From contig RFYP01000003.1 in the NCBI GenBank assembly GCA_009921175.1, positions 1-43,234 of the forward strand: a stretch of 43,234 bases of DNA, read 5' to 3'. Below the pieces are notes generated by a model that was not told where the DNA came from, did no database searches, and saw nothing but the letters and a program-made list of their open reading frames with translations. Position 1 is the first letter of the stretch; each line of letters begins with the position of its first letter. The translations under genes were made by a program, and so were the position numbers. Source of the DNA: Flavobacteriia bacterium. GTDB lineage: Bacteria; Bacteroidota; Bacteroidia; Flavobacteriales; Flavobacteriaceae. Below are positions 1 through 43,234 of the stretch, piece after piece.

Positions 1-845
1 AAGGGATTGGTGACATTGAATTGTTTTTCAATGCCAAGCTCTATCAAAAGACGGTCAGTGACAAATTCCAAATACTGCGTCATCAATTTGGCATTCATCC
101 CAATCAAACTCACAGGAAGCGATTCGGTGATAAACTCTCTTTCGATCTGAAGGGCATCTAAGATAATGTCTTTGATGCGTTCTTTGGGCACCTTGTTTAC
201 GAGGTGTTGGTTGTGTAGGTGAACGGCAAAATCACAGTGCATACCTTCGTCTCTCGAAATCAGCTCGTTTGAAAAAGTAAGCCCGGGCATTAGACCACGC
301 TTTTTGAGCCAAAAGATTGAGCAAAAAGCCCCGGAAAAGAAAATCCCTTCAACGGCTGCAAAGGCGATTAAGCGTTCTGCAAAAGAATCGGACTCGATCC
401 AACGGAGTGCCCATTGGGCTTTTTTCTTGATCGCCGGAAAGATTTCGATGGCCTTAAACAGTTTGGTTTTTTCTGCATCGTCTTTAACATAGGTGTCGAT
501 GAGCAAAGAATAGGTTTCCGAATGGATATTTTCCATCATAATCTGAAAACCATAGAAAAACTTGGCCTCAGAATACTGTACTTCGTTGACAAAGTTTTCG
601 GCGAGATTTTCGTTGACAATACCATCGGAAGCGGCAAAAAACGCCAAAATATGCTTGATAAAATAACGCTCATCGTCATTGAGTTTATTGTTCCAATCGT
701 CCAAATCTTGGTGCAGATCAATTTCTTCAGCTGTCCAAAAACAGGCCTCCATTTTTTTGTACCATTCCCAAATATCGTGGTGTTGAATGGGAAAAATTAC
801 AAATCGGTCTTCATTTTCTTGGAGAATAGGTTCTACAGCTGCCAT
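1..845 (-). CDS. nrdB: Ribonucleoside-diphosphate reductase small subunit (partial, C-terminus outside window)
   Basis: Makes the di-iron/tyrosyl-radical subunit (R2) of class I ribonucleotide reductase, which reduces ribonucleotides to deoxyribonucleotides in the cytoplasm. It is absent from the ORF track because the frame runs off the left edge. Reading the minus strand from ATG at 845 gives about 281 residues starting [15 protein letters not shown]. Visible R2 hallmarks are FWTAEEIDL (first carboxylate ligand region), [30 protein letters not shown] (radical tyrosine in FYGFQ, iron ligands in ENIHSE) and [12 protein letters not shown] (second ligand set). The motifs resemble eukaryote-type R2 more than the E. 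coli enzyme. Roughly the last 40 residues are missing compared with usual lengths of about 325. The nrdA partner is expected downstream, outside the window. A DnaA-box match lies 79 bp upstream. Confidence 0.95.
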
Positions 846-1061
846 TGTTTTTTTTGTTAAGAATTAGTGAATCAAATCTGAGTAACAAAGATTTAAAATT
901 GAATTCAAAATTGAAAGTGATACTTATCCACAAACCTGGCTACTTTTTAACAAAACAGCTGTAAATCTCAAGCCTGTGATTTTTTAAACTTTTTGTATGT
1001 TGCTGTTTATCAGTGTATTGCCCGCTTAAATCTTTGGCAACCCCTATAAATACTGAAAACG
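846..1061. other. Intergenic region upstream of nrdB (largest gene-free gap)
   Basis: A 216-bp AT-rich gap between the DUF3109 stop and the nrdB start, both on the minus strand. It should hold the nrdB promoter. I found no exact TAnnTTTG element on the minus strand here; the nearest is AATCTTTG near 887-894, with one mismatch. No convincing terminator hairpin, tRNA or NrdR-type palindrome is visible. The one clear motif is a perfect DnaA box, listed separately. Confidence 0.5.
924..932 (+). promoter_or_regulatory. Perfect DnaA-box match upstream of nrdB
   Basis: TTATCCACA is identical to the strong consensus DnaA box and lies 79 bp upstream of the nrdB start codon in non-coding DNA. DnaA is known to control nrdAB transcription in E. 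coli, so a regulatory role is plausible. It is a single 9-mer, so chance occurrence cannot be excluded. I see no DnaA-box cluster or AT-rich unwinding element that would suggest an origin. Confidence 0.4.
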
Positions 1062-1631
1062 TTACTTCCGGTAATTTTTGGCAATCAAGTCCAATTCGTC
1101 AAACCAGCTTTGGCCAAATTTTCGAATCAATGCCTTTTTGGTAAATTGATAAACGGGCAATTTTAGCGCAGCCCCAAGTTGGCATGCCGGGCTACAAATC
1201 GACCACTGGTGGTAGTTGACCGCGGTAAATTCGGAATAGGCCTGGGTGCGTACGGGGTACAAATGACAGGAAATGGGTTTTTGAACGCTTGTTGCACCGG
1301 CACGGTGGGCTTGTTCGATACCGCAATGGGCTTGTCCCTGTTCGTCAAAAGTGGCATAGACACACTCTTTGCCACCTACTAGGGGGGTCTCCCAATCGCC
1401 AGTGGGCGTCTGAATGGCCGCTCCTTGTTGGGCAATCGCTGCTCGGCCCTTGGCTTCCAAAAAAGGAAGGAGTTCTTCTTGGTGTTTTTCCAATTGCCGA
1501 ACTTCTTCTTCGTCTAAGGGCGCTCCAGCCTCTCCTTCGACACAACAAGCGCCTTTGCACTTTTGTAAATCACAGCAAAAGGCCTCTTCCAAAAGGGCCT
1601 CCGAAACCAAGGTGTCTTTGATTTGAAACAA
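1062..1631 (-). CDS. DUF3109 family cysteine-rich protein
   Basis: A 189-residue protein of the DUF3109 family, widespread in Bacteroidetes and without an established function. The N-terminus carries the cluster CCDLQKCKGACCVEG, with further cysteines in KECVYA, HCGIEQ, ISCHLYPV and SICSPAC. This spacing resembles CxxxCxxxCC metal- or iron-sulfur-binding proteins of the YkgJ type, so cofactor binding is inferred. No signal peptide or membrane segment is present, so it is probably cytosolic. It lies between nrdB (216 bp downstream, same strand) and the divergent marC-like gene. The family assignment is secure; its role is not. Confidence 0.85.
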   Translation of the reverse strand: MFQIKDTLVSEALLEEAFCCDLQKCKGACCVEGEAGAPLDEEEVRQLEKHQEELLPFLEAKGRAAIAQQGAAIQTPTGDWETPLVGGKECVYATFDEQGQAHCGIEQAHRAGATSVQKPISCHLYPVRTQAYSEFTAVNYHQWSICSPACQLGAALKLPVYQFTKKALIRKFGQSWFDELDLIAKNYRK

Positions 1632-1689
1632 GGTAGATTAACTTTGGGTTAAAAATAAACAATAACTCCCTTCTTCCGGCATAAGTACT

Positions 1690-1697
1690 TACCTTTG
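1690..1697 (+). promoter_or_regulatory. Bacteroidetes -7 element upstream of the MarC-family gene
   Basis: TACCTTTG matches the Bacteroidetes -7 consensus TAnnTTTG exactly and ends 14 nt before the ATG at 1712, predicting a very short leader. No TTG sits at the usual -33 distance. A second exact element, TAACTTTG at 1639-1646, has a TTG at 1618-1620 with an 18-nt spacer and is an alternative upstream promoter. Confidence 0.45.
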
Positions 1698-1711
1698 ACC
1701 AAAAATTTAGC

Positions 1712-2287
1712 ATGTTTGATCCACGTGAAATTTTGAGTGCCGGGATGGTGCTTTTTGCTGTCATCGATATAGTGGGTAATATTCCTTTGGTGATTTCTCT
1801 TCGTGAAAAGGTAGGGCACATTCAGTCCGGAAAAGCCTCGATTGTCTCTGCTGTTATCATGATTGCCTTTTTGTTTATCGGTGAAGAAATTCTCAACCTA
1901 ATCGGTATCGACATCAATTCGTTTGCCGTTGCTGGTTCTTTTGTTTTGTTATTTATGGCCTTGGAAATGATTTTGGGCATTTCCCTTTATAAGGACGATG
2001 TGCCCGAAACGGCTTCGATTGTTCCTTTGGCTTTTCCAATGATTGCCGGTGCCGGTACCATGACCTCCTTACTATCGCTACGGGCCGAATATGATTTGGT
2101 CAATATTATTGTCGCCATTGTCATCAATATCATCATTGTGTACGGTATTTTAAAATCGTCTAAACCCATTCAAAAAGTATTGGGAAAATCGGGTATCAAC
2201 ATTATCCGAAAGGTATTTGGAATCGTATTATTGGCTATCGCCGTAAAATTATTTGCCTCGAATATTGGCCAACTTATTCAATCGTAG
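1712..2287 (+). CDS. MarC family integral membrane protein (UPF0056)
   Basis: A 191-residue polytopic inner-membrane protein of the MarC/UPF0056 family, normally about 200 residues with six transmembrane helices. Hydrophobic segments are visible near residues 8-28, 45-65, 70-90, 105-122, 133-150 and 165-187. Family-like features are the early FAVIDIVGNIPLVISL segment and the PLAFPMIAGAGTMTSLL loop. The family was once linked to multidrug resistance in E. coli, but that link was not upheld, so the substrate is unknown. The gene is first in a two-gene unit with a small membrane protein 3 nt downstream. It is divergent from the DUF3109 gene, with TAnnTTTG elements in the 80-bp gap. Confidence 0.9.
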   Translation: MFDPREILSAGMVLFAVIDIVGNIPLVISLREKVGHIQSGKASIVSAVIMIAFLFIGEEILNLIGIDINSFAVAGSFVLLFMALEMILGISLYKDDVPETASIVPLAFPMIAGAGTMTSLLSLRAEYDLVNIIVAIVINIIIVYGILKSSKPIQKVLGKSGINIIRKVFGIVLLAIAVKLFASNIGQLIQS

Positions 2288-2290
2288 AAA

Positions 2291-2491
2291 ATGAAAAAAG
2301 CACTAATCGCCCTGATGATTGTTTCCGTGGGTATGCTCCTTTTTAACCTTACCCAGGTCAACTGGCAAGCCCCACTTGAAGGTAAGAGTACGGTAGCTGT
2401 CATTGGTATAATGGCCGCTGCTTGTGCATTTTTGCTCTTGTTATTGCTGTTTTTGTCCAAAAAAATTGCCGACCAACACGGCAAAAACTAA
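2291..2491 (+). CDS. Small two-helix membrane protein, function unknown
   Basis: A 66-residue protein beginning 3 nt after the marC-like stop, so probably co-transcribed and translationally coupled. Helix 1 spans about residues 3-20 (ALIALMIVSVGMLLFNL). A short polar loop (TQVNWQAPLEGKST) follows, and helix 2 spans about 35-56 with a leucine run, ending in a charged tail KKIADQHGKN. The tight coupling suggests it accompanies the MarC-like protein, but I recognise no family. The ORF contains no rare features and ends 3 nt before the convergent protease gene. It is supported by position and a clean amphipathic layout, not by homology. Confidence 0.65.
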   Translation: MKKALIALMIVSVGMLLFNLTQVNWQAPLEGKSTVAVIGIMAAACAFLLLLLLFLSKKIADQHGKN

Positions 2492-2494
2492 CTG

Positions 2495-4078
2495 CTAGTC
2501 TAGCTGAAACGCTAAGTGATCCATGACCTTTCTAAGGAAGGGGTCATCGGTATTTAAAATTTGTGTAAAGACACCCTCACCATAAACTTGTAATCCGATA
2601 TAGGCCTTGATGGCCGTCAGAATTTTGTCTTGGTCTTTAAAGGCAAAGGGAATGCTGTTTTGGGTACAATAGGCTTGGAACTTGTCGAGCCAGACTTCGG
2701 GGGTGGTTAGGGGGGTAGCCAAAAATTCACTGGCCGACCCAAAGGCATATTCCCCACGATTAGCGTCTAAGGTCACAAACACAAAAAGGTTGATTACATT
2801 AGACCGCAGCACAAAGCTGTCCCATTCTTCTTCTTGAGTATTGTTGTTGGGCACAAAAAGGTCGGGATGAATCCCGCCACCGCCATACACAGTCCGTCCT
2901 TTAGGGGTTGTGTACGCCAACGAATCGTTTTGGGGAATTTTGGTCTGATCTTCCATTTCTCCACGTTCATACCGCTCGGTCACTTCAGCATAATAGGCTT
3001 CATGGTCGTTGTCATAGGGCCGTTGAATCGATCGGCCGGTAGGGGTATAATAGCGAGCTGTAGTCAGCCGCACTGCATCGCCATCGCCTAGGGGCATTTG
3101 TTGTTGAACCAATCCCTTGCCAAAAGTACGCCGTCCGACCACCCAGCCGCGGTCGTTGTCTTGCACAGCGCCAGCCAAAATCTCACTGGCTGAGGCCGAT
3201 TGCTCATTGACCAATATATATAAACCGCCTTTTTCAAAATTCCCTTGGTCGGTAGCTTGGGTTTCTTGTCGTTGACCTTTGTTGCTTTGGGTAATGACAA
3301 TGGGAGTGCCGGCCGATAAAAAAGTATCGGCAATCTGTGTGGCCGGCAAGAGGTAACCTCCAGGATTGTCCCTTAGATCAATCACTAAGCTTTGCAATCC
3401 TGTGAGTTGAAGGAGTCGCAGTGCACGGTCAAATTCGACAAAAGTGGTCTGCGAAAAACGATTGATTTTGATATAGCCTACATTTTGATCAATCATATAA
3501 GAGGCATCAACGCTTTTTAGTGGTACTGCCCCTCGCTTAAGATTGACCCAAAAAACACTGTCGTTTTGTTTACGGTAAATCGCCAACTCCAAGGGGGTGT
3601 TGGGCAATCCCTTTAGTTTGGACACGATGGCTGTACTACTGAGATTTTGGTTAAACAACGAATCGCCATTGGCCATCAATATACGATCGCCCGGGGCAAT
3701 TCCTACTGCTTTACTCGGTCCGCCTTCCAATACACGCACCACCGAAACCGTATCGCCAACCATAAAAAAACTAACGCCTATCCCTACAAAATTTCCTTGC
3801 ATACTTTCAGCAATTTCTTGGCTGGCCTCTTGGGGAATATAGACCGAATGGGGATCGAGTTGTTGGAGTATGTCTTCGATCACCACGTTGACTATGCTAT
3901 CAGTGTCAATCTGGTCCACGTACTTTTCGGACAAATAGTCCATAAACCGGTTGAGTTTGGCTCGCTCTTTTTGCGGAGCAAAACCCGGTAGGTTGAGTTG
4001 TTCGCCTCGCGTGCCCAGCAATAAGCCCAGGCTTAGTGAAAGTAAAACGACGAGAAATAAAAAGATGTTGTTTTTCAA
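2495..4078 (-). CDS. S41 family C-terminal processing peptidase with PDZ domain
   Basis: A 527-residue Tsp/CtpA-type serine protease that would trim or degrade envelope proteins in the periplasm. Layout: an N-terminal signal anchor (residues 3-22), a linker helix, a PDZ domain at about 90-175 (GNFVGIGVSF, GIAPGDRILMANGD), then the S41 core at about 190-360. The Ser-Lys dyad is visible: serine 296 in NEQSASASEI and lysine 321 in TFGKGLVQ, 25 residues apart as in Tsp. RDNPGGYL is the typical oxyanion-region motif. A 160-residue C-terminal extension follows, common in Bacteroidetes members. The gene is last in a minus-strand run after the dCMP deaminase (11-nt gap). Confidence 0.93.
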   Translation of the reverse strand: MKNNIFLFLVVLLSLSLGLLLGTRGEQLNLPGFAPQKERAKLNRFMDYLSEKYVDQIDTDSIVNVVIEDILQQLDPHSVYIPQEASQEIAESMQGNFVGIGVSFFMVGDTVSVVRVLEGGPSKAVGIAPGDRILMANGDSLFNQNLSSTAIVSKLKGLPNTPLELAIYRKQNDSVFWVNLKRGAVPLKSVDASYMIDQNVGYIKINRFSQTTFVEFDRALRLLQLTGLQSLVIDLRDNPGGYLLPATQIADTFLSAGTPIVITQSNKGQRQETQATDQGNFEKGGLYILVNEQSASASEILAGAVQDNDRGWVVGRRTFGKGLVQQQMPLGDGDAVRLTTARYYTPTGRSIQRPYDNDHEAYYAEVTERYERGEMEDQTKIPQNDSLAYTTPKGRTVYGGGGIHPDLFVPNNNTQEEEWDSFVLRSNVINLFVFVTLDANRGEYAFGSASEFLATPLTTPEVWLDKFQAYCTQNSIPFAFKDQDKILTAIKAYIGLQVYGEGVFTQILNTDDPFLRKVMDHLAFQLD

Positions 4079-4089
4079 AGGGCGGTGTT

Positions 4090-4512
4090 TTATAGGGGAA
4101 GATGGTCAAGGGCGACCCCGGCTTTTTGAAGAAATTCGAGGCCCGTAGTGTCTTTGTACTGCTGGGCATACACCACTCGAACGATCCCCGATTGATGAAT
4201 CAATTTACTGCATTCTTTACATGGAGAGAGGGTAATGTAGAGGGTTGCCCCTTGACACGATTGGGTCGAGGCTGCTACTTTAAGTATTGCGTTGGCTTCG
4301 GCATGCAAAACATACCATTTGGTTTTGTAGTCTTCATCTTCACAGACGTTTTCAAAGCCCGAAGGGGTGCCGTTATATCCATCCGAAATAATCATCCGGT
4401 TTTTGACAATCAACGCCCCTACTTGTTTGCGCTTACAGTAGGACAAGGTGCCCCATTCTTCGGCCATTTTTAAATAAGCCCGGTCGTATTTGCGTTGTTT
4501 CGCCTCGTTCAT
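4090..4512 (-). CDS. dCMP deaminase (ComEB-type cytidine/deoxycytidylate deaminase)
   Basis: A 140-residue zinc enzyme deaminating dCMP to dUMP, supplying the thymidylate pathway. Zinc ligands are His70 in VLHAEANAI, with catalytic Glu72, and Cys98/Cys101 in SPCKECSKL. GALIVKNRMIISDGYNGTPSG is the typical dCMP-deaminase nucleotide-binding strand-loop. Length matches the family (about 140-150). It sits between the HupE-like gene and the S41 protease on the same strand. It also has its own -7 element four nucleotides before ATG, suggesting an independent, possibly leaderless transcript. Its nucleotide-metabolism role parallels nrdB 3.2 kb away, although the two are in separate units. Confidence 0.93.
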   Translation of the reverse strand: MNEAKQRKYDRAYLKMAEEWGTLSYCKRKQVGALIVKNRMIISDGYNGTPSGFENVCEDEDYKTKWYVLHAEANAILKVAASTQSCQGATLYITLSPCKECSKLIHQSGIVRVVYAQQYKDTTGLEFLQKAGVALDHLPL

Positions 4513-4516
4513 AGTT

Positions 4517-4524
4517 CAAAAATA
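4517..4524 (-). promoter_or_regulatory. -7 element 4 nt before the dCMP deaminase ATG
   Basis: On the minus strand the sequence reads TATTTTTG, an exact TAnnTTTG match, followed by AACT and then ATG. If used with normal geometry the transcript would begin at or within a few bases of the start codon. No TTG at -33 spacing is visible, which lowers confidence. Confidence 0.4.
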
Positions 4525-4547
4525 CTATTTTGTTTGGTATCCCTTAT

Positions 4548-5132
4548 TTAAAGGGGCCAGTTTGAGATACTCATTTCTGCAGCCAAGGTCGCAATGATGG
4601 CGCCGACAAGCAGTAACCACTTTTTGGGACTTACCCTGAGTAGGTTGGTAAATAAATAAGACACCAACAATACCATAACCACCACAATCAATTGAGCAGT
4701 TTCTACACCTAAGGCAAAACTCAGCAACCCACTATAAGCATCTTCTTCCAAAATGATTTGCTTAAAATACCGGGCAAAACCCAAGCCGTGAATCAACCCA
4801 AAAAGTACAGTCAACATACCTGTCCATTGGGGATTTCTCATGGCTGCTTTTTGTGGGTGTTTGGCGAACAAAAGCGGTAGGCATGTTGCCAAGATGGTAA
4901 TTGGAATCAAAAATTCGATCCACGCATCGGGCAATCGCACCCAGCCCTCGTAGGCCACCCACAAAGACAAGGTATGCCCTAGGGTAAACAAACTCACCAA
5001 GATCAACAAAGAACGCCATCTGAACAGCGTAAAAGGAACGGTAAGTACAATCAAAAAATAAAAATGGTCCAGACCCTTAGGGTCTAAGACATGGTTAAGT
5101 CCAAGTTCGAAATAGAAAAGAAAGGGGTTCAT
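4548..5132 (-). CDS. HupE/UreJ family membrane protein
   Basis: A 194-residue polytopic membrane protein of the HupE/UreJ-type family, whose characterised members move nickel or cobalt. Bacteroidetes paralogues are common outside nickel-enzyme operons and their substrate is unproven. The N-terminal GLNHVLDPKGLDHFYFLIVL resembles the family's His/Asp-containing first-helix motif (GxxHxxxGxDHxLF). FTLGHTLSLWVA and IHGLGFARYF carry further conserved histidines. About six or seven helices are visible. No hydrogenase, urease or Ni-regulatory gene is in the window. Downstream of the TerB/J-domain gene with a 3-nt gap, so the two are probably co-transcribed. Confidence 0.85.
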   Translation of the reverse strand: MNPFLFYFELGLNHVLDPKGLDHFYFLIVLTVPFTLFRWRSLLILVSLFTLGHTLSLWVAYEGWVRLPDAWIEFLIPITILATCLPLLFAKHPQKAAMRNPQWTGMLTVLFGLIHGLGFARYFKQIILEEDAYSGLLSFALGVETAQLIVVVMVLLVSYLFTNLLRVSPKKWLLLVGAIIATLAAEMSISNWPL

Positions 5133-5135
5133 GGG

Positions 5136-5846
5136 CTAAAATTGACGTTCTTTTTTAATGGTTTCATAGGCCTCTTGTACGAGCCTAAATTTTTCTTGTG
5201 CACCCTTAACGAGGGCAGGGTCTTTGGTTTGTAGGCGGTCGGGATGGTATTTTTTAACCATCGTTCGGTAGGCTTTTTTGATGTCGGCTTCCGACGCGGA
5301 GGGGTCAATTTCTAAAATTTTATAGGCCTGGTCAGCCGCCTTAAAAAACATGGCTTTGATTCCTTCAAACTCCTGCGTTTTGAGTTTAAGGCCATGGGCG
5401 ATTTGGGCAATTTTTTGCAGTTCACTTTCGGAGACTGTCCCATCGGCCTGGGCAATCGCAAACAAAAAATGAATGATTTGCAGTCGGGTTTCGTAACGAA
5501 CATAGGCGACAAAAAAGTCACTCAAGTCGGCAATACTCTGGGTCTTTTTTTTGATTTCGGTATTGAAACGTTGGAAGATAGACTGCGCTTGTTCTTGACC
5601 GTATTGTGCAATAAAATAGTTCCGCACAAAAGCTAGTTCCTTCGGACTGATTTGACCATCGGCCTTAATCACCATCGCCGCAAGGGCCAAGAGTTTCATT
5701 TCAAAAGTTTGGTTTGAAAAACGGCCCTTCAGCTGGCGACCTCCCGATCCGAATTGATCAACTAGGCTGCCTATGAAAAATCCCAAGAGGGCCCCCGGAA
5801 ATCGAAAAAACATATAGCCGAGAAATGCTGCAAACCATTTTATCAT
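5136..5846 (-). CDS. DjlA-like co-chaperone: TerB domain plus C-terminal J domain
   Basis: A 236-residue membrane-anchored J-domain protein that should stimulate DnaK at the inner membrane. Residues 1-30 are a hydrophobic glycine-rich anchor (FAAFLGYMFFRFPGALLGFF), as in DjlA. Residues of about 45-150 form a TerB-like helical domain with paired acidic segments (IKADGQISPKEL, AQADGTVSESEL). Residues of about 168-236 form a J domain with the essential HPD tripeptide in KKYHPDRLQ. Family architecture and length match DjlA (about 250-270). It heads the minus run with the HupE-like gene and is divergent from the bacilliredoxin gene. Confidence 0.9.
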   Translation of the reverse strand: MIKWFAAFLGYMFFRFPGALLGFFIGSLVDQFGSGGRQLKGRFSNQTFEMKLLALAAMVIKADGQISPKELAFVRNYFIAQYGQEQAQSIFQRFNTEIKKKTQSIADLSDFFVAYVRYETRLQIIHFLFAIAQADGTVSESELQKIAQIAHGLKLKTQEFEGIKAMFFKAADQAYKILEIDPSASEADIKKAYRTMVKKYHPDRLQTKDPALVKGAQEKFRLVQEAYETIKKERQF

Positions 5847-5897
5847 ATCTATACCAAGTACTGCTGTGTAATTTTAGCGTGATTTCCCTACGGGATT

Positions 5898-5930
5898 TTG
5901 AATAATCAAACTTAAGTTTTTTTATCTTTG
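5898..5930 (+). promoter_or_regulatory. Promoter of the bacilliredoxin gene
   Basis: TTG at 5898-5900, a 22-nt spacer and TATCTTTG at 5923-5930 match the Bacteroidetes -33/-7 pattern. The element ends 12 nt before ATG at 5943. The track's start (TTG at 5928) lies inside this -7 element, which argues for the downstream ATG as the true start. Confidence 0.6.
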
Positions 5931-5942
5931 AAAAAAAATAAT

Positions 5943-6353
5943 ATGTACCCAGAAGAAATCGTCAAACCGATGCGCGAAGAGCTTACTCAAGTAGGCTTTC
6001 AAGAATTAGCCACAGCAGAAGAAGTAGATCAGGCCCTGGAAACAGCAGGTACGGCTTTGGTCGTTGTCAACTCGATTTGTGGATGTGCGGCTGCCAATGC
6101 CCGTCCTGGGGTGCGTATTTCGCTTGACCATAGCAAAACTCCCGACAGGCTTTACACCGTTTTTGCCGGGGTAGACCGTGAAGCCACCGACCAAGCACGT
6201 GCCCGTATGATTCCTTTTCCTCCCTCATCGCCAAGCATCGCTTTGTTTAAAGACGGTGAATTGGTGCATATGATCGAGCGGCATCATATCGAGGGTCGGC
6301 CTGCGATGCTGATTGCAGAAAATCTTAAAGAAGCGTATAGCGACCACTGCTAA
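5943..6353 (+). CDS. BrxA/BrxB family bacilliredoxin
   Basis: A 136-residue thioredoxin-fold protein of the YphP/YqiW (bacilliredoxin) family. In Bacillus these remove bacillithiol from oxidised protein thiols; in Bacteroidetes the thiol partner is inferred. The diagnostic CGC active site is in NSICGCAAANARPG. The DHSKTPDRLYTVFAGVDREAT and HMIERHHIEGR segments also match the family. I start at ATG 5943 (MYPEEIVKP), because the track's TTG at 5928 falls within the -7 promoter element and family members begin at MYPE. It is followed after 19 nt by plsC, so the two may share a transcript. Confidence 0.93.
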   Translation: MYPEEIVKPMREELTQVGFQELATAEEVDQALETAGTALVVVNSICGCAAANARPGVRISLDHSKTPDRLYTVFAGVDREATDQARARMIPFPPSSPSIALFKDGELVHMIERHHIEGRPAMLIAENLKEAYSDHC

Positions 6354-6372
6354 TCGCTCGTATTGGCGAAGC

Positions 6373-7110
6373 ATGAAGCGATTTGCAGCCTATAGCCTCA
6401 CGATTGTCTATTACTTTTTTTTCGTCGGTTGCCTGCTTTTTTTTCATGTATTGCAAGTCATCAGTCTCCGTGTTTTTGGCTATCAGGCCCATAAAAAATC
6501 AGTCGATTTTCTAAACTTTATGTTGATGCGTTGCCTTAACCTTTTGGGCACACGCATTGATTTTGGCCCCCTACCCGACCTACCCAAAGACCGGCCACTG
6601 ATTATTGTTTCCAACCATCAAAGCACCTATGATATCCCTCCCATTATCTGGTATTTTAGGGCCTATCATCCCAAATTCATTAGCAAAAAAGAATTGGGAA
6701 AAGGTATTCCAAGTGTGTCGTACAACCTGAACCATGGTGGGTCGGTATTGATCGACCGAAAAGACTCCGAGGGGGCACTTCAAGCGATTGCCGCCTTTGG
6801 TCAACGCATTGAAAAAAACAATTGGTCGGCTGTGATTTTCCCCGAAGGTACCCGTTCCAAAACCGGGGAACCAAGGCGTTTTCAACGCAATGGGCTTAAA
6901 ACCTTATTAAAACATATGCCCCGTGCATTGCTAGTCCCTGTAAGCATTAATCATTCTTGGCGACTTGGGCAATACAACTATTTTCCGATGCCCTTGGGGG
7001 TGACGATACGTTTTCGAGTAGGGGACGTTCTCAACCCCAAAGACTATTCAGAAGATGACCTTTTGGACCGGATCGAAGATACCGTAAAAAAGGGCATTGA
7101 ATCGATTTAG
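6373..7110 (+). CDS. plsC: 1-acyl-sn-glycerol-3-phosphate acyltransferase
   Basis: A 245-residue membrane-associated acyltransferase converting lysophosphatidic acid to phosphatidic acid in phospholipid synthesis. It has an N-terminal hydrophobic hairpin (about residues 5-35), then the catalytic HX4D motif HQSTYD (His82, Asp87). GGSVLIDRK and FPEGTRSKTG (glycerol-phosphate binding) follow. The track start at TTG 6313 lies inside the bacilliredoxin gene. ATG 6373 gives a normal N-terminus (MKRFAAYSLT) and a 19-nt gap. The stop codon overlaps the convergent enoyl-CoA hydratase stop by 4 nt (TTAG). Confidence 0.93.
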   Translation: MKRFAAYSLTIVYYFFFVGCLLFFHVLQVISLRVFGYQAHKKSVDFLNFMLMRCLNLLGTRIDFGPLPDLPKDRPLIIVSNHQSTYDIPPIIWYFRAYHPKFISKKELGKGIPSVSYNLNHGGSVLIDRKDSEGALQAIAAFGQRIEKNNWSAVIFPEGTRSKTGEPRRFQRNGLKTLLKHMPRALLVPVSINHSWRLGQYNYFPMPLGVTIRFRVGDVLNPKDYSEDDLLDRIEDTVKKGIESI

Positions 7111-7883
7111 AAATTGGCTTTTCTTTTGTTTAGAAAAGCTTGGGTACCTTCTTTAAAATCGGCTGTGGAAAAGCAATCTGCAAACAATTCTTTTTCAACA
7201 GCATAACCCGATTGGCTAGGGTCGTACCCCGCCTTGACCGCTCGTAAGGCAGCAGCCTGGGCCGAAGGGGCATTTTTGAGTAACTGGCTGGCCATTTTTG
7301 CTACTTCGGTCAATAATTGATCGGCTGCCACCACCCGATTGACCAACCCAAAATCAAAGGCTTGTTGGGCACTAATCATGCTACCGGTAAGGATCATTTC
7401 CAAGGCACGTCCTTTACCCACAAGCTGGGGCAAACGTTGGGTACCCCCATAGCCGGGGATGACCCCCAAAGAAACCTCGGGAAGGGCCATTTTGGCATGG
7501 TCGGCTGCGATACGGAGGTGACATGCCATGGCCAATTCGAGACCTCCGCCTAGGGCAAAACCATTGATCGCAGCAATCACCGGCTTCCCTAAGTTTTCGA
7601 TAAAATCAAAAACTTTTTCTTGTCCTTGAGCAACCAGTGTATGGGCTTGTTCGGGGGTGAACTCGGCAAATTCACTGATATCGGCCCCAGCCACAAAGGC
7701 TTTTTCACCGGCCCCCATAAGCACCACCACCCGTACTTCGTCCTGTTGCCGAAGTTCGCTAAACGTTTTGTGTAAAGCGTTAAGCAACGCACTGTTGAGG
7801 GCGTTTAATTTTTCGGGGCGATTGATGCGTACCCAGGCCACACGGTCGGCAATGGAGGTCAAAATCGGATTAGGCATTTTCAT
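7107..7883 (-). CDS. Enoyl-CoA hydratase/isomerase (crotonase) family protein
   Basis: A 258-residue crotonase-fold enzyme, probably hydrating trans-2-enoyl-CoA in beta-oxidation or a related acyl-CoA route. Key motifs are AGADISEF (oxyanion/CoA loop), GFALGGGLELAMACHLRIA and LPEVSLGVIPGYGGTQRLP. The glutamates in GLELAM and PEVSLG occupy the catalytic positions of true hydratases, supporting hydratase rather than isomerase activity. The start could be ATG 7883 or ATG 7877 (MPNPILTS). Either overlaps the upstream kinase gene (14 or 8 nt), implying coupling. No other beta-oxidation gene is adjacent, so the pathway cannot be fixed from context. Confidence 0.9.
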   Translation of the reverse strand: MKMPNPILTSIADRVAWVRINRPEKLNALNSALLNALHKTFSELRQQDEVRVVVLMGAGEKAFVAGADISEFAEFTPEQAHTLVAQGQEKVFDFIENLGKPVIAAINGFALGGGLELAMACHLRIAADHAKMALPEVSLGVIPGYGGTQRLPQLVGKGRALEMILTGSMISAQQAFDFGLVNRVVAADQLLTEVAKMASQLLKNAPSAQAAALRAVKAGYDPSQSGYAVEKELFADCFSTADFKEGTQAFLNKRKANF

Positions 7884-9336
7884 TTTTTTTAAGGGTGATG
7901 GTAAAGGTGGTGTTTTTTTTGGCCTCGGAAGTATAGGTTATTTTCCCTCCGTGAGCCTCGACAATATTTTTGACAATGCCCAATCCCAAGCCCATGCCTT
8001 TGGTTTTGGTGGTAAATTTGGGTTCGAATATCTTGTCTTTTAAATCTTTGGGAATCCCCATGCCGTTGTCGGTGATATGCACCTTGACCAATTTTGGGGT
8101 GCTGTTTAACACAATGTCAATCTTGGGTGTTTTTTTGGCGGGAATCGATTGCAGCCCGTTTTGAATCAGATTGGTCATCACACGTATCCATTGTGTTCGG
8201 TCTAGCGGAAGGTACGCTTGATCGACATTTGAGGAAAAACTTACCTGGTCTTGTTCAAAAATTTCAGTGGCGCGTTTGGTGACTTCCACCACATCGCAGC
8301 GTTGAAGTTGGGCCTTGGGCAAGGTGGCATAATCGGAGAAGGCATTGGCCACTTGACTCATGGTGTCGATTTGTTCCAAAAGAATCTGGGCAAACTCTTG
8401 AATATTGGCTTTATGATTGGGTTGAGAGGGGTCATAATTACGCTGAAAACTCTGCACGGTAAGGCGCATGGGCGTCAGGGGGTTTTTGATTTCATGGGCG
8501 ACTTGTCGGGCCATCTCTTGCCAAGCTTGGTCTTTGGAAGACTTGGCTAGCTGGGCGGCACTCGCTTCCAAATCGTCAATCATATTGTTGTAGGAGTTGA
8601 CCAAGCTTTCGATTTCACGGGTGGCATTTTTTAAGTAAATCTTTTCATTGCGCTTCATCAAACCGGTTTGATCGATTTGCGTGCGTAAACGTTCGAGTGA
8701 CCGCGTGACATAACGGGCCAGAAAATAGGCCACGGCTATGGAGATCACCAGCATGATTAGATAAATCTGGTAGAGCCGCTGTAAAAAGGTGTTGAGTTCG
8801 TTTTCAGAAAAAGAAACATCTTCAAAATAGGGAAAAAACAAAATACCATAGGGCGTACCACCCGGGGTTTTTAAAAAGCTGTAGGAGGATTGAAATTTTC
8901 CAATTTCGTCTTCATTTTTTTCCAAAAACCGTTTACCGGTTGCGTTATTTAAGTCAGAAAGAACTTGGGCGTCTAAATGATAATTGTTGGCAATTATTTT
9001 AAGTGGAAGAAAAGACACAAACAGGGGGTCTCCTTCTAAGGTGAAAAGTGAAAATTCAACTTTATGAATTTCGGTAATGGCGTTTATTTCATCTTGATGT
9101 TGTGCCCAAACGGTGTCTTTTTGATTGGCTAAGCCATGTTTTTGGACTAAATAATTTACGTGCCTATGCACTTGGTTTTCTTTGCGGTCCAACCGAAAGA
9201 GGTTGTAGTCGGCGGCTTCATTTTGGTATTGAAAATAGGTGGCTCCCAAAATCATCAGACAGGCCACTAATACCAACAATATCATAGCCAAAAACAGCCG
9301 AGTACGCAACGAAAAACTAGTGCTTAGTCGTTTCAT
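7870..9336 (-). CDS. NtrY-like membrane sensor histidine kinase (orphan)
   Basis: A 488-residue sensor kinase. Layout: TM1 at about 12-34, a periplasmic sensor of about 150 residues, TM2 at about 190-210, a HAMP segment at about 208-262, then HisKA with phospho-acceptor His281 in VAHEIKNPLTPMRL and an ATPase domain. The N box (NLIQNGLQSIP), G1 (ITDNGMGIP) and G2 (GMGLGLGIV) are intact. The HEIKNPLTPM form is typical of NtrY-like kinases. No response regulator gene is in the window. It overlaps hemJ by 4 nt (ATGA) and the crotonase gene by up to 14 nt, so it is embedded in a multi-gene transcript. The signal is unknown. Confidence 0.92.
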   Translation of the reverse strand: MKRLSTSFSLRTRLFLAMILLVLVACLMILGATYFQYQNEAADYNLFRLDRKENQVHRHVNYLVQKHGLANQKDTVWAQHQDEINAITEIHKVEFSLFTLEGDPLFVSFLPLKIIANNYHLDAQVLSDLNNATGKRFLEKNEDEIGKFQSSYSFLKTPGGTPYGILFFPYFEDVSFSENELNTFLQRLYQIYLIMLVISIAVAYFLARYVTRSLERLRTQIDQTGLMKRNEKIYLKNATREIESLVNSYNNMIDDLEASAAQLAKSSKDQAWQEMARQVAHEIKNPLTPMRLTVQSFQRNYDPSQPNHKANIQEFAQILLEQIDTMSQVANAFSDYATLPKAQLQRCDVVEVTKRATEIFEQDQVSFSSNVDQAYLPLDRTQWIRVMTNLIQNGLQSIPAKKTPKIDIVLNSTPKLVKVHITDNGMGIPKDLKDKIFEPKFTTKTKGMGLGLGIVKNIVEAHGGKITYTSEAKKNTTFTITLKKNENA

Positions 9337-9884
9337 GAATGACGGTTTTTGATTCGGTATTTTTTATAAAGTCGAATGCCCAGCACCAGTAGAACGGCCA
9401 GTCCAACCAAACCGATCACCCCAAAAATCCAGTGAAAACTACTTTTAAGCACCGCCAAAAAAACAATGGCAAAAAGCAGGAGGGTAGCCCCCTCGTTCCA
9501 AAACCGCATCGCGTTGGCCGAATAGTTAAAGGTATTGGCCTGAAACTGTCGATACATTTGGTGGGTTTTGAGATGATAGCCGATCAAGAGGACAACAAAA
9601 ATCAGTTTGATCAGCATCCAGGTTTGGGCCAGCCATCCGGGCATCAAATAGAGCAATACCAAAGCGAAAAATACGGCCAACACCGCCGATGGCCAAGTGA
9701 TGATATACCACAGGCGGCGGGCCATAAGTTTAAACTGCTTGCTTAGAATCTCTTTTTCTAACACTGGTTTTGACTGGGCTTCTATAAGGTAGATAAACAA
9801 TCGCGGCATATAGAAAAGACCCGCAAACCATGTGATCACAAAGATCAGATGCAAGGCTTTGACATAACCATAATAGTCGACCAT
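9333..9884 (-). CDS. hemJ: Protoporphyrinogen oxidase HemJ
   Basis: A 183-residue integral membrane protein of the HemJ (UPF0093) family, which oxidises protoporphyrinogen IX to protoporphyrin IX, the penultimate heme step. The N-terminal HLIFVITWFAGLFYMPRLFIY matches the family signature, including the conserved histidine and arginine. RRLWYIITWPSAVLA and WMLIKLIFVVLLIGYH are further conserved helices. Four or five transmembrane segments are visible. CopD-family proteins are distant relatives, but the motifs favour HemJ, and seven other heme genes within 14 kb support this. It is 3 nt downstream of the BNR-repeat gene and overlaps the kinase gene by 4 nt. Confidence 0.9.
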   Translation of the reverse strand: MVDYYGYVKALHLIFVITWFAGLFYMPRLFIYLIEAQSKPVLEKEILSKQFKLMARRLWYIITWPSAVLAVFFALVLLYLMPGWLAQTWMLIKLIFVVLLIGYHLKTHQMYRQFQANTFNYSANAMRFWNEGATLLLFAIVFLAVLKSSFHWIFGVIGLVGLAVLLVLGIRLYKKYRIKNRHS

Positions 9885-9887
9885 CGA

Positions 9888-12800
9888 TTAGGGGGTTGAC
9901 AAATAATCCAATTCGAGTGCCGCAAAAGCGGTGTTAAAAGCTTTGACCTCCTTGTCCATCAAGGCATCGTATTTTTCGAGCTGTGCATGAATTAGCGCCG
10001 AAAGTTCTTCACTCACTTTACGATCTTGATCGGTGGGTGGAAAATCACTCATCATCACCAAGTTGTTGACATGTCCCAATTTGTTGGTTAGCCTAATGGG
10101 GAAATTAAGCGGGTCTTGGTTACTTCGGTTTTGGGTTTGGTAAAGTGCTTTTTCGATCTCCGAAAGTGCTTTGCGCAGCGTTTTGGCTTGGTTTACAAGT
10201 TCTTTTGCCGCATCGTTTTCGTTGTTGTTTTGAACAAATTCGTCTAATTTTTTATTGACCTTACGGATGTTTTTAATGGCTTTATGCGCCCGGTCAATGG
10301 TAGCATTGATTCCATTGACAAAGTCAAACTGTTCTTGCATTTGGGCAACAGTAACCTCGGCCCGGGGATCGGGGAGTACTTCAAAGGTCGTTGTTGCACG
10401 TTGACCATTGAATATCAAACTCGCCTGATAAGTCCCCGGAACGGCACGCGCTCCAGCGAGTGAGGCCCCCCAAAGAATCATACCATCCAATCTTTCGGCT
10501 CCTTCGTATCTGAGGTTCCATCGAAAGGTATTGCCTTTGGCCTGCGCTTTTAACTTGTTTTTCTTATCGTGGTTGCTAAAGGTTTGAATGGGGGTTCCAT
10601 CGGCGGTAGCAATTTCGAGAGTAAGGCTGTCTTTATCAGAGTCATAGTTCTCCAAATAATAATGTAAAGTCACACCACCGGGTAAGTTCGTCCCTTCGGT
10701 AAGGCTATCCTGTCCTCCACCGGCATTGATACGGTAGCTGGGTTTGGGTGTGAACAGCTTCATTTTTTGATTCGAATCGGTCGCTGACAATTGATGAAGC
10801 ACAGTAAGATCGTCTATCATCCATAGACTTCTTCCCTGGGTAGCAACAATCAGGCTATTGTCCTTTATGGTCAAATCGGTAATGGGTACAATGGGTAGGT
10901 TTTTTTGGAACGGTTTCCAAGACTGTCCATCGTCAAAAGAAATATACATCCCGGTTTCTGTTCCAGCATAGAGCAATCCTTTGCGGTTGGGGTCAGCACG
11001 GACGACCCGTGTAAAGTGTTCTTCGGATATACCGGTTGTGATTTGTTGCCACGTCTGACCGTAATCGGTAGTTTTGTACAAATACGGTCTAAAGTCACCC
11101 GACTTATAGCGGGTACCAGCCACATAACATGTCGCAGGGTCGAACGGTGACGGATCAACAGTGTTAATCATCATCCATTCGGGCATGTTTTTGGGGGTGA
11201 TGTTGGTCCAGTTTTTCCCTCCGTCTCGGGTCAGGTGAATCAGTCCATCATCACTTCCTATCCACATCAGGCCTTCTTGTAAAGGGGATTCATTGGCCGC
11301 GAAGATGGTGCAGTAATACTCCACACCGGTATTGTCTTGGGTAATGGGTCCTCCAGACGATTTGAGCTTTTCAGGATCGTTTCGGGTCAGGTCGGGGCTT
11401 ATGATTTCCCAGCTTTGTCCTTCATTTTCAGAGACATGCACATGGTTTGAAAAAGTATAGAGTTTTTTGGGATTGTGCTTACTAAAAATAATAGGGAAAT
11501 TCCATTGAAAACGGTAGCGCATCCCTTCGGCGCCATACCCCATGGGATTATCGGGCCATACATTGATCCCACGAACCGCATTGTTTTGGTGATTAACACG
11601 GGTCAAAAAGCCTCCATAACTTCCGCCATACACGATGTCGTTGTTGTTTGGATCTACGGCAATATGAGCCGATTCTCCTCCTGCTGTTGGTTCCCAATCG
11701 TCTTCTCCTATATATCTACCGTCTGAGCGATGGCGAATACGGATGGTCGAGTTGTCTTGTTGCGCTACATAGATTCTGTAGGGAAAAGCATTGTCGGTTG
11801 TCACCCGATAAAACTGGGCGGTGGGTTGATTGTAATAGGTGCTCCAGGTTGAACCTCCGTCATAACTTACTTGAGCCCCGCCATCGTCGGCAATGATCAT
11901 GCGTTGATTGTCTTCGGGCGCTATCCAAAGGTCATGGTGGTCACCATGAGGGGCATTGGCACTTTTAAATGTTTTACCGCCATCGGTGGATTTGTGGTAA
12001 CGCACATTCATAACATAAACGATGTCTTCGTTTTGTGTATCGGCATAAATTTTTGAATAATACCATGCCCGTTGTCTCAACGAACGGCTATCGTTTATAT
12101 GCTGCCAATTTTCGCCGCCGTCCTGGGAGAAATATACTCCACCCTTTTCTTTGTTCTCGACGATCGCCCATACTTTTTGTGCATTGACCGGTGATACGGT
12201 GACTCCGATAATTCCAAGGGTACCTTGGGCAAAACCGGGGTTGTCACTAATTTTTTTCCAGCTTTCGCCGCTATCGGTACTTTTCCATAGGGCCGAACCT
12301 TCTCCACCACTACTGAGGCTGTAAGGTGTTCTTTGAACGTTCCAGGTTGCTGCATAAAGGTGTCTGGGGTTGGAGGGGTCCATTTGCAGCTCGACCGCAC
12401 CGGCCTGAGGATGGGCAAAAAGAACTTTTTCCCAGGTTTTACCTCCATCGGTGGATTTATAGACACCACGATCATTGGTGGGTTTATAAATGTTCCCTAA
12501 AACTGCGGCATAGACCACATCCGGATTTTGTGGGTGAACGACTATCCGTGGGATATGACGTGAATTGGGAAGACCTGATTGTATCCACGTTTTTCCGGCG
12601 TCTACGGATTTCCAAACACCGTATCCAGAAGAGACATTCCCACGAATGGTAACTTCGCCTCCACCGACATAAATGACATTGGGATCACTTTCGGCCACTT
12701 CCACGGCCCCGATACTTCCACCAAAATAGCCATCAGAAATATTTTGATAGGTCTTGCCACCGTCTTCAGTTTTCCATACTCCGCCACCAGTTGCTCCAAA

Positions 12801-13010
12801 ATAGAATAAGTTGGGCTTGCCTGGAACACCAGTTACAGCCGCCGAGCGGCCTCCACGAAAAGGCCCTATTTGCCGGTAGCTGAGTGAGCTATGGTATTCA
12901 GCAGCGATTTGGGGAGGGTTTGTTTTTTTCCTTTTTCGCTGTGCATGAGCGGGTTGGGGAGTCATCAACGCAAAGACAAGGAGTATCAAAAAATATTTAA
13001 TGCTTTTCAT
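9888..13010 (-). CDS. Large secreted BNR/VPS10-like beta-propeller protein
   Basis: A 1040-residue exported protein, common in Bacteroidetes under names such as WD40/YVTN/BNR-like, VPS10-domain or 'glycosyl hydrolase'. A signal peptide covers residues 1-23 (LLVFALMTPQPAHAQ). Residues of about 45-740 contain many Asp-box (BNR) repeats of the S-x-D-G-G-x-T-W type (STDGGKTW, SQDGGENW, SYDGGSTW, SFDDGQSW), expected to fold as one or two large beta-propellers. The final 300 residues hold a beta-rich segment and then a lysine-rich helical region with likely coiled coil. I see no sialidase FRIP motif or other catalytic signature, so hydrolase activity is unsupported. No C-terminal type IX sorting motif is obvious. 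Confidence 0.88.
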   Translation of the reverse strand: MKSIKYFLILLVFALMTPQPAHAQRKRKKTNPPQIAAEYHSSLSYRQIGPFRGGRSAAVTGVPGKPNLFYFGATGGGVWKTEDGGKTYQNISDGYFGGSIGAVEVAESDPNVIYVGGGEVTIRGNVSSGYGVWKSVDAGKTWIQSGLPNSRHIPRIVVHPQNPDVVYAAVLGNIYKPTNDRGVYKSTDGGKTWEKVLFAHPQAGAVELQMDPSNPRHLYAATWNVQRTPYSLSSGGEGSALWKSTDSGESWKKISDNPGFAQGTLGIIGVTVSPVNAQKVWAIVENKEKGGVYFSQDGGENWQHINDSRSLRQRAWYYSKIYADTQNEDIVYVMNVRYHKSTDGGKTFKSANAPHGDHHDLWIAPEDNQRMIIADDGGAQVSYDGGSTWSTYYNQPTAQFYRVTTDNAFPYRIYVAQQDNSTIRIRHRSDGRYIGEDDWEPTAGGESAHIAVDPNNNDIVYGGSYGGFLTRVNHQNNAVRGINVWPDNPMGYGAEGMRYRFQWNFPIIFSKHNPKKLYTFSNHVHVSENEGQSWEIISPDLTRNDPEKLKSSGGPITQDNTGVEYYCTIFAANESPLQEGLMWIGSDDGLIHLTRDGGKNWTNITPKNMPEWMMINTVDPSPFDPATCYVAGTRYKSGDFRPYLYKTTDYGQTWQQITTGISEEHFTRVVRADPNRKGLLYAGTETGMYISFDDGQSWKPFQKNLPIVPITDLTIKDNSLIVATQGRSLWMIDDLTVLHQLSATDSNQKMKLFTPKPSYRINAGGGQDSLTEGTNLPGGVTLHYYLENYDSDKDSLTLEIATADGTPIQTFSNHDKKNKLKAQAKGNTFRWNLRYEGAERLDGMILWGASLAGARAVPGTYQASLIFNGQRATTTFEVLPDPRAEVTVAQMQEQFDFVNGINATIDRAHKAIKNIRKVNKKLDEFVQNNNENDAAKELVNQAKTLRKALSEIEKALYQTQNRSNQDPLNFPIRLTNKLGHVNNLVMMSDFPPTDQDRKVSEELSALIHAQLEKYDALMDKEVKAFNTAFAALELDYLSTP

Positions 13011-13068
13011 GATTAGGTTCGTTTAAATCAAGGTAAAATGTACGTAAAAACTCGGGAAAGTAAAACCC

Positions 13069-14421
13069 TTATTTGGAAGAAACCGTTAATTGGGTTTTTA
13101 TTTCTTTGAGTAAATAAAAACCGGTAATCACCGTAGCGAGGAATTCTCCTATGGGAAAGGCAATCCACACGCCAAACACGCCCAAATAGGGAGGCAGTAT
13201 AAAAATAAGTGGAATCAGGAAAAACCCTTGTCGGGTCAGGGTAAGCAGCAGTGCAGGCAGGGCTTTGCCTATGGCTTGAAAATAGGCAGCTCCGATAAGT
13301 TGAATCCCGATGATCGGAGTAGCGGCAAAGATCCATCGAAGAGCGTTTGGGGTTTGCTGGAGCACTGCAGCATCATTGGTGAAAATTGCAACAAACGCCT
13401 CGGTAAACGTAAAAATTAGTACGCTTATAATAGCAGCGAGGGTCGTGGCGTATAGCAAGGCAGTTTTGATGACTTGTCGAACACGTTGGTAGTTTTTTGC
13501 ACCATAATTATACCCGGCAATGGGGAGAAAACCCTGGGTAATTCCCAAAACGGGAAACAGGGCAAACATCAAGGTTCTACTAATAATGGCATAAACCGCC
13601 ACAGTGGTTTCACCACCAAAATCGTATAAAATAGTATTGACCAAAAGTACAACGATACTCACCACAGCTTGGCGAGCTAGCGTGACCGACCCCAAGGCGC
13701 CAATTTGTCGAACCAACGAAAAATCCAATAAAAAATGTTTGGGAGACAGGTGTAATTCGGAGTTTTTGGACCTAAAAAAATACAAAAGGTATGCTGCACA
13801 AACTCCATAAGACAGGGTTGTGGCCCAGGCCGCACCCGCCATACCCCAATCAAAAACGTAAATAAAAAGCACATCCAAACTCAAGTTACTGATCGAAGGC
13901 AATAGCATGGCATACATCGCATAGCGGGGTTTGCCCTCGGCGCGTACAACGTTGTTGCCCATCATGCAAAAACCGAGAACAGGCACACCATACAACACGA
14001 TGGTATAATAGATTTTTGCAGGCGCATACAAGGCTCCTTTTCCGCCAAAAAGGGGGATCAGACTTTCGATAAACGCCAGTCCCAAAACGACAAAAGACAC
14101 GGTAAAAAAAAGCGTAAGGGTCAACTGATTCCCAAACGTATGCAAGGCCTTTTCTTGGTTTTTATCGCCCAAAGCCCTTGAAATCACTGAGCTACCTCCT
14201 ATTCCAATGGCCATACCAAGTGCACCGATAAAAAAGGAAACTGGCAAAACAACATTAATGGCAGCGATAGCATTTGCACCTATCCATTGACCGACAAAAA
14301 CTGTATCAATAAGAATATTGAGGGACATGACCAAAATCCCAATCGAAGCGGGTACAGCTTGCTGAATCAGTAATTTAGTAATGGGTTGTTGGCCCAATTG
14401 TGCGGCACGGTCTGTCGCCAT
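13069..14421 (-). CDS. MATE family efflux transporter
   Basis: A 450-residue, 12-helix multidrug and toxic compound extrusion transporter coupled to Na+ or H+. Two related six-helix halves are visible, with the family-like N-terminal segment PASIGILVMSLNILIDTVFVG and GITQGFLPIAGYNYGAKNY opening the second half. The track begins at 14463 within hemH. The better start is ATG at 14421 (MATDRAAQLGQQPITKLL), whose first base is shared with the hemH stop (TAATG), a translational-coupling arrangement. The substrate is unknown. Linkage to hemH makes porphyrin or heme-intermediate export an idea, but there is no direct evidence. Confidence 0.92.
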   Translation of the reverse strand: MATDRAAQLGQQPITKLLIQQAVPASIGILVMSLNILIDTVFVGQWIGANAIAAINVVLPVSFFIGALGMAIGIGGSSVISRALGDKNQEKALHTFGNQLTLTLFFTVSFVVLGLAFIESLIPLFGGKGALYAPAKIYYTIVLYGVPVLGFCMMGNNVVRAEGKPRYAMYAMLLPSISNLSLDVLFIYVFDWGMAGAAWATTLSYGVCAAYLLYFFRSKNSELHLSPKHFLLDFSLVRQIGALGSVTLARQAVVSIVVLLVNTILYDFGGETTVAVYAIISRTLMFALFPVLGITQGFLPIAGYNYGAKNYQRVRQVIKTALLYATTLAAIISVLIFTFTEAFVAIFTNDAAVLQQTPNALRWIFAATPIIGIQLIGAAYFQAIGKALPALLLTLTRQGFFLIPLIFILPPYLGVFGVWIAFPIGEFLATVITGFYLLKEIKTQLTVSSK

Positions 14422-15452
14422 TAGGCCGTTTCTTTTTCGGCCAAGGCCCACTGATCGATCCATCGACTTAGGACTTGTACCCAGTCTGATCGGTCATTGA
14501 TACAGGGAATCACGTGCAAGTGTTCTCCGCCTTTTTCTTCAAAATCCTCTACGGCCTCCATTCCTATTTCTTCTAGGGTTTCTAAACAATCCGAGACAAA
14601 AGCGGGGGTAACAATGGCCATTTTTTTAACCCCTGCTTTGGCTTTATTGGCAACCGTTTTATCCGTATAAGGCTGTAGCCAAGGATCTAAGCCTAGTCGA
14701 GACTGAAAAGTGGTGGTGTATTGATCGGGTTTAAGTTCAAGTAATTTGGCCACCTCCTGGGTTGTTTGATAACATTGATGGCGGTAACAGAACTGGTGTG
14801 CTGGCGAAATGGTTTGACAACATAGGCCATCGATTTTACAATGGGACTTGGTGATGTCTGATTTTCGAATGTGGCGTTCGGGCACCCCGTGGTACGAAAA
14901 AATCAAATGCTCCCACTCTACTCCTTGTAAACTTTCTTGGATCGAATTGCTCAAAACACGCACATAGTCGGGATGCTTGTAAAAGGCGGGTAAAATGGTA
15001 AAATCGAGATGCGGAAAATGCTGATTTTTAAGTTGTTCGGCCAGGACCAAAATCGTTTCGGTCGTTGCCATGGCAAATTGAGGATATAAGGGTACAAGTA
15101 AAATTTCGTCAACACCCTGATCGCCCAAGTTTTTAAGTCCTTCATAGAGCGAGGGATTACCATAGCGCATGGCGATGGCCACGGGTACGGCAACCTTTTT
15201 TTGAACCTGCTTTTGCAATCGCTCGGTGAGCACAATCAGGGGTGAACCTTCCTCCCACCAGATCTTACCGTAAGCTTTGGCCGATTTTTTTGGTCGAGTA
15301 TTCAGAATGATTCCTTTGACCAACAGCGTTCGCGCCCATTGAGGGAGGTCGATGACCCGCTCATCCATTAAAAACTCTTCTAAATACACTTTGACATCCT
15401 TGGGTTCCGGGCTGTCCGGTGAACCAAGGTTGATCAATAAAACCCCTTTCAT
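14421..15452 (-). CDS. hemH: Ferrochelatase
   Basis: A 343-residue ferrochelatase that inserts Fe2+ into protoporphyrin IX, the last step of protoheme synthesis. The catalytic histidine is His188 in FSYHGVPERH. The C-terminal CLETLEEIGMEA carries the conserved glutamate pair, and TFQSRLGLDPWLQPYT is a family signature. The N-terminus MKGVLLINLGSPDSPE and length are canonical. It lies 9 nt downstream of the AraC regulator gene and shares one base with the MATE gene, so araC-hemH-MATE form one likely operon. It faces away from the hemA-F operon across the regulator. Confidence 0.96.
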   Translation of the reverse strand: MKGVLLINLGSPDSPEPKDVKVYLEEFLMDERVIDLPQWARTLLVKGIILNTRPKKSAKAYGKIWWEEGSPLIVLTERLQKQVQKKVAVPVAIAMRYGNPSLYEGLKNLGDQGVDEILLVPLYPQFAMATTETILVLAEQLKNQHFPHLDFTILPAFYKHPDYVRVLSNSIQESLQGVEWEHLIFSYHGVPERHIRKSDITKSHCKIDGLCCQTISPAHQFCYRHQCYQTTQEVAKLLELKPDQYTTTFQSRLGLDPWLQPYTDKTVANKAKAGVKKMAIVTPAFVSDCLETLEEIGMEAVEDFEEKGGEHLHVIPCINDRSDWVQVLSRWIDQWALAEKETA

Positions 15453-15461
15453 AGTCTTTTT

Positions 15462-16346
15462 TTACGAAGATACTGACATTAAATATTTTTTGGGGGTAGT
15501 TCCAAACTTCTTTTTAAAAGCGGCAATAAAATGACTGGAAGTACTGTAGCCCAAATGCAGACCCACCTCGTTAACATTGTACTTTTGTGTAGCCAAAAGA
15601 CGTTGGGCTTCATCCATTTTGTGATCCAACAAAAACCCGTAAACGGTCTGCCCATACAGCTGTTTAAACCCCTCTTTGAGTTTTTTGATGTTGATGCCCA
15701 CCTTATGGGACAATTCTTGTAATGTAGGGGGTTCGGCCATGTGTTCCAAAAGTAGTGTTTTGGCTTGGCGAATCCGTCGTACTTGGTCTTCGTTTTCAAG
15801 AAACGGACATTGTTCTAGGTCTGCAGCGGTGGTATCAAAATACAAGCTAAACAACTCATACACTTTGGCCTTAAGGTATAAAGCACGCACACTGTCATCG
15901 ACCTTGCATTGTAATAATTGACTTAAAACTACAGCCGTTGCAGGCGAAAAAACCCGGTCATCGTAAAACTTTTGAGTACTGTTCTCCGGACTTAAAAAAC
16001 TGATTTGGCCAGCGTCATTTGAAAACAAACTGTGGAATTTTTTGATCGAAATTACCACACTAAGCATCCATGTATCCGGAGCCACCACCAAATCAATAGG
16101 CAAAGACTTTTGAGGATTATAGAGCAAAACCACATGATTTTCATAGACCGAAAAGGTATAGGCCCCACCATTGTATTGCAAATCTCCACGGCCTTTTAAA
16201 CAAAAATGAAATTGAATAACCTCCTGATTTACAGCGCGCTGAAAACCTCCTTTTGACTGAGCATCCTGTTGCAGGCAATACAATTCAAACCCAGGTTCGA
16301 GGGCGTATTCCCAAAAAGTTCTTTTAGCGTTGTTTTTTGATTCCAT
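15462..16346 (-). CDS. AraC family transcriptional regulator next to hemA/hemH
   Basis: A 294-residue regulator. The N-terminal 180 residues form an AraC-type sensing domain (cupin-like beta-rich, QFHFCLKGRGDLQYNGGAYTF). The C-terminal 100 residues hold two helix-turn-helix motifs: LQELSHKVGINIKKLKEGFK and VNEVGLHLGYSTSSHFIAAFKKKFGTTPKKYL. Its position between hemH and divergent hemA suggests it controls heme synthesis, perhaps sensing iron, heme or a porphyrin, but the ligand is inferred only. The promoter appears to be TATATTTG on the minus strand at 16407-16414. The resulting leader contains a perfect 23-bp inverted repeat that could be an operator. Confidence 0.92.
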   Translation of the reverse strand: MESKNNAKRTFWEYALEPGFELYCLQQDAQSKGGFQRAVNQEVIQFHFCLKGRGDLQYNGGAYTFSVYENHVVLLYNPQKSLPIDLVVAPDTWMLSVVISIKKFHSLFSNDAGQISFLSPENSTQKFYDDRVFSPATAVVLSQLLQCKVDDSVRALYLKAKVYELFSLYFDTTAADLEQCPFLENEDQVRRIRQAKTLLLEHMAEPPTLQELSHKVGINIKKLKEGFKQLYGQTVYGFLLDHKMDEAQRLLATQKYNVNEVGLHLGYSTSSHFIAAFKKKFGTTPKKYLMSVSS

Positions 16347-16356
16347 AGCACAAGTT

Positions 16357-16379
16357 TTATTTAGAATAAATCTAAATAA
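16357..16379. promoter_or_regulatory. Perfect 9-5-9 inverted repeat, candidate operator
   Basis: TTATTTAGA-ATAAA-TCTAAATAA is a perfect palindrome with 9-bp arms and a 5-bp centre, 10 nt upstream of the AraC-family gene's ATG. It lies downstream of that gene's predicted -7 element, where a bound repressor would block transcription. The TTTAGA/TCTAAA half-sites look like binding sites of dimeric winged-helix metalloregulators (Fur or DtxR type), but this is an impression from shape and not a matrix match. The arms could also form a weak AT-rich RNA hairpin. Confidence 0.6.
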
Positions 16380-16406
16380 TTAATTGGTTTTTAGTAAACC
16401 GAGCCA

Positions 16407-16414
16407 CAAATATA
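16407..16414 (-). promoter_or_regulatory. -7 element of the AraC-family gene
   Basis: On the minus strand the sequence reads TATATTTG, an exact TAnnTTTG match about 60 nt upstream of the AraC-family gene's ATG. No TTG at the preferred -33 spacing is seen. Transcription from here would copy the 23-bp inverted repeat into the leader. Confidence 0.45.
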
Positions 16415-16460
16415 CTACATTTAAGCGCGTTTTATGCTAAAACGACGCGGAATTCCAATT

Positions 16461-16493
16461 TTGATACTTATAGTTCTTTTAGCGTTATTTTTG
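16461..16493 (+). promoter_or_regulatory. hemA operon promoter
   Basis: TTG at 16461-16463, a 22-nt spacer and TATTTTTG at 16486-16493 match both Bacteroidetes promoter boxes. The predicted start site near 16500 gives a leader of about 35 nt before hemA. One TTTAGCGT repeat directly precedes the -7 box and another lies in the leader. Confidence 0.6.
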
Positions 16494-16534
16494 GAAGATA
16501 CCGCCCCGTAATTTAGCGTCGATTTTAGAAGTCT

Positions 16535-17752
16535 ATGAGCCGCAATCACGCGCCCAAAAAATTTTTTGCTTTAGGCATCAGTTACCAAACCGCTGACGCG
16601 CGTACGCGTGGCAATTTTTCGTTGGACACAACCCAAATCGATGAGCTTCTTTTGGAGGCCAAGCAACAAGGATTAAAAAACTTGTTGGTGCTCAATACCT
16701 GTAATCGTACCGAATTGTACGGATGGCATCATTCGGCCCAAGCGCTTAAAAAACTCCTATGTCGGTATTCTACAGAACTTGAATTACAATTTGACAAACT
16801 AGGGCATTACTACGAAGAAGACGCGGCTTACCAGCATATTTTTCGGGTAGGCACTGGCCTGGACAGTCAAATTTTGGGCGACTTTGAAGTCATCGGACAG
16901 CTTAAGAAAAGTTTTTATACCTCCAAAAACCTTGGGATGGCCAACAGCCTTAGCGAGCGATTGGTCAATGCTATCATCCAAGCCAGCAAGCGCATCAAGA
17001 CCGAAACAGAAATTTCTTCCGGAGCCACCTCGGTCGCTTTTGCTTCGGTTCAATACATCTTAAAGAAGGTACCGGACATCGACCACAAAAAAATCTTGTT
17101 GTTTGGTACAGGAAAAATCGGGAGAAACACCTGTGAAAATCTAGTCAAACACACCTCCAATAAACACATCACGCTGATCAACCGAACGGCTTCCAAAGCG
17201 GCAGAAATTGCCGGTAAGTTTCAATTGGACGTTAAGCCTTTGGGCGATTTACCTGCCGAATTACGTGCAGTAGATATTGCCATCATCGCCACCGGAGCTC
17301 CCACACCGACCATCAGCAAAGCAATGATTTTTAATCACAAACCCCTGTTGATACTCGACCTATCGGTTCCCAAAAATGTCGAGGAGGCTGTCGCTGAAAA
17401 AGAGCAGGTGACCTTGGTGCATCTCGATGAATTGTCAAAAATTACCGATGCTACCCTCCAAAAGCGCCAACAATATATTCCTCAAGCCCTAGCGATTATC
17501 GAAGAAATCTCGGCCGAATTCAAAACCTGGCTCGAACACCGTAAGTATGCCCCCTTGCTCAAGGCCATTAAAGACAAATGGAGGCCTGCTCAAGAATCAT
17601 CTTCGGATGCTATGCCTCCCCTGGCGGCAGATGTCAACAAAATTACCGGGCAAATTGCCACCTACCTGAAAGAAAACCCCAAAGATGCTCCGGTGGCCTC
17701 CAAACTGCTCACCCATATCTTTGAACTTGAAATTAATTCCGATGCCCTCTAA
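16535..17752 (+). CDS. hemA: Glutamyl-tRNA reductase
   Basis: A 405-residue NADPH-dependent enzyme reducing glutamyl-tRNA(Glu) to glutamate-1-semialdehyde, the committed step of C5-pathway tetrapyrrole synthesis. The nucleophilic cysteine is Cys56 in LNTCNRTELYGW. LDSQILGDFEVIGQLK matches the family's substrate region, and KKILLFGTGKIGRNTCENL is the Rossmann NADPH-binding loop. A C-terminal helical dimerisation domain follows. It heads the hem operon and overlaps hemC by 11 nt. The partner HemL is not in the window. The start ATG 16535 gives a normal N-terminus (KKFFALGISYQTAD). Confidence 0.96.
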   Translation: MSRNHAPKKFFALGISYQTADARTRGNFSLDTTQIDELLLEAKQQGLKNLLVLNTCNRTELYGWHHSAQALKKLLCRYSTELELQFDKLGHYYEEDAAYQHIFRVGTGLDSQILGDFEVIGQLKKSFYTSKNLGMANSLSERLVNAIIQASKRIKTETEISSGATSVAFASVQYILKKVPDIDHKKILLFGTGKIGRNTCENLVKHTSNKHITLINRTASKAAEIAGKFQLDVKPLGDLPAELRAVDIAIIATGAPTPTISKAMIFNHKPLLILDLSVPKNVEEAVAEKEQVTLVHLDELSKITDATLQKRQQYIPQALAIIEEISAEFKTWLEHRKYAPLLKAIKDKWRPAQESSSDAMPPLAADVNKITGQIATYLKENPKDAPVASKLLTHIFELEINSDAL

Positions 17753-18653
17753 ACCGCTTCGCATTGGAACCCGTAAAAGCAAATTGGCGCTTTGGCAAGC
17801 CCAAAAAGTGCAAGAATTACTGGCCCAACAGCACCTTGAATCAATTTTGGTCCCTATAGAAAGCGAAGGGGATCAAAACCTAAAACAACCGCTTTACGAA
17901 CTCGGCATTCAGGGGATTTTTACCAAAACACTCGACAGTGCATTACTCAATGACACCATCGATTTGGCCGTCCATAGCCTTAAAGACGTACCCACCCAAC
18001 TGGCCCAAGGAATCGAACTAACAGCCGTACTCAAAAGGGGCGACCACCGGGATATTATCGTGCTAAAGAACGTAGATTCCCCCCTGCCCGAAACAGGAAA
18101 AATAGCTACCAGCAGTCTTCGTCGACAGGCGCAATGGCTAAGAAAATACCCACAGTATCGCTGCGAAAATCTACGCGGAAACGTACAAACACGTTTGACA
18201 AAACTCGACCAATCCGATTGGCAGGGTGCGTTGTTTGCCCAGGTTGGCTTAGCCCGATTAGACTTGCTCAACGACCGCCCCTATCAGGTTTTGGACTGGA
18301 TGCTTCCCGCACCAGCTCAAGGGGCCATTGGTGTTTGTACACGTCAAGATGATCGCGAATTACAAACGGCATTGGGCTCAATTTCATGCGCCCAGACCAC
18401 GGCCTGTGTGCGTGCAGAACGCGCGGTATTAAGGGGTCTCAAGGCAGGCTGTTCGGCTCCGGTGGGAGCCTTGGCCACCGTGGATCAAAACCTGCTCAAC
18501 CTCAGTGCAGGGCTTTACTCCTTAGACGGCACACAAGCCATCGAAATCGAATGTACTGGAGATTCTGAACAGGCTGAAAAACTCGGTTTAAGTCTTGCAG
18601 AAGAAATTTTACATACAGGAGGAGAAGCCCTACTTCAAAAAATTCGAAATTAA
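17742..18653 (+). CDS. hemC: Hydroxymethylbilane synthase (porphobilinogen deaminase)
   Basis: A 303-residue enzyme polymerising four porphobilinogens into hydroxymethylbilane. Cys237 in LKAGCSAPVGALA anchors the dipyrromethane cofactor. The catalytic aspartate is Asp82 in AVHSLKDVPT. SSLRRQAQWLRKYP and LRGNVQTRLTKL provide substrate-binding arginines. The track start at 17685 is too early; ATG 17742 gives the canonical start MPSKPLRIGTRKSKLALWQA and an 11-nt overlap with hemA. The stop shares one base with the hemD start (TAATG), so translation is probably coupled. Confidence 0.96.
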   Translation: MPSKPLRIGTRKSKLALWQAQKVQELLAQQHLESILVPIESEGDQNLKQPLYELGIQGIFTKTLDSALLNDTIDLAVHSLKDVPTQLAQGIELTAVLKRGDHRDIIVLKNVDSPLPETGKIATSSLRRQAQWLRKYPQYRCENLRGNVQTRLTKLDQSDWQGALFAQVGLARLDLLNDRPYQVLDWMLPAPAQGAIGVCTRQDDRELQTALGSISCAQTTACVRAERAVLRGLKAGCSAPVGALATVDQNLLNLSAGLYSLDGTQAIEIECTGDSEQAEKLGLSLAEEILHTGGEALLQKIRN

Positions 18654-19330
18654 TGCGGCTACTCGTCACCAAAAATATTGCTCAAAACTTCCGGACACGC
18701 ATACTTGCTTTGGGTTATAGCGTGGTCGAATACCCATTGATTCGCAAATTCCCTTTGAACTATACGCCAAAAAACAATTTTAGCCATTGGATTTTCACCA
18801 GTTCCTATGCTGCTCAATTGGTCTTGGAACACGACATATTAAAAACCCAATTATCGGATAAATCTATTTTTTGTGTGGGTAAAAAGACAGCAGCACTTTT
18901 TTCAGAAAATGGCCAAAAAGTGATCAAAATTGCGCAAAATGCATCAGAATTGGCGCTTTTTATCGTAAAAAACCACAAAAACGACGCTTTTTCGTTTTTT
19001 TGCGGTAAGCAAAGAAGACCCGAAATCGAACAACTTTTGGGTCAAAATGCTTTTGCGTTAGACCTCCACGAACTGTACGACACCCTCTTGCAACCCCAGC
19101 AGTTTTCGCAATCGTTTGACGGGATCTTATTTTACAGCCCATCAGCCGTGCGTAGCTTTGTAGAAAAAAACGCTTTTGGCCAAGCCACCGCTTTTTGTCT
19201 GGGAAGATCAACGGCCGAAGAAGCACAAAAATATACGGACAATATAAGCATAGCCAAAACACCTGAAGAAGCCTGCTTTTTAATAGAACTAAAAAAACAT
19301 TTCGATGCTCAAAAACGACCTCTTTCTTAG
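18653..19330 (+). CDS. hemD: Uroporphyrinogen-III synthase
   Basis: A 225-residue enzyme that cyclises hydroxymethylbilane with inversion of ring D. HemD sequences are poorly conserved, so the call leans partly on position between hemC and hemE. Sequence features agree: two alternating alpha/beta halves, with [15 protein letters not shown] and [18 protein letters not shown] in the expected places, and [10 protein letters not shown] and [10 protein letters not shown] as the paired glycine turns. Length is slightly short (usual about 240-260). It overlaps hemC by 1 nt and hemE by 26 nt. Confidence 0.9.
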
Positions 19331-20327
19331 AGCCCTCCAGGGGCAAACCGTCACCCGGCCTCCGGTGTGGATGATGCGCCAAGCGGGACGCTATCTACCC
19401 GATTTTATGCGACTCAAAGCCAAATATGACTTTTTTACCCGCTGCCAAACCCCCGAATTGGCCGCAGAAATTACGGTCATTCCCATCGATCAAATTGGGC
19501 CGGATGCCGCCATCCTTTTCAGCGACATCTTGGTTGTACTCCAAGCCATGGACATCCCCGTCGAGATGAAAGAGGGTGTTGGTCCTTGGATACCCAACCC
19601 TATTGCTACTGCCCAGGATGTAGACCGGGTAGTGGTTCCCGATGTCGAAGACCGACTTAATTACGTCCTACAGGCCATTACGCAATCTAAAGGCTTGCTA
19701 GACCAACGTGTACCGCTCATTGGTTTTGCAGGTTCGCCCTGGACTTTGCTTTGTTATGCAGTACAAGGCAGCGGTTCCAAAACTTTTGACAAAGCCAAAG
19801 CTTTTTGCTTTGCTCATCCCGAACTGGCCCACCGCTTGCTGCAAAAAATCACCGATACGACCATAGCCTACCTAAAGGCCAAGGTTAGGATGGGGGTTGA
19901 TGCCGTGCAATTGTTTGATTCTTGGGGAGGGCTTTTGGCACCCGAAGACTACCAAACCTTTTCTTGGCAATACCTTCAGCAAATTGTTTCGGCCCTCCAC
20001 ACCGAAATCCCGGTGATTGTCTTTGGCAAAGGCTGTTGGTTTGCCCTGAGAGAAATGAGTCAGTCAGGAGCTGCGGCGTTGGGTATCGACTGGACTTGTT
20101 CGGCGCAAAATGCCCGTTACCTCAGTGGGGGAGCCATCACCTTACAAGGCAATTACGACCCGGCAAAACTTCTTTCACCTATATCACAGATCAAAAAAGA
20201 CGTGCATCAAATGATTAATGCCTTTGGAAAAGACCGCTATATTGTCAACCTAGGTCACGGCATTCTACCCAATATCCCGGTAGATCACGCACAAGCCTTT
20301 GTCGATGCAGTAAAAGAATACTACTAA
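19305..20327 (+). CDS. hemE: Uroporphyrinogen decarboxylase
   Basis: A 340-residue cofactor-free enzyme decarboxylating the four acetate side chains of uroporphyrinogen III to coproporphyrinogen III. The signature [16 protein letters not shown] is complete, [19 protein letters not shown] contains the catalytic aspartate, and [16 protein letters not shown] is the second signature. [19 protein letters not shown] closes the family alignment. The start lies 26 nt inside hemD, and ATG 19305 gives the usual N-terminus. Length equals the family norm. Confidence 0.96.
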
Positions 20328-20344
20328 TCCCCAAAAACCTTTTG

Positions 20345-21247
20345 ATGAAAACGTCTTTTTACAATTACATCCAACAACTTCAAGACCGGATTACGTCTAC
20401 ACTAGAGGAACTCGATGGAAAAGCAAAATTTCAGGAGGATCTTTGGAGCCGCCCCGAGGGCGGTGGGGGTCGAACCCGTGTCATCGAAAATGGAGCCATT
20501 TTTGAAAAAGGAGGCGTTAATATTTCGGCAGTACACGGACCCCTACCAGAGAGTATGCAAGCCTATTTTAAGGTTCAGGAGTCTCAATTTTATGCCTGTG
20601 GTATCAGTTTGGTCTTACACCCCCAAAATCCGTTGGTCCCCACAGTGCATGCAAACTTTAGGTATTTTGAACTCTACGATCTGCAGCATCAACTGCAAGA
20701 TCAATGGTTTGGAGGAGGGTTAGATTTAACCCCCTATTATTTGTTTGATGAAGACGTCCAACACTTTCACCGGGTTTGCAAAGCCGCCTGTGACCCTCAC
20801 GATCCACTTTTTTATTCGACCTATAAAAAGCGTTGTGACAGCTATTTTTGGAACAGCCACCGCCAAGAAGCACGCGGTGTAGGTGGATTGTTTTTTGATT
20901 ATTTACGGCCGACAGATTCAATCACAGCCGCCCAGCGCTATGGCTTTACGACTGCTGTTGGCGATGCTTTTTTGGAGGCTTATGCTCCCCTAGTCCAAAA
21001 ACGAAAAGACCAAAAATTTACCGACCACCAACGCCACTGGCAAGAAATTAGACGAGGGCGTTATGTAGAGTTTAATCTCATTCATGACAAAGGGACCCTT
21101 TTTGGTCTTAAAACTAACGGACGCATCGAAAGTATATTGATGAGCCTTCCTCCCAAAGTGCAATGGGTATATGACCATCATCCCCAAGATGGATCTGAAG
21201 AAGCGCGTTTGATTGAGGTATTAAAAAATCCTAAAGATTGGATTTGA
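20345..21247 (+). CDS. hemF: Oxygen-dependent coproporphyrinogen III oxidase
   Basis: A 300-residue aerobic enzyme oxidatively decarboxylating coproporphyrinogen III to protoporphyrinogen IX. The family signature region FGGGLDLTPYYLFDEDV is present, as are RGVGGLFFDYL and RGRYVEFNLIHDKGTLFGLKTNGR. The choice of HemF over radical-SAM HemN/HemZ indicates oxygen-dependent synthesis. The track begins at TTG 20342; ATG 20345 directly after it is preferred. The gap to hemE is 17 nt. No anaerobic substitute is seen in the window. Confidence 0.96.
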   Translation: MKTSFYNYIQQLQDRITSTLEELDGKAKFQEDLWSRPEGGGGRTRVIENGAIFEKGGVNISAVHGPLPESMQAYFKVQESQFYACGISLVLHPQNPLVPTVHANFRYFELYDLQHQLQDQWFGGGLDLTPYYLFDEDVQHFHRVCKAACDPHDPLFYSTYKKRCDSYFWNSHRQEARGVGGLFFDYLRPTDSITAAQRYGFTTAVGDAFLEAYAPLVQKRKDQKFTDHQRHWQEIRRGRYVEFNLIHDKGTLFGLKTNGRIESILMSLPPKVQWVYDHHPQDGSEEARLIEVLKNPKDWI

Positions 21248-21287
21248 TGTTTTTTTAATGGCTAATTTCGCTATAAAGTAATTTCCG

Positions 21288-22607
21288 ATGGATGCTACCT
21301 CGATTCTGATTGTTTTTTCGCTGCTGGTGGTCTTTTCCTACCTCTTCGACTCTTTTGCACGTAAAACAAAATTTCCTTCGGTCATTCTATTGATGCTAAC
21401 CGGAATCATTACACGGGCCGTACTGGATCTCTATGGTTTTTCGCCTTGGGGAATCTTGGACGATTTGATCAATGTATTGGGTACCGTGGGTCTTATTTTA
21501 ATTGTCTTGGAAGGCGCTTTAGAACTTGAGATTTCCAAAGAAAAAATGGGTGTCATGCTCAGTGGTTTTGCAGCGGCCTTTGTGTTGTTGTTGGCCAATA
21601 TTTATATCCTAACCCAATTGTTGACCCTCTTTTTTGAAATTCCCTACGAGGCTGCTGTGCTTCATGCCATCCCGCTATCGATCATCAGTAGTGCTGTGGC
21701 TATCCCTTCGGCTTCGGGTTATGATACCAAACGCAAAGAGTTTGTGGTGTACGAATCTACCTTTTCAGACATTTTAGGTATTTTAATTTTTAGTTATGCC
21801 ATACGACAATTTGAAAGTCAGGCGGCATTGGTCGAGGTTGCTTCTTTGACCAATTTGGGGCTTCAGTTGTTGGGTATTGTCGTTATTTCGGTGGGCATCA
21901 CCTTTGTGCTCTTTCAACTGATTAAAAGCATCGTACATCCGGTGAAGTTTTTTTTGTTGTTGGCCCTATTGGTATTGGTCTATGCCATCGGAAAATACCT
22001 TCACTTACCGGCTTTGGTCACCATCTTTATTTTTGGATTGATTTTAAGCAATAGCAAAAATGTTTTACCAGCCTTTTTACTCAAGGGGGTCAAACCCGAA
22101 AAGCTGGAAGAAGAACTCAAATCCTTTCATATACTGACAGCCGAATCGACTTTTTTGGCACGTACCTTCTTCTTTTTGTTTTTTGGTTTTTCCATCACTC
22201 TTGGAAACCTAAGCGACCCTAACGCCTATTTCTATGGCGTGGTCATTGTCGGGGTTATGCTTTTGGCGCGCTACCTCTATATGGCCGTTACAACACTAAA
22301 AATCAATCCCGGTAGCCTGACCTATCATGCGCCCCGAGGCTTAATTAGCATCTTGCTTTTTTTCCAAATCAAAGAACTAGACAACCCACTTTTTCAGAGC
22401 GAACAAATCGACCAAAATTTATTACTCATAGTCATCATTTTATCGATTGCTGTTTTGTTGGCAGGCACCCTTAAAAAACCTACCCAGCAATTGACCACCA
22501 CCGAAAATGTAAAAGAAGATTTATCGGATGTTGACATTACGATTCCCAACTTTGATGCACAAAATGAGGACGATAACGCAGACAACGAAAAAACCCTAAT
22601 TGACTAA
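21288..22607 (+). CDS. Cation:proton antiporter (CPA1-like)
   Basis: A 439-residue polytopic membrane protein with about 12 helices, resembling the Na+(K+)/H+ exchanger family. LDDLINVLGTVGLILIVLEGALELE corresponds to the family's helix 3 region. HAIPLSIISSAVAIPSA stands where antiporters carry the unwound transport-site helix, without an obvious ND or DD pair, so ion coupling is uncertain. The C-terminal 60 residues are acidic and cytosolic (DLSDVDITIPNFDAQNEDDNADNE). It lies between hemF (40 nt) and hemB (5 nt), so it is probably carried on the hem transcript. A functional link with heme is not evident. Confidence 0.85.
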   Translation: MDATSILIVFSLLVVFSYLFDSFARKTKFPSVILLMLTGIITRAVLDLYGFSPWGILDDLINVLGTVGLILIVLEGALELEISKEKMGVMLSGFAAAFVLLLANIYILTQLLTLFFEIPYEAAVLHAIPLSIISSAVAIPSASGYDTKRKEFVVYESTFSDILGILIFSYAIRQFESQAALVEVASLTNLGLQLLGIVVISVGITFVLFQLIKSIVHPVKFFLLLALLVLVYAIGKYLHLPALVTIFIFGLILSNSKNVLPAFLLKGVKPEKLEEELKSFHILTAESTFLARTFFFLFFGFSITLGNLSDPNAYFYGVVIVGVMLLARYLYMAVTTLKINPGSLTYHAPRGLISILLFFQIKELDNPLFQSEQIDQNLLLIVIILSIAVLLAGTLKKPTQQLTTTENVKEDLSDVDITIPNFDAQNEDDNADNEKTLID

Positions 22608-22612
22608 GATTC

Positions 22613-23590
22613 ATGTATCCTTTACAAAGAAATAGACGATTGAGAAGCAGTGCATCGATACGTGCACTGGTACAGGAACACAAACTCTCTTCTAACGATT
22701 TTATCGCGCCTATTTTTGTGGAAAGCGGACAGGGAAAACAAACAGAGATTGCTTCTATGCCGGGGTATTTCCGCTATAGTTTGGACCAATTGCCTGACGA
22801 AATCACTACCCTTTGGTCTTTGGGGATCAAAGGAGTATTGGTCTTTGTCAAGGAAGAAGATCACCTTAAAGACAATAAAGGAACCGCCGCCCTAAACCCT
22901 AAGGGATTGATGCAAAATGCCATTAAGACCATCAAAAATACGGTGCCCGAAATGGTGGTCTTTACCGATGTAGCTCTTGATCCCTACTCCTCTTATGGCC
23001 ATGACGGCATCGTCGAAAAAAATCAGATACTTAACGACCCTACGGTAGAGGTTTTGGCCCACATGGCGGCCTCCCATATCGAAGCAGGTGCCGATGGAGT
23101 AGCCCCCAGTGACATGATGGACGGCCGGGTACTTAAAATCAGGGAATGTTTTGAAAGCAACGGCTGGACCAACGCCCTTATCATGAGCTACAGCGCCAAA
23201 TACGCCTCTTCCTTTTATAGCCCCTTTAGGGATGCCTTGGATTCTGCACCGGGCTTTGGTGACAAAAAAACCTATCAAATGGACAGTGCCAACAAGCAAG
23301 AGGCCTTGACCGAAACCCTCCGAGATCTTGAAGAAGGCGCCGACATCATTATGGTCAAACCGGGGCTTCCCTATTTGGACATTGTACATTATTTGGCACA
23401 ACAGATTCAGGCTCCCATCGCCGTGTATCAAGTAAGCGGTGAATACGCCATGCTCAAAGCCGCTGCTCAACAAGGTTGGCTAGACTATGATGCCGTGATG
23501 CTTGAACAACTTTTGGCCTTTAAACGGGCCGGTGCAGCCCTCATTGCTACCTACCATGCCAAAGAAGCTTGCCGATTGATTAATCACTAA
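22613..23590 (+). CDS. hemB: Porphobilinogen synthase (delta-aminolevulinic acid dehydratase)
   Basis: A 325-residue enzyme condensing two 5-aminolevulinates to porphobilinogen. The Schiff-base lysines are Lys196 (SYSAKYASSFY) and Lys249 (IMVKPGLPY). The metal-site segment reads DVALDPYSSYGHDG, where zinc-type enzymes have cysteines (DVCLCxYTSHGHCG). The aspartates indicate the Mg-type, zinc-independent class, as in Pseudomonas aeruginosa. Length is canonical. It sits 5 nt after the antiporter gene and appears to be the last hem gene of the operon, separated from its pathway neighbours by that antiporter. Confidence 0.96.
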   Translation: MYPLQRNRRLRSSASIRALVQEHKLSSNDFIAPIFVESGQGKQTEIASMPGYFRYSLDQLPDEITTLWSLGIKGVLVFVKEEDHLKDNKGTAALNPKGLMQNAIKTIKNTVPEMVVFTDVALDPYSSYGHDGIVEKNQILNDPTVEVLAHMAASHIEAGADGVAPSDMMDGRVLKIRECFESNGWTNALIMSYSAKYASSFYSPFRDALDSAPGFGDKKTYQMDSANKQEALTETLRDLEEGADIIMVKPGLPYLDIVHYLAQQIQAPIAVYQVSGEYAMLKAAAQQGWLDYDAVMLEQLLAFKRAGAALIATYHAKEACRLINH

Positions 23591-23647
23591 AGTTTTGTCG
23601 CTTTTTTTGTATTTTGTTGAATCTTTACACGAAAGGATTTTTACAAA

Positions 23648-24124
23648 ATGAGCGCTACATTTACCTATGAAAGCCCCATTGGAAAGCTACTTATTACACT
23701 GTCAGACAGTGGTATAAAGCAAATAAAATTCGTAGAAGACGAAACAAACGGCTTAGAAATAGTAGCCCATCCATCACATGAAATAGTTAAACAAATACAG
23801 GAGTATTTTGACCTGAAACGAACGGCATTTACCCTTCCATTGGACCTCCAGGGCACGGTATTTCAAAAAAAGGTATGGCAGGCCCTGTTGGCTATTCCCT
23901 TTGGCACCACCCTTTCTTATCTCAAAGTGGCACAAAAATTGGGAAATCCCAAAAAAGTACGTGCTGTAGCTGCCGCTATTGCCAAAAATCCTGTTTTGAT
24001 TCTAGTTCCCTGTCATCGGGTTATTGGGAGTGACGCCAAATTGGTCGGCTATTCGGGTGGACTCCAACGAAAGCAGGCTTTACTGAAATTAGAAGGGTTT
24101 CAATTTCAAAATTCACTATTTTAG
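23648..24124 (+). CDS. ogt: Methylated-DNA-protein cysteine methyltransferase
   Basis: A 158-residue suicide DNA-repair protein removing O6-alkyl groups from guanine. The acceptor cysteine is Cys122 in VLILVPCHRVIGSD. VWQALLAIPFGTTLSYLKVA is the DNA-binding helix-turn-helix, and AIAKNPVL precedes the active site as usual. It is a single-domain Ogt-type protein without an Ada N-terminal domain. A 57-nt gap separates it from hemB, so it may have its own promoter, though no exact TAnnTTTG is seen. The downstream serine hydrolase begins 14 nt after its stop. Confidence 0.95.
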   Translation: MSATFTYESPIGKLLITLSDSGIKQIKFVEDETNGLEIVAHPSHEIVKQIQEYFDLKRTAFTLPLDLQGTVFQKKVWQALLAIPFGTTLSYLKVAQKLGNPKKVRAVAAAIAKNPVLILVPCHRVIGSDAKLVGYSGGLQRKQALLKLEGFQFQNSLF

Positions 24125-24138
24125 AAAAAAAATAGGCC

Positions 24139-25296
24139 GTGAAAAAAATTGTGAAAATTATAGGAGGGCTTGTTCTTCTGCTCATTGTTGGACTGTATGC
24201 AACCCGAAAAGATTATTTGCTCAAGGGTGTACGCAACATCTACCTTCGAGGCCATAAAACCGCTTTTTTGGCCGATTATAAGTATTTTGAAAACGACACC
24301 GTTTTTAAAAGTACTGATCCACAACCGTGGCCCAAACACCCGGCCTATAATACCGGATCAGTAGCTGAAAGCCTCGAAGACTACCATCAAAAAACCAAGA
24401 CCGTAGCCTTTGTTGTCATCCAAAACGACAGTGTCCTGTACGAAAAATACTACGAAAACTATGGGCCCGATGCACGTAGCAACTCCTTTTCAATGGTCAA
24501 GAGTATGGTTTCTGCAGCCTTGGGAAAAGCCATCATGGAAGGGGCTATAGAGAGTTTGGATCAACCTGTGATTGATTTTATACCCGAGCTTAAAGGGCCC
24601 TATGCCCAGGAGGTGACCGTCGGAAACCTATCGGCTATGGCTTCGGGACAAAAATGGGACGAGGCCTATTATTCGCCCTTTTCGGTGACAGCCGCCGCCT
24701 ATTTTGTCGACGACCTACCTCAACTCATCCTAGACCAACCCATCGACAGCCCGCCCAATCAAGGGTTTAAATACCTCAGTGGTACCACCCAACTCTTGGG
24801 AATGGTCATCGAAAAAGCAACCGGTCAAAAATTGGCCCAGTATATGACCGAAAAATTTTGGCAGCCTCTCGGGGCCGAACACGATGCCTATTGGCAGGTC
24901 GATAGTTCAGCACAGGGCAACGTCAAAGCCTATTGTTGTTTTGCAAGCAATGCCCTGGATTTTGCCCGTTTTGGCAAGCTCTACAAAGACTTTGGCCGTT
25001 GGGGAACTACCCAGGTTTTGGACTCTACCTTTGTGGCAAAATCCCTTAGCCCAATTTACCCAAACGACCCGGAATATGGCTATGGCTGGTGGCTCGATCA
25101 TTATAAGGAACAGCCCGTTTTTATGATGCGTGGACATCTGGGTCAGTATGTGATTGTCCTGCCTGAGCAAAACACGATTGTCGTTCGATTGGGACATCTT
25201 AAGGGAGACGCCATCCCCGAAAATCCTTTTACGGAAGACATCTATGTCTATATCGATGCAGCACTAGAACTTGTCAATAATGTTGCACAAAATTGA
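24139..25296 (+). CDS. Serine hydrolase of the beta-lactamase (class C) family, membrane-anchored
   Basis: A 385-residue penicillin-binding-protein-like serine hydrolase. Residues 4-21 form an N-terminal membrane anchor. The nucleophile motif SxxK is SMVK (Ser118, Lys121) in NSFSMVKSMVSAALG. YLSGTTQLLGMVIEKATG occupies the second-motif region and RGHLGQYVIVLPE the HxG region. The start codon is GTG at 24139. Members include esterases, D-aminopeptidases and peptidases, and true beta-lactamase activity cannot be claimed from sequence. It overlaps the downstream exonuclease gene by 17 nt. It is unrelated in detail to the other serine hydrolase at 35.8 kb. Confidence 0.87.
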   Translation: MKKIVKIIGGLVLLLIVGLYATRKDYLLKGVRNIYLRGHKTAFLADYKYFENDTVFKSTDPQPWPKHPAYNTGSVAESLEDYHQKTKTVAFVVIQNDSVLYEKYYENYGPDARSNSFSMVKSMVSAALGKAIMEGAIESLDQPVIDFIPELKGPYAQEVTVGNLSAMASGQKWDEAYYSPFSVTAAAYFVDDLPQLILDQPIDSPPNQGFKYLSGTTQLLGMVIEKATGQKLAQYMTEKFWQPLGAEHDAYWQVDSSAQGNVKAYCCFASNALDFARFGKLYKDFGRWGTTQVLDSTFVAKSLSPIYPNDPEYGYGWWLDHYKEQPVFMMRGHLGQYVIVLPEQNTIVVRLGHLKGDAIPENPFTEDIYVYIDAALELVNNVAQN

Positions 25297-25993
25297 CCGG
25301 TCAAACGTTCTTTTTCTCGATATAGAAACAGTTCCCGAAACTTACGAACACCATCAGCTCAGCGAGGAAACCCAACTCCTTTGGGAAGAAAAAACACGGT
25401 ATCAGCGACAAGACGAATCCCCCGAAGATTTTTATCGAAAAGCCGGGATCTGGGCCGAGTTTGGAAAAATCATTTGTATTTCGGTGGGGTATTTTGTCCC
25501 GGGGAAGCGCGATACCCAATTTAGAATCAAAAGTTTTACCGGTCAAGAAGCCGACCTTTTAAAGGAATTTAAAAGCCTGTTGCAACAACATTTTAATAAA
25601 AAAAACCAACGCCTCTGCGCCCATAACGGCAAGGAATTTGATTTTCCGTATATCGCACGGCGCATGCTCAAACATCAAATTGAGTTGCCGGATCAACTTC
25701 AACTTTTTGACAAAAAGCCCTGGGAAATTCCTCACCTAGACACCCTACAACTTTGGCGGTTTGGCGATTACAAACACTATACATCGCTCAAACTGATGGC
25801 GCATGTATTAAACATCCCTTCACCCAAAGACGATATAGACGGCAGCCAAGTCAGTAAAATCTATTATGAAGACCAAAACCTAGAACGTATCGTTGAGTAT
25901 TGTGAGAAAGATACCCTTACCGTTGCCCAGCTTTTTTTGCGCCTTAGAAATGAGCCCCTGATTGAAACACACCAAATCCATTTTTCTCCATGA
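25280..25993 (+). CDS. PolB-like 3'-5' exonuclease (DEDD fold)
   Basis: A 237-residue predicted 3'-5' exonuclease related to the proofreading domain of family B polymerases. The DEDD ligands are visible: Asp14 and Glu16 in VLFLDIETVPE, an aspartate in CAHNGKEFDFPYIARRML, and an aspartate in EYCEKDTLTVAQLF. The track start (TTG 25271) can be replaced by ATG 25280 (MLHKIDRSN). The gene overlaps the serine hydrolase by 17 nt and the ABC ATPase by 4 nt (ATGA). Such proteins are usually free-standing in Bacteroidetes, and their substrate (DNA or RNA) is not established. Confidence 0.88.
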   Translation: MLHKIDRSNVLFLDIETVPETYEHHQLSEETQLLWEEKTRYQRQDESPEDFYRKAGIWAEFGKIICISVGYFVPGKRDTQFRIKSFTGQEADLLKEFKSLLQQHFNKKNQRLCAHNGKEFDFPYIARRMLKHQIELPDQLQLFDKKPWEIPHLDTLQLWRFGDYKHYTSLKLMAHVLNIPSPKDDIDGSQVSKIYYEDQNLERIVEYCEKDTLTVAQLFLRLRNEPLIETHQIHFSP

Positions 25994-27669
25994 AAATAAC
26001 CACCCTTCTCGAAGTCAAAGGCCTCAGCCTTAAAATCGACACAGAAACGGTGGTCAAGTCCATTGATTTTGAAGTGCCCCAAAACCAAATCACCGCCCTG
26101 GTGGGTGCTTCGGGCAGCGGTAAATCACTCACCGCCTTAAGCCTGATGAATATCCAACCTAAGGTGGTGCAAATTCAATGTGAAAAACTCCTGTTTGACG
26201 GAGATAATTTGTTACTCAAAACCCCAAAAGAATGGGAATCCATACGCGGCAATACCCTAGGCATGATTTTTCAAGAGCCACAATCCAGCCTCAACCCCAG
26301 TATGCCCTGTGGCCGACAGGTTAAAGAAGCGCTATTGCAACACCAAACCCTAACTGACAAAGCGGCTAAAGAACAGGTGATTCAGGCCTTTGAAAAAGTA
26401 CAACTCCCTGACCCCGAACGTATCTACACGGCCTATCCGCATCAAATCAGTGGAGGTCAAAAACAGCGTGTGATGATTGCCATGGCGCTGATCAACAACC
26501 CCAAATTATTGATTGCCGACGAACCCACTACAGCCTTGGACGTCACCGTTCAAAAAGAAATTATCGCGCTGCTTAAAAAACTTCAGCAACAACACCGGAT
26601 GAGTGTCTTGTTTATCTCACATGATTTGGAGCTCGTTCGGGTTTTTGCCGATAGGGTATTGGTCATGCAAGACGGTGAAATAGTCGAATCAGGTGCGTGT
26701 GAATCTGTGTTCAACAACCCAAAACACCCCTATACCCAGGGGCTAATCAACGCAAGGCCACCGACCAACAAGCGGCCCGAACGGCTACCGACAATCCATG
26801 ACTTTATCCATAAAACGGTACCGACCAAAAATAGCACAAAAGCACAACGACAAAAGCGGCATCAGGCACTCTATGCACAACCACCATTGCTAGATGTAAA
26901 AGAAGTAGAAAAACGCTATGTATTGGAAGCCCCTTTTTGGAAGAAAAAACCCACCCTACAAGCGGTCAAACCCATGAGCTTTGCACTCTACCCCGGGGAA
27001 ACACTCGGGCTCGTGGGGGAGTCGGGCTGCGGAAAATCGACCCTTGCCCGTGCACTGCTCTTTCTAGACCCACCCAGTTCGGGAACCATTTTGTTCGAGG
27101 GGCAAGCACTCCATGAACTCGAAAAAAAGGAGGTCAAATCACTGCGGAAAAAAATTCAATACATTTTTCAAGACCCTTTTAGTGCGCTGCACCCCCTTAA
27201 AAAAATTGGCCCCGCCATCGAAGAAGTAATCCGTTGGCATTTTGCCCAAAAAACATCGATGGAAATACGCAATCGGTCGTTTGAACTTCTGGAACAGGTA
27301 GGCTTGACCGAGGCCTTTCACCAACGCTATCCCCATGAAATGTCGGGAGGGCAACGCCAACGCGCTGTAATTGCCCGAGCACTGGCCACCGAACCCCTAT
27401 TGATCATTTGTGATGAGGCTGTCGCCGCCCTGGATATTTCGGTCCAAGCGCAGGTCATCAACCTGCTCAAACGCCTTCAAAAAGAATTGGGCATTGCCTA
27501 TTTATTTATTTCACACGATTTAAGCGTAGTCAAGTACCTTGCAGACCGCATCATGGTCATGAACCAAGGCAAATTGGAAGAACTCCAAGAAGCCGATGCC
27601 CTATATGCTAAACCTCAAAAAGCCTACACCAAAAAACTTATCGCTGCACGACCATCAAAGAGCGACTAA
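25990..27669 (+). CDS. Fused double ABC ATPase, peptide/nickel (DppD-DppF, YejF-like) type
   Basis: A 559-residue protein with two complete ABC ATPase domains that would power an oligopeptide-type importer. Domain 1 (about 5-260) has Walker A GASGSGKS, signature ISGGQKQR, Walker B LLIADEP and ISHDLELV. It ends in the oligopeptide-type motif [12 protein letters not shown]. Domain 2 (about 300-555) has [17 protein letters not shown] and [13 protein letters not shown], where the usual proline after the glutamate is alanine. The catalytic glutamates are retained. No permease or binding protein is in the window, so this is an orphan ATPase. It overlaps the exonuclease gene by 4 nt. Confidence 0.93.
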
Positions 27670-27670
27670 A

Positions 27671-28708
27671 TTAGACAGCCGGGTTGGGAATTTGGTTGTG
27701 AATCTTATCAATCTCCTGCAATACCTGTTCTGAAAGTGTGTACTGGTAGGCATCAATGTTTTCTTTGAGCTGCTCCAAGTTTGTCGCGCCGATAATATTA
27801 CTGGTCACAAAAGAACGGCTCTTGACAAAAGCCAAGGCTAAGGCCGTTAGACTCAGTCCATGATCTTCTGCTAGTTGAAGATAGTATGCAGTGGCCTCAG
27901 CAGCTTGTGGGCTACTGTATCGGCTAAACCTGGGGAAAAGGGTCAATCGGGCCTTTTCGGGGAGCTTTCCACCCAAGTATTTTCCGGTCAACACACCAAA
28001 TCCAAGCGGAGAATAGGCCAGCAGGCCTACGGATTCACGGTGGCAAATTTCTGAAAGTCCGGTTTCAAATTCACGACAAAGCAGGGAATAGGCATTTTGT
28101 ATAGTAATCATCCGGGGCAGATTCGACCCGGCAGCATCCAAAAATCGCATCATCCCCCAGGGAGTCTCATTAGACACACCGATATGCCGTATTTTACCGC
28201 ATTTGATATTTTCTTCTAGGGCAGACAAAACCGCCTCAAAATTTTCGACCCAAGGATCGTTGGGGTCATACACAAATCCACGTTGTCCAAAACGATTGCT
28301 GTTGCGCTCGGGCCAATGCAATTGGTAAAGGTCGATATAGTCGGTTTTTAGGCGTTTTAAACTGTTGTTGATTGCTTCGTTGATATGCGCTTTGGAAAAA
28401 CTTAAGTTTTCACGTATGTGCTTGGTATAGTCTCCCGGGCCAGCGACTTTGGAGGCCAAAATCACTTGGTCTCGCTTTCCGGATTGTTGAAACCAATTCC
28501 CGATAATACGTTCGGTTTCGCCCTGAGTTTGGGCATTGGCCGGAACCGGGTAAAGCTCGGCGGTATCAAAAAAATTGACGCCTCGATCCAGCGCATAATC
28601 CATCTGTTCAAACCCTTCGGCTTGGGTGTTCTGGTTGCCAAAGGTCATAGTGCCCAAGCAAATCGAACTGACTTTAAGGTCAGTATGCGGTAAAAAAGTG
28701 TAATCCAT
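27671..28708 (-). CDS. Aldo/keto reductase, Tas-like
   Basis: A 345-residue NADP(H)-dependent oxidoreductase of the aldo/keto reductase superfamily. The catalytic tetrad is visible: Asp and Tyr in NFFDTAELYP, Lys in ILASKVAGPG and His in LYQLHWPERN. The split PVPANAQTQGETERIIG after the tyrosine and the LHWPERNSNRFGQ loop resemble E. coli Tas. The physiological substrate is unknown. ATG 28708 is preferred to the track's TTG at 28711. It lies 4 nt downstream of the OmpA-like gene and one nucleotide from the convergent ABC gene stop. Confidence 0.92.
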   Translation of the reverse strand: MDYTFLPHTDLKVSSICLGTMTFGNQNTQAEGFEQMDYALDRGVNFFDTAELYPVPANAQTQGETERIIGNWFQQSGKRDQVILASKVAGPGDYTKHIRENLSFSKAHINEAINNSLKRLKTDYIDLYQLHWPERNSNRFGQRGFVYDPNDPWVENFEAVLSALEENIKCGKIRHIGVSNETPWGMMRFLDAAGSNLPRMITIQNAYSLLCREFETGLSEICHRESVGLLAYSPLGFGVLTGKYLGGKLPEKARLTLFPRFSRYSSPQAAEATAYYLQLAEDHGLSLTALALAFVKSRSFVTSNIIGATNLEQLKENIDAYQYTLSEQVLQEIDKIHNQIPNPAV

Positions 28709-28712
28709 CAAG

Positions 28713-29609
28713 CTAATCGTTGGTCTTTAGAAGTTGTGTAATTTCGTCCAATTGTGGGCTAAGTACGACTTCTATCCGTCGATTGGCAGCGCGACCTTCG
28801 GGGGTGGTATTGGGCCCTACCGGCAGGTATTCGCCCCGGCCCGCTGCAGTAAGATTTTGGGGTAATATTTGATCGTTTTCTAACAAGAGGTTAACGATAG
28901 AGGTGGCTCGTTTGGTGGACAAATCCCAGTTGCCTTTTAGTAGGCCTTTGCCGCTGTAGGGCACGTTGTCCGTATGGCCTTCGATCAAAATCGTGATGTC
29001 GGGGTTGTCGGCCAATACGGTTCCCAATTGCCGAACCGCTTCTTTGCCTGCCGTCCCGACAGTCCAACTACCCGACTCAAACAAGAGCTTGTTTTCCATA
29101 GACACATAGACTTTGCCGTTGCGTTGTTCGACCGTCAATCCCTTACCCTCAAAATTGAGCAATGCGTCCGAAAGGGCCTTTTTAAGGTTTTGCATACTTT
29201 GCTCCTGGGCATTGATCAAGTCTTCTAGCTCCGACAAGCGTTGTTCTCTTTGGGTGAGCTGTCCTTCCTTTTCGGCTATCTGCGCCAAAAGCTCTTGGTT
29301 TTCCGCTATACGGGCTTTTAATGCCGTATCGCTTTTATCAGCCAGGGCTTTGTAATCTTCCTCCAGCTGTGCGTGGACCGCTTGGAGGCTGTGCAAACTG
29401 TCTTGGGCCGATTGTGCTTCCAGGCTTTTTTGAGCCAATTGACTGGTCAACAAATCGGTGGATTGTAAAAGCGAATCATTGACCTTTTGCAGGGCGTTTA
29501 ATTCGGTTTTGGTGGTGGCATACCGAGTTTCTAAGGCGTTAAAAACCGAAGAGGAGACACAGCTTATTTGGCTTAAAGCGATCAAAAATAAAAGCGTGAT
29601 TTTTTTCAT
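28713..29609 (-). CDS. OmpA-family peptidoglycan-binding lipoprotein with coiled coil
   Basis: A 298-residue outer-membrane lipoprotein linking membrane to cell wall. The signal peptide ends in the lipobox LSQISC (Cys17). Residues of about 25-150 are a long glutamine/glutamate/leucine-rich coiled coil. Residues of about 165-290 form an OmpA-like domain with ILIEGHTDNVPYSGKGL, NWDLSTKRATSIVNLLLE and GRGEYLPVGPNTTPEGRAANRRIEVVL. These contain the aspartate and arginine that bind diaminopimelate in the family. It is flanked by the exonuclease III gene (1 nt) and the aldo/keto reductase gene (4 nt), so all three probably share a transcript. Confidence 0.92.
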   Translation of the reverse strand: MKKITLLFLIALSQISCVSSSVFNALETRYATTKTELNALQKVNDSLLQSTDLLTSQLAQKSLEAQSAQDSLHSLQAVHAQLEEDYKALADKSDTALKARIAENQELLAQIAEKEGQLTQREQRLSELEDLINAQEQSMQNLKKALSDALLNFEGKGLTVEQRNGKVYVSMENKLLFESGSWTVGTAGKEAVRQLGTVLADNPDITILIEGHTDNVPYSGKGLLKGNWDLSTKRATSIVNLLLENDQILPQNLTAAGRGEYLPVGPNTTPEGRAANRRIEVVLSPQLDEITQLLKTND

Positions 29610-29610
29610 T

Positions 29611-30375
29611 TTAGTGAAGATTTAGTTCAACGCCCACCGGGCAATGGTCCGAGTGTTTGGCTTCGGGGAGTATAAAGGATTTTGAAATCTGATTTTCTAA
29701 AGCGGCGGCAACCAAGGCATAATCTATCCGCCAGCCTTTGTTGTTGGCACGGGCATTGGCCCGATAGCTCCACCAACTGTAGTGGTGAGGATGAGGGTTG
29801 AGGTGTCGAAAAGAATCGATAAATCCTGAACGGAGAAAACCGTCAAGCCAGGCGCGTTCTTCGGGTAAAAATCCCGAAACCGTTTTGTTGCGTACCGGGT
29901 CATGTATGTCGATGGCCTGGTGACAAATATTATAATCGCCGCAGATGACTAGGTTGGGAATTTCTTTTTTAAGGCGGTTGATATAGGCCTGAAATTCATC
30001 CATAAATTGAAATTTATACGCCAAACGGTCGGTATTGGTTCCCGAGGGCAAATACAAACTGATGATGGATACTCCTTTAAAGTCCACACGCAGCACCCGC
30101 CCCTCAAAATCCATTTGGTCAATTCCGGTACCATAGGTCACCGCTAGGGGGGTATTTTTCGTCAATATCGCTACCCCGCTATACCCCTTTTTTTGGGCCG
30201 AAAACCAATAGTGCTCATAGCCCATTTTTTCGAAAATAGACGTATCGACCTGTTCTTGCATAGCCTTGGTCTCTTGCAGACACAAGACATCGGGCTGGGC
30301 AGCCGTCAGCCAAGTTTCAAACCCTTTGTTCAGTGCAGCACGAATTCCGTTGACGTTGTAGGAAATTATTTTCAT
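29611..30375 (-). CDS. Exodeoxyribonuclease III / AP endonuclease
   Basis: A 254-residue ExoIII-type enzyme that incises DNA at abasic sites and degrades from 3' ends in base-excision repair. The metal and catalytic residues are in place: Asn in SYNVNGIRAAL, Glu in CLQETK, Asp/Asn in ICGDYNICH, and Asp-His in KHSDHCPVGVEL. GYSGVAILTK is the conserved active-site strand. Length is canonical. It heads the minus unit with the OmpA lipoprotein gene 1 nt downstream. It is divergent from the small beta-barrel-like gene across a 67-nt gap with no exact -7 element. Confidence 0.95.
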   Translation of the reverse strand: MKIISYNVNGIRAALNKGFETWLTAAQPDVLCLQETKAMQEQVDTSIFEKMGYEHYWFSAQKKGYSGVAILTKNTPLAVTYGTGIDQMDFEGRVLRVDFKGVSIISLYLPSGTNTDRLAYKFQFMDEFQAYINRLKKEIPNLVICGDYNICHQAIDIHDPVRNKTVSGFLPEERAWLDGFLRSGFIDSFRHLNPHPHHYSWWSYRANARANNKGWRIDYALVAAALENQISKSFILPEAKHSDHCPVGVELNLH

Positions 30376-30442
30376 CGAACACTAAAATACAATTTGTTTT
30401 CGTTACTTTATAAAGCATAGCAACATCCTAAATCCCAAACCT

Positions 30443-31033
30443 ATGAACAATACACGCACATTCAACCGGCTATTTAAAAGAAGTAGTCTACTTATTGCCT
30501 GTCTATTTTTTGGCCTGGCCTATGGGCAAAATACCGCAAGCAAGGACAGCTTGAATCCCACCTATGAGTTACGGCTGGATATTTTCCAATTGGTCATACT
30601 TCCGGGGATAGAGCTTAGTTACGAACGCTTTATCGATGATTTATCGAGTTGGGGCGTTACGGGTTTCTACAATTTTGACGCAAAATTTTACAAAGGATAC
30701 CGCTTTGAAAATTTTGAAATTCCCCCCTATTACCGGGTGTATTTTCGTCAAAAAAAAGCTCAAAATTCAGGGCTATTTGTACAGCCTTTTTTAAGCCTGG
30801 TCAAGGGAGAGTACGATGTTTACCAAAATGATTATCCCTTTTATTCTGGCAATGATTTTTTTGGATTTGCCGGAGGGGCACTGATTGGTTTTAAATGGAT
30901 AAACCAAAAGCGTTTTTCCTTTGAAATCCATGCGGGTGTGGGGCGTTATTTTAAATTCGACTCAGAAAATGACTCCTTCCAGGAAGGCACCGCCTACCCG
31001 CGTATCAGTTTTGCCATCGGTAAGCGATTTTAA
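30443..31033 (+). CDS. Predicted exported outer-membrane beta-barrel-like protein
   Basis: A 196-residue protein I do not recognise at family level. A signal peptide is evident (about residues 13-28, LLIACLFFGLAYGQ). The mature part alternates aromatic and hydrophobic residues in beta-strand-like segments (YELRLDIFQLVILPGIELSYERF, RFSFEIHAGVGRYFKF) and ends in phenylalanine (ISFAIGKRF). Both features are typical of small outer-membrane barrels. DUF3575-type barrels are a possible home. The stop overlaps the convergent glyS stop by 4 nt. No operon partner is present. Confidence 0.7.
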   Translation: MNNTRTFNRLFKRSSLLIACLFFGLAYGQNTASKDSLNPTYELRLDIFQLVILPGIELSYERFIDDLSSWGVTGFYNFDAKFYKGYRFENFEIPPYYRVYFRQKKAQNSGLFVQPFLSLVKGEYDVYQNDYPFYSGNDFFGFAGGALIGFKWINQKRFSFEIHAGVGRYFKFDSENDSFQEGTAYPRISFAIGKRF

Positions 31034-32571
31034 CGTTTAAGCAACCACTGCTTGGGGTTGACTTTGGCCGCCAATAGTGCTGGTATTTCGGCCATAGACA
31101 CCCGTTGCTGCTCCATACTGTCACGGTCACGTAGGGTAACCGTTTGGTCCTCAAGCGACTGATGATCTACTGTAATACAAAAGGGGGTTCCCAAAGCGTC
31201 TTGACGGCGGTAACGTCGTCCGACAGCATCTTTTTCGTCATAAACCGTGGCCATATCCCATTTGAGCATATCGACCAATTGCCGAGCCTGCTCAGGAAGT
31301 CCGTCTTTTTTGACCAAGGGCAAAACGGCCACTTTGGTTGGCGCCAGTACGGCAGGGAGTTTAAGTACCGTTCGGGTATTGCCATCTTCTAGGGTTTCTT
31401 CGGTAAAGGCATGTGAGAAAACTGCCAAAAACATACGGTCTAGTCCGATGGAAGTTTCCAACACATAGGGTGTGTAACTTTCGTTGCGATCGGGGTCAAA
31501 ATATTTAAGCTTTTTACCGGCGTATTTCTCGTGATTGCTCAAGTCAAAGTCGGTACGGGAATGTATTCCCTCCAATTCTTTAAAACCAAAGGGAAATTTA
31601 AACTCGATATCACAGGCTGCATCGGCATAATGGGCCAATTTTTCGTGGTCGTGAAAACGGTAATTTTCGGCAGGAATCCCCAGACTTAAGTGCCAGTTTA
31701 GGCGGGTTTTTTTCCAGTGTTGGTGCCATTCTTTTTGGGAGCCGGGCGGGATAAAGAACTGCATTTCCATTTGCTCAAATTCGCGCATGCGAAATATAAA
31801 TTGGCGGGCAATAATTTCGTTGCGAAATGCTTTTCCGGTTTGGGCTATACCAAAAGGCAGTTTCATCCTTCCGGTTTTTTGGACATTGAGGAAATTGACA
31901 AAAATCCCCTGGGCCGTTTCGGGTCTAAGGTACAAGTCCATCGCTGTAGCGGCAGAGGCCCCCAGCTTGGTGCCAAACATCAAATTAAATTGCTTGACTT
32001 CGGTCCAGTTGCGCGAACCCGACTCGGGACAGGCAATTTCCAATTCTTCGATTAGGGCCTTGACATCGTCCAAATCCTCTTTTTCGAGCGATTGCCCCAG
32101 GCGTTTAAGAATCGAGTCTGCTTTTTCTTGATAGGCTATAACACGGGGATTGGTAGCGACAAACTGTGCCTGGTCAAATTGGTCGCCAAAACGCTTGGCT
32201 GCCTTGGTAATTTCCTTCTCGATTTTGGCTTCGATTTTGGCCACATAATCTTCTACCAAAACATCGGCACGGTATCTTTTTTTGGAGTCTTTATTGTCAA
32301 TCAGCGGGTCGTTAAAGGCATCGACATGGCCCGAGGCTTTCCAAGTAGTGGGATGCATAAAGATGGCGGCATCGATCCCCACGATGTTGTCGTGCAGTTG
32401 CACCATCGATTTCCACCAGTATTCGCGTATGTTATTTTTGAGTGCTACGCCATTTTGTCCGTAGTCGTACACCGCACTTAGTCCGTCGTATATTTCGCTC
32501 GAAGGAAAAACAAAGCCGTATTCCTTGGCATGTGCGATGATTTTTTTAAAAGTATCGTTGTCGTTTGCCAT
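31030..32571 (-). CDS. glyS: Glycyl-tRNA synthetase, homodimeric class II type
   Basis: A 513-residue alpha2-type glycyl-tRNA synthetase, the form shared with eukaryotes, archaea and some bacteria, not the alpha2beta2 GlyQS type. Diagnostic motifs are YGFVFPSSEIYDG near the N-terminus, LRPETAQGIFVNF (motif 2 region), FRMREFEQMEMQFF, YVLETSIGLDRMFLAVF (motif 3) and the anticodon-binding C-terminal domain (KVAVLPLVKKDGL). The track ORF starts 44 codons too early. ATG 32571 (MANDNDTFKK) is the natural start and lies directly behind a -33/-7 promoter. The stop overlaps the preceding convergent gene by 4 nt. Confidence 0.96.
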   Translation of the reverse strand: MANDNDTFKKIIAHAKEYGFVFPSSEIYDGLSAVYDYGQNGVALKNNIREYWWKSMVQLHDNIVGIDAAIFMHPTTWKASGHVDAFNDPLIDNKDSKKRYRADVLVEDYVAKIEAKIEKEITKAAKRFGDQFDQAQFVATNPRVIAYQEKADSILKRLGQSLEKEDLDDVKALIEELEIACPESGSRNWTEVKQFNLMFGTKLGASAATAMDLYLRPETAQGIFVNFLNVQKTGRMKLPFGIAQTGKAFRNEIIARQFIFRMREFEQMEMQFFIPPGSQKEWHQHWKKTRLNWHLSLGIPAENYRFHDHEKLAHYADAACDIEFKFPFGFKELEGIHSRTDFDLSNHEKYAGKKLKYFDPDRNESYTPYVLETSIGLDRMFLAVFSHAFTEETLEDGNTRTVLKLPAVLAPTKVAVLPLVKKDGLPEQARQLVDMLKWDMATVYDEKDAVGRRYRRQDALGTPFCITVDHQSLEDQTVTLRDRDSMEQQRVSMAEIPALLAAKVNPKQWLLKR

Positions 32572-32575
32572 GCCG

Positions 32576-32604
32576 CAAAAATACTTATTTTTAAACCTCC
32601 TCAA
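32576..32604 (-). promoter_or_regulatory. glyS promoter, predicted leaderless
   Basis: On the minus strand TTG (complement of 32602-32604), an 18-nt spacer and TATTTTTG (complement of 32576-32583) match both Bacteroidetes boxes. Only four bases (CGGC) separate the -7 box from the ATG. The start site should therefore fall at or next to the start codon, giving a leaderless or nearly leaderless mRNA. Confidence 0.6.
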
Positions 32605-32613
32605 GTCCAATCC

Positions 32614-33312
32614 ATGAAAAAAACGGCAAGCTCTTTTTGGTCTTCCCTGTGGCAACTGTTTTTTCCTCCACTGTGTTACAGCTGTGGTCGGGTACTGCAA
32701 CACTATGAAAATACCCTCTGCCTCCAGTGTGAAATCAGCCTAACGGAAAGTCATTTTGCCCCAGACAAACCCAACCCCATGCAACAACGATTGGCTGAGC
32801 ATGTCCCTGTGGAATTCGCAACTGCCCTTTTTTTGTTTTATCCCCAAGGGAAAATTGAACAGTTGCTTTACCAACTCAAATACAAAGGACAAGAAAAGTT
32901 AAGTGCTTATTTTGGTTGTTGGGCGGCCAGGGAATTACCTCCGACTTTGTTTCGCCAATGTACGGCCGTGATCCCAATGCCCTTGCATACCAAGCGACAA
33001 CGCAAACGCGGCTACAATCAGGTGCAGGGATTTGCCGAAAAATGGGCCACCGACTTGGGTATCCCCCTAAGAAACGATGTGGTTTGGCGCAAGAAAAACA
33101 CCCGACAACTGGCCAGCGGAAAGGTCAAAAACCGTTGGGAAGAAGTACAGGATGCCTTTGTGCTCTATCCAATCACCGAAATGTCTGACAATCATTGGTT
33201 GTTGGTTGACGATGTGATGACCAGCGGCGCTTCGCTCTGTGCCTGTGCCAAAACCCTCTTGCAGATTCCCCGTTCAAAAATCAGCATTGTCACCATTGCC
33301 TATAGGAAGTAA
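32614..33312 (+). CDS. ComF family protein (zinc ribbon plus phosphoribosyltransferase domain)
   Basis: A 232-residue protein related to ComFC, which assists DNA uptake or processing in naturally competent bacteria; the precise activity is unknown. An N-terminal four-cysteine knuckle is visible (Cys21, Cys24, Cys36, Cys39 in CYSCGRVLQHYENTLCLQC). The type I phosphoribosyltransferase PRPP loop is LLVDDVMTSGASL. PMPLHTKRQRKRGYNQVQGFAE and RKKNTRQLASGKVKNRWEEV match the family. ATG 32614 is chosen because the track's upstream start overlaps glyS and precedes the family's usual N-terminus. No other competence gene is near. Confidence 0.93.
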   Translation: MKKTASSFWSSLWQLFFPPLCYSCGRVLQHYENTLCLQCEISLTESHFAPDKPNPMQQRLAEHVPVEFATALFLFYPQGKIEQLLYQLKYKGQEKLSAYFGCWAARELPPTLFRQCTAVIPMPLHTKRQRKRGYNQVQGFAEKWATDLGIPLRNDVVWRKKNTRQLASGKVKNRWEEVQDAFVLYPITEMSDNHWLLVDDVMTSGASLCACAKTLLQIPRSKISIVTIAYRK

Positions 33313-33326
33313 GTAGAATATTGTAT

Positions 33327-33334
33327 TATTTTTG
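33327..33334 (+). promoter_or_regulatory. -7 element of the Big_5 lipoprotein gene
   Basis: TATTTTTG is an exact TAnnTTTG match, ending 16 nt before ATG 33351. The nearest upstream TTG (33296-33298) is 28 nt away, longer than usual. A promoter here would make the lipoprotein gene independent of comF. Confidence 0.4.
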
Positions 33335-33350
33335 TGGCAGAGTCCATCGC

Positions 33351-35027
33351 ATGAAATCTGTCACCGCTTCCGTTCTTCTTCTTTTAGTGCTAAGCAGCAT
33401 TGGTTGCGCCAAAAGAGGAACCCCTACTGGCGGAGCCAAAGACAGTATTCCTCCCGTATTGCTTAATGCAAGCCCCAAACAAAACACCATTTTTTTTGAT
33501 GCCGAAAAAATCACCCTGACCTTTGACGAATACATCAAACTCAATGACATCAATAAACAATTGATTATTTCACCGCCTTTGGCCTCCCAAGCGTATAAAG
33601 TGGACCCACAAACCACCATCGCCAAAAAAATAGAAATCCAATTGCTCGATAGCCTCGCCCCCAATACGACCTATACCTTTAATTTTGGTGAAAGCATTAC
33701 CGATAATAACGAGGGCAATATCCTGCCTTTTTTTACCTACACCCTCTCAACCGGAGCGACCATTGACTCCTTGTATGTCCGAGGACAGGTACGCGATGCG
33801 TTTGACGAAGACACCCCCACCTATGTTGCCGTACAGCTCTATCCTGTGGATAGCGTTTACAGTGATTCGACCATCTTTAAAAAGCAACCGCTCTATGTGG
33901 CCAGTACCTTAGATTCGACCACTTATCGTTTTCAAAACCTCAAAGCGGGCACCTACGAAATCATCGCCATCAAAGACCAGGCTCGGAATTACTTCTTTGA
34001 TCAAAATGTCGATAAAATTGGGTTTTATAACGAATTTATTACCCTGCCCCAAGACAGTGTGATCGACCTCAAACTCTTTAAAGAAATTACCAACTTTAGC
34101 TGGGCACGGCCCTTTTTTATCAATGAGCGCCATATCGGCCTGCCCTATTACGGAAACTATAATGGGCAAAAAATGGAGTTGATCAGCGAAGTGCCCGAAC
34201 GCTTTGAAAGTTTGATTAATAAAAATAGAGAAACCGATACCCTTAATTTTTGGTTTAAAGGCATCGCAACCGATTCGTTAAAATTCCAATACCCACTTCA
34301 AGATTCCTTGCGCACCACAACCGTAAAATTTGCAAAACCCATCCCAGACTCCTTGGTCATCAGCCGGATCACCAGTGGAGATATTAAACTTAAAGACACT
34401 TTTCGACTGGCTTCCAACCTACCCCTTGTCCAATTAAATCCGGACAAAATCACGGTACGGGATATCGACTCCCTGCTCGTCCCTTTTAAAGCGGCCATTG
34501 AAAATAATTACGACCGGGTGCGAATTGTTTTTGCGCTTGAGCCCAACAACAAGTATCAAATTGATCTTTTGCCCGAAGCATTGACCGATTTCTTTGGCAG
34601 TGTCAACGACACCCTACAATTTGCCTCAACTACCCAATCTATTGAGAGCTACGGTTCGATAATCATCAATCTACAATACGAGGACAATACCCCCTATCTT
34701 TTGGAACTGCTTGACGCTAAAAAAGAAACCGTTCGAAGATTAACGAGCCAAGAGGGAAATACACGTATTGTATGGGAATTGTTACCCCCGGGCAAATATA
34801 AAATTCGATTTACCGCCGATGCCAATGGCAATCAAAAATGGGATACCGGTCATTACCTGAACAAGCAACAACCCGAAGAAGTCTTGTATTACCCCACCGA
34901 GCTAGATTTACGGGCCAATTGGGACCTAAACGAAACTTTTAATGTAAATCAAATTCGTCGCGATCTTCTAGAAACGGTAACTGCTTCCGCAACGCTTGCA
35001 GCTCCAGAAGATCCAAACCAGCCCTAA
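33351..35027 (+). CDS. Big_5 (bacterial Ig-like) domain lipoprotein
   Basis: A 558-residue exported lipoprotein typical of Bacteroidetes. The signal peptide ends at the lipobox LSSIGC, followed by AKRGTPTGGAKD. Residues of about 30-130 form the Ig-like Big_5 domain (IPPVLLNASPKQN, EKITLTFDEYIKLND, LAPNTTYTFNFGESITDNNEGN). Further beta-rich segments follow, including a prealbumin-like motif near the C-terminus (WELLPPGKYKIRFTADANGNQKWDTG). Function unknown; surface or periplasmic binding is plausible. The track start 33321 is replaced by ATG 33351 because it begins the signal peptide. The last 29 codons overlap the convergent omega-amidase gene. Confidence 0.88.
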   Translation: MKSVTASVLLLLVLSSIGCAKRGTPTGGAKDSIPPVLLNASPKQNTIFFDAEKITLTFDEYIKLNDINKQLIISPPLASQAYKVDPQTTIAKKIEIQLLDSLAPNTTYTFNFGESITDNNEGNILPFFTYTLSTGATIDSLYVRGQVRDAFDEDTPTYVAVQLYPVDSVYSDSTIFKKQPLYVASTLDSTTYRFQNLKAGTYEIIAIKDQARNYFFDQNVDKIGFYNEFITLPQDSVIDLKLFKEITNFSWARPFFINERHIGLPYYGNYNGQKMELISEVPERFESLINKNRETDTLNFWFKGIATDSLKFQYPLQDSLRTTTVKFAKPIPDSLVISRITSGDIKLKDTFRLASNLPLVQLNPDKITVRDIDSLLVPFKAAIENNYDRVRIVFALEPNNKYQIDLLPEALTDFFGSVNDTLQFASTTQSIESYGSIIINLQYEDNTPYLLELLDAKKETVRRLTSQEGNTRIVWELLPPGKYKIRFTADANGNQKWDTGHYLNKQQPEEVLYYPTELDLRANWDLNETFNVNQIRRDLLETVTASATLAAPEDPNQP

Positions 35028-35733
35028 ACGTCTGTGCATCGCCTTTGACAGGCGAAGAAATGGAATCCCCCAAACCGTTGTACACGGCCGAATGTCCGGG
35101 ATATTGGTGGCCATTAGGATCAGAACCCGTTCGATTGACACCGATACAAAAAGCCATGTTTTCGATGGCCCTGGCTTGGAGCAAGGTATCCCAAGCCCGA
35201 ATACGGGGTTGGGGCCAATTGGCAACAAATATCAGTAAATCATAGGCCGATTGATTGCGCGACCAAACCGGAAACCGCAGGTCATAACAAATACGCAGAC
35301 AGATACGCCAACCCTTGTAGGTCACTATCCCCGCCTCTTTTCCTGCCGTATAGGCAAGGTGCTCGCCCGCCAGGGTAAAGGTGTGTCGTTTGTCATAGGT
35401 CTCAACCCTCCCTGTTGGGGTGACAAAAACAAAACGGTTATAGTACGTATTGTTGGAAGAAATCACTAGGCTTCCCAGTAAAGCAGCACCCGTTTGCTTC
35501 GCCCAATTTTTCATCCACCCAATCGTAGGGCCATCCATCGCTTCTGCTCCGTTTTGAGGCTGCATGGTAAAACCCGTGGTAAACATTTCGGGTAGAATAA
35601 TCAGGTCCGTTCCCGGCGCCAATTCGGAAATCCGCTGGTCAAAATGCTCCCGGTTTGCCTGGGGCGATTCCCAAATTAAATCGGCCTGTAATAGCGCAAC
35701 TTCAAGTTTTGTTTTTCTATCTTGTACTTTCAT
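34939..35733 (-). CDS. Omega-amidase/nitrilase-superfamily hydrolase (YafV/Nit2-like)
   Basis: A 264-residue carbon-nitrogen hydrolase, probably an omega-amidase that hydrolyses alpha-ketoglutaramate or alpha-ketosuccinamate. The Glu-Lys-Cys triad is visible: Glu49 in ILPEMFTTGF, Lys115 in YDKRHTFTLAGE and Cys149 in LRICYDLRFPVW. These contexts match YafV, and PGHSAVYNGLGDSI is also characteristic. The C-terminus (LQALRKQLPFLEDRDEFDL) is family-typical, so the 89-nt overlap with the convergent lipoprotein gene does not reflect a miscalled end on this side. Omega-amidases can act in methionine salvage, and metB is 3.2 kb away, but no operon links them. Confidence 0.93.
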   Translation of the reverse strand: MKVQDRKTKLEVALLQADLIWESPQANREHFDQRISELAPGTDLIILPEMFTTGFTMQPQNGAEAMDGPTIGWMKNWAKQTGAALLGSLVISSNNTYYNRFVFVTPTGRVETYDKRHTFTLAGEHLAYTAGKEAGIVTYKGWRICLRICYDLRFPVWSRNQSAYDLLIFVANWPQPRIRAWDTLLQARAIENMAFCIGVNRTGSDPNGHQYPGHSAVYNGLGDSISSPVKGDAQTFRAGLDLLELQALRKQLPFLEDRDEFDLH

Positions 35734-35774
35734 CTAGATGAAGCTACAATTTTTATCTTATTAATAAAACGCTT

Positions 35775-36929
35775 ATGCAATTGTATTCTTTTTTGACGGC
35801 TCTTTTCTGCATGGTGCTTACCGTCCAAGCACAGGATTATTATTACCCCGAGGCCGGGGCACAATGGGAACAAAAATCACCGGAGAGTTTTGGCCTTTCT
35901 TCGGCCAAAATCAAGGCGGTAGTTTCTTTTGCAGAAGAAAACGAATACAGTGAGTCTAGAGATTTGCGCGTGGCCATCCTAAAAGGATTTAGTCGCGAAC
36001 CGTACCATCAAATTTTGGGCCCGACCAAAAAACGGGGAGGACCCGCCGGAATGATTCTTAAAAATGGCTATGTTATTGCTGCTTGGGGAGACACCCAACG
36101 GGTAGATATGACCTTTAGCGTAACCAAAAGTTATTTGGCTACCTTAGCAGGCCTTGCGCTCCAAGAGGGGCATATTCTGTCGCTAGACGATAACGTCTAT
36201 TCCTATGTTTGGGACTACACCTTTGACGGTGCCCATAATCAAAAAATCACCTGGACCCATCTACTTCATCAAACCTCCGATTGGTCGGGGCAACTTTGGG
36301 GCGGATATGACTGGGCCGATCGGCCCCCTAGCAAAGGCGGAATTGATGACTGGAAATACAGAACCCTTAACGAGCCCGGCACCTATTTTAAATACAACGA
36401 TGTTCGGGTCAATGTGTTGGCCTATTCTCTATTGCAAGTCTGGCGAAAGGCCTTGCCGGTGATATTAAAAGAAAAAATCATGGACCCTATCGGAGCCTCA
36501 AACAGCTGGCGATGGTTTGGCTATGACAACTCGTGGGTCGTCATGGATGGTTATAAAGTGCAGTCGGTCTCGGGAGGAGGACACTCCGGTGGTGGGCTTT
36601 TTATCAATACCGAAGACCATGCACGTTTTGGCTTGCTATACTTGTCCAACGGGAAGTGGCAGGGTAAACAATTGCTCGACCCCAGTTGGATAAAAAAAGC
36701 ATTGGAACCCGCAAAGGCCAACCCAAATTATGGAATGCTCTGGTGGCTCAACAATCCGGAAGGAAGTAATTATGTAAAAACCATTTCCGATCGGATGTAT
36801 TATGCGGCCGGCTTTGGGGGGAATTTTATCATGATTTTTCCCGAAGAAGATATGGTCATTGTCACACGTTGGCTCGAACCTTCCAAGCGTGTAGCCTTCC
36901 TAGAATTGGTGGCTCAGGCCTTGGATTAG
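35775..36929 (+). CDS. Secreted serine hydrolase, beta-lactamase (class C) family
   Basis: A 384-residue exported serine hydrolase. The signal peptide ends near VQAQ (residue 20). The active-site SxxK is SVTK (Ser115, Lys118) in MTFSVTKSYLATLAG, the YxN motif is in FKYNDVRVN, and GGGHSGGGLFINTEDHARFG leads to a C-terminal AAGFGGNFIMIFPEE strand in the third-motif position. It belongs to the broad DD-peptidase/esterase/beta-lactamase group; the substrate is not predictable and antibiotic hydrolysis is not implied. It is transcribed alone between the divergent omega-amidase gene and convergent hflX, overlapping the hflX stop by 4 nt. Confidence 0.88.
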   Translation: MQLYSFLTALFCMVLTVQAQDYYYPEAGAQWEQKSPESFGLSSAKIKAVVSFAEENEYSESRDLRVAILKGFSREPYHQILGPTKKRGGPAGMILKNGYVIAAWGDTQRVDMTFSVTKSYLATLAGLALQEGHILSLDDNVYSYVWDYTFDGAHNQKITWTHLLHQTSDWSGQLWGGYDWADRPPSKGGIDDWKYRTLNEPGTYFKYNDVRVNVLAYSLLQVWRKALPVILKEKIMDPIGASNSWRWFGYDNSWVVMDGYKVQSVSGGGHSGGGLFINTEDHARFGLLYLSNGKWQGKQLLDPSWIKKALEPAKANPNYGMLWWLNNPEGSNYVKTISDRMYYAAGFGGNFIMIFPEEDMVIVTRWLEPSKRVAFLELVAQALD

Positions 36930-38143
36930 GAAGACACCGAGTCAAGCCCTTCGGGATAGAGAAAGTGATTGTACGGAAATCGCGTGATGTGAATTTTACG
37001 CACGGTTTCGTATACCTTGGCTCTAAAGTCGTCTAGGTTGTCTTTGTTTAGGGCAGAAATAAAAAGGGCCCGACCGTTGCTTTTGCTCAACCAAGTCTCT
37101 TGCCACTCGGCCAAAGTATAATGACTGCTTGTCCTTTCTTGCACCAGGTCTTCTTCATCCCAAACTTCAGGCTGGTAGGCATCAATTTTGTTAAATACCA
37201 TAAGGGTCGGTTTATCTTTGGCCTGGATATCAGACAAAATTTGATTCACCGACTCGATATGTTCTTCAAAATTGGGGTGCGAAAGATCGACAACATGCAA
37301 AAGTAAATCGGCTTCTTGCACTTCGTCCAGGGTGCTTTTAAACGATTCGACCAACTGGGTGGGCAGTTTTCTGATAAACCCCACGGTGTCACTCAACAGA
37401 AAAGGTAGATTGCCAATGACCACCTTACGAACCGTAGTGTCCAAGGTGGCAAAAAGCTTGTTTTCGGCAAAAACATCACTCTTCGCAATGACGTTCATCA
37501 AGGTCGATTTACCCACGTTGGTATAACCCACCAGGGCTACCCTTACTAAGGATCCTCGGTTTCCCCGTTGGGTGCTCATTTGCCTGTCGATCAGGGTCAA
37601 TTTCTTTTTCAGCAGGGCAATCTTATCTCGGACTATACGTCGGTCGGTTTCGATTTCGGTTTCTCCGGGTCCGCGCATACCGATTCCCCCGCGTTGACGT
37701 TCTAAGTGTGTCCATAAGCCCTTGAGGCGCGGCAGTAGGTATTCGTATTGGGCCAGTTCGACTTGCGTACGGGCATAGCTTGTTTGCGCCCTTTGGGCAA
37801 AAATATCGAGAATCAAACCGGTGCGGTCTAGAATTTTACACCGTAATATTTTTTCGATATTTCCCTGCTGGGCTGGGGTGAGTTCATCATCAAAAATCAC
37901 TGTAGAAACCGCATGGGCCTCAACATAGGCCGCAACTTCTTCCATCTTACCGGAACCGATAAAGGTCTTGGGGTTGGGCAGGGGCATATTTTGCGTAAAT
38001 CGATGGAGTACCTGTCCACCTGCCGTATAGGTCAAGAAGGCCAGCTCGTCCAAGTATTCTTTGGATTGGGCAGCGTTCTGTGTGGCGGTAATCACCCCCA
38101 CCAAAACGGTGTTTTCGTAGGCCAATTGTTGTTTTTCGATCAT
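36926..38143 (-). CDS. hflX: GTPase HflX
   Basis: A 405-residue ribosome-associated GTPase that splits or rescues stalled and heat-damaged ribosomes in other bacteria. The N-terminal HflX domain has the glycine-rich PNPKTFIGSGKMEEV and FDDELTPAQQGNIEK. GGIGMRGPGETEIETDRR is the strongest family signature. The G domain has G1 GYTNVGKSTLMN, G3 DTVGFIRKLP and G4 NKID. A C-terminal extension follows G5. It lies 3 nt downstream of the LpxH-like gene, so the two are probably co-transcribed. Hfq is not adjacent, unlike in E. coli. Confidence 0.96.
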   Translation of the reverse strand: MIEKQQLAYENTVLVGVITATQNAAQSKEYLDELAFLTYTAGGQVLHRFTQNMPLPNPKTFIGSGKMEEVAAYVEAHAVSTVIFDDELTPAQQGNIEKILRCKILDRTGLILDIFAQRAQTSYARTQVELAQYEYLLPRLKGLWTHLERQRGGIGMRGPGETEIETDRRIVRDKIALLKKKLTLIDRQMSTQRGNRGSLVRVALVGYTNVGKSTLMNVIAKSDVFAENKLFATLDTTVRKVVIGNLPFLLSDTVGFIRKLPTQLVESFKSTLDEVQEADLLLHVVDLSHPNFEEHIESVNQILSDIQAKDKPTLMVFNKIDAYQPEVWDEEDLVQERTSSHYTLAEWQETWLSKSNGRALFISALNKDNLDDFRAKVYETVRKIHITRFPYNHFLYPEGLDSVSS

Positions 38144-38146
38144 CGG

Positions 38147-38908
38147 TTAGTCGCGCTTCCAGGTTTTAAGGCTGGGGGTGGTATCGACCAGCTCAACATA
38201 GGTAAAATGCGTGATCCAATCCCCGGTATTGATGTATGTTGCCTTTTGGGACAAGGCAATTTCTAAGGGCAAATGCCGATGGCCAAACAAGAAAAAATCA
38301 CGGTGTTTTTGTTCTAATTTTCGACGGCAGTATTGCGCCAGCCATTCCTGATCATCACCCAAAAATCGAATGTCTTCATCACCGGAAATCAATTTGTTTT
38401 GGGTCGAAAGGTATTGCCCGAGGCGTATCCCAATATCGGGATGTACCCACCGAAACAGAAATTTTAGAAAAGGGTTCGTAAACACTTTTTTCATACGCTT
38501 GTATCCGTGGTCGTTGGGACCCAAACCGTCACCATGGCCGATCAAGTATTTTTTGCCATTAAGGATAAAATCCTGGGGTTTGTGAAAAACAGTAATTCCC
38601 AATTCTTTTTCAAAGTAATCGGTCATCCATAAATCGTGGTTCCCTACAAAATAATAAATAGGCAGTCCGCGATCGGCTAGACTGGCCAATTTACCCAAGG
38701 TCCGGACAAAGCCCCGAGGAACGACTTTTTTGTATTCAAACCAAAAGTCAAAAAGATCACCCAACAAAAAGAGCGCACCGGCCTTGTCTTCGATATAGTC
38801 CAGCCATTCCAAAAAAGCTGCTTCGCGCACTTTACTCGCCTCGTAGGTGGGCGCACCAAAGTGTTGGTCTGAAGCAAAAAAAATAGGTTTGTCCGAGCGG
38901 ATCTCCAT
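38147..38908 (-). CDS. UDP-2,3-diacylglucosamine diphosphatase (LpxH-like metallophosphoesterase)
   Basis: A 253-residue calcineurin-like phosphoesterase, by family the enzyme cleaving UDP-2,3-diacylglucosamine to lipid X in lipid A synthesis. Metal-binding blocks are in order: FFASDQHFGAP, LLGDLFDFWFEY, YFVGNHDLWM, IGHGDGLGPND and LFGHRHLPLE. The track ORF begins 32 codons early. ATG 38908 (MEIRSDKPIFFASD) fits the family N-terminus and avoids overlapping metB (37-nt gap). LpxH, LpxG and other members are close, so the gene symbol is left open. hflX is immediately downstream (3 nt). Confidence 0.88.
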   Translation of the reverse strand: MEIRSDKPIFFASDQHFGAPTYEASKVREAAFLEWLDYIEDKAGALFLLGDLFDFWFEYKKVVPRGFVRTLGKLASLADRGLPIYYFVGNHDLWMTDYFEKELGITVFHKPQDFILNGKKYLIGHGDGLGPNDHGYKRMKKVFTNPFLKFLFRWVHPDIGIRLGQYLSTQNKLISGDEDIRFLGDDQEWLAQYCRRKLEQKHRDFFLFGHRHLPLEIALSQKATYINTGDWITHFTYVELVDTTPSLKTWKRD

Positions 38909-38945
38909 AGGATTGGCTTGTAAAGGCAAAGGTAATAAATCCGTT

Positions 38946-40097
38946 TCAGCCAATGGCTTGTTCCAGGTCTTCAATAAGATCTTGTACATCTTCAATCCCC
39001 ACACTCAGACGTATCAGTGCATCGACTACCCCGCTTTTTTCACGTAAGTCTTTGGGAATAGAGGCGTGGGTCATGCTAGCAGGATGCCCGGCCAGACTTT
39101 CGACGCCTCCAAGGGATTCGGCCAGGGTAAACAACTTTAGCTTTTCGACCAGTGCAATGGCCGTTTGGTGGTTGGCTCCTTTGGGAACAAACGATAGCAT
39201 CGCGCCAAAGTCCTTCATCTGCGCTTGGGCAATCGTATGGTTGGGGTGGTGGTCAAAACCGGGCCAATTGACGCTTTCAATTTTGGGATGATGCGCAAGG
39301 TATTGAGCGATGGTTGCTGCATTCTGACAATGGCGCTCCATACGCACATGCAAGGTTTTGATGCCCCTGAGGGTCAAAAAACTATCAAAGGGACCCGGTA
39401 CAGCCCCACTGGCGTTTTGGATAAATGATAAACGCTCTGCTAGGGAAGCGTCGTTGGTGATCAATGCCCCCAACACCACATCCGAATGACCGGCCAAATA
39501 TTTGGTCGCCGAGTGCATGACAATGTCTGCCCCCATGGTTAAGGGTTGTTGTAGATAAGGGGAAGCAAAAGTGTTGTCCACCGCCAACAATAGCTTATGG
39601 TGTTTGGCCAAGTTGGCCATGGCCGTGATGTCGATGACGTTCATCATGGGGTTGGTGGGCGTTTCGACCCAAAGTAGTTTGGTTTTGGGGGTGATTTGCT
39701 GCGCCACTTTTTCGGTCGATTGCATGGGGACAAACCGAAAGTGAATACCATAGGGTTCAAAAATTTTGGTAAACAAACGGTACGACCCACCATATAAGTC
39801 ATCGGTAGCGATAACCTCATCACTGGGCTTGAGCAGTTTCATCACCGCATCCATGGCGGCCAGTCCCGAAGCAAAAGCCAAACCAAAGGCACCATGTTCG
39901 ATATGAGCTAGGTTTTTTTCGAGGGCTTGCCGGGTGGGGTTATGTGTTCGACTGTATTCAAAGCCTTTATGACCACCGGGAGTGGTCTGTGCATAGGTGG
40001 ATGTTTGGTAAATGGGTGGCATCACCGCCCCATAAGCCGGGTCTGGTGCCTGACCTCCGTGGATGGTCAAACTGTTAAAGCGTAATTTTTTTTCCAA
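38946..40097 (-). CDS. metB: Cystathionine gamma-synthase (Cys/Met metabolism PLP enzyme)
   Basis: A 383-residue pyridoxal-phosphate enzyme of the transsulfuration family. The PLP lysine is Lys199 in MHSATKYLAGHSDVV. EYSRTHNPTRQALE, FASGLAAMDAVM and WVETPTNPMM are cofactor- and substrate-binding signatures. Gamma-synthase is favoured over gamma-lyase by general resemblance, but the two cannot be separated safely by eye. The start codon appears to be TTG at 40097 (MEKKLRFNSLTIHGG); no in-frame ATG exists nearby. A TACCTTTG -7 element precedes it, ending 19 nt away. The gap to the downstream LpxH-like gene is 37 nt. Confidence 0.9.
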   Translation of the reverse strand: MEKKLRFNSLTIHGGQAPDPAYGAVMPPIYQTSTYAQTTPGGHKGFEYSRTHNPTRQALEKNLAHIEHGAFGLAFASGLAAMDAVMKLLKPSDEVIATDDLYGGSYRLFTKIFEPYGIHFRFVPMQSTEKVAQQITPKTKLLWVETPTNPMMNVIDITAMANLAKHHKLLLAVDNTFASPYLQQPLTMGADIVMHSATKYLAGHSDVVLGALITNDASLAERLSFIQNASGAVPGPFDSFLTLRGIKTLHVRMERHCQNAATIAQYLAHHPKIESVNWPGFDHHPNHTIAQAQMKDFGAMLSFVPKGANHQTAIALVEKLKLFTLAESLGGVESLAGHPASMTHASIPKDLREKSGVVDALIRLSVGIEDVQDLIEDLEQAIG

Positions 40098-40116
40098 AAC
40101 AATTGAATAACGTAAT

Positions 40117-40124
40117 CAAAGGTA
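40117..40124 (-). promoter_or_regulatory. -7 element of metB
   Basis: On the minus strand TACCTTTG is an exact TAnnTTTG match, ending 19 nt before the TTG start codon of metB. The closest TTG in the -33 direction is 31 nt away, so the upstream box is unconvincing. Confidence 0.4.
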
Positions 40125-40188
40125 TTGAATTTGGTGTACTTGGGGGACATTTCACCAAAATGCGTTTTATTTGTGTTAAAATCATTGG

Positions 40189-40545
40189 ATGAAGGCCTTT
40201 TTTTACCTGAGTAGCTGCGACACCTGTAAGAGGATCATGAAAACACTTCCCCTGCCCGAGGAGGTTGAAAAAATTGACATTAAAAAACACCCCATCACCG
40301 ATCAACAGCTCGAAATCCTATACAAGCTAAGCGGTTGTTATGAAGACCTATTTAACAAACGCGCACAGCTTTATAAGCAACGAAACCTAAATACACAAAA
40401 CCTCCAAGACCGTGATTTCAAGGCCCTGCTTTTAGAACATTACACCTTTCTAAAGCGGCCTGTGTTGGTCTATGACCAAACCCTTTTTGTTGGAAATAGC
40501 CCTAAAACCATCGAAGCGGCCAATACCTTTTTACGTGAACAATAG
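40189..40545 (+). CDS. ArsC/Spx family thioredoxin-fold protein
   Basis: A 118-residue protein of the arsenate reductase-like (ArsC/Spx/YffB) family. The N-terminal CxxC is CDTC in YLSSCDTCKRIMKTL, matching the redox pair of Spx and YffB-like proteins. Resistance to arsenate is not supported: no ars genes are nearby, and the ArsC catalytic arginine pattern is not clear. FLKRPVLVYDQTLFVGNSPKTIEA is the conserved C-terminal segment. The promoter may be TTTATTTG at 40166-40173, one mismatch from consensus. The EamA transporter gene overlaps its 3' end by 11 nt. Confidence 0.88.
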   Translation: MKAFFYLSSCDTCKRIMKTLPLPEEVEKIDIKKHPITDQQLEILYKLSGCYEDLFNKRAQLYKQRNLNTQNLQDRDFKALLLEHYTFLKRPVLVYDQTLFVGNSPKTIEAANTFLREQ

Positions 40546-41446
40546 ACTATTTGCCTTACTTGCAGCACTGGGAGCTACAACCATCTATGGCCTTAATCAC
40601 ACGATTGCCAAAGTGGTCATGCCCGATTATATCGGGGCCTTTGGGTTTATCATGCTTCGGGTGGTGGGTGCCTCTGCACTGTTTTGGTTTTTTAGTCTTT
40701 GGACACCCCGAGAAAAAATAGATCGTGCCGATTATTTGCGCCTCTTTTTTGCTGCCCTGTTGGGGATGTGTATCAATATGCTGATGTTTTTTAAAGGGCT
40801 CGAACTTTCGACCCCTATTAATAGTGGAGTGATTGTCACCCTTACGCCCATTATTGTATTGATTTTATCGGTTATTTTTCTATATGAACGCCTGGGTACC
40901 CGTAAAATATTGGGAATTGCGATTGGGTTTTCGGGGGCGTTGTTGCTGATTTTATATGGAGCGCAAGAAGTGGCCGATGCACCCAATATCACCTTGGGGA
41001 ATATTCTATTTTTAATCAATGCAACGAGTTATGGTGCCTATTTGATTTTGGTAAAACCTCTCACCCAAAAATACCACACCATTACGTTGATGAAGTGGAT
41101 GTTTTTACTGGGAATTTTTCTCACTTTTCCCGTCACCTATGGTGACTTTTCACAAGTCCAATGGGACCAACTTCCGTTTGATGTGATTTGGCGGATGGTT
41201 TTTGTGGTGGTGGGCACAACCTTTTTGACCTATTTGCTCAATGTCTATGCCCTTAAAACGTTACCGGCTTCGGTGGTCGGGGCCTTTATCTATCTGCAAC
41301 CCCTCATCACGATAGTCTATGCCGTTTTTACAGAAAACGACCGCTTGGACAACGTCAAGGCAGTTGCTTGTTTACTGGTGCTTTTTGGGGTGTATTTAGT
41401 GACTAAAAAAGGGCGTTCAAAAAAACTAGATTCCCGTTTGGGCTAG
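40535..41446 (+). CDS. EamA-family (DMT) transporter
   Basis: A 303-residue membrane transporter with ten predicted helices in two EamA repeats (about 8-140 and 155-295), a family exporting metabolites or amino acids. The first helix reads LFALLAALGATTIYGLNHTIAK, and each repeat ends in the family pattern (PIIVLILSVIFLYERLG; QPLITIVYAVFTENDRL). No ATG lies before helix 1. GTG 40535 overlaps the upstream ArsC-like stop by 11 nt and gives MNNRLFALL; the track's start at 40472 would add an improbable tail. It overlaps the convergent M20 peptidase gene by 21 nt. Substrate unknown. Confidence 0.9.
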   Translation: MNNRLFALLAALGATTIYGLNHTIAKVVMPDYIGAFGFIMLRVVGASALFWFFSLWTPREKIDRADYLRLFFAALLGMCINMLMFFKGLELSTPINSGVIVTLTPIIVLILSVIFLYERLGTRKILGIAIGFSGALLLILYGAQEVADAPNITLGNILFLINATSYGAYLILVKPLTQKYHTITLMKWMFLLGIFLTFPVTYGDFSQVQWDQLPFDVIWRMVFVVVGTTFLTYLLNVYALKTLPASVVGAFIYLQPLITIVYAVFTENDRLDNVKAVACLLVLFGVYLVTKKGRSKKLDSRLG

Positions 41447-42730
41447 CACCAAAAGCAAGACAAATTGAATGGCTTCATAACCCTTGTCATTGTACCACCA
41501 TTCATCCAAAGAATGGGCCTTGCCTCCTGTACCTCCCCGACCGACGGTAACCGCAGGAATACCCAACGAAATAGGGATATTGGCATCGGTAGAGCCGCGG
41601 GTGAGTAGGGGTGTTTTACCAAAAAACTGAGTAGCGGCCATCGCCCGTTGAATCAACGGGAGTGTCGTGGCGAGTTCCCCCGATGGACGGTTACCAATTT
41701 TTTCGAAACGCAGTTGTAATTCGGGGCCACGTCTTTTTCGGCTATTTTGGAGGGTCAATGCCTCCTCGGTTGCTGTTTTAAGCAATTGTTCCATATCGTC
41801 TAAGCGGGTGGGCTCTACCGAGCGAATATCGACCAACATCGAGGAGCTAAACGGCACTGAATTGATGGAGGTCCCGCCTTCGATTACCCCTACATTATAG
41901 CTGGTTTTGGGGCCGCTTGACGTGTAATTGTCTGCAGCGGTCACAAAGCGATCTATCGCAGTTCCCAGGGCATGGTGGGGATTGACCAAACCAAAGGCGC
42001 CCCAGGAGTGACCTCCGGGACCTTCATAGGTGATTTTGTAGCGGAACGAGCCCAAAGCTTTGTTGTTGACCCGGCCCAATTCACCGCCATCAATTGACAC
42101 CCAGGCATCGATTTTTGGCCCCGTTGGACCAAACAGGGCTTTGACACCCCGAAGATCACCCAGTCCCTCTTCGCCCACCGTAGCGACAAACAACAGATCG
42201 TCTTTGGGGCGTATTTGTGTTTTATTTAAGGTTTTTAAAACGGTTAAAAGCATGGCCAAACCACGGGTATCATCCCCAATTCCGGGGGCGTATAATGTAT
42301 CGTTGCTGATCCGAACCTTCACATCGGTCTCTTCGGGAAAAACGGTATCCAAATGGGCATTCAGTGCAACTACTTTGTTGCGTTCGGTTCCTTTCAAAAG
42401 CCCGATTACATTTCCTTCGGCATCAATCCAAAGGGAGTCAATTTGGGCTTCCCGTAGTTTTTGAGCAAAAGCATTTGCCCGGGTTTGTTCTTTAAACTGA
42501 GGAGCCGGTATCTCAGTCAATTCAATCAGGTCGTTGTGCGTTTCTGGTTCGAGTGCACGTATGGTTTCGAAGGCCTTTTGAATTTTTTTGTTCTTCGCCA
42601 ACTTGCTGATCTGTCGGCTGTATTTTTTATCAATAGTGGTTTCGTTTTCTTGGGCTTGTATCGAATAAAATCCCGTCATTAAGAAGAATGAAACGGTAGT
42701 AAAAAAGAGGGTAGCTCGGCAATTTTTCAT
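41426..42730 (-). CDS. Secreted M20 family metallopeptidase
   Basis: A 434-residue exported dinuclear-zinc peptidase of the M20/M25/M40 group. A signal peptide covers about residues 1-26 (FFLMTGFYSIQAQ). Metal-ligand and catalytic segments are visible: ALNAHLDTVFP (His and Asp), APGIGDDTRGLAML (bridging Asp), TVGEEGLGDLRG (catalytic Glu pair) and GGKAHSLDEWW (last His). YEGPGGHSWGAFG belongs to the inserted dimerisation domain. It resembles tripeptidase PepT-like proteins, with peptide or dipeptide substrates inferred. Both neighbours are transcribed independently. Confidence 0.92.
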   Translation of the reverse strand: MKNCRATLFFTTVSFFLMTGFYSIQAQENETTIDKKYSRQISKLAKNKKIQKAFETIRALEPETHNDLIELTEIPAPQFKEQTRANAFAQKLREAQIDSLWIDAEGNVIGLLKGTERNKVVALNAHLDTVFPEETDVKVRISNDTLYAPGIGDDTRGLAMLLTVLKTLNKTQIRPKDDLLFVATVGEEGLGDLRGVKALFGPTGPKIDAWVSIDGGELGRVNNKALGSFRYKITYEGPGGHSWGAFGLVNPHHALGTAIDRFVTAADNYTSSGPKTSYNVGVIEGGTSINSVPFSSSMLVDIRSVEPTRLDDMEQLLKTATEEALTLQNSRKRRGPELQLRFEKIGNRPSGELATTLPLIQRAMAATQFFGKTPLLTRGSTDANIPISLGIPAVTVGRGGTGGKAHSLDEWWYNDKGYEAIQFVLLLVLAQTGI

Positions 42731-42839
42731 GGAATAAACATTTTTTGACTATGGAAAATAGGTGTTTTTTTAGGATTGAATTTTATTTTTTTAAGTTTTT
42801 ATGCCTTGGCGTTTTTTTTACCTTTATCAAAATTTTAGC

Positions 42840-43234
42840 ATGAATCGAATCGCCATTGTGCTTTTAGCATTATTCATGAGCAGTTGTGGAGAATCTGAAA
42901 ACAAGAAAAAAGGATTTGAATACCAACGTACCCAAAAAGAAACCGCCAAAGCCATCGAAGCAAATGAACAAGCGCCTGTCGACCTTTCCAATAAAGGAAT
43001 TGGTCCGATAAGTAATGTTGAGTTTGGGGACATCGATGATGCGATGGTGGCGCGCGGTGCCGAGGCATTTAAACAAAAATGTACGGCTTGTCATTACCCT
43101 AATCGCAAACTCATAGGGCCAGCCATGACAGGGATTTATGAACGTAGAAGTCCAGAATGGGTGATGAATATGTTGTTGAATCCCACACAAATGTTGCAAG
43201 AAGATCCGATTGCTATAGCCTTACTAAAGGAATA
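42840..43234 (+). CDS. Class I c-type cytochrome lipoprotein (partial, C-terminus outside window)
   Basis: About 131 residues of an exported monoheme cytochrome c, cut by the right edge. The signal peptide ends in a lipobox (LALFMSSC), so it is probably membrane-anchored. A charged linker follows, then the heme site CTACH and GPAMTGIYERRSPEWVMNMLLN. The expected methionine axial ligand is probably in the missing part. The ORF track lacks it because the frame is open. I recall similar cytochromes directly before nosZ in Flavobacteriaceae, so an electron donor to nitrous oxide reductase is a hypothesis testable just outside the window. A TACCTTTA near-match to the -7 box lies at 42819-42826. 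Confidence 0.88.
   Translation, partial: MNRIAIVLLALFMSSCGESENKKKGFEYQRTQKETAKAIEANEQAPVDLSNKGIGPISNVEFGDIDDAMVARGAEAFKQKCTACHYPNRKLIGPAMTGIYERRSPEWVMNMLLNPTQMLQEDPIAIALLKE

Follow-up and report, generated by a model that had tools for sequence, protein, structure and literature searches.

The genome of the Flavobacteriaceae member considered here carries hemA, the glutamyl-tRNA reductase gene that opens a run of heme-synthesis genes, divergently from a gene for an AraC-type regulator at a distance of only about 200 bases, and the question raised by this locus is how the gap and its two neighbours control the synthesis of heme. The window, that is, the whole stretch of DNA analysed, comprises 43,234 nucleotides. 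In it hemA occupies positions 16535-17752 on the plus strand (open reading frame list and tblastn against relatives), the araC-type gene of 294 amino acids occupies 15462-16346 on the minus strand with its ATG at 16344-16346, and hemH, the ferrochelatase gene, lies directly downstream of araC at 14421-15452 on the minus strand (both from the open reading frame list). A literature search gave no relevant paper on a hemA-linked AraC protein and no described heme-synthesis regulator in the Flavobacteriaceae. Taken as a whole, the locus is quite probably explained as a control region devoted to heme synthesis and receiving two inputs, in which the AraC protein would act at its own operators and Fur at a box lying between them.

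Probable operators of the AraC protein

An ortholog of araC was found in 70 of the 72 same-family genomes searched, and the divergent araC-hemA arrangement was seen by tblastn in about 66 genera of relatives. The intergenic comparison consists of 148 usable loci, including 80 further named-collection loci. The original prediction had called for conservation of both a palindrome and a repeated element in the gap, and the alignment gave it far above the level of shuffled sequences: 120 of the 148 intergenic regions contain the palindrome core TTTAGAnnnnnTCTAAA with one mismatch or fewer (0.75 expected from shuffling), and 131 contain a 20-nt operator with four mismatches or fewer (0.35 expected). 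As judged from these alignments, the layout of a Fur box with AraC-type operators is kept across the Flavobacteriaceae.

The strings on which the prediction was built are all present in the window where it had placed them. The repeated element, TTTAGCGT, occurs three times in the region, starting at 16323, 16478 and 16512, and elsewhere in the 43-kb window only at 5873 and 36114 on the plus strand and 34714 on the minus strand; copies 1 and 2 belong to a block with 22 of 24 positions identical (16317-16340 and 16472-16495). Copy 1, however, which had been taken as intergenic, lies inside the araC reading frame (15462-16346). Two opposed TAnnTTTG promoters had also been described, and exact matches are found on the minus strand at 16407-16414, for araC, and on the plus strand at 16486-16493.

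The operator of hemA consists of direct-repeat half-sites beside the target promoter, as apparent from the sequence and as expected of an AraC/XylS-type regulator. The downstream half-site (OP), GTTCTTTTAGCGTTATTTTT, which contains copy 2, is located at 16473-16492 on the plus strand and was delimited by the family consensus, and the upstream half-site, TGATACTTATA, is located at 16462-16472 on the same strand, 21 bp before the downstream one. The family form of the upstream half-site is CGAYAYTAAAA, from which the TGATA of the window differs by one base, and a second CG core 21 bp upstream of the OP core was found in 106 of the 148 loci. In 143 of the 148 loci the distance from the start of OP to the hemA -7 box (TAnnTTTG) is 36 nt. 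OP extends across the -33 region, leaving 16 nt between its end and the -7 box, and the consensus is without a separate -33 element. This family spacing points to TAATTTAG at 16509-16516 on the plus strand, with one mismatch, as the hemA -7 box, so that TATTTTTG, which abuts copy 2 at 16486-16493 and had been proposed for this role, is probably not the main one. The -7 box of araC is TATATTTG (16407-16414, minus strand, exact), and CAAAnnTA at position +47 from the palindrome start is its commonest place in the family. An FNR/CRP-like dyad, TGAYAnnTRTCA, was observed in the araC promoter spacer, 58 bp before OP, in 29 of the 148 loci (0.2 expected; intergenic regions within L001-L089 and L125-L204), and is absent in the window.

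The proposal that the AraC protein binds the TTTAGCGT repeats is retained for the tandem operator at copy 2 and must be given up for the other elements in the gap: copy 3 (16512-16519), which runs into the inferred hemA -7 box, lacks conservation, and the supposed inverted copy, ATGCTAAA, is not exact (ACGCTAAA would be) and is matched by nothing in the family consensus, so both were rejected as operators. A search for further copies found the exact 15-base core TTTAGCGTTRTTTTT in the own genome only at the araC-hemA locus, and the exact OP element once per genome, again only at this locus, in all six complete relatives (6/6), where most of the weaker matches fall within coding sequence and none was seen beside a heme gene. 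Since no clear second operator target appeared in these six genomes, the AraC protein seems to serve hemA alone. That the locus carries AraC operators is very likely, and adjacency, uniqueness and conservation suggest the AraC protein itself as their binder.

Copy 1 is part of a single half-site (O2), TTTTAGCGTTGTTTTT, at 16322-16337 on the plus strand, which coincides with araC codons 4-9 and lies about 155-168 bp from OP. The codon result is independent of the motif search, its columns being those of the protein alignment. Codon 6 has C as its third base in 148 loci, where 35.3 would be expected (z=23.4), although the residue itself varies among I, N, V and T, and codons 6-9 account for four of the five columns with the strongest synonymous-site signal in the gene. 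Because of this synonymous-site constraint, an operator within the araC codons can be accepted with high confidence, and it would be bound by the AraC protein; covariation between the O2 and OP cores is weak, with 9 joint deviants. An operator conserved in coding sequence is a clean case of dual-use DNA.

The AraC protein and its candidate ligand

The protein has a cupin-like N-domain, a linker with Cys180-Pro181 and a C-terminal double helix-turn-helix (HTH) of about 100 amino acids, as in the AraC/XylS family. The Pfam domain HTH_18 is matched at 1.3e-19 (70.7 bits against a cut-off of 33.6), the fold matches the AraC DNA-binding domain with a TM of 0.87 by target length, and the matches of the model are AraC, ToxT, Rns and BgaR. 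The pLDDT of the model is 82.6, and linker residues 173-184, which contain Cys180, are of low confidence. His105, Cys180 and Pro181 are invariant in 155 of 155 orthologs, and the Cys-Pro pair and His105 were found in none of 8 paralogs, which is the conservation expected of a CP-type heme sensor; His47 and Cys49 of the N-domain are also well conserved. CP is the classical heme-regulatory motif, and the text of the review describing it makes no mention of AraC (PMC11442138).

Cys180-Pro181 together with His105 may therefore be regarded as a candidate heme-sensing motif: heme, the end product, would bind to the Cys-Pro pair of the flexible linker, perhaps with a second ligand in His105, and its binding would exert feedback on hemA. 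Heme as the ligand is put forward only tentatively. The rival explanation, in which the ligand is a pathway intermediate (ALA or a porphyrin) or a redox signal at Cys180, comes close to an evenly balanced case, as the cupin barrel of an AraC N-domain normally holds a small-molecule ligand, the folds match those of AraC, BgaR, ToxT and Rns, and His47 and Cys49 are well conserved too; the absolute conservation of the Cys-Pro and the His, and their absence in the paralogs, speak against it. The conserved Cys-Pro could alternatively serve redox or metal sensing. The fullest version of the heme reading, namely that an AraC-type protein is a direct heme sensor by Cys-Pro and His105, the first of its family, controlling hemA via a loop to an in-frame operator with Fur on the same nucleoprotein complex, is a rather speculative possibility.

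The palindrome and the probable input of iron

The palindrome TTATTTAGAATAAATCTAAATAA, a perfect 9-5-9 inverted repeat at 16357-16379, is located in the araC leader, 28 bp downstream of the araC -7 box, with a 19-mer core, ATTTAGAATAAATCTAAAT, at 16359-16377, and is found at two mismatches or fewer in 129 of the 148 loci. It is lost or degenerate in 17 of them (e.g., L028, L030, L063, L074, L129 and L132), where the AraC operators remain. A Fur box of Riemerella anatipestifer, ATTTAGAATTATTCTAAAT, is bound by purified Fur in vitro in an electrophoretic mobility shift assay (EMSA) (PMC5609570), and the window palindrome matches it in 17 of 19 positions. Related forms of the box were also found ahead of feoAB in 30 of 30 genera, the own genome included, and, at two mismatches or fewer, upstream of actA, in the alternative complex III operon, in 29 of 30 genera. 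In 29 of the 30 genera the feoAB box lies 11-13 nt after the -7 box and so straddles the start site. The actA box (L265-L294) is usually placed 64 nt before the -7 box (21 loci), which is activator-like and unlike the start-site position at feoAB.

A scan with the exact palindrome gave 1-3 copies per genome and suggested no regulon, and a scan allowing two mismatches was too noisy; relaxing the palindrome to the feo/act form revealed a regulon, the combined pattern giving 33 forward sites in five complete genomes against 7 in the reversed control. These sites adjoin TonB receptors, a DUF4856 protein, an Mrp/NUBPL ATPase, a porin-like protein and what is likely, as read from its sequence in the absence of a Pfam hit, a succinate dehydrogenase subunit. 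DUF4856 lipoprotein-type genes (L363 and L377, the latter with the Pfam hit) bear the Fur box, which suggests an iron-related role for the family. Because of the match to the EMSA-tested box, the sharing with feoAB, actA and TonB receptors, and its persistence in genomes with no detectable DtxR, the palindrome is almost certainly a Fur box, which Fur would be expected to bind in the present organism. The metalloregulator originally assigned to the palindrome is thus most likely of the Fur type, and the idea of two separate regulators holds as well, with a distinct and rigidly placed AraC-type operator at hemA. The palindrome may also resemble the rhizobial Irr box.

Fe-Fur at the palindrome would be a roadblock on araC, and also on hemH where it follows, so that iron shortage would raise the regulator. 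The prediction had placed both genes under the palindrome; the box in the araC leader agrees with this for araC, and for hemH control by the box is probably lineage-specific, since hemH directly follows araC in the window, stays close behind it in some relatives only and is separated from it in many. As to the sign at hemA, the AraC protein would activate hemA from OP, because OP is in a class II position and the consensus has no separate -33 element; an activator is the fairly probable reading. Were the AraC protein a repressor, plentiful iron would let Fe-Fur silence araC and hemA run, and shortage would let AraC shut hemA. Iron-sparing is known in other bacteria, and both this logic and the Fur box just downstream of the araC start would suit a repressor, but OP over the -33 region, with its end 16 nt before the -7 box, is in the usual position of an AraC activator and no separate -33 element is seen, so repression is unlikely. 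With AraC as an activator and araC repressed by Fe-Fur, hemA would be lower in iron-replete cells, opposite to the rhizobial logic, which counts against the activator reading.

Binding of the palindrome by a DtxR-family regulator is highly improbable and was rejected. Several relatives do have DtxR genes close to feoAB, but no match to DtxR (PF01325) was found in the three incomplete genomes of the own genus (G000, G001 and G002) or in the relative G022, which is 99% complete, and the box, which fits the Fur box, is kept at feoAB and actA in G000 and G022. The own-genus genomes and G022 have one Fur-family protein each, and the fur gene is flanked at short distance by a relA/spoT-type gene on one side and purA on the other. 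An RNA hairpin in place of a DNA site, to which the position within the araC leader in most Flavobacteriaceae would lend itself, can be dismissed, as the arms are invariant in related loci with no compensatory pairs, distant lineages place the palindrome beside the hemA operator and away from araC, and the box recurs at the feoAB and actA promoters and matches the EMSA-tested Fur box.

Possible DNA looping and comparison with known systems

The distance from the palindrome to OP is 112-115 nt in 99 of 131 loci (other classes are 102-106, 92 and 47-50), with a standard deviation of 3.5 nt in the main class against 19.7 nt for the hemA leader, and from this fixed spacing Fur may act on hemA too. 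The distance from O2 to OP is mostly 164-168, with others near 155, 146, 134 and 121. Changes of spacing on the tree are often steps of 9-13 bp, with helical phasing suggestive but short of significance at p ~0.07-0.14 when they are counted as independent events, and distant loci with distances of 243-259 bp fit looping poorly. Contact between OP and O2 would loop the DNA and hold down araC, and perhaps hemA; the case for such a loop is evenly divided.

In E. coli, AraC binds tandem half-sites 21 bp apart by the target promoter and a distant single half-site. The present locus shares with araBAD-araC the AraC-family protein, the divergent target, the 21-bp tandem and the distant half-site, but differs in that O2 lies in the araC coding sequence, the target is hemA, a Fur box intervenes and the linker bears Cys-Pro. 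The R. anatipestifer box resembles that of the window in its sequence and in its iron-uptake targets, whereas at the present locus it accompanies the gene for a regulator of heme synthesis, and in relatives also the alternative complex III operon, and both are absent from the published R. anatipestifer target table consulted (PMC5609570). Bradyrhizobium Irr likewise joins an iron/heme input on heme synthesis with a CP motif (PMC11442138), but Irr is one Fur-family protein with both roles, and here Fur and a CP-bearing AraC protein would be separate. In Corynebacterium, HrrSA and ChrSA, as cited in the same review, exert heme-responsive control of hemA; hemA control is common to both, heme being only a candidate here, and those are two-component systems of an unrelated protein family. 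Heme synthesis in the Flavobacteriaceae thereby gains a candidate control circuit open to direct testing, composed of a defined protein with its operators, a Fur box whose targets extend further, and residues that may ligate heme.
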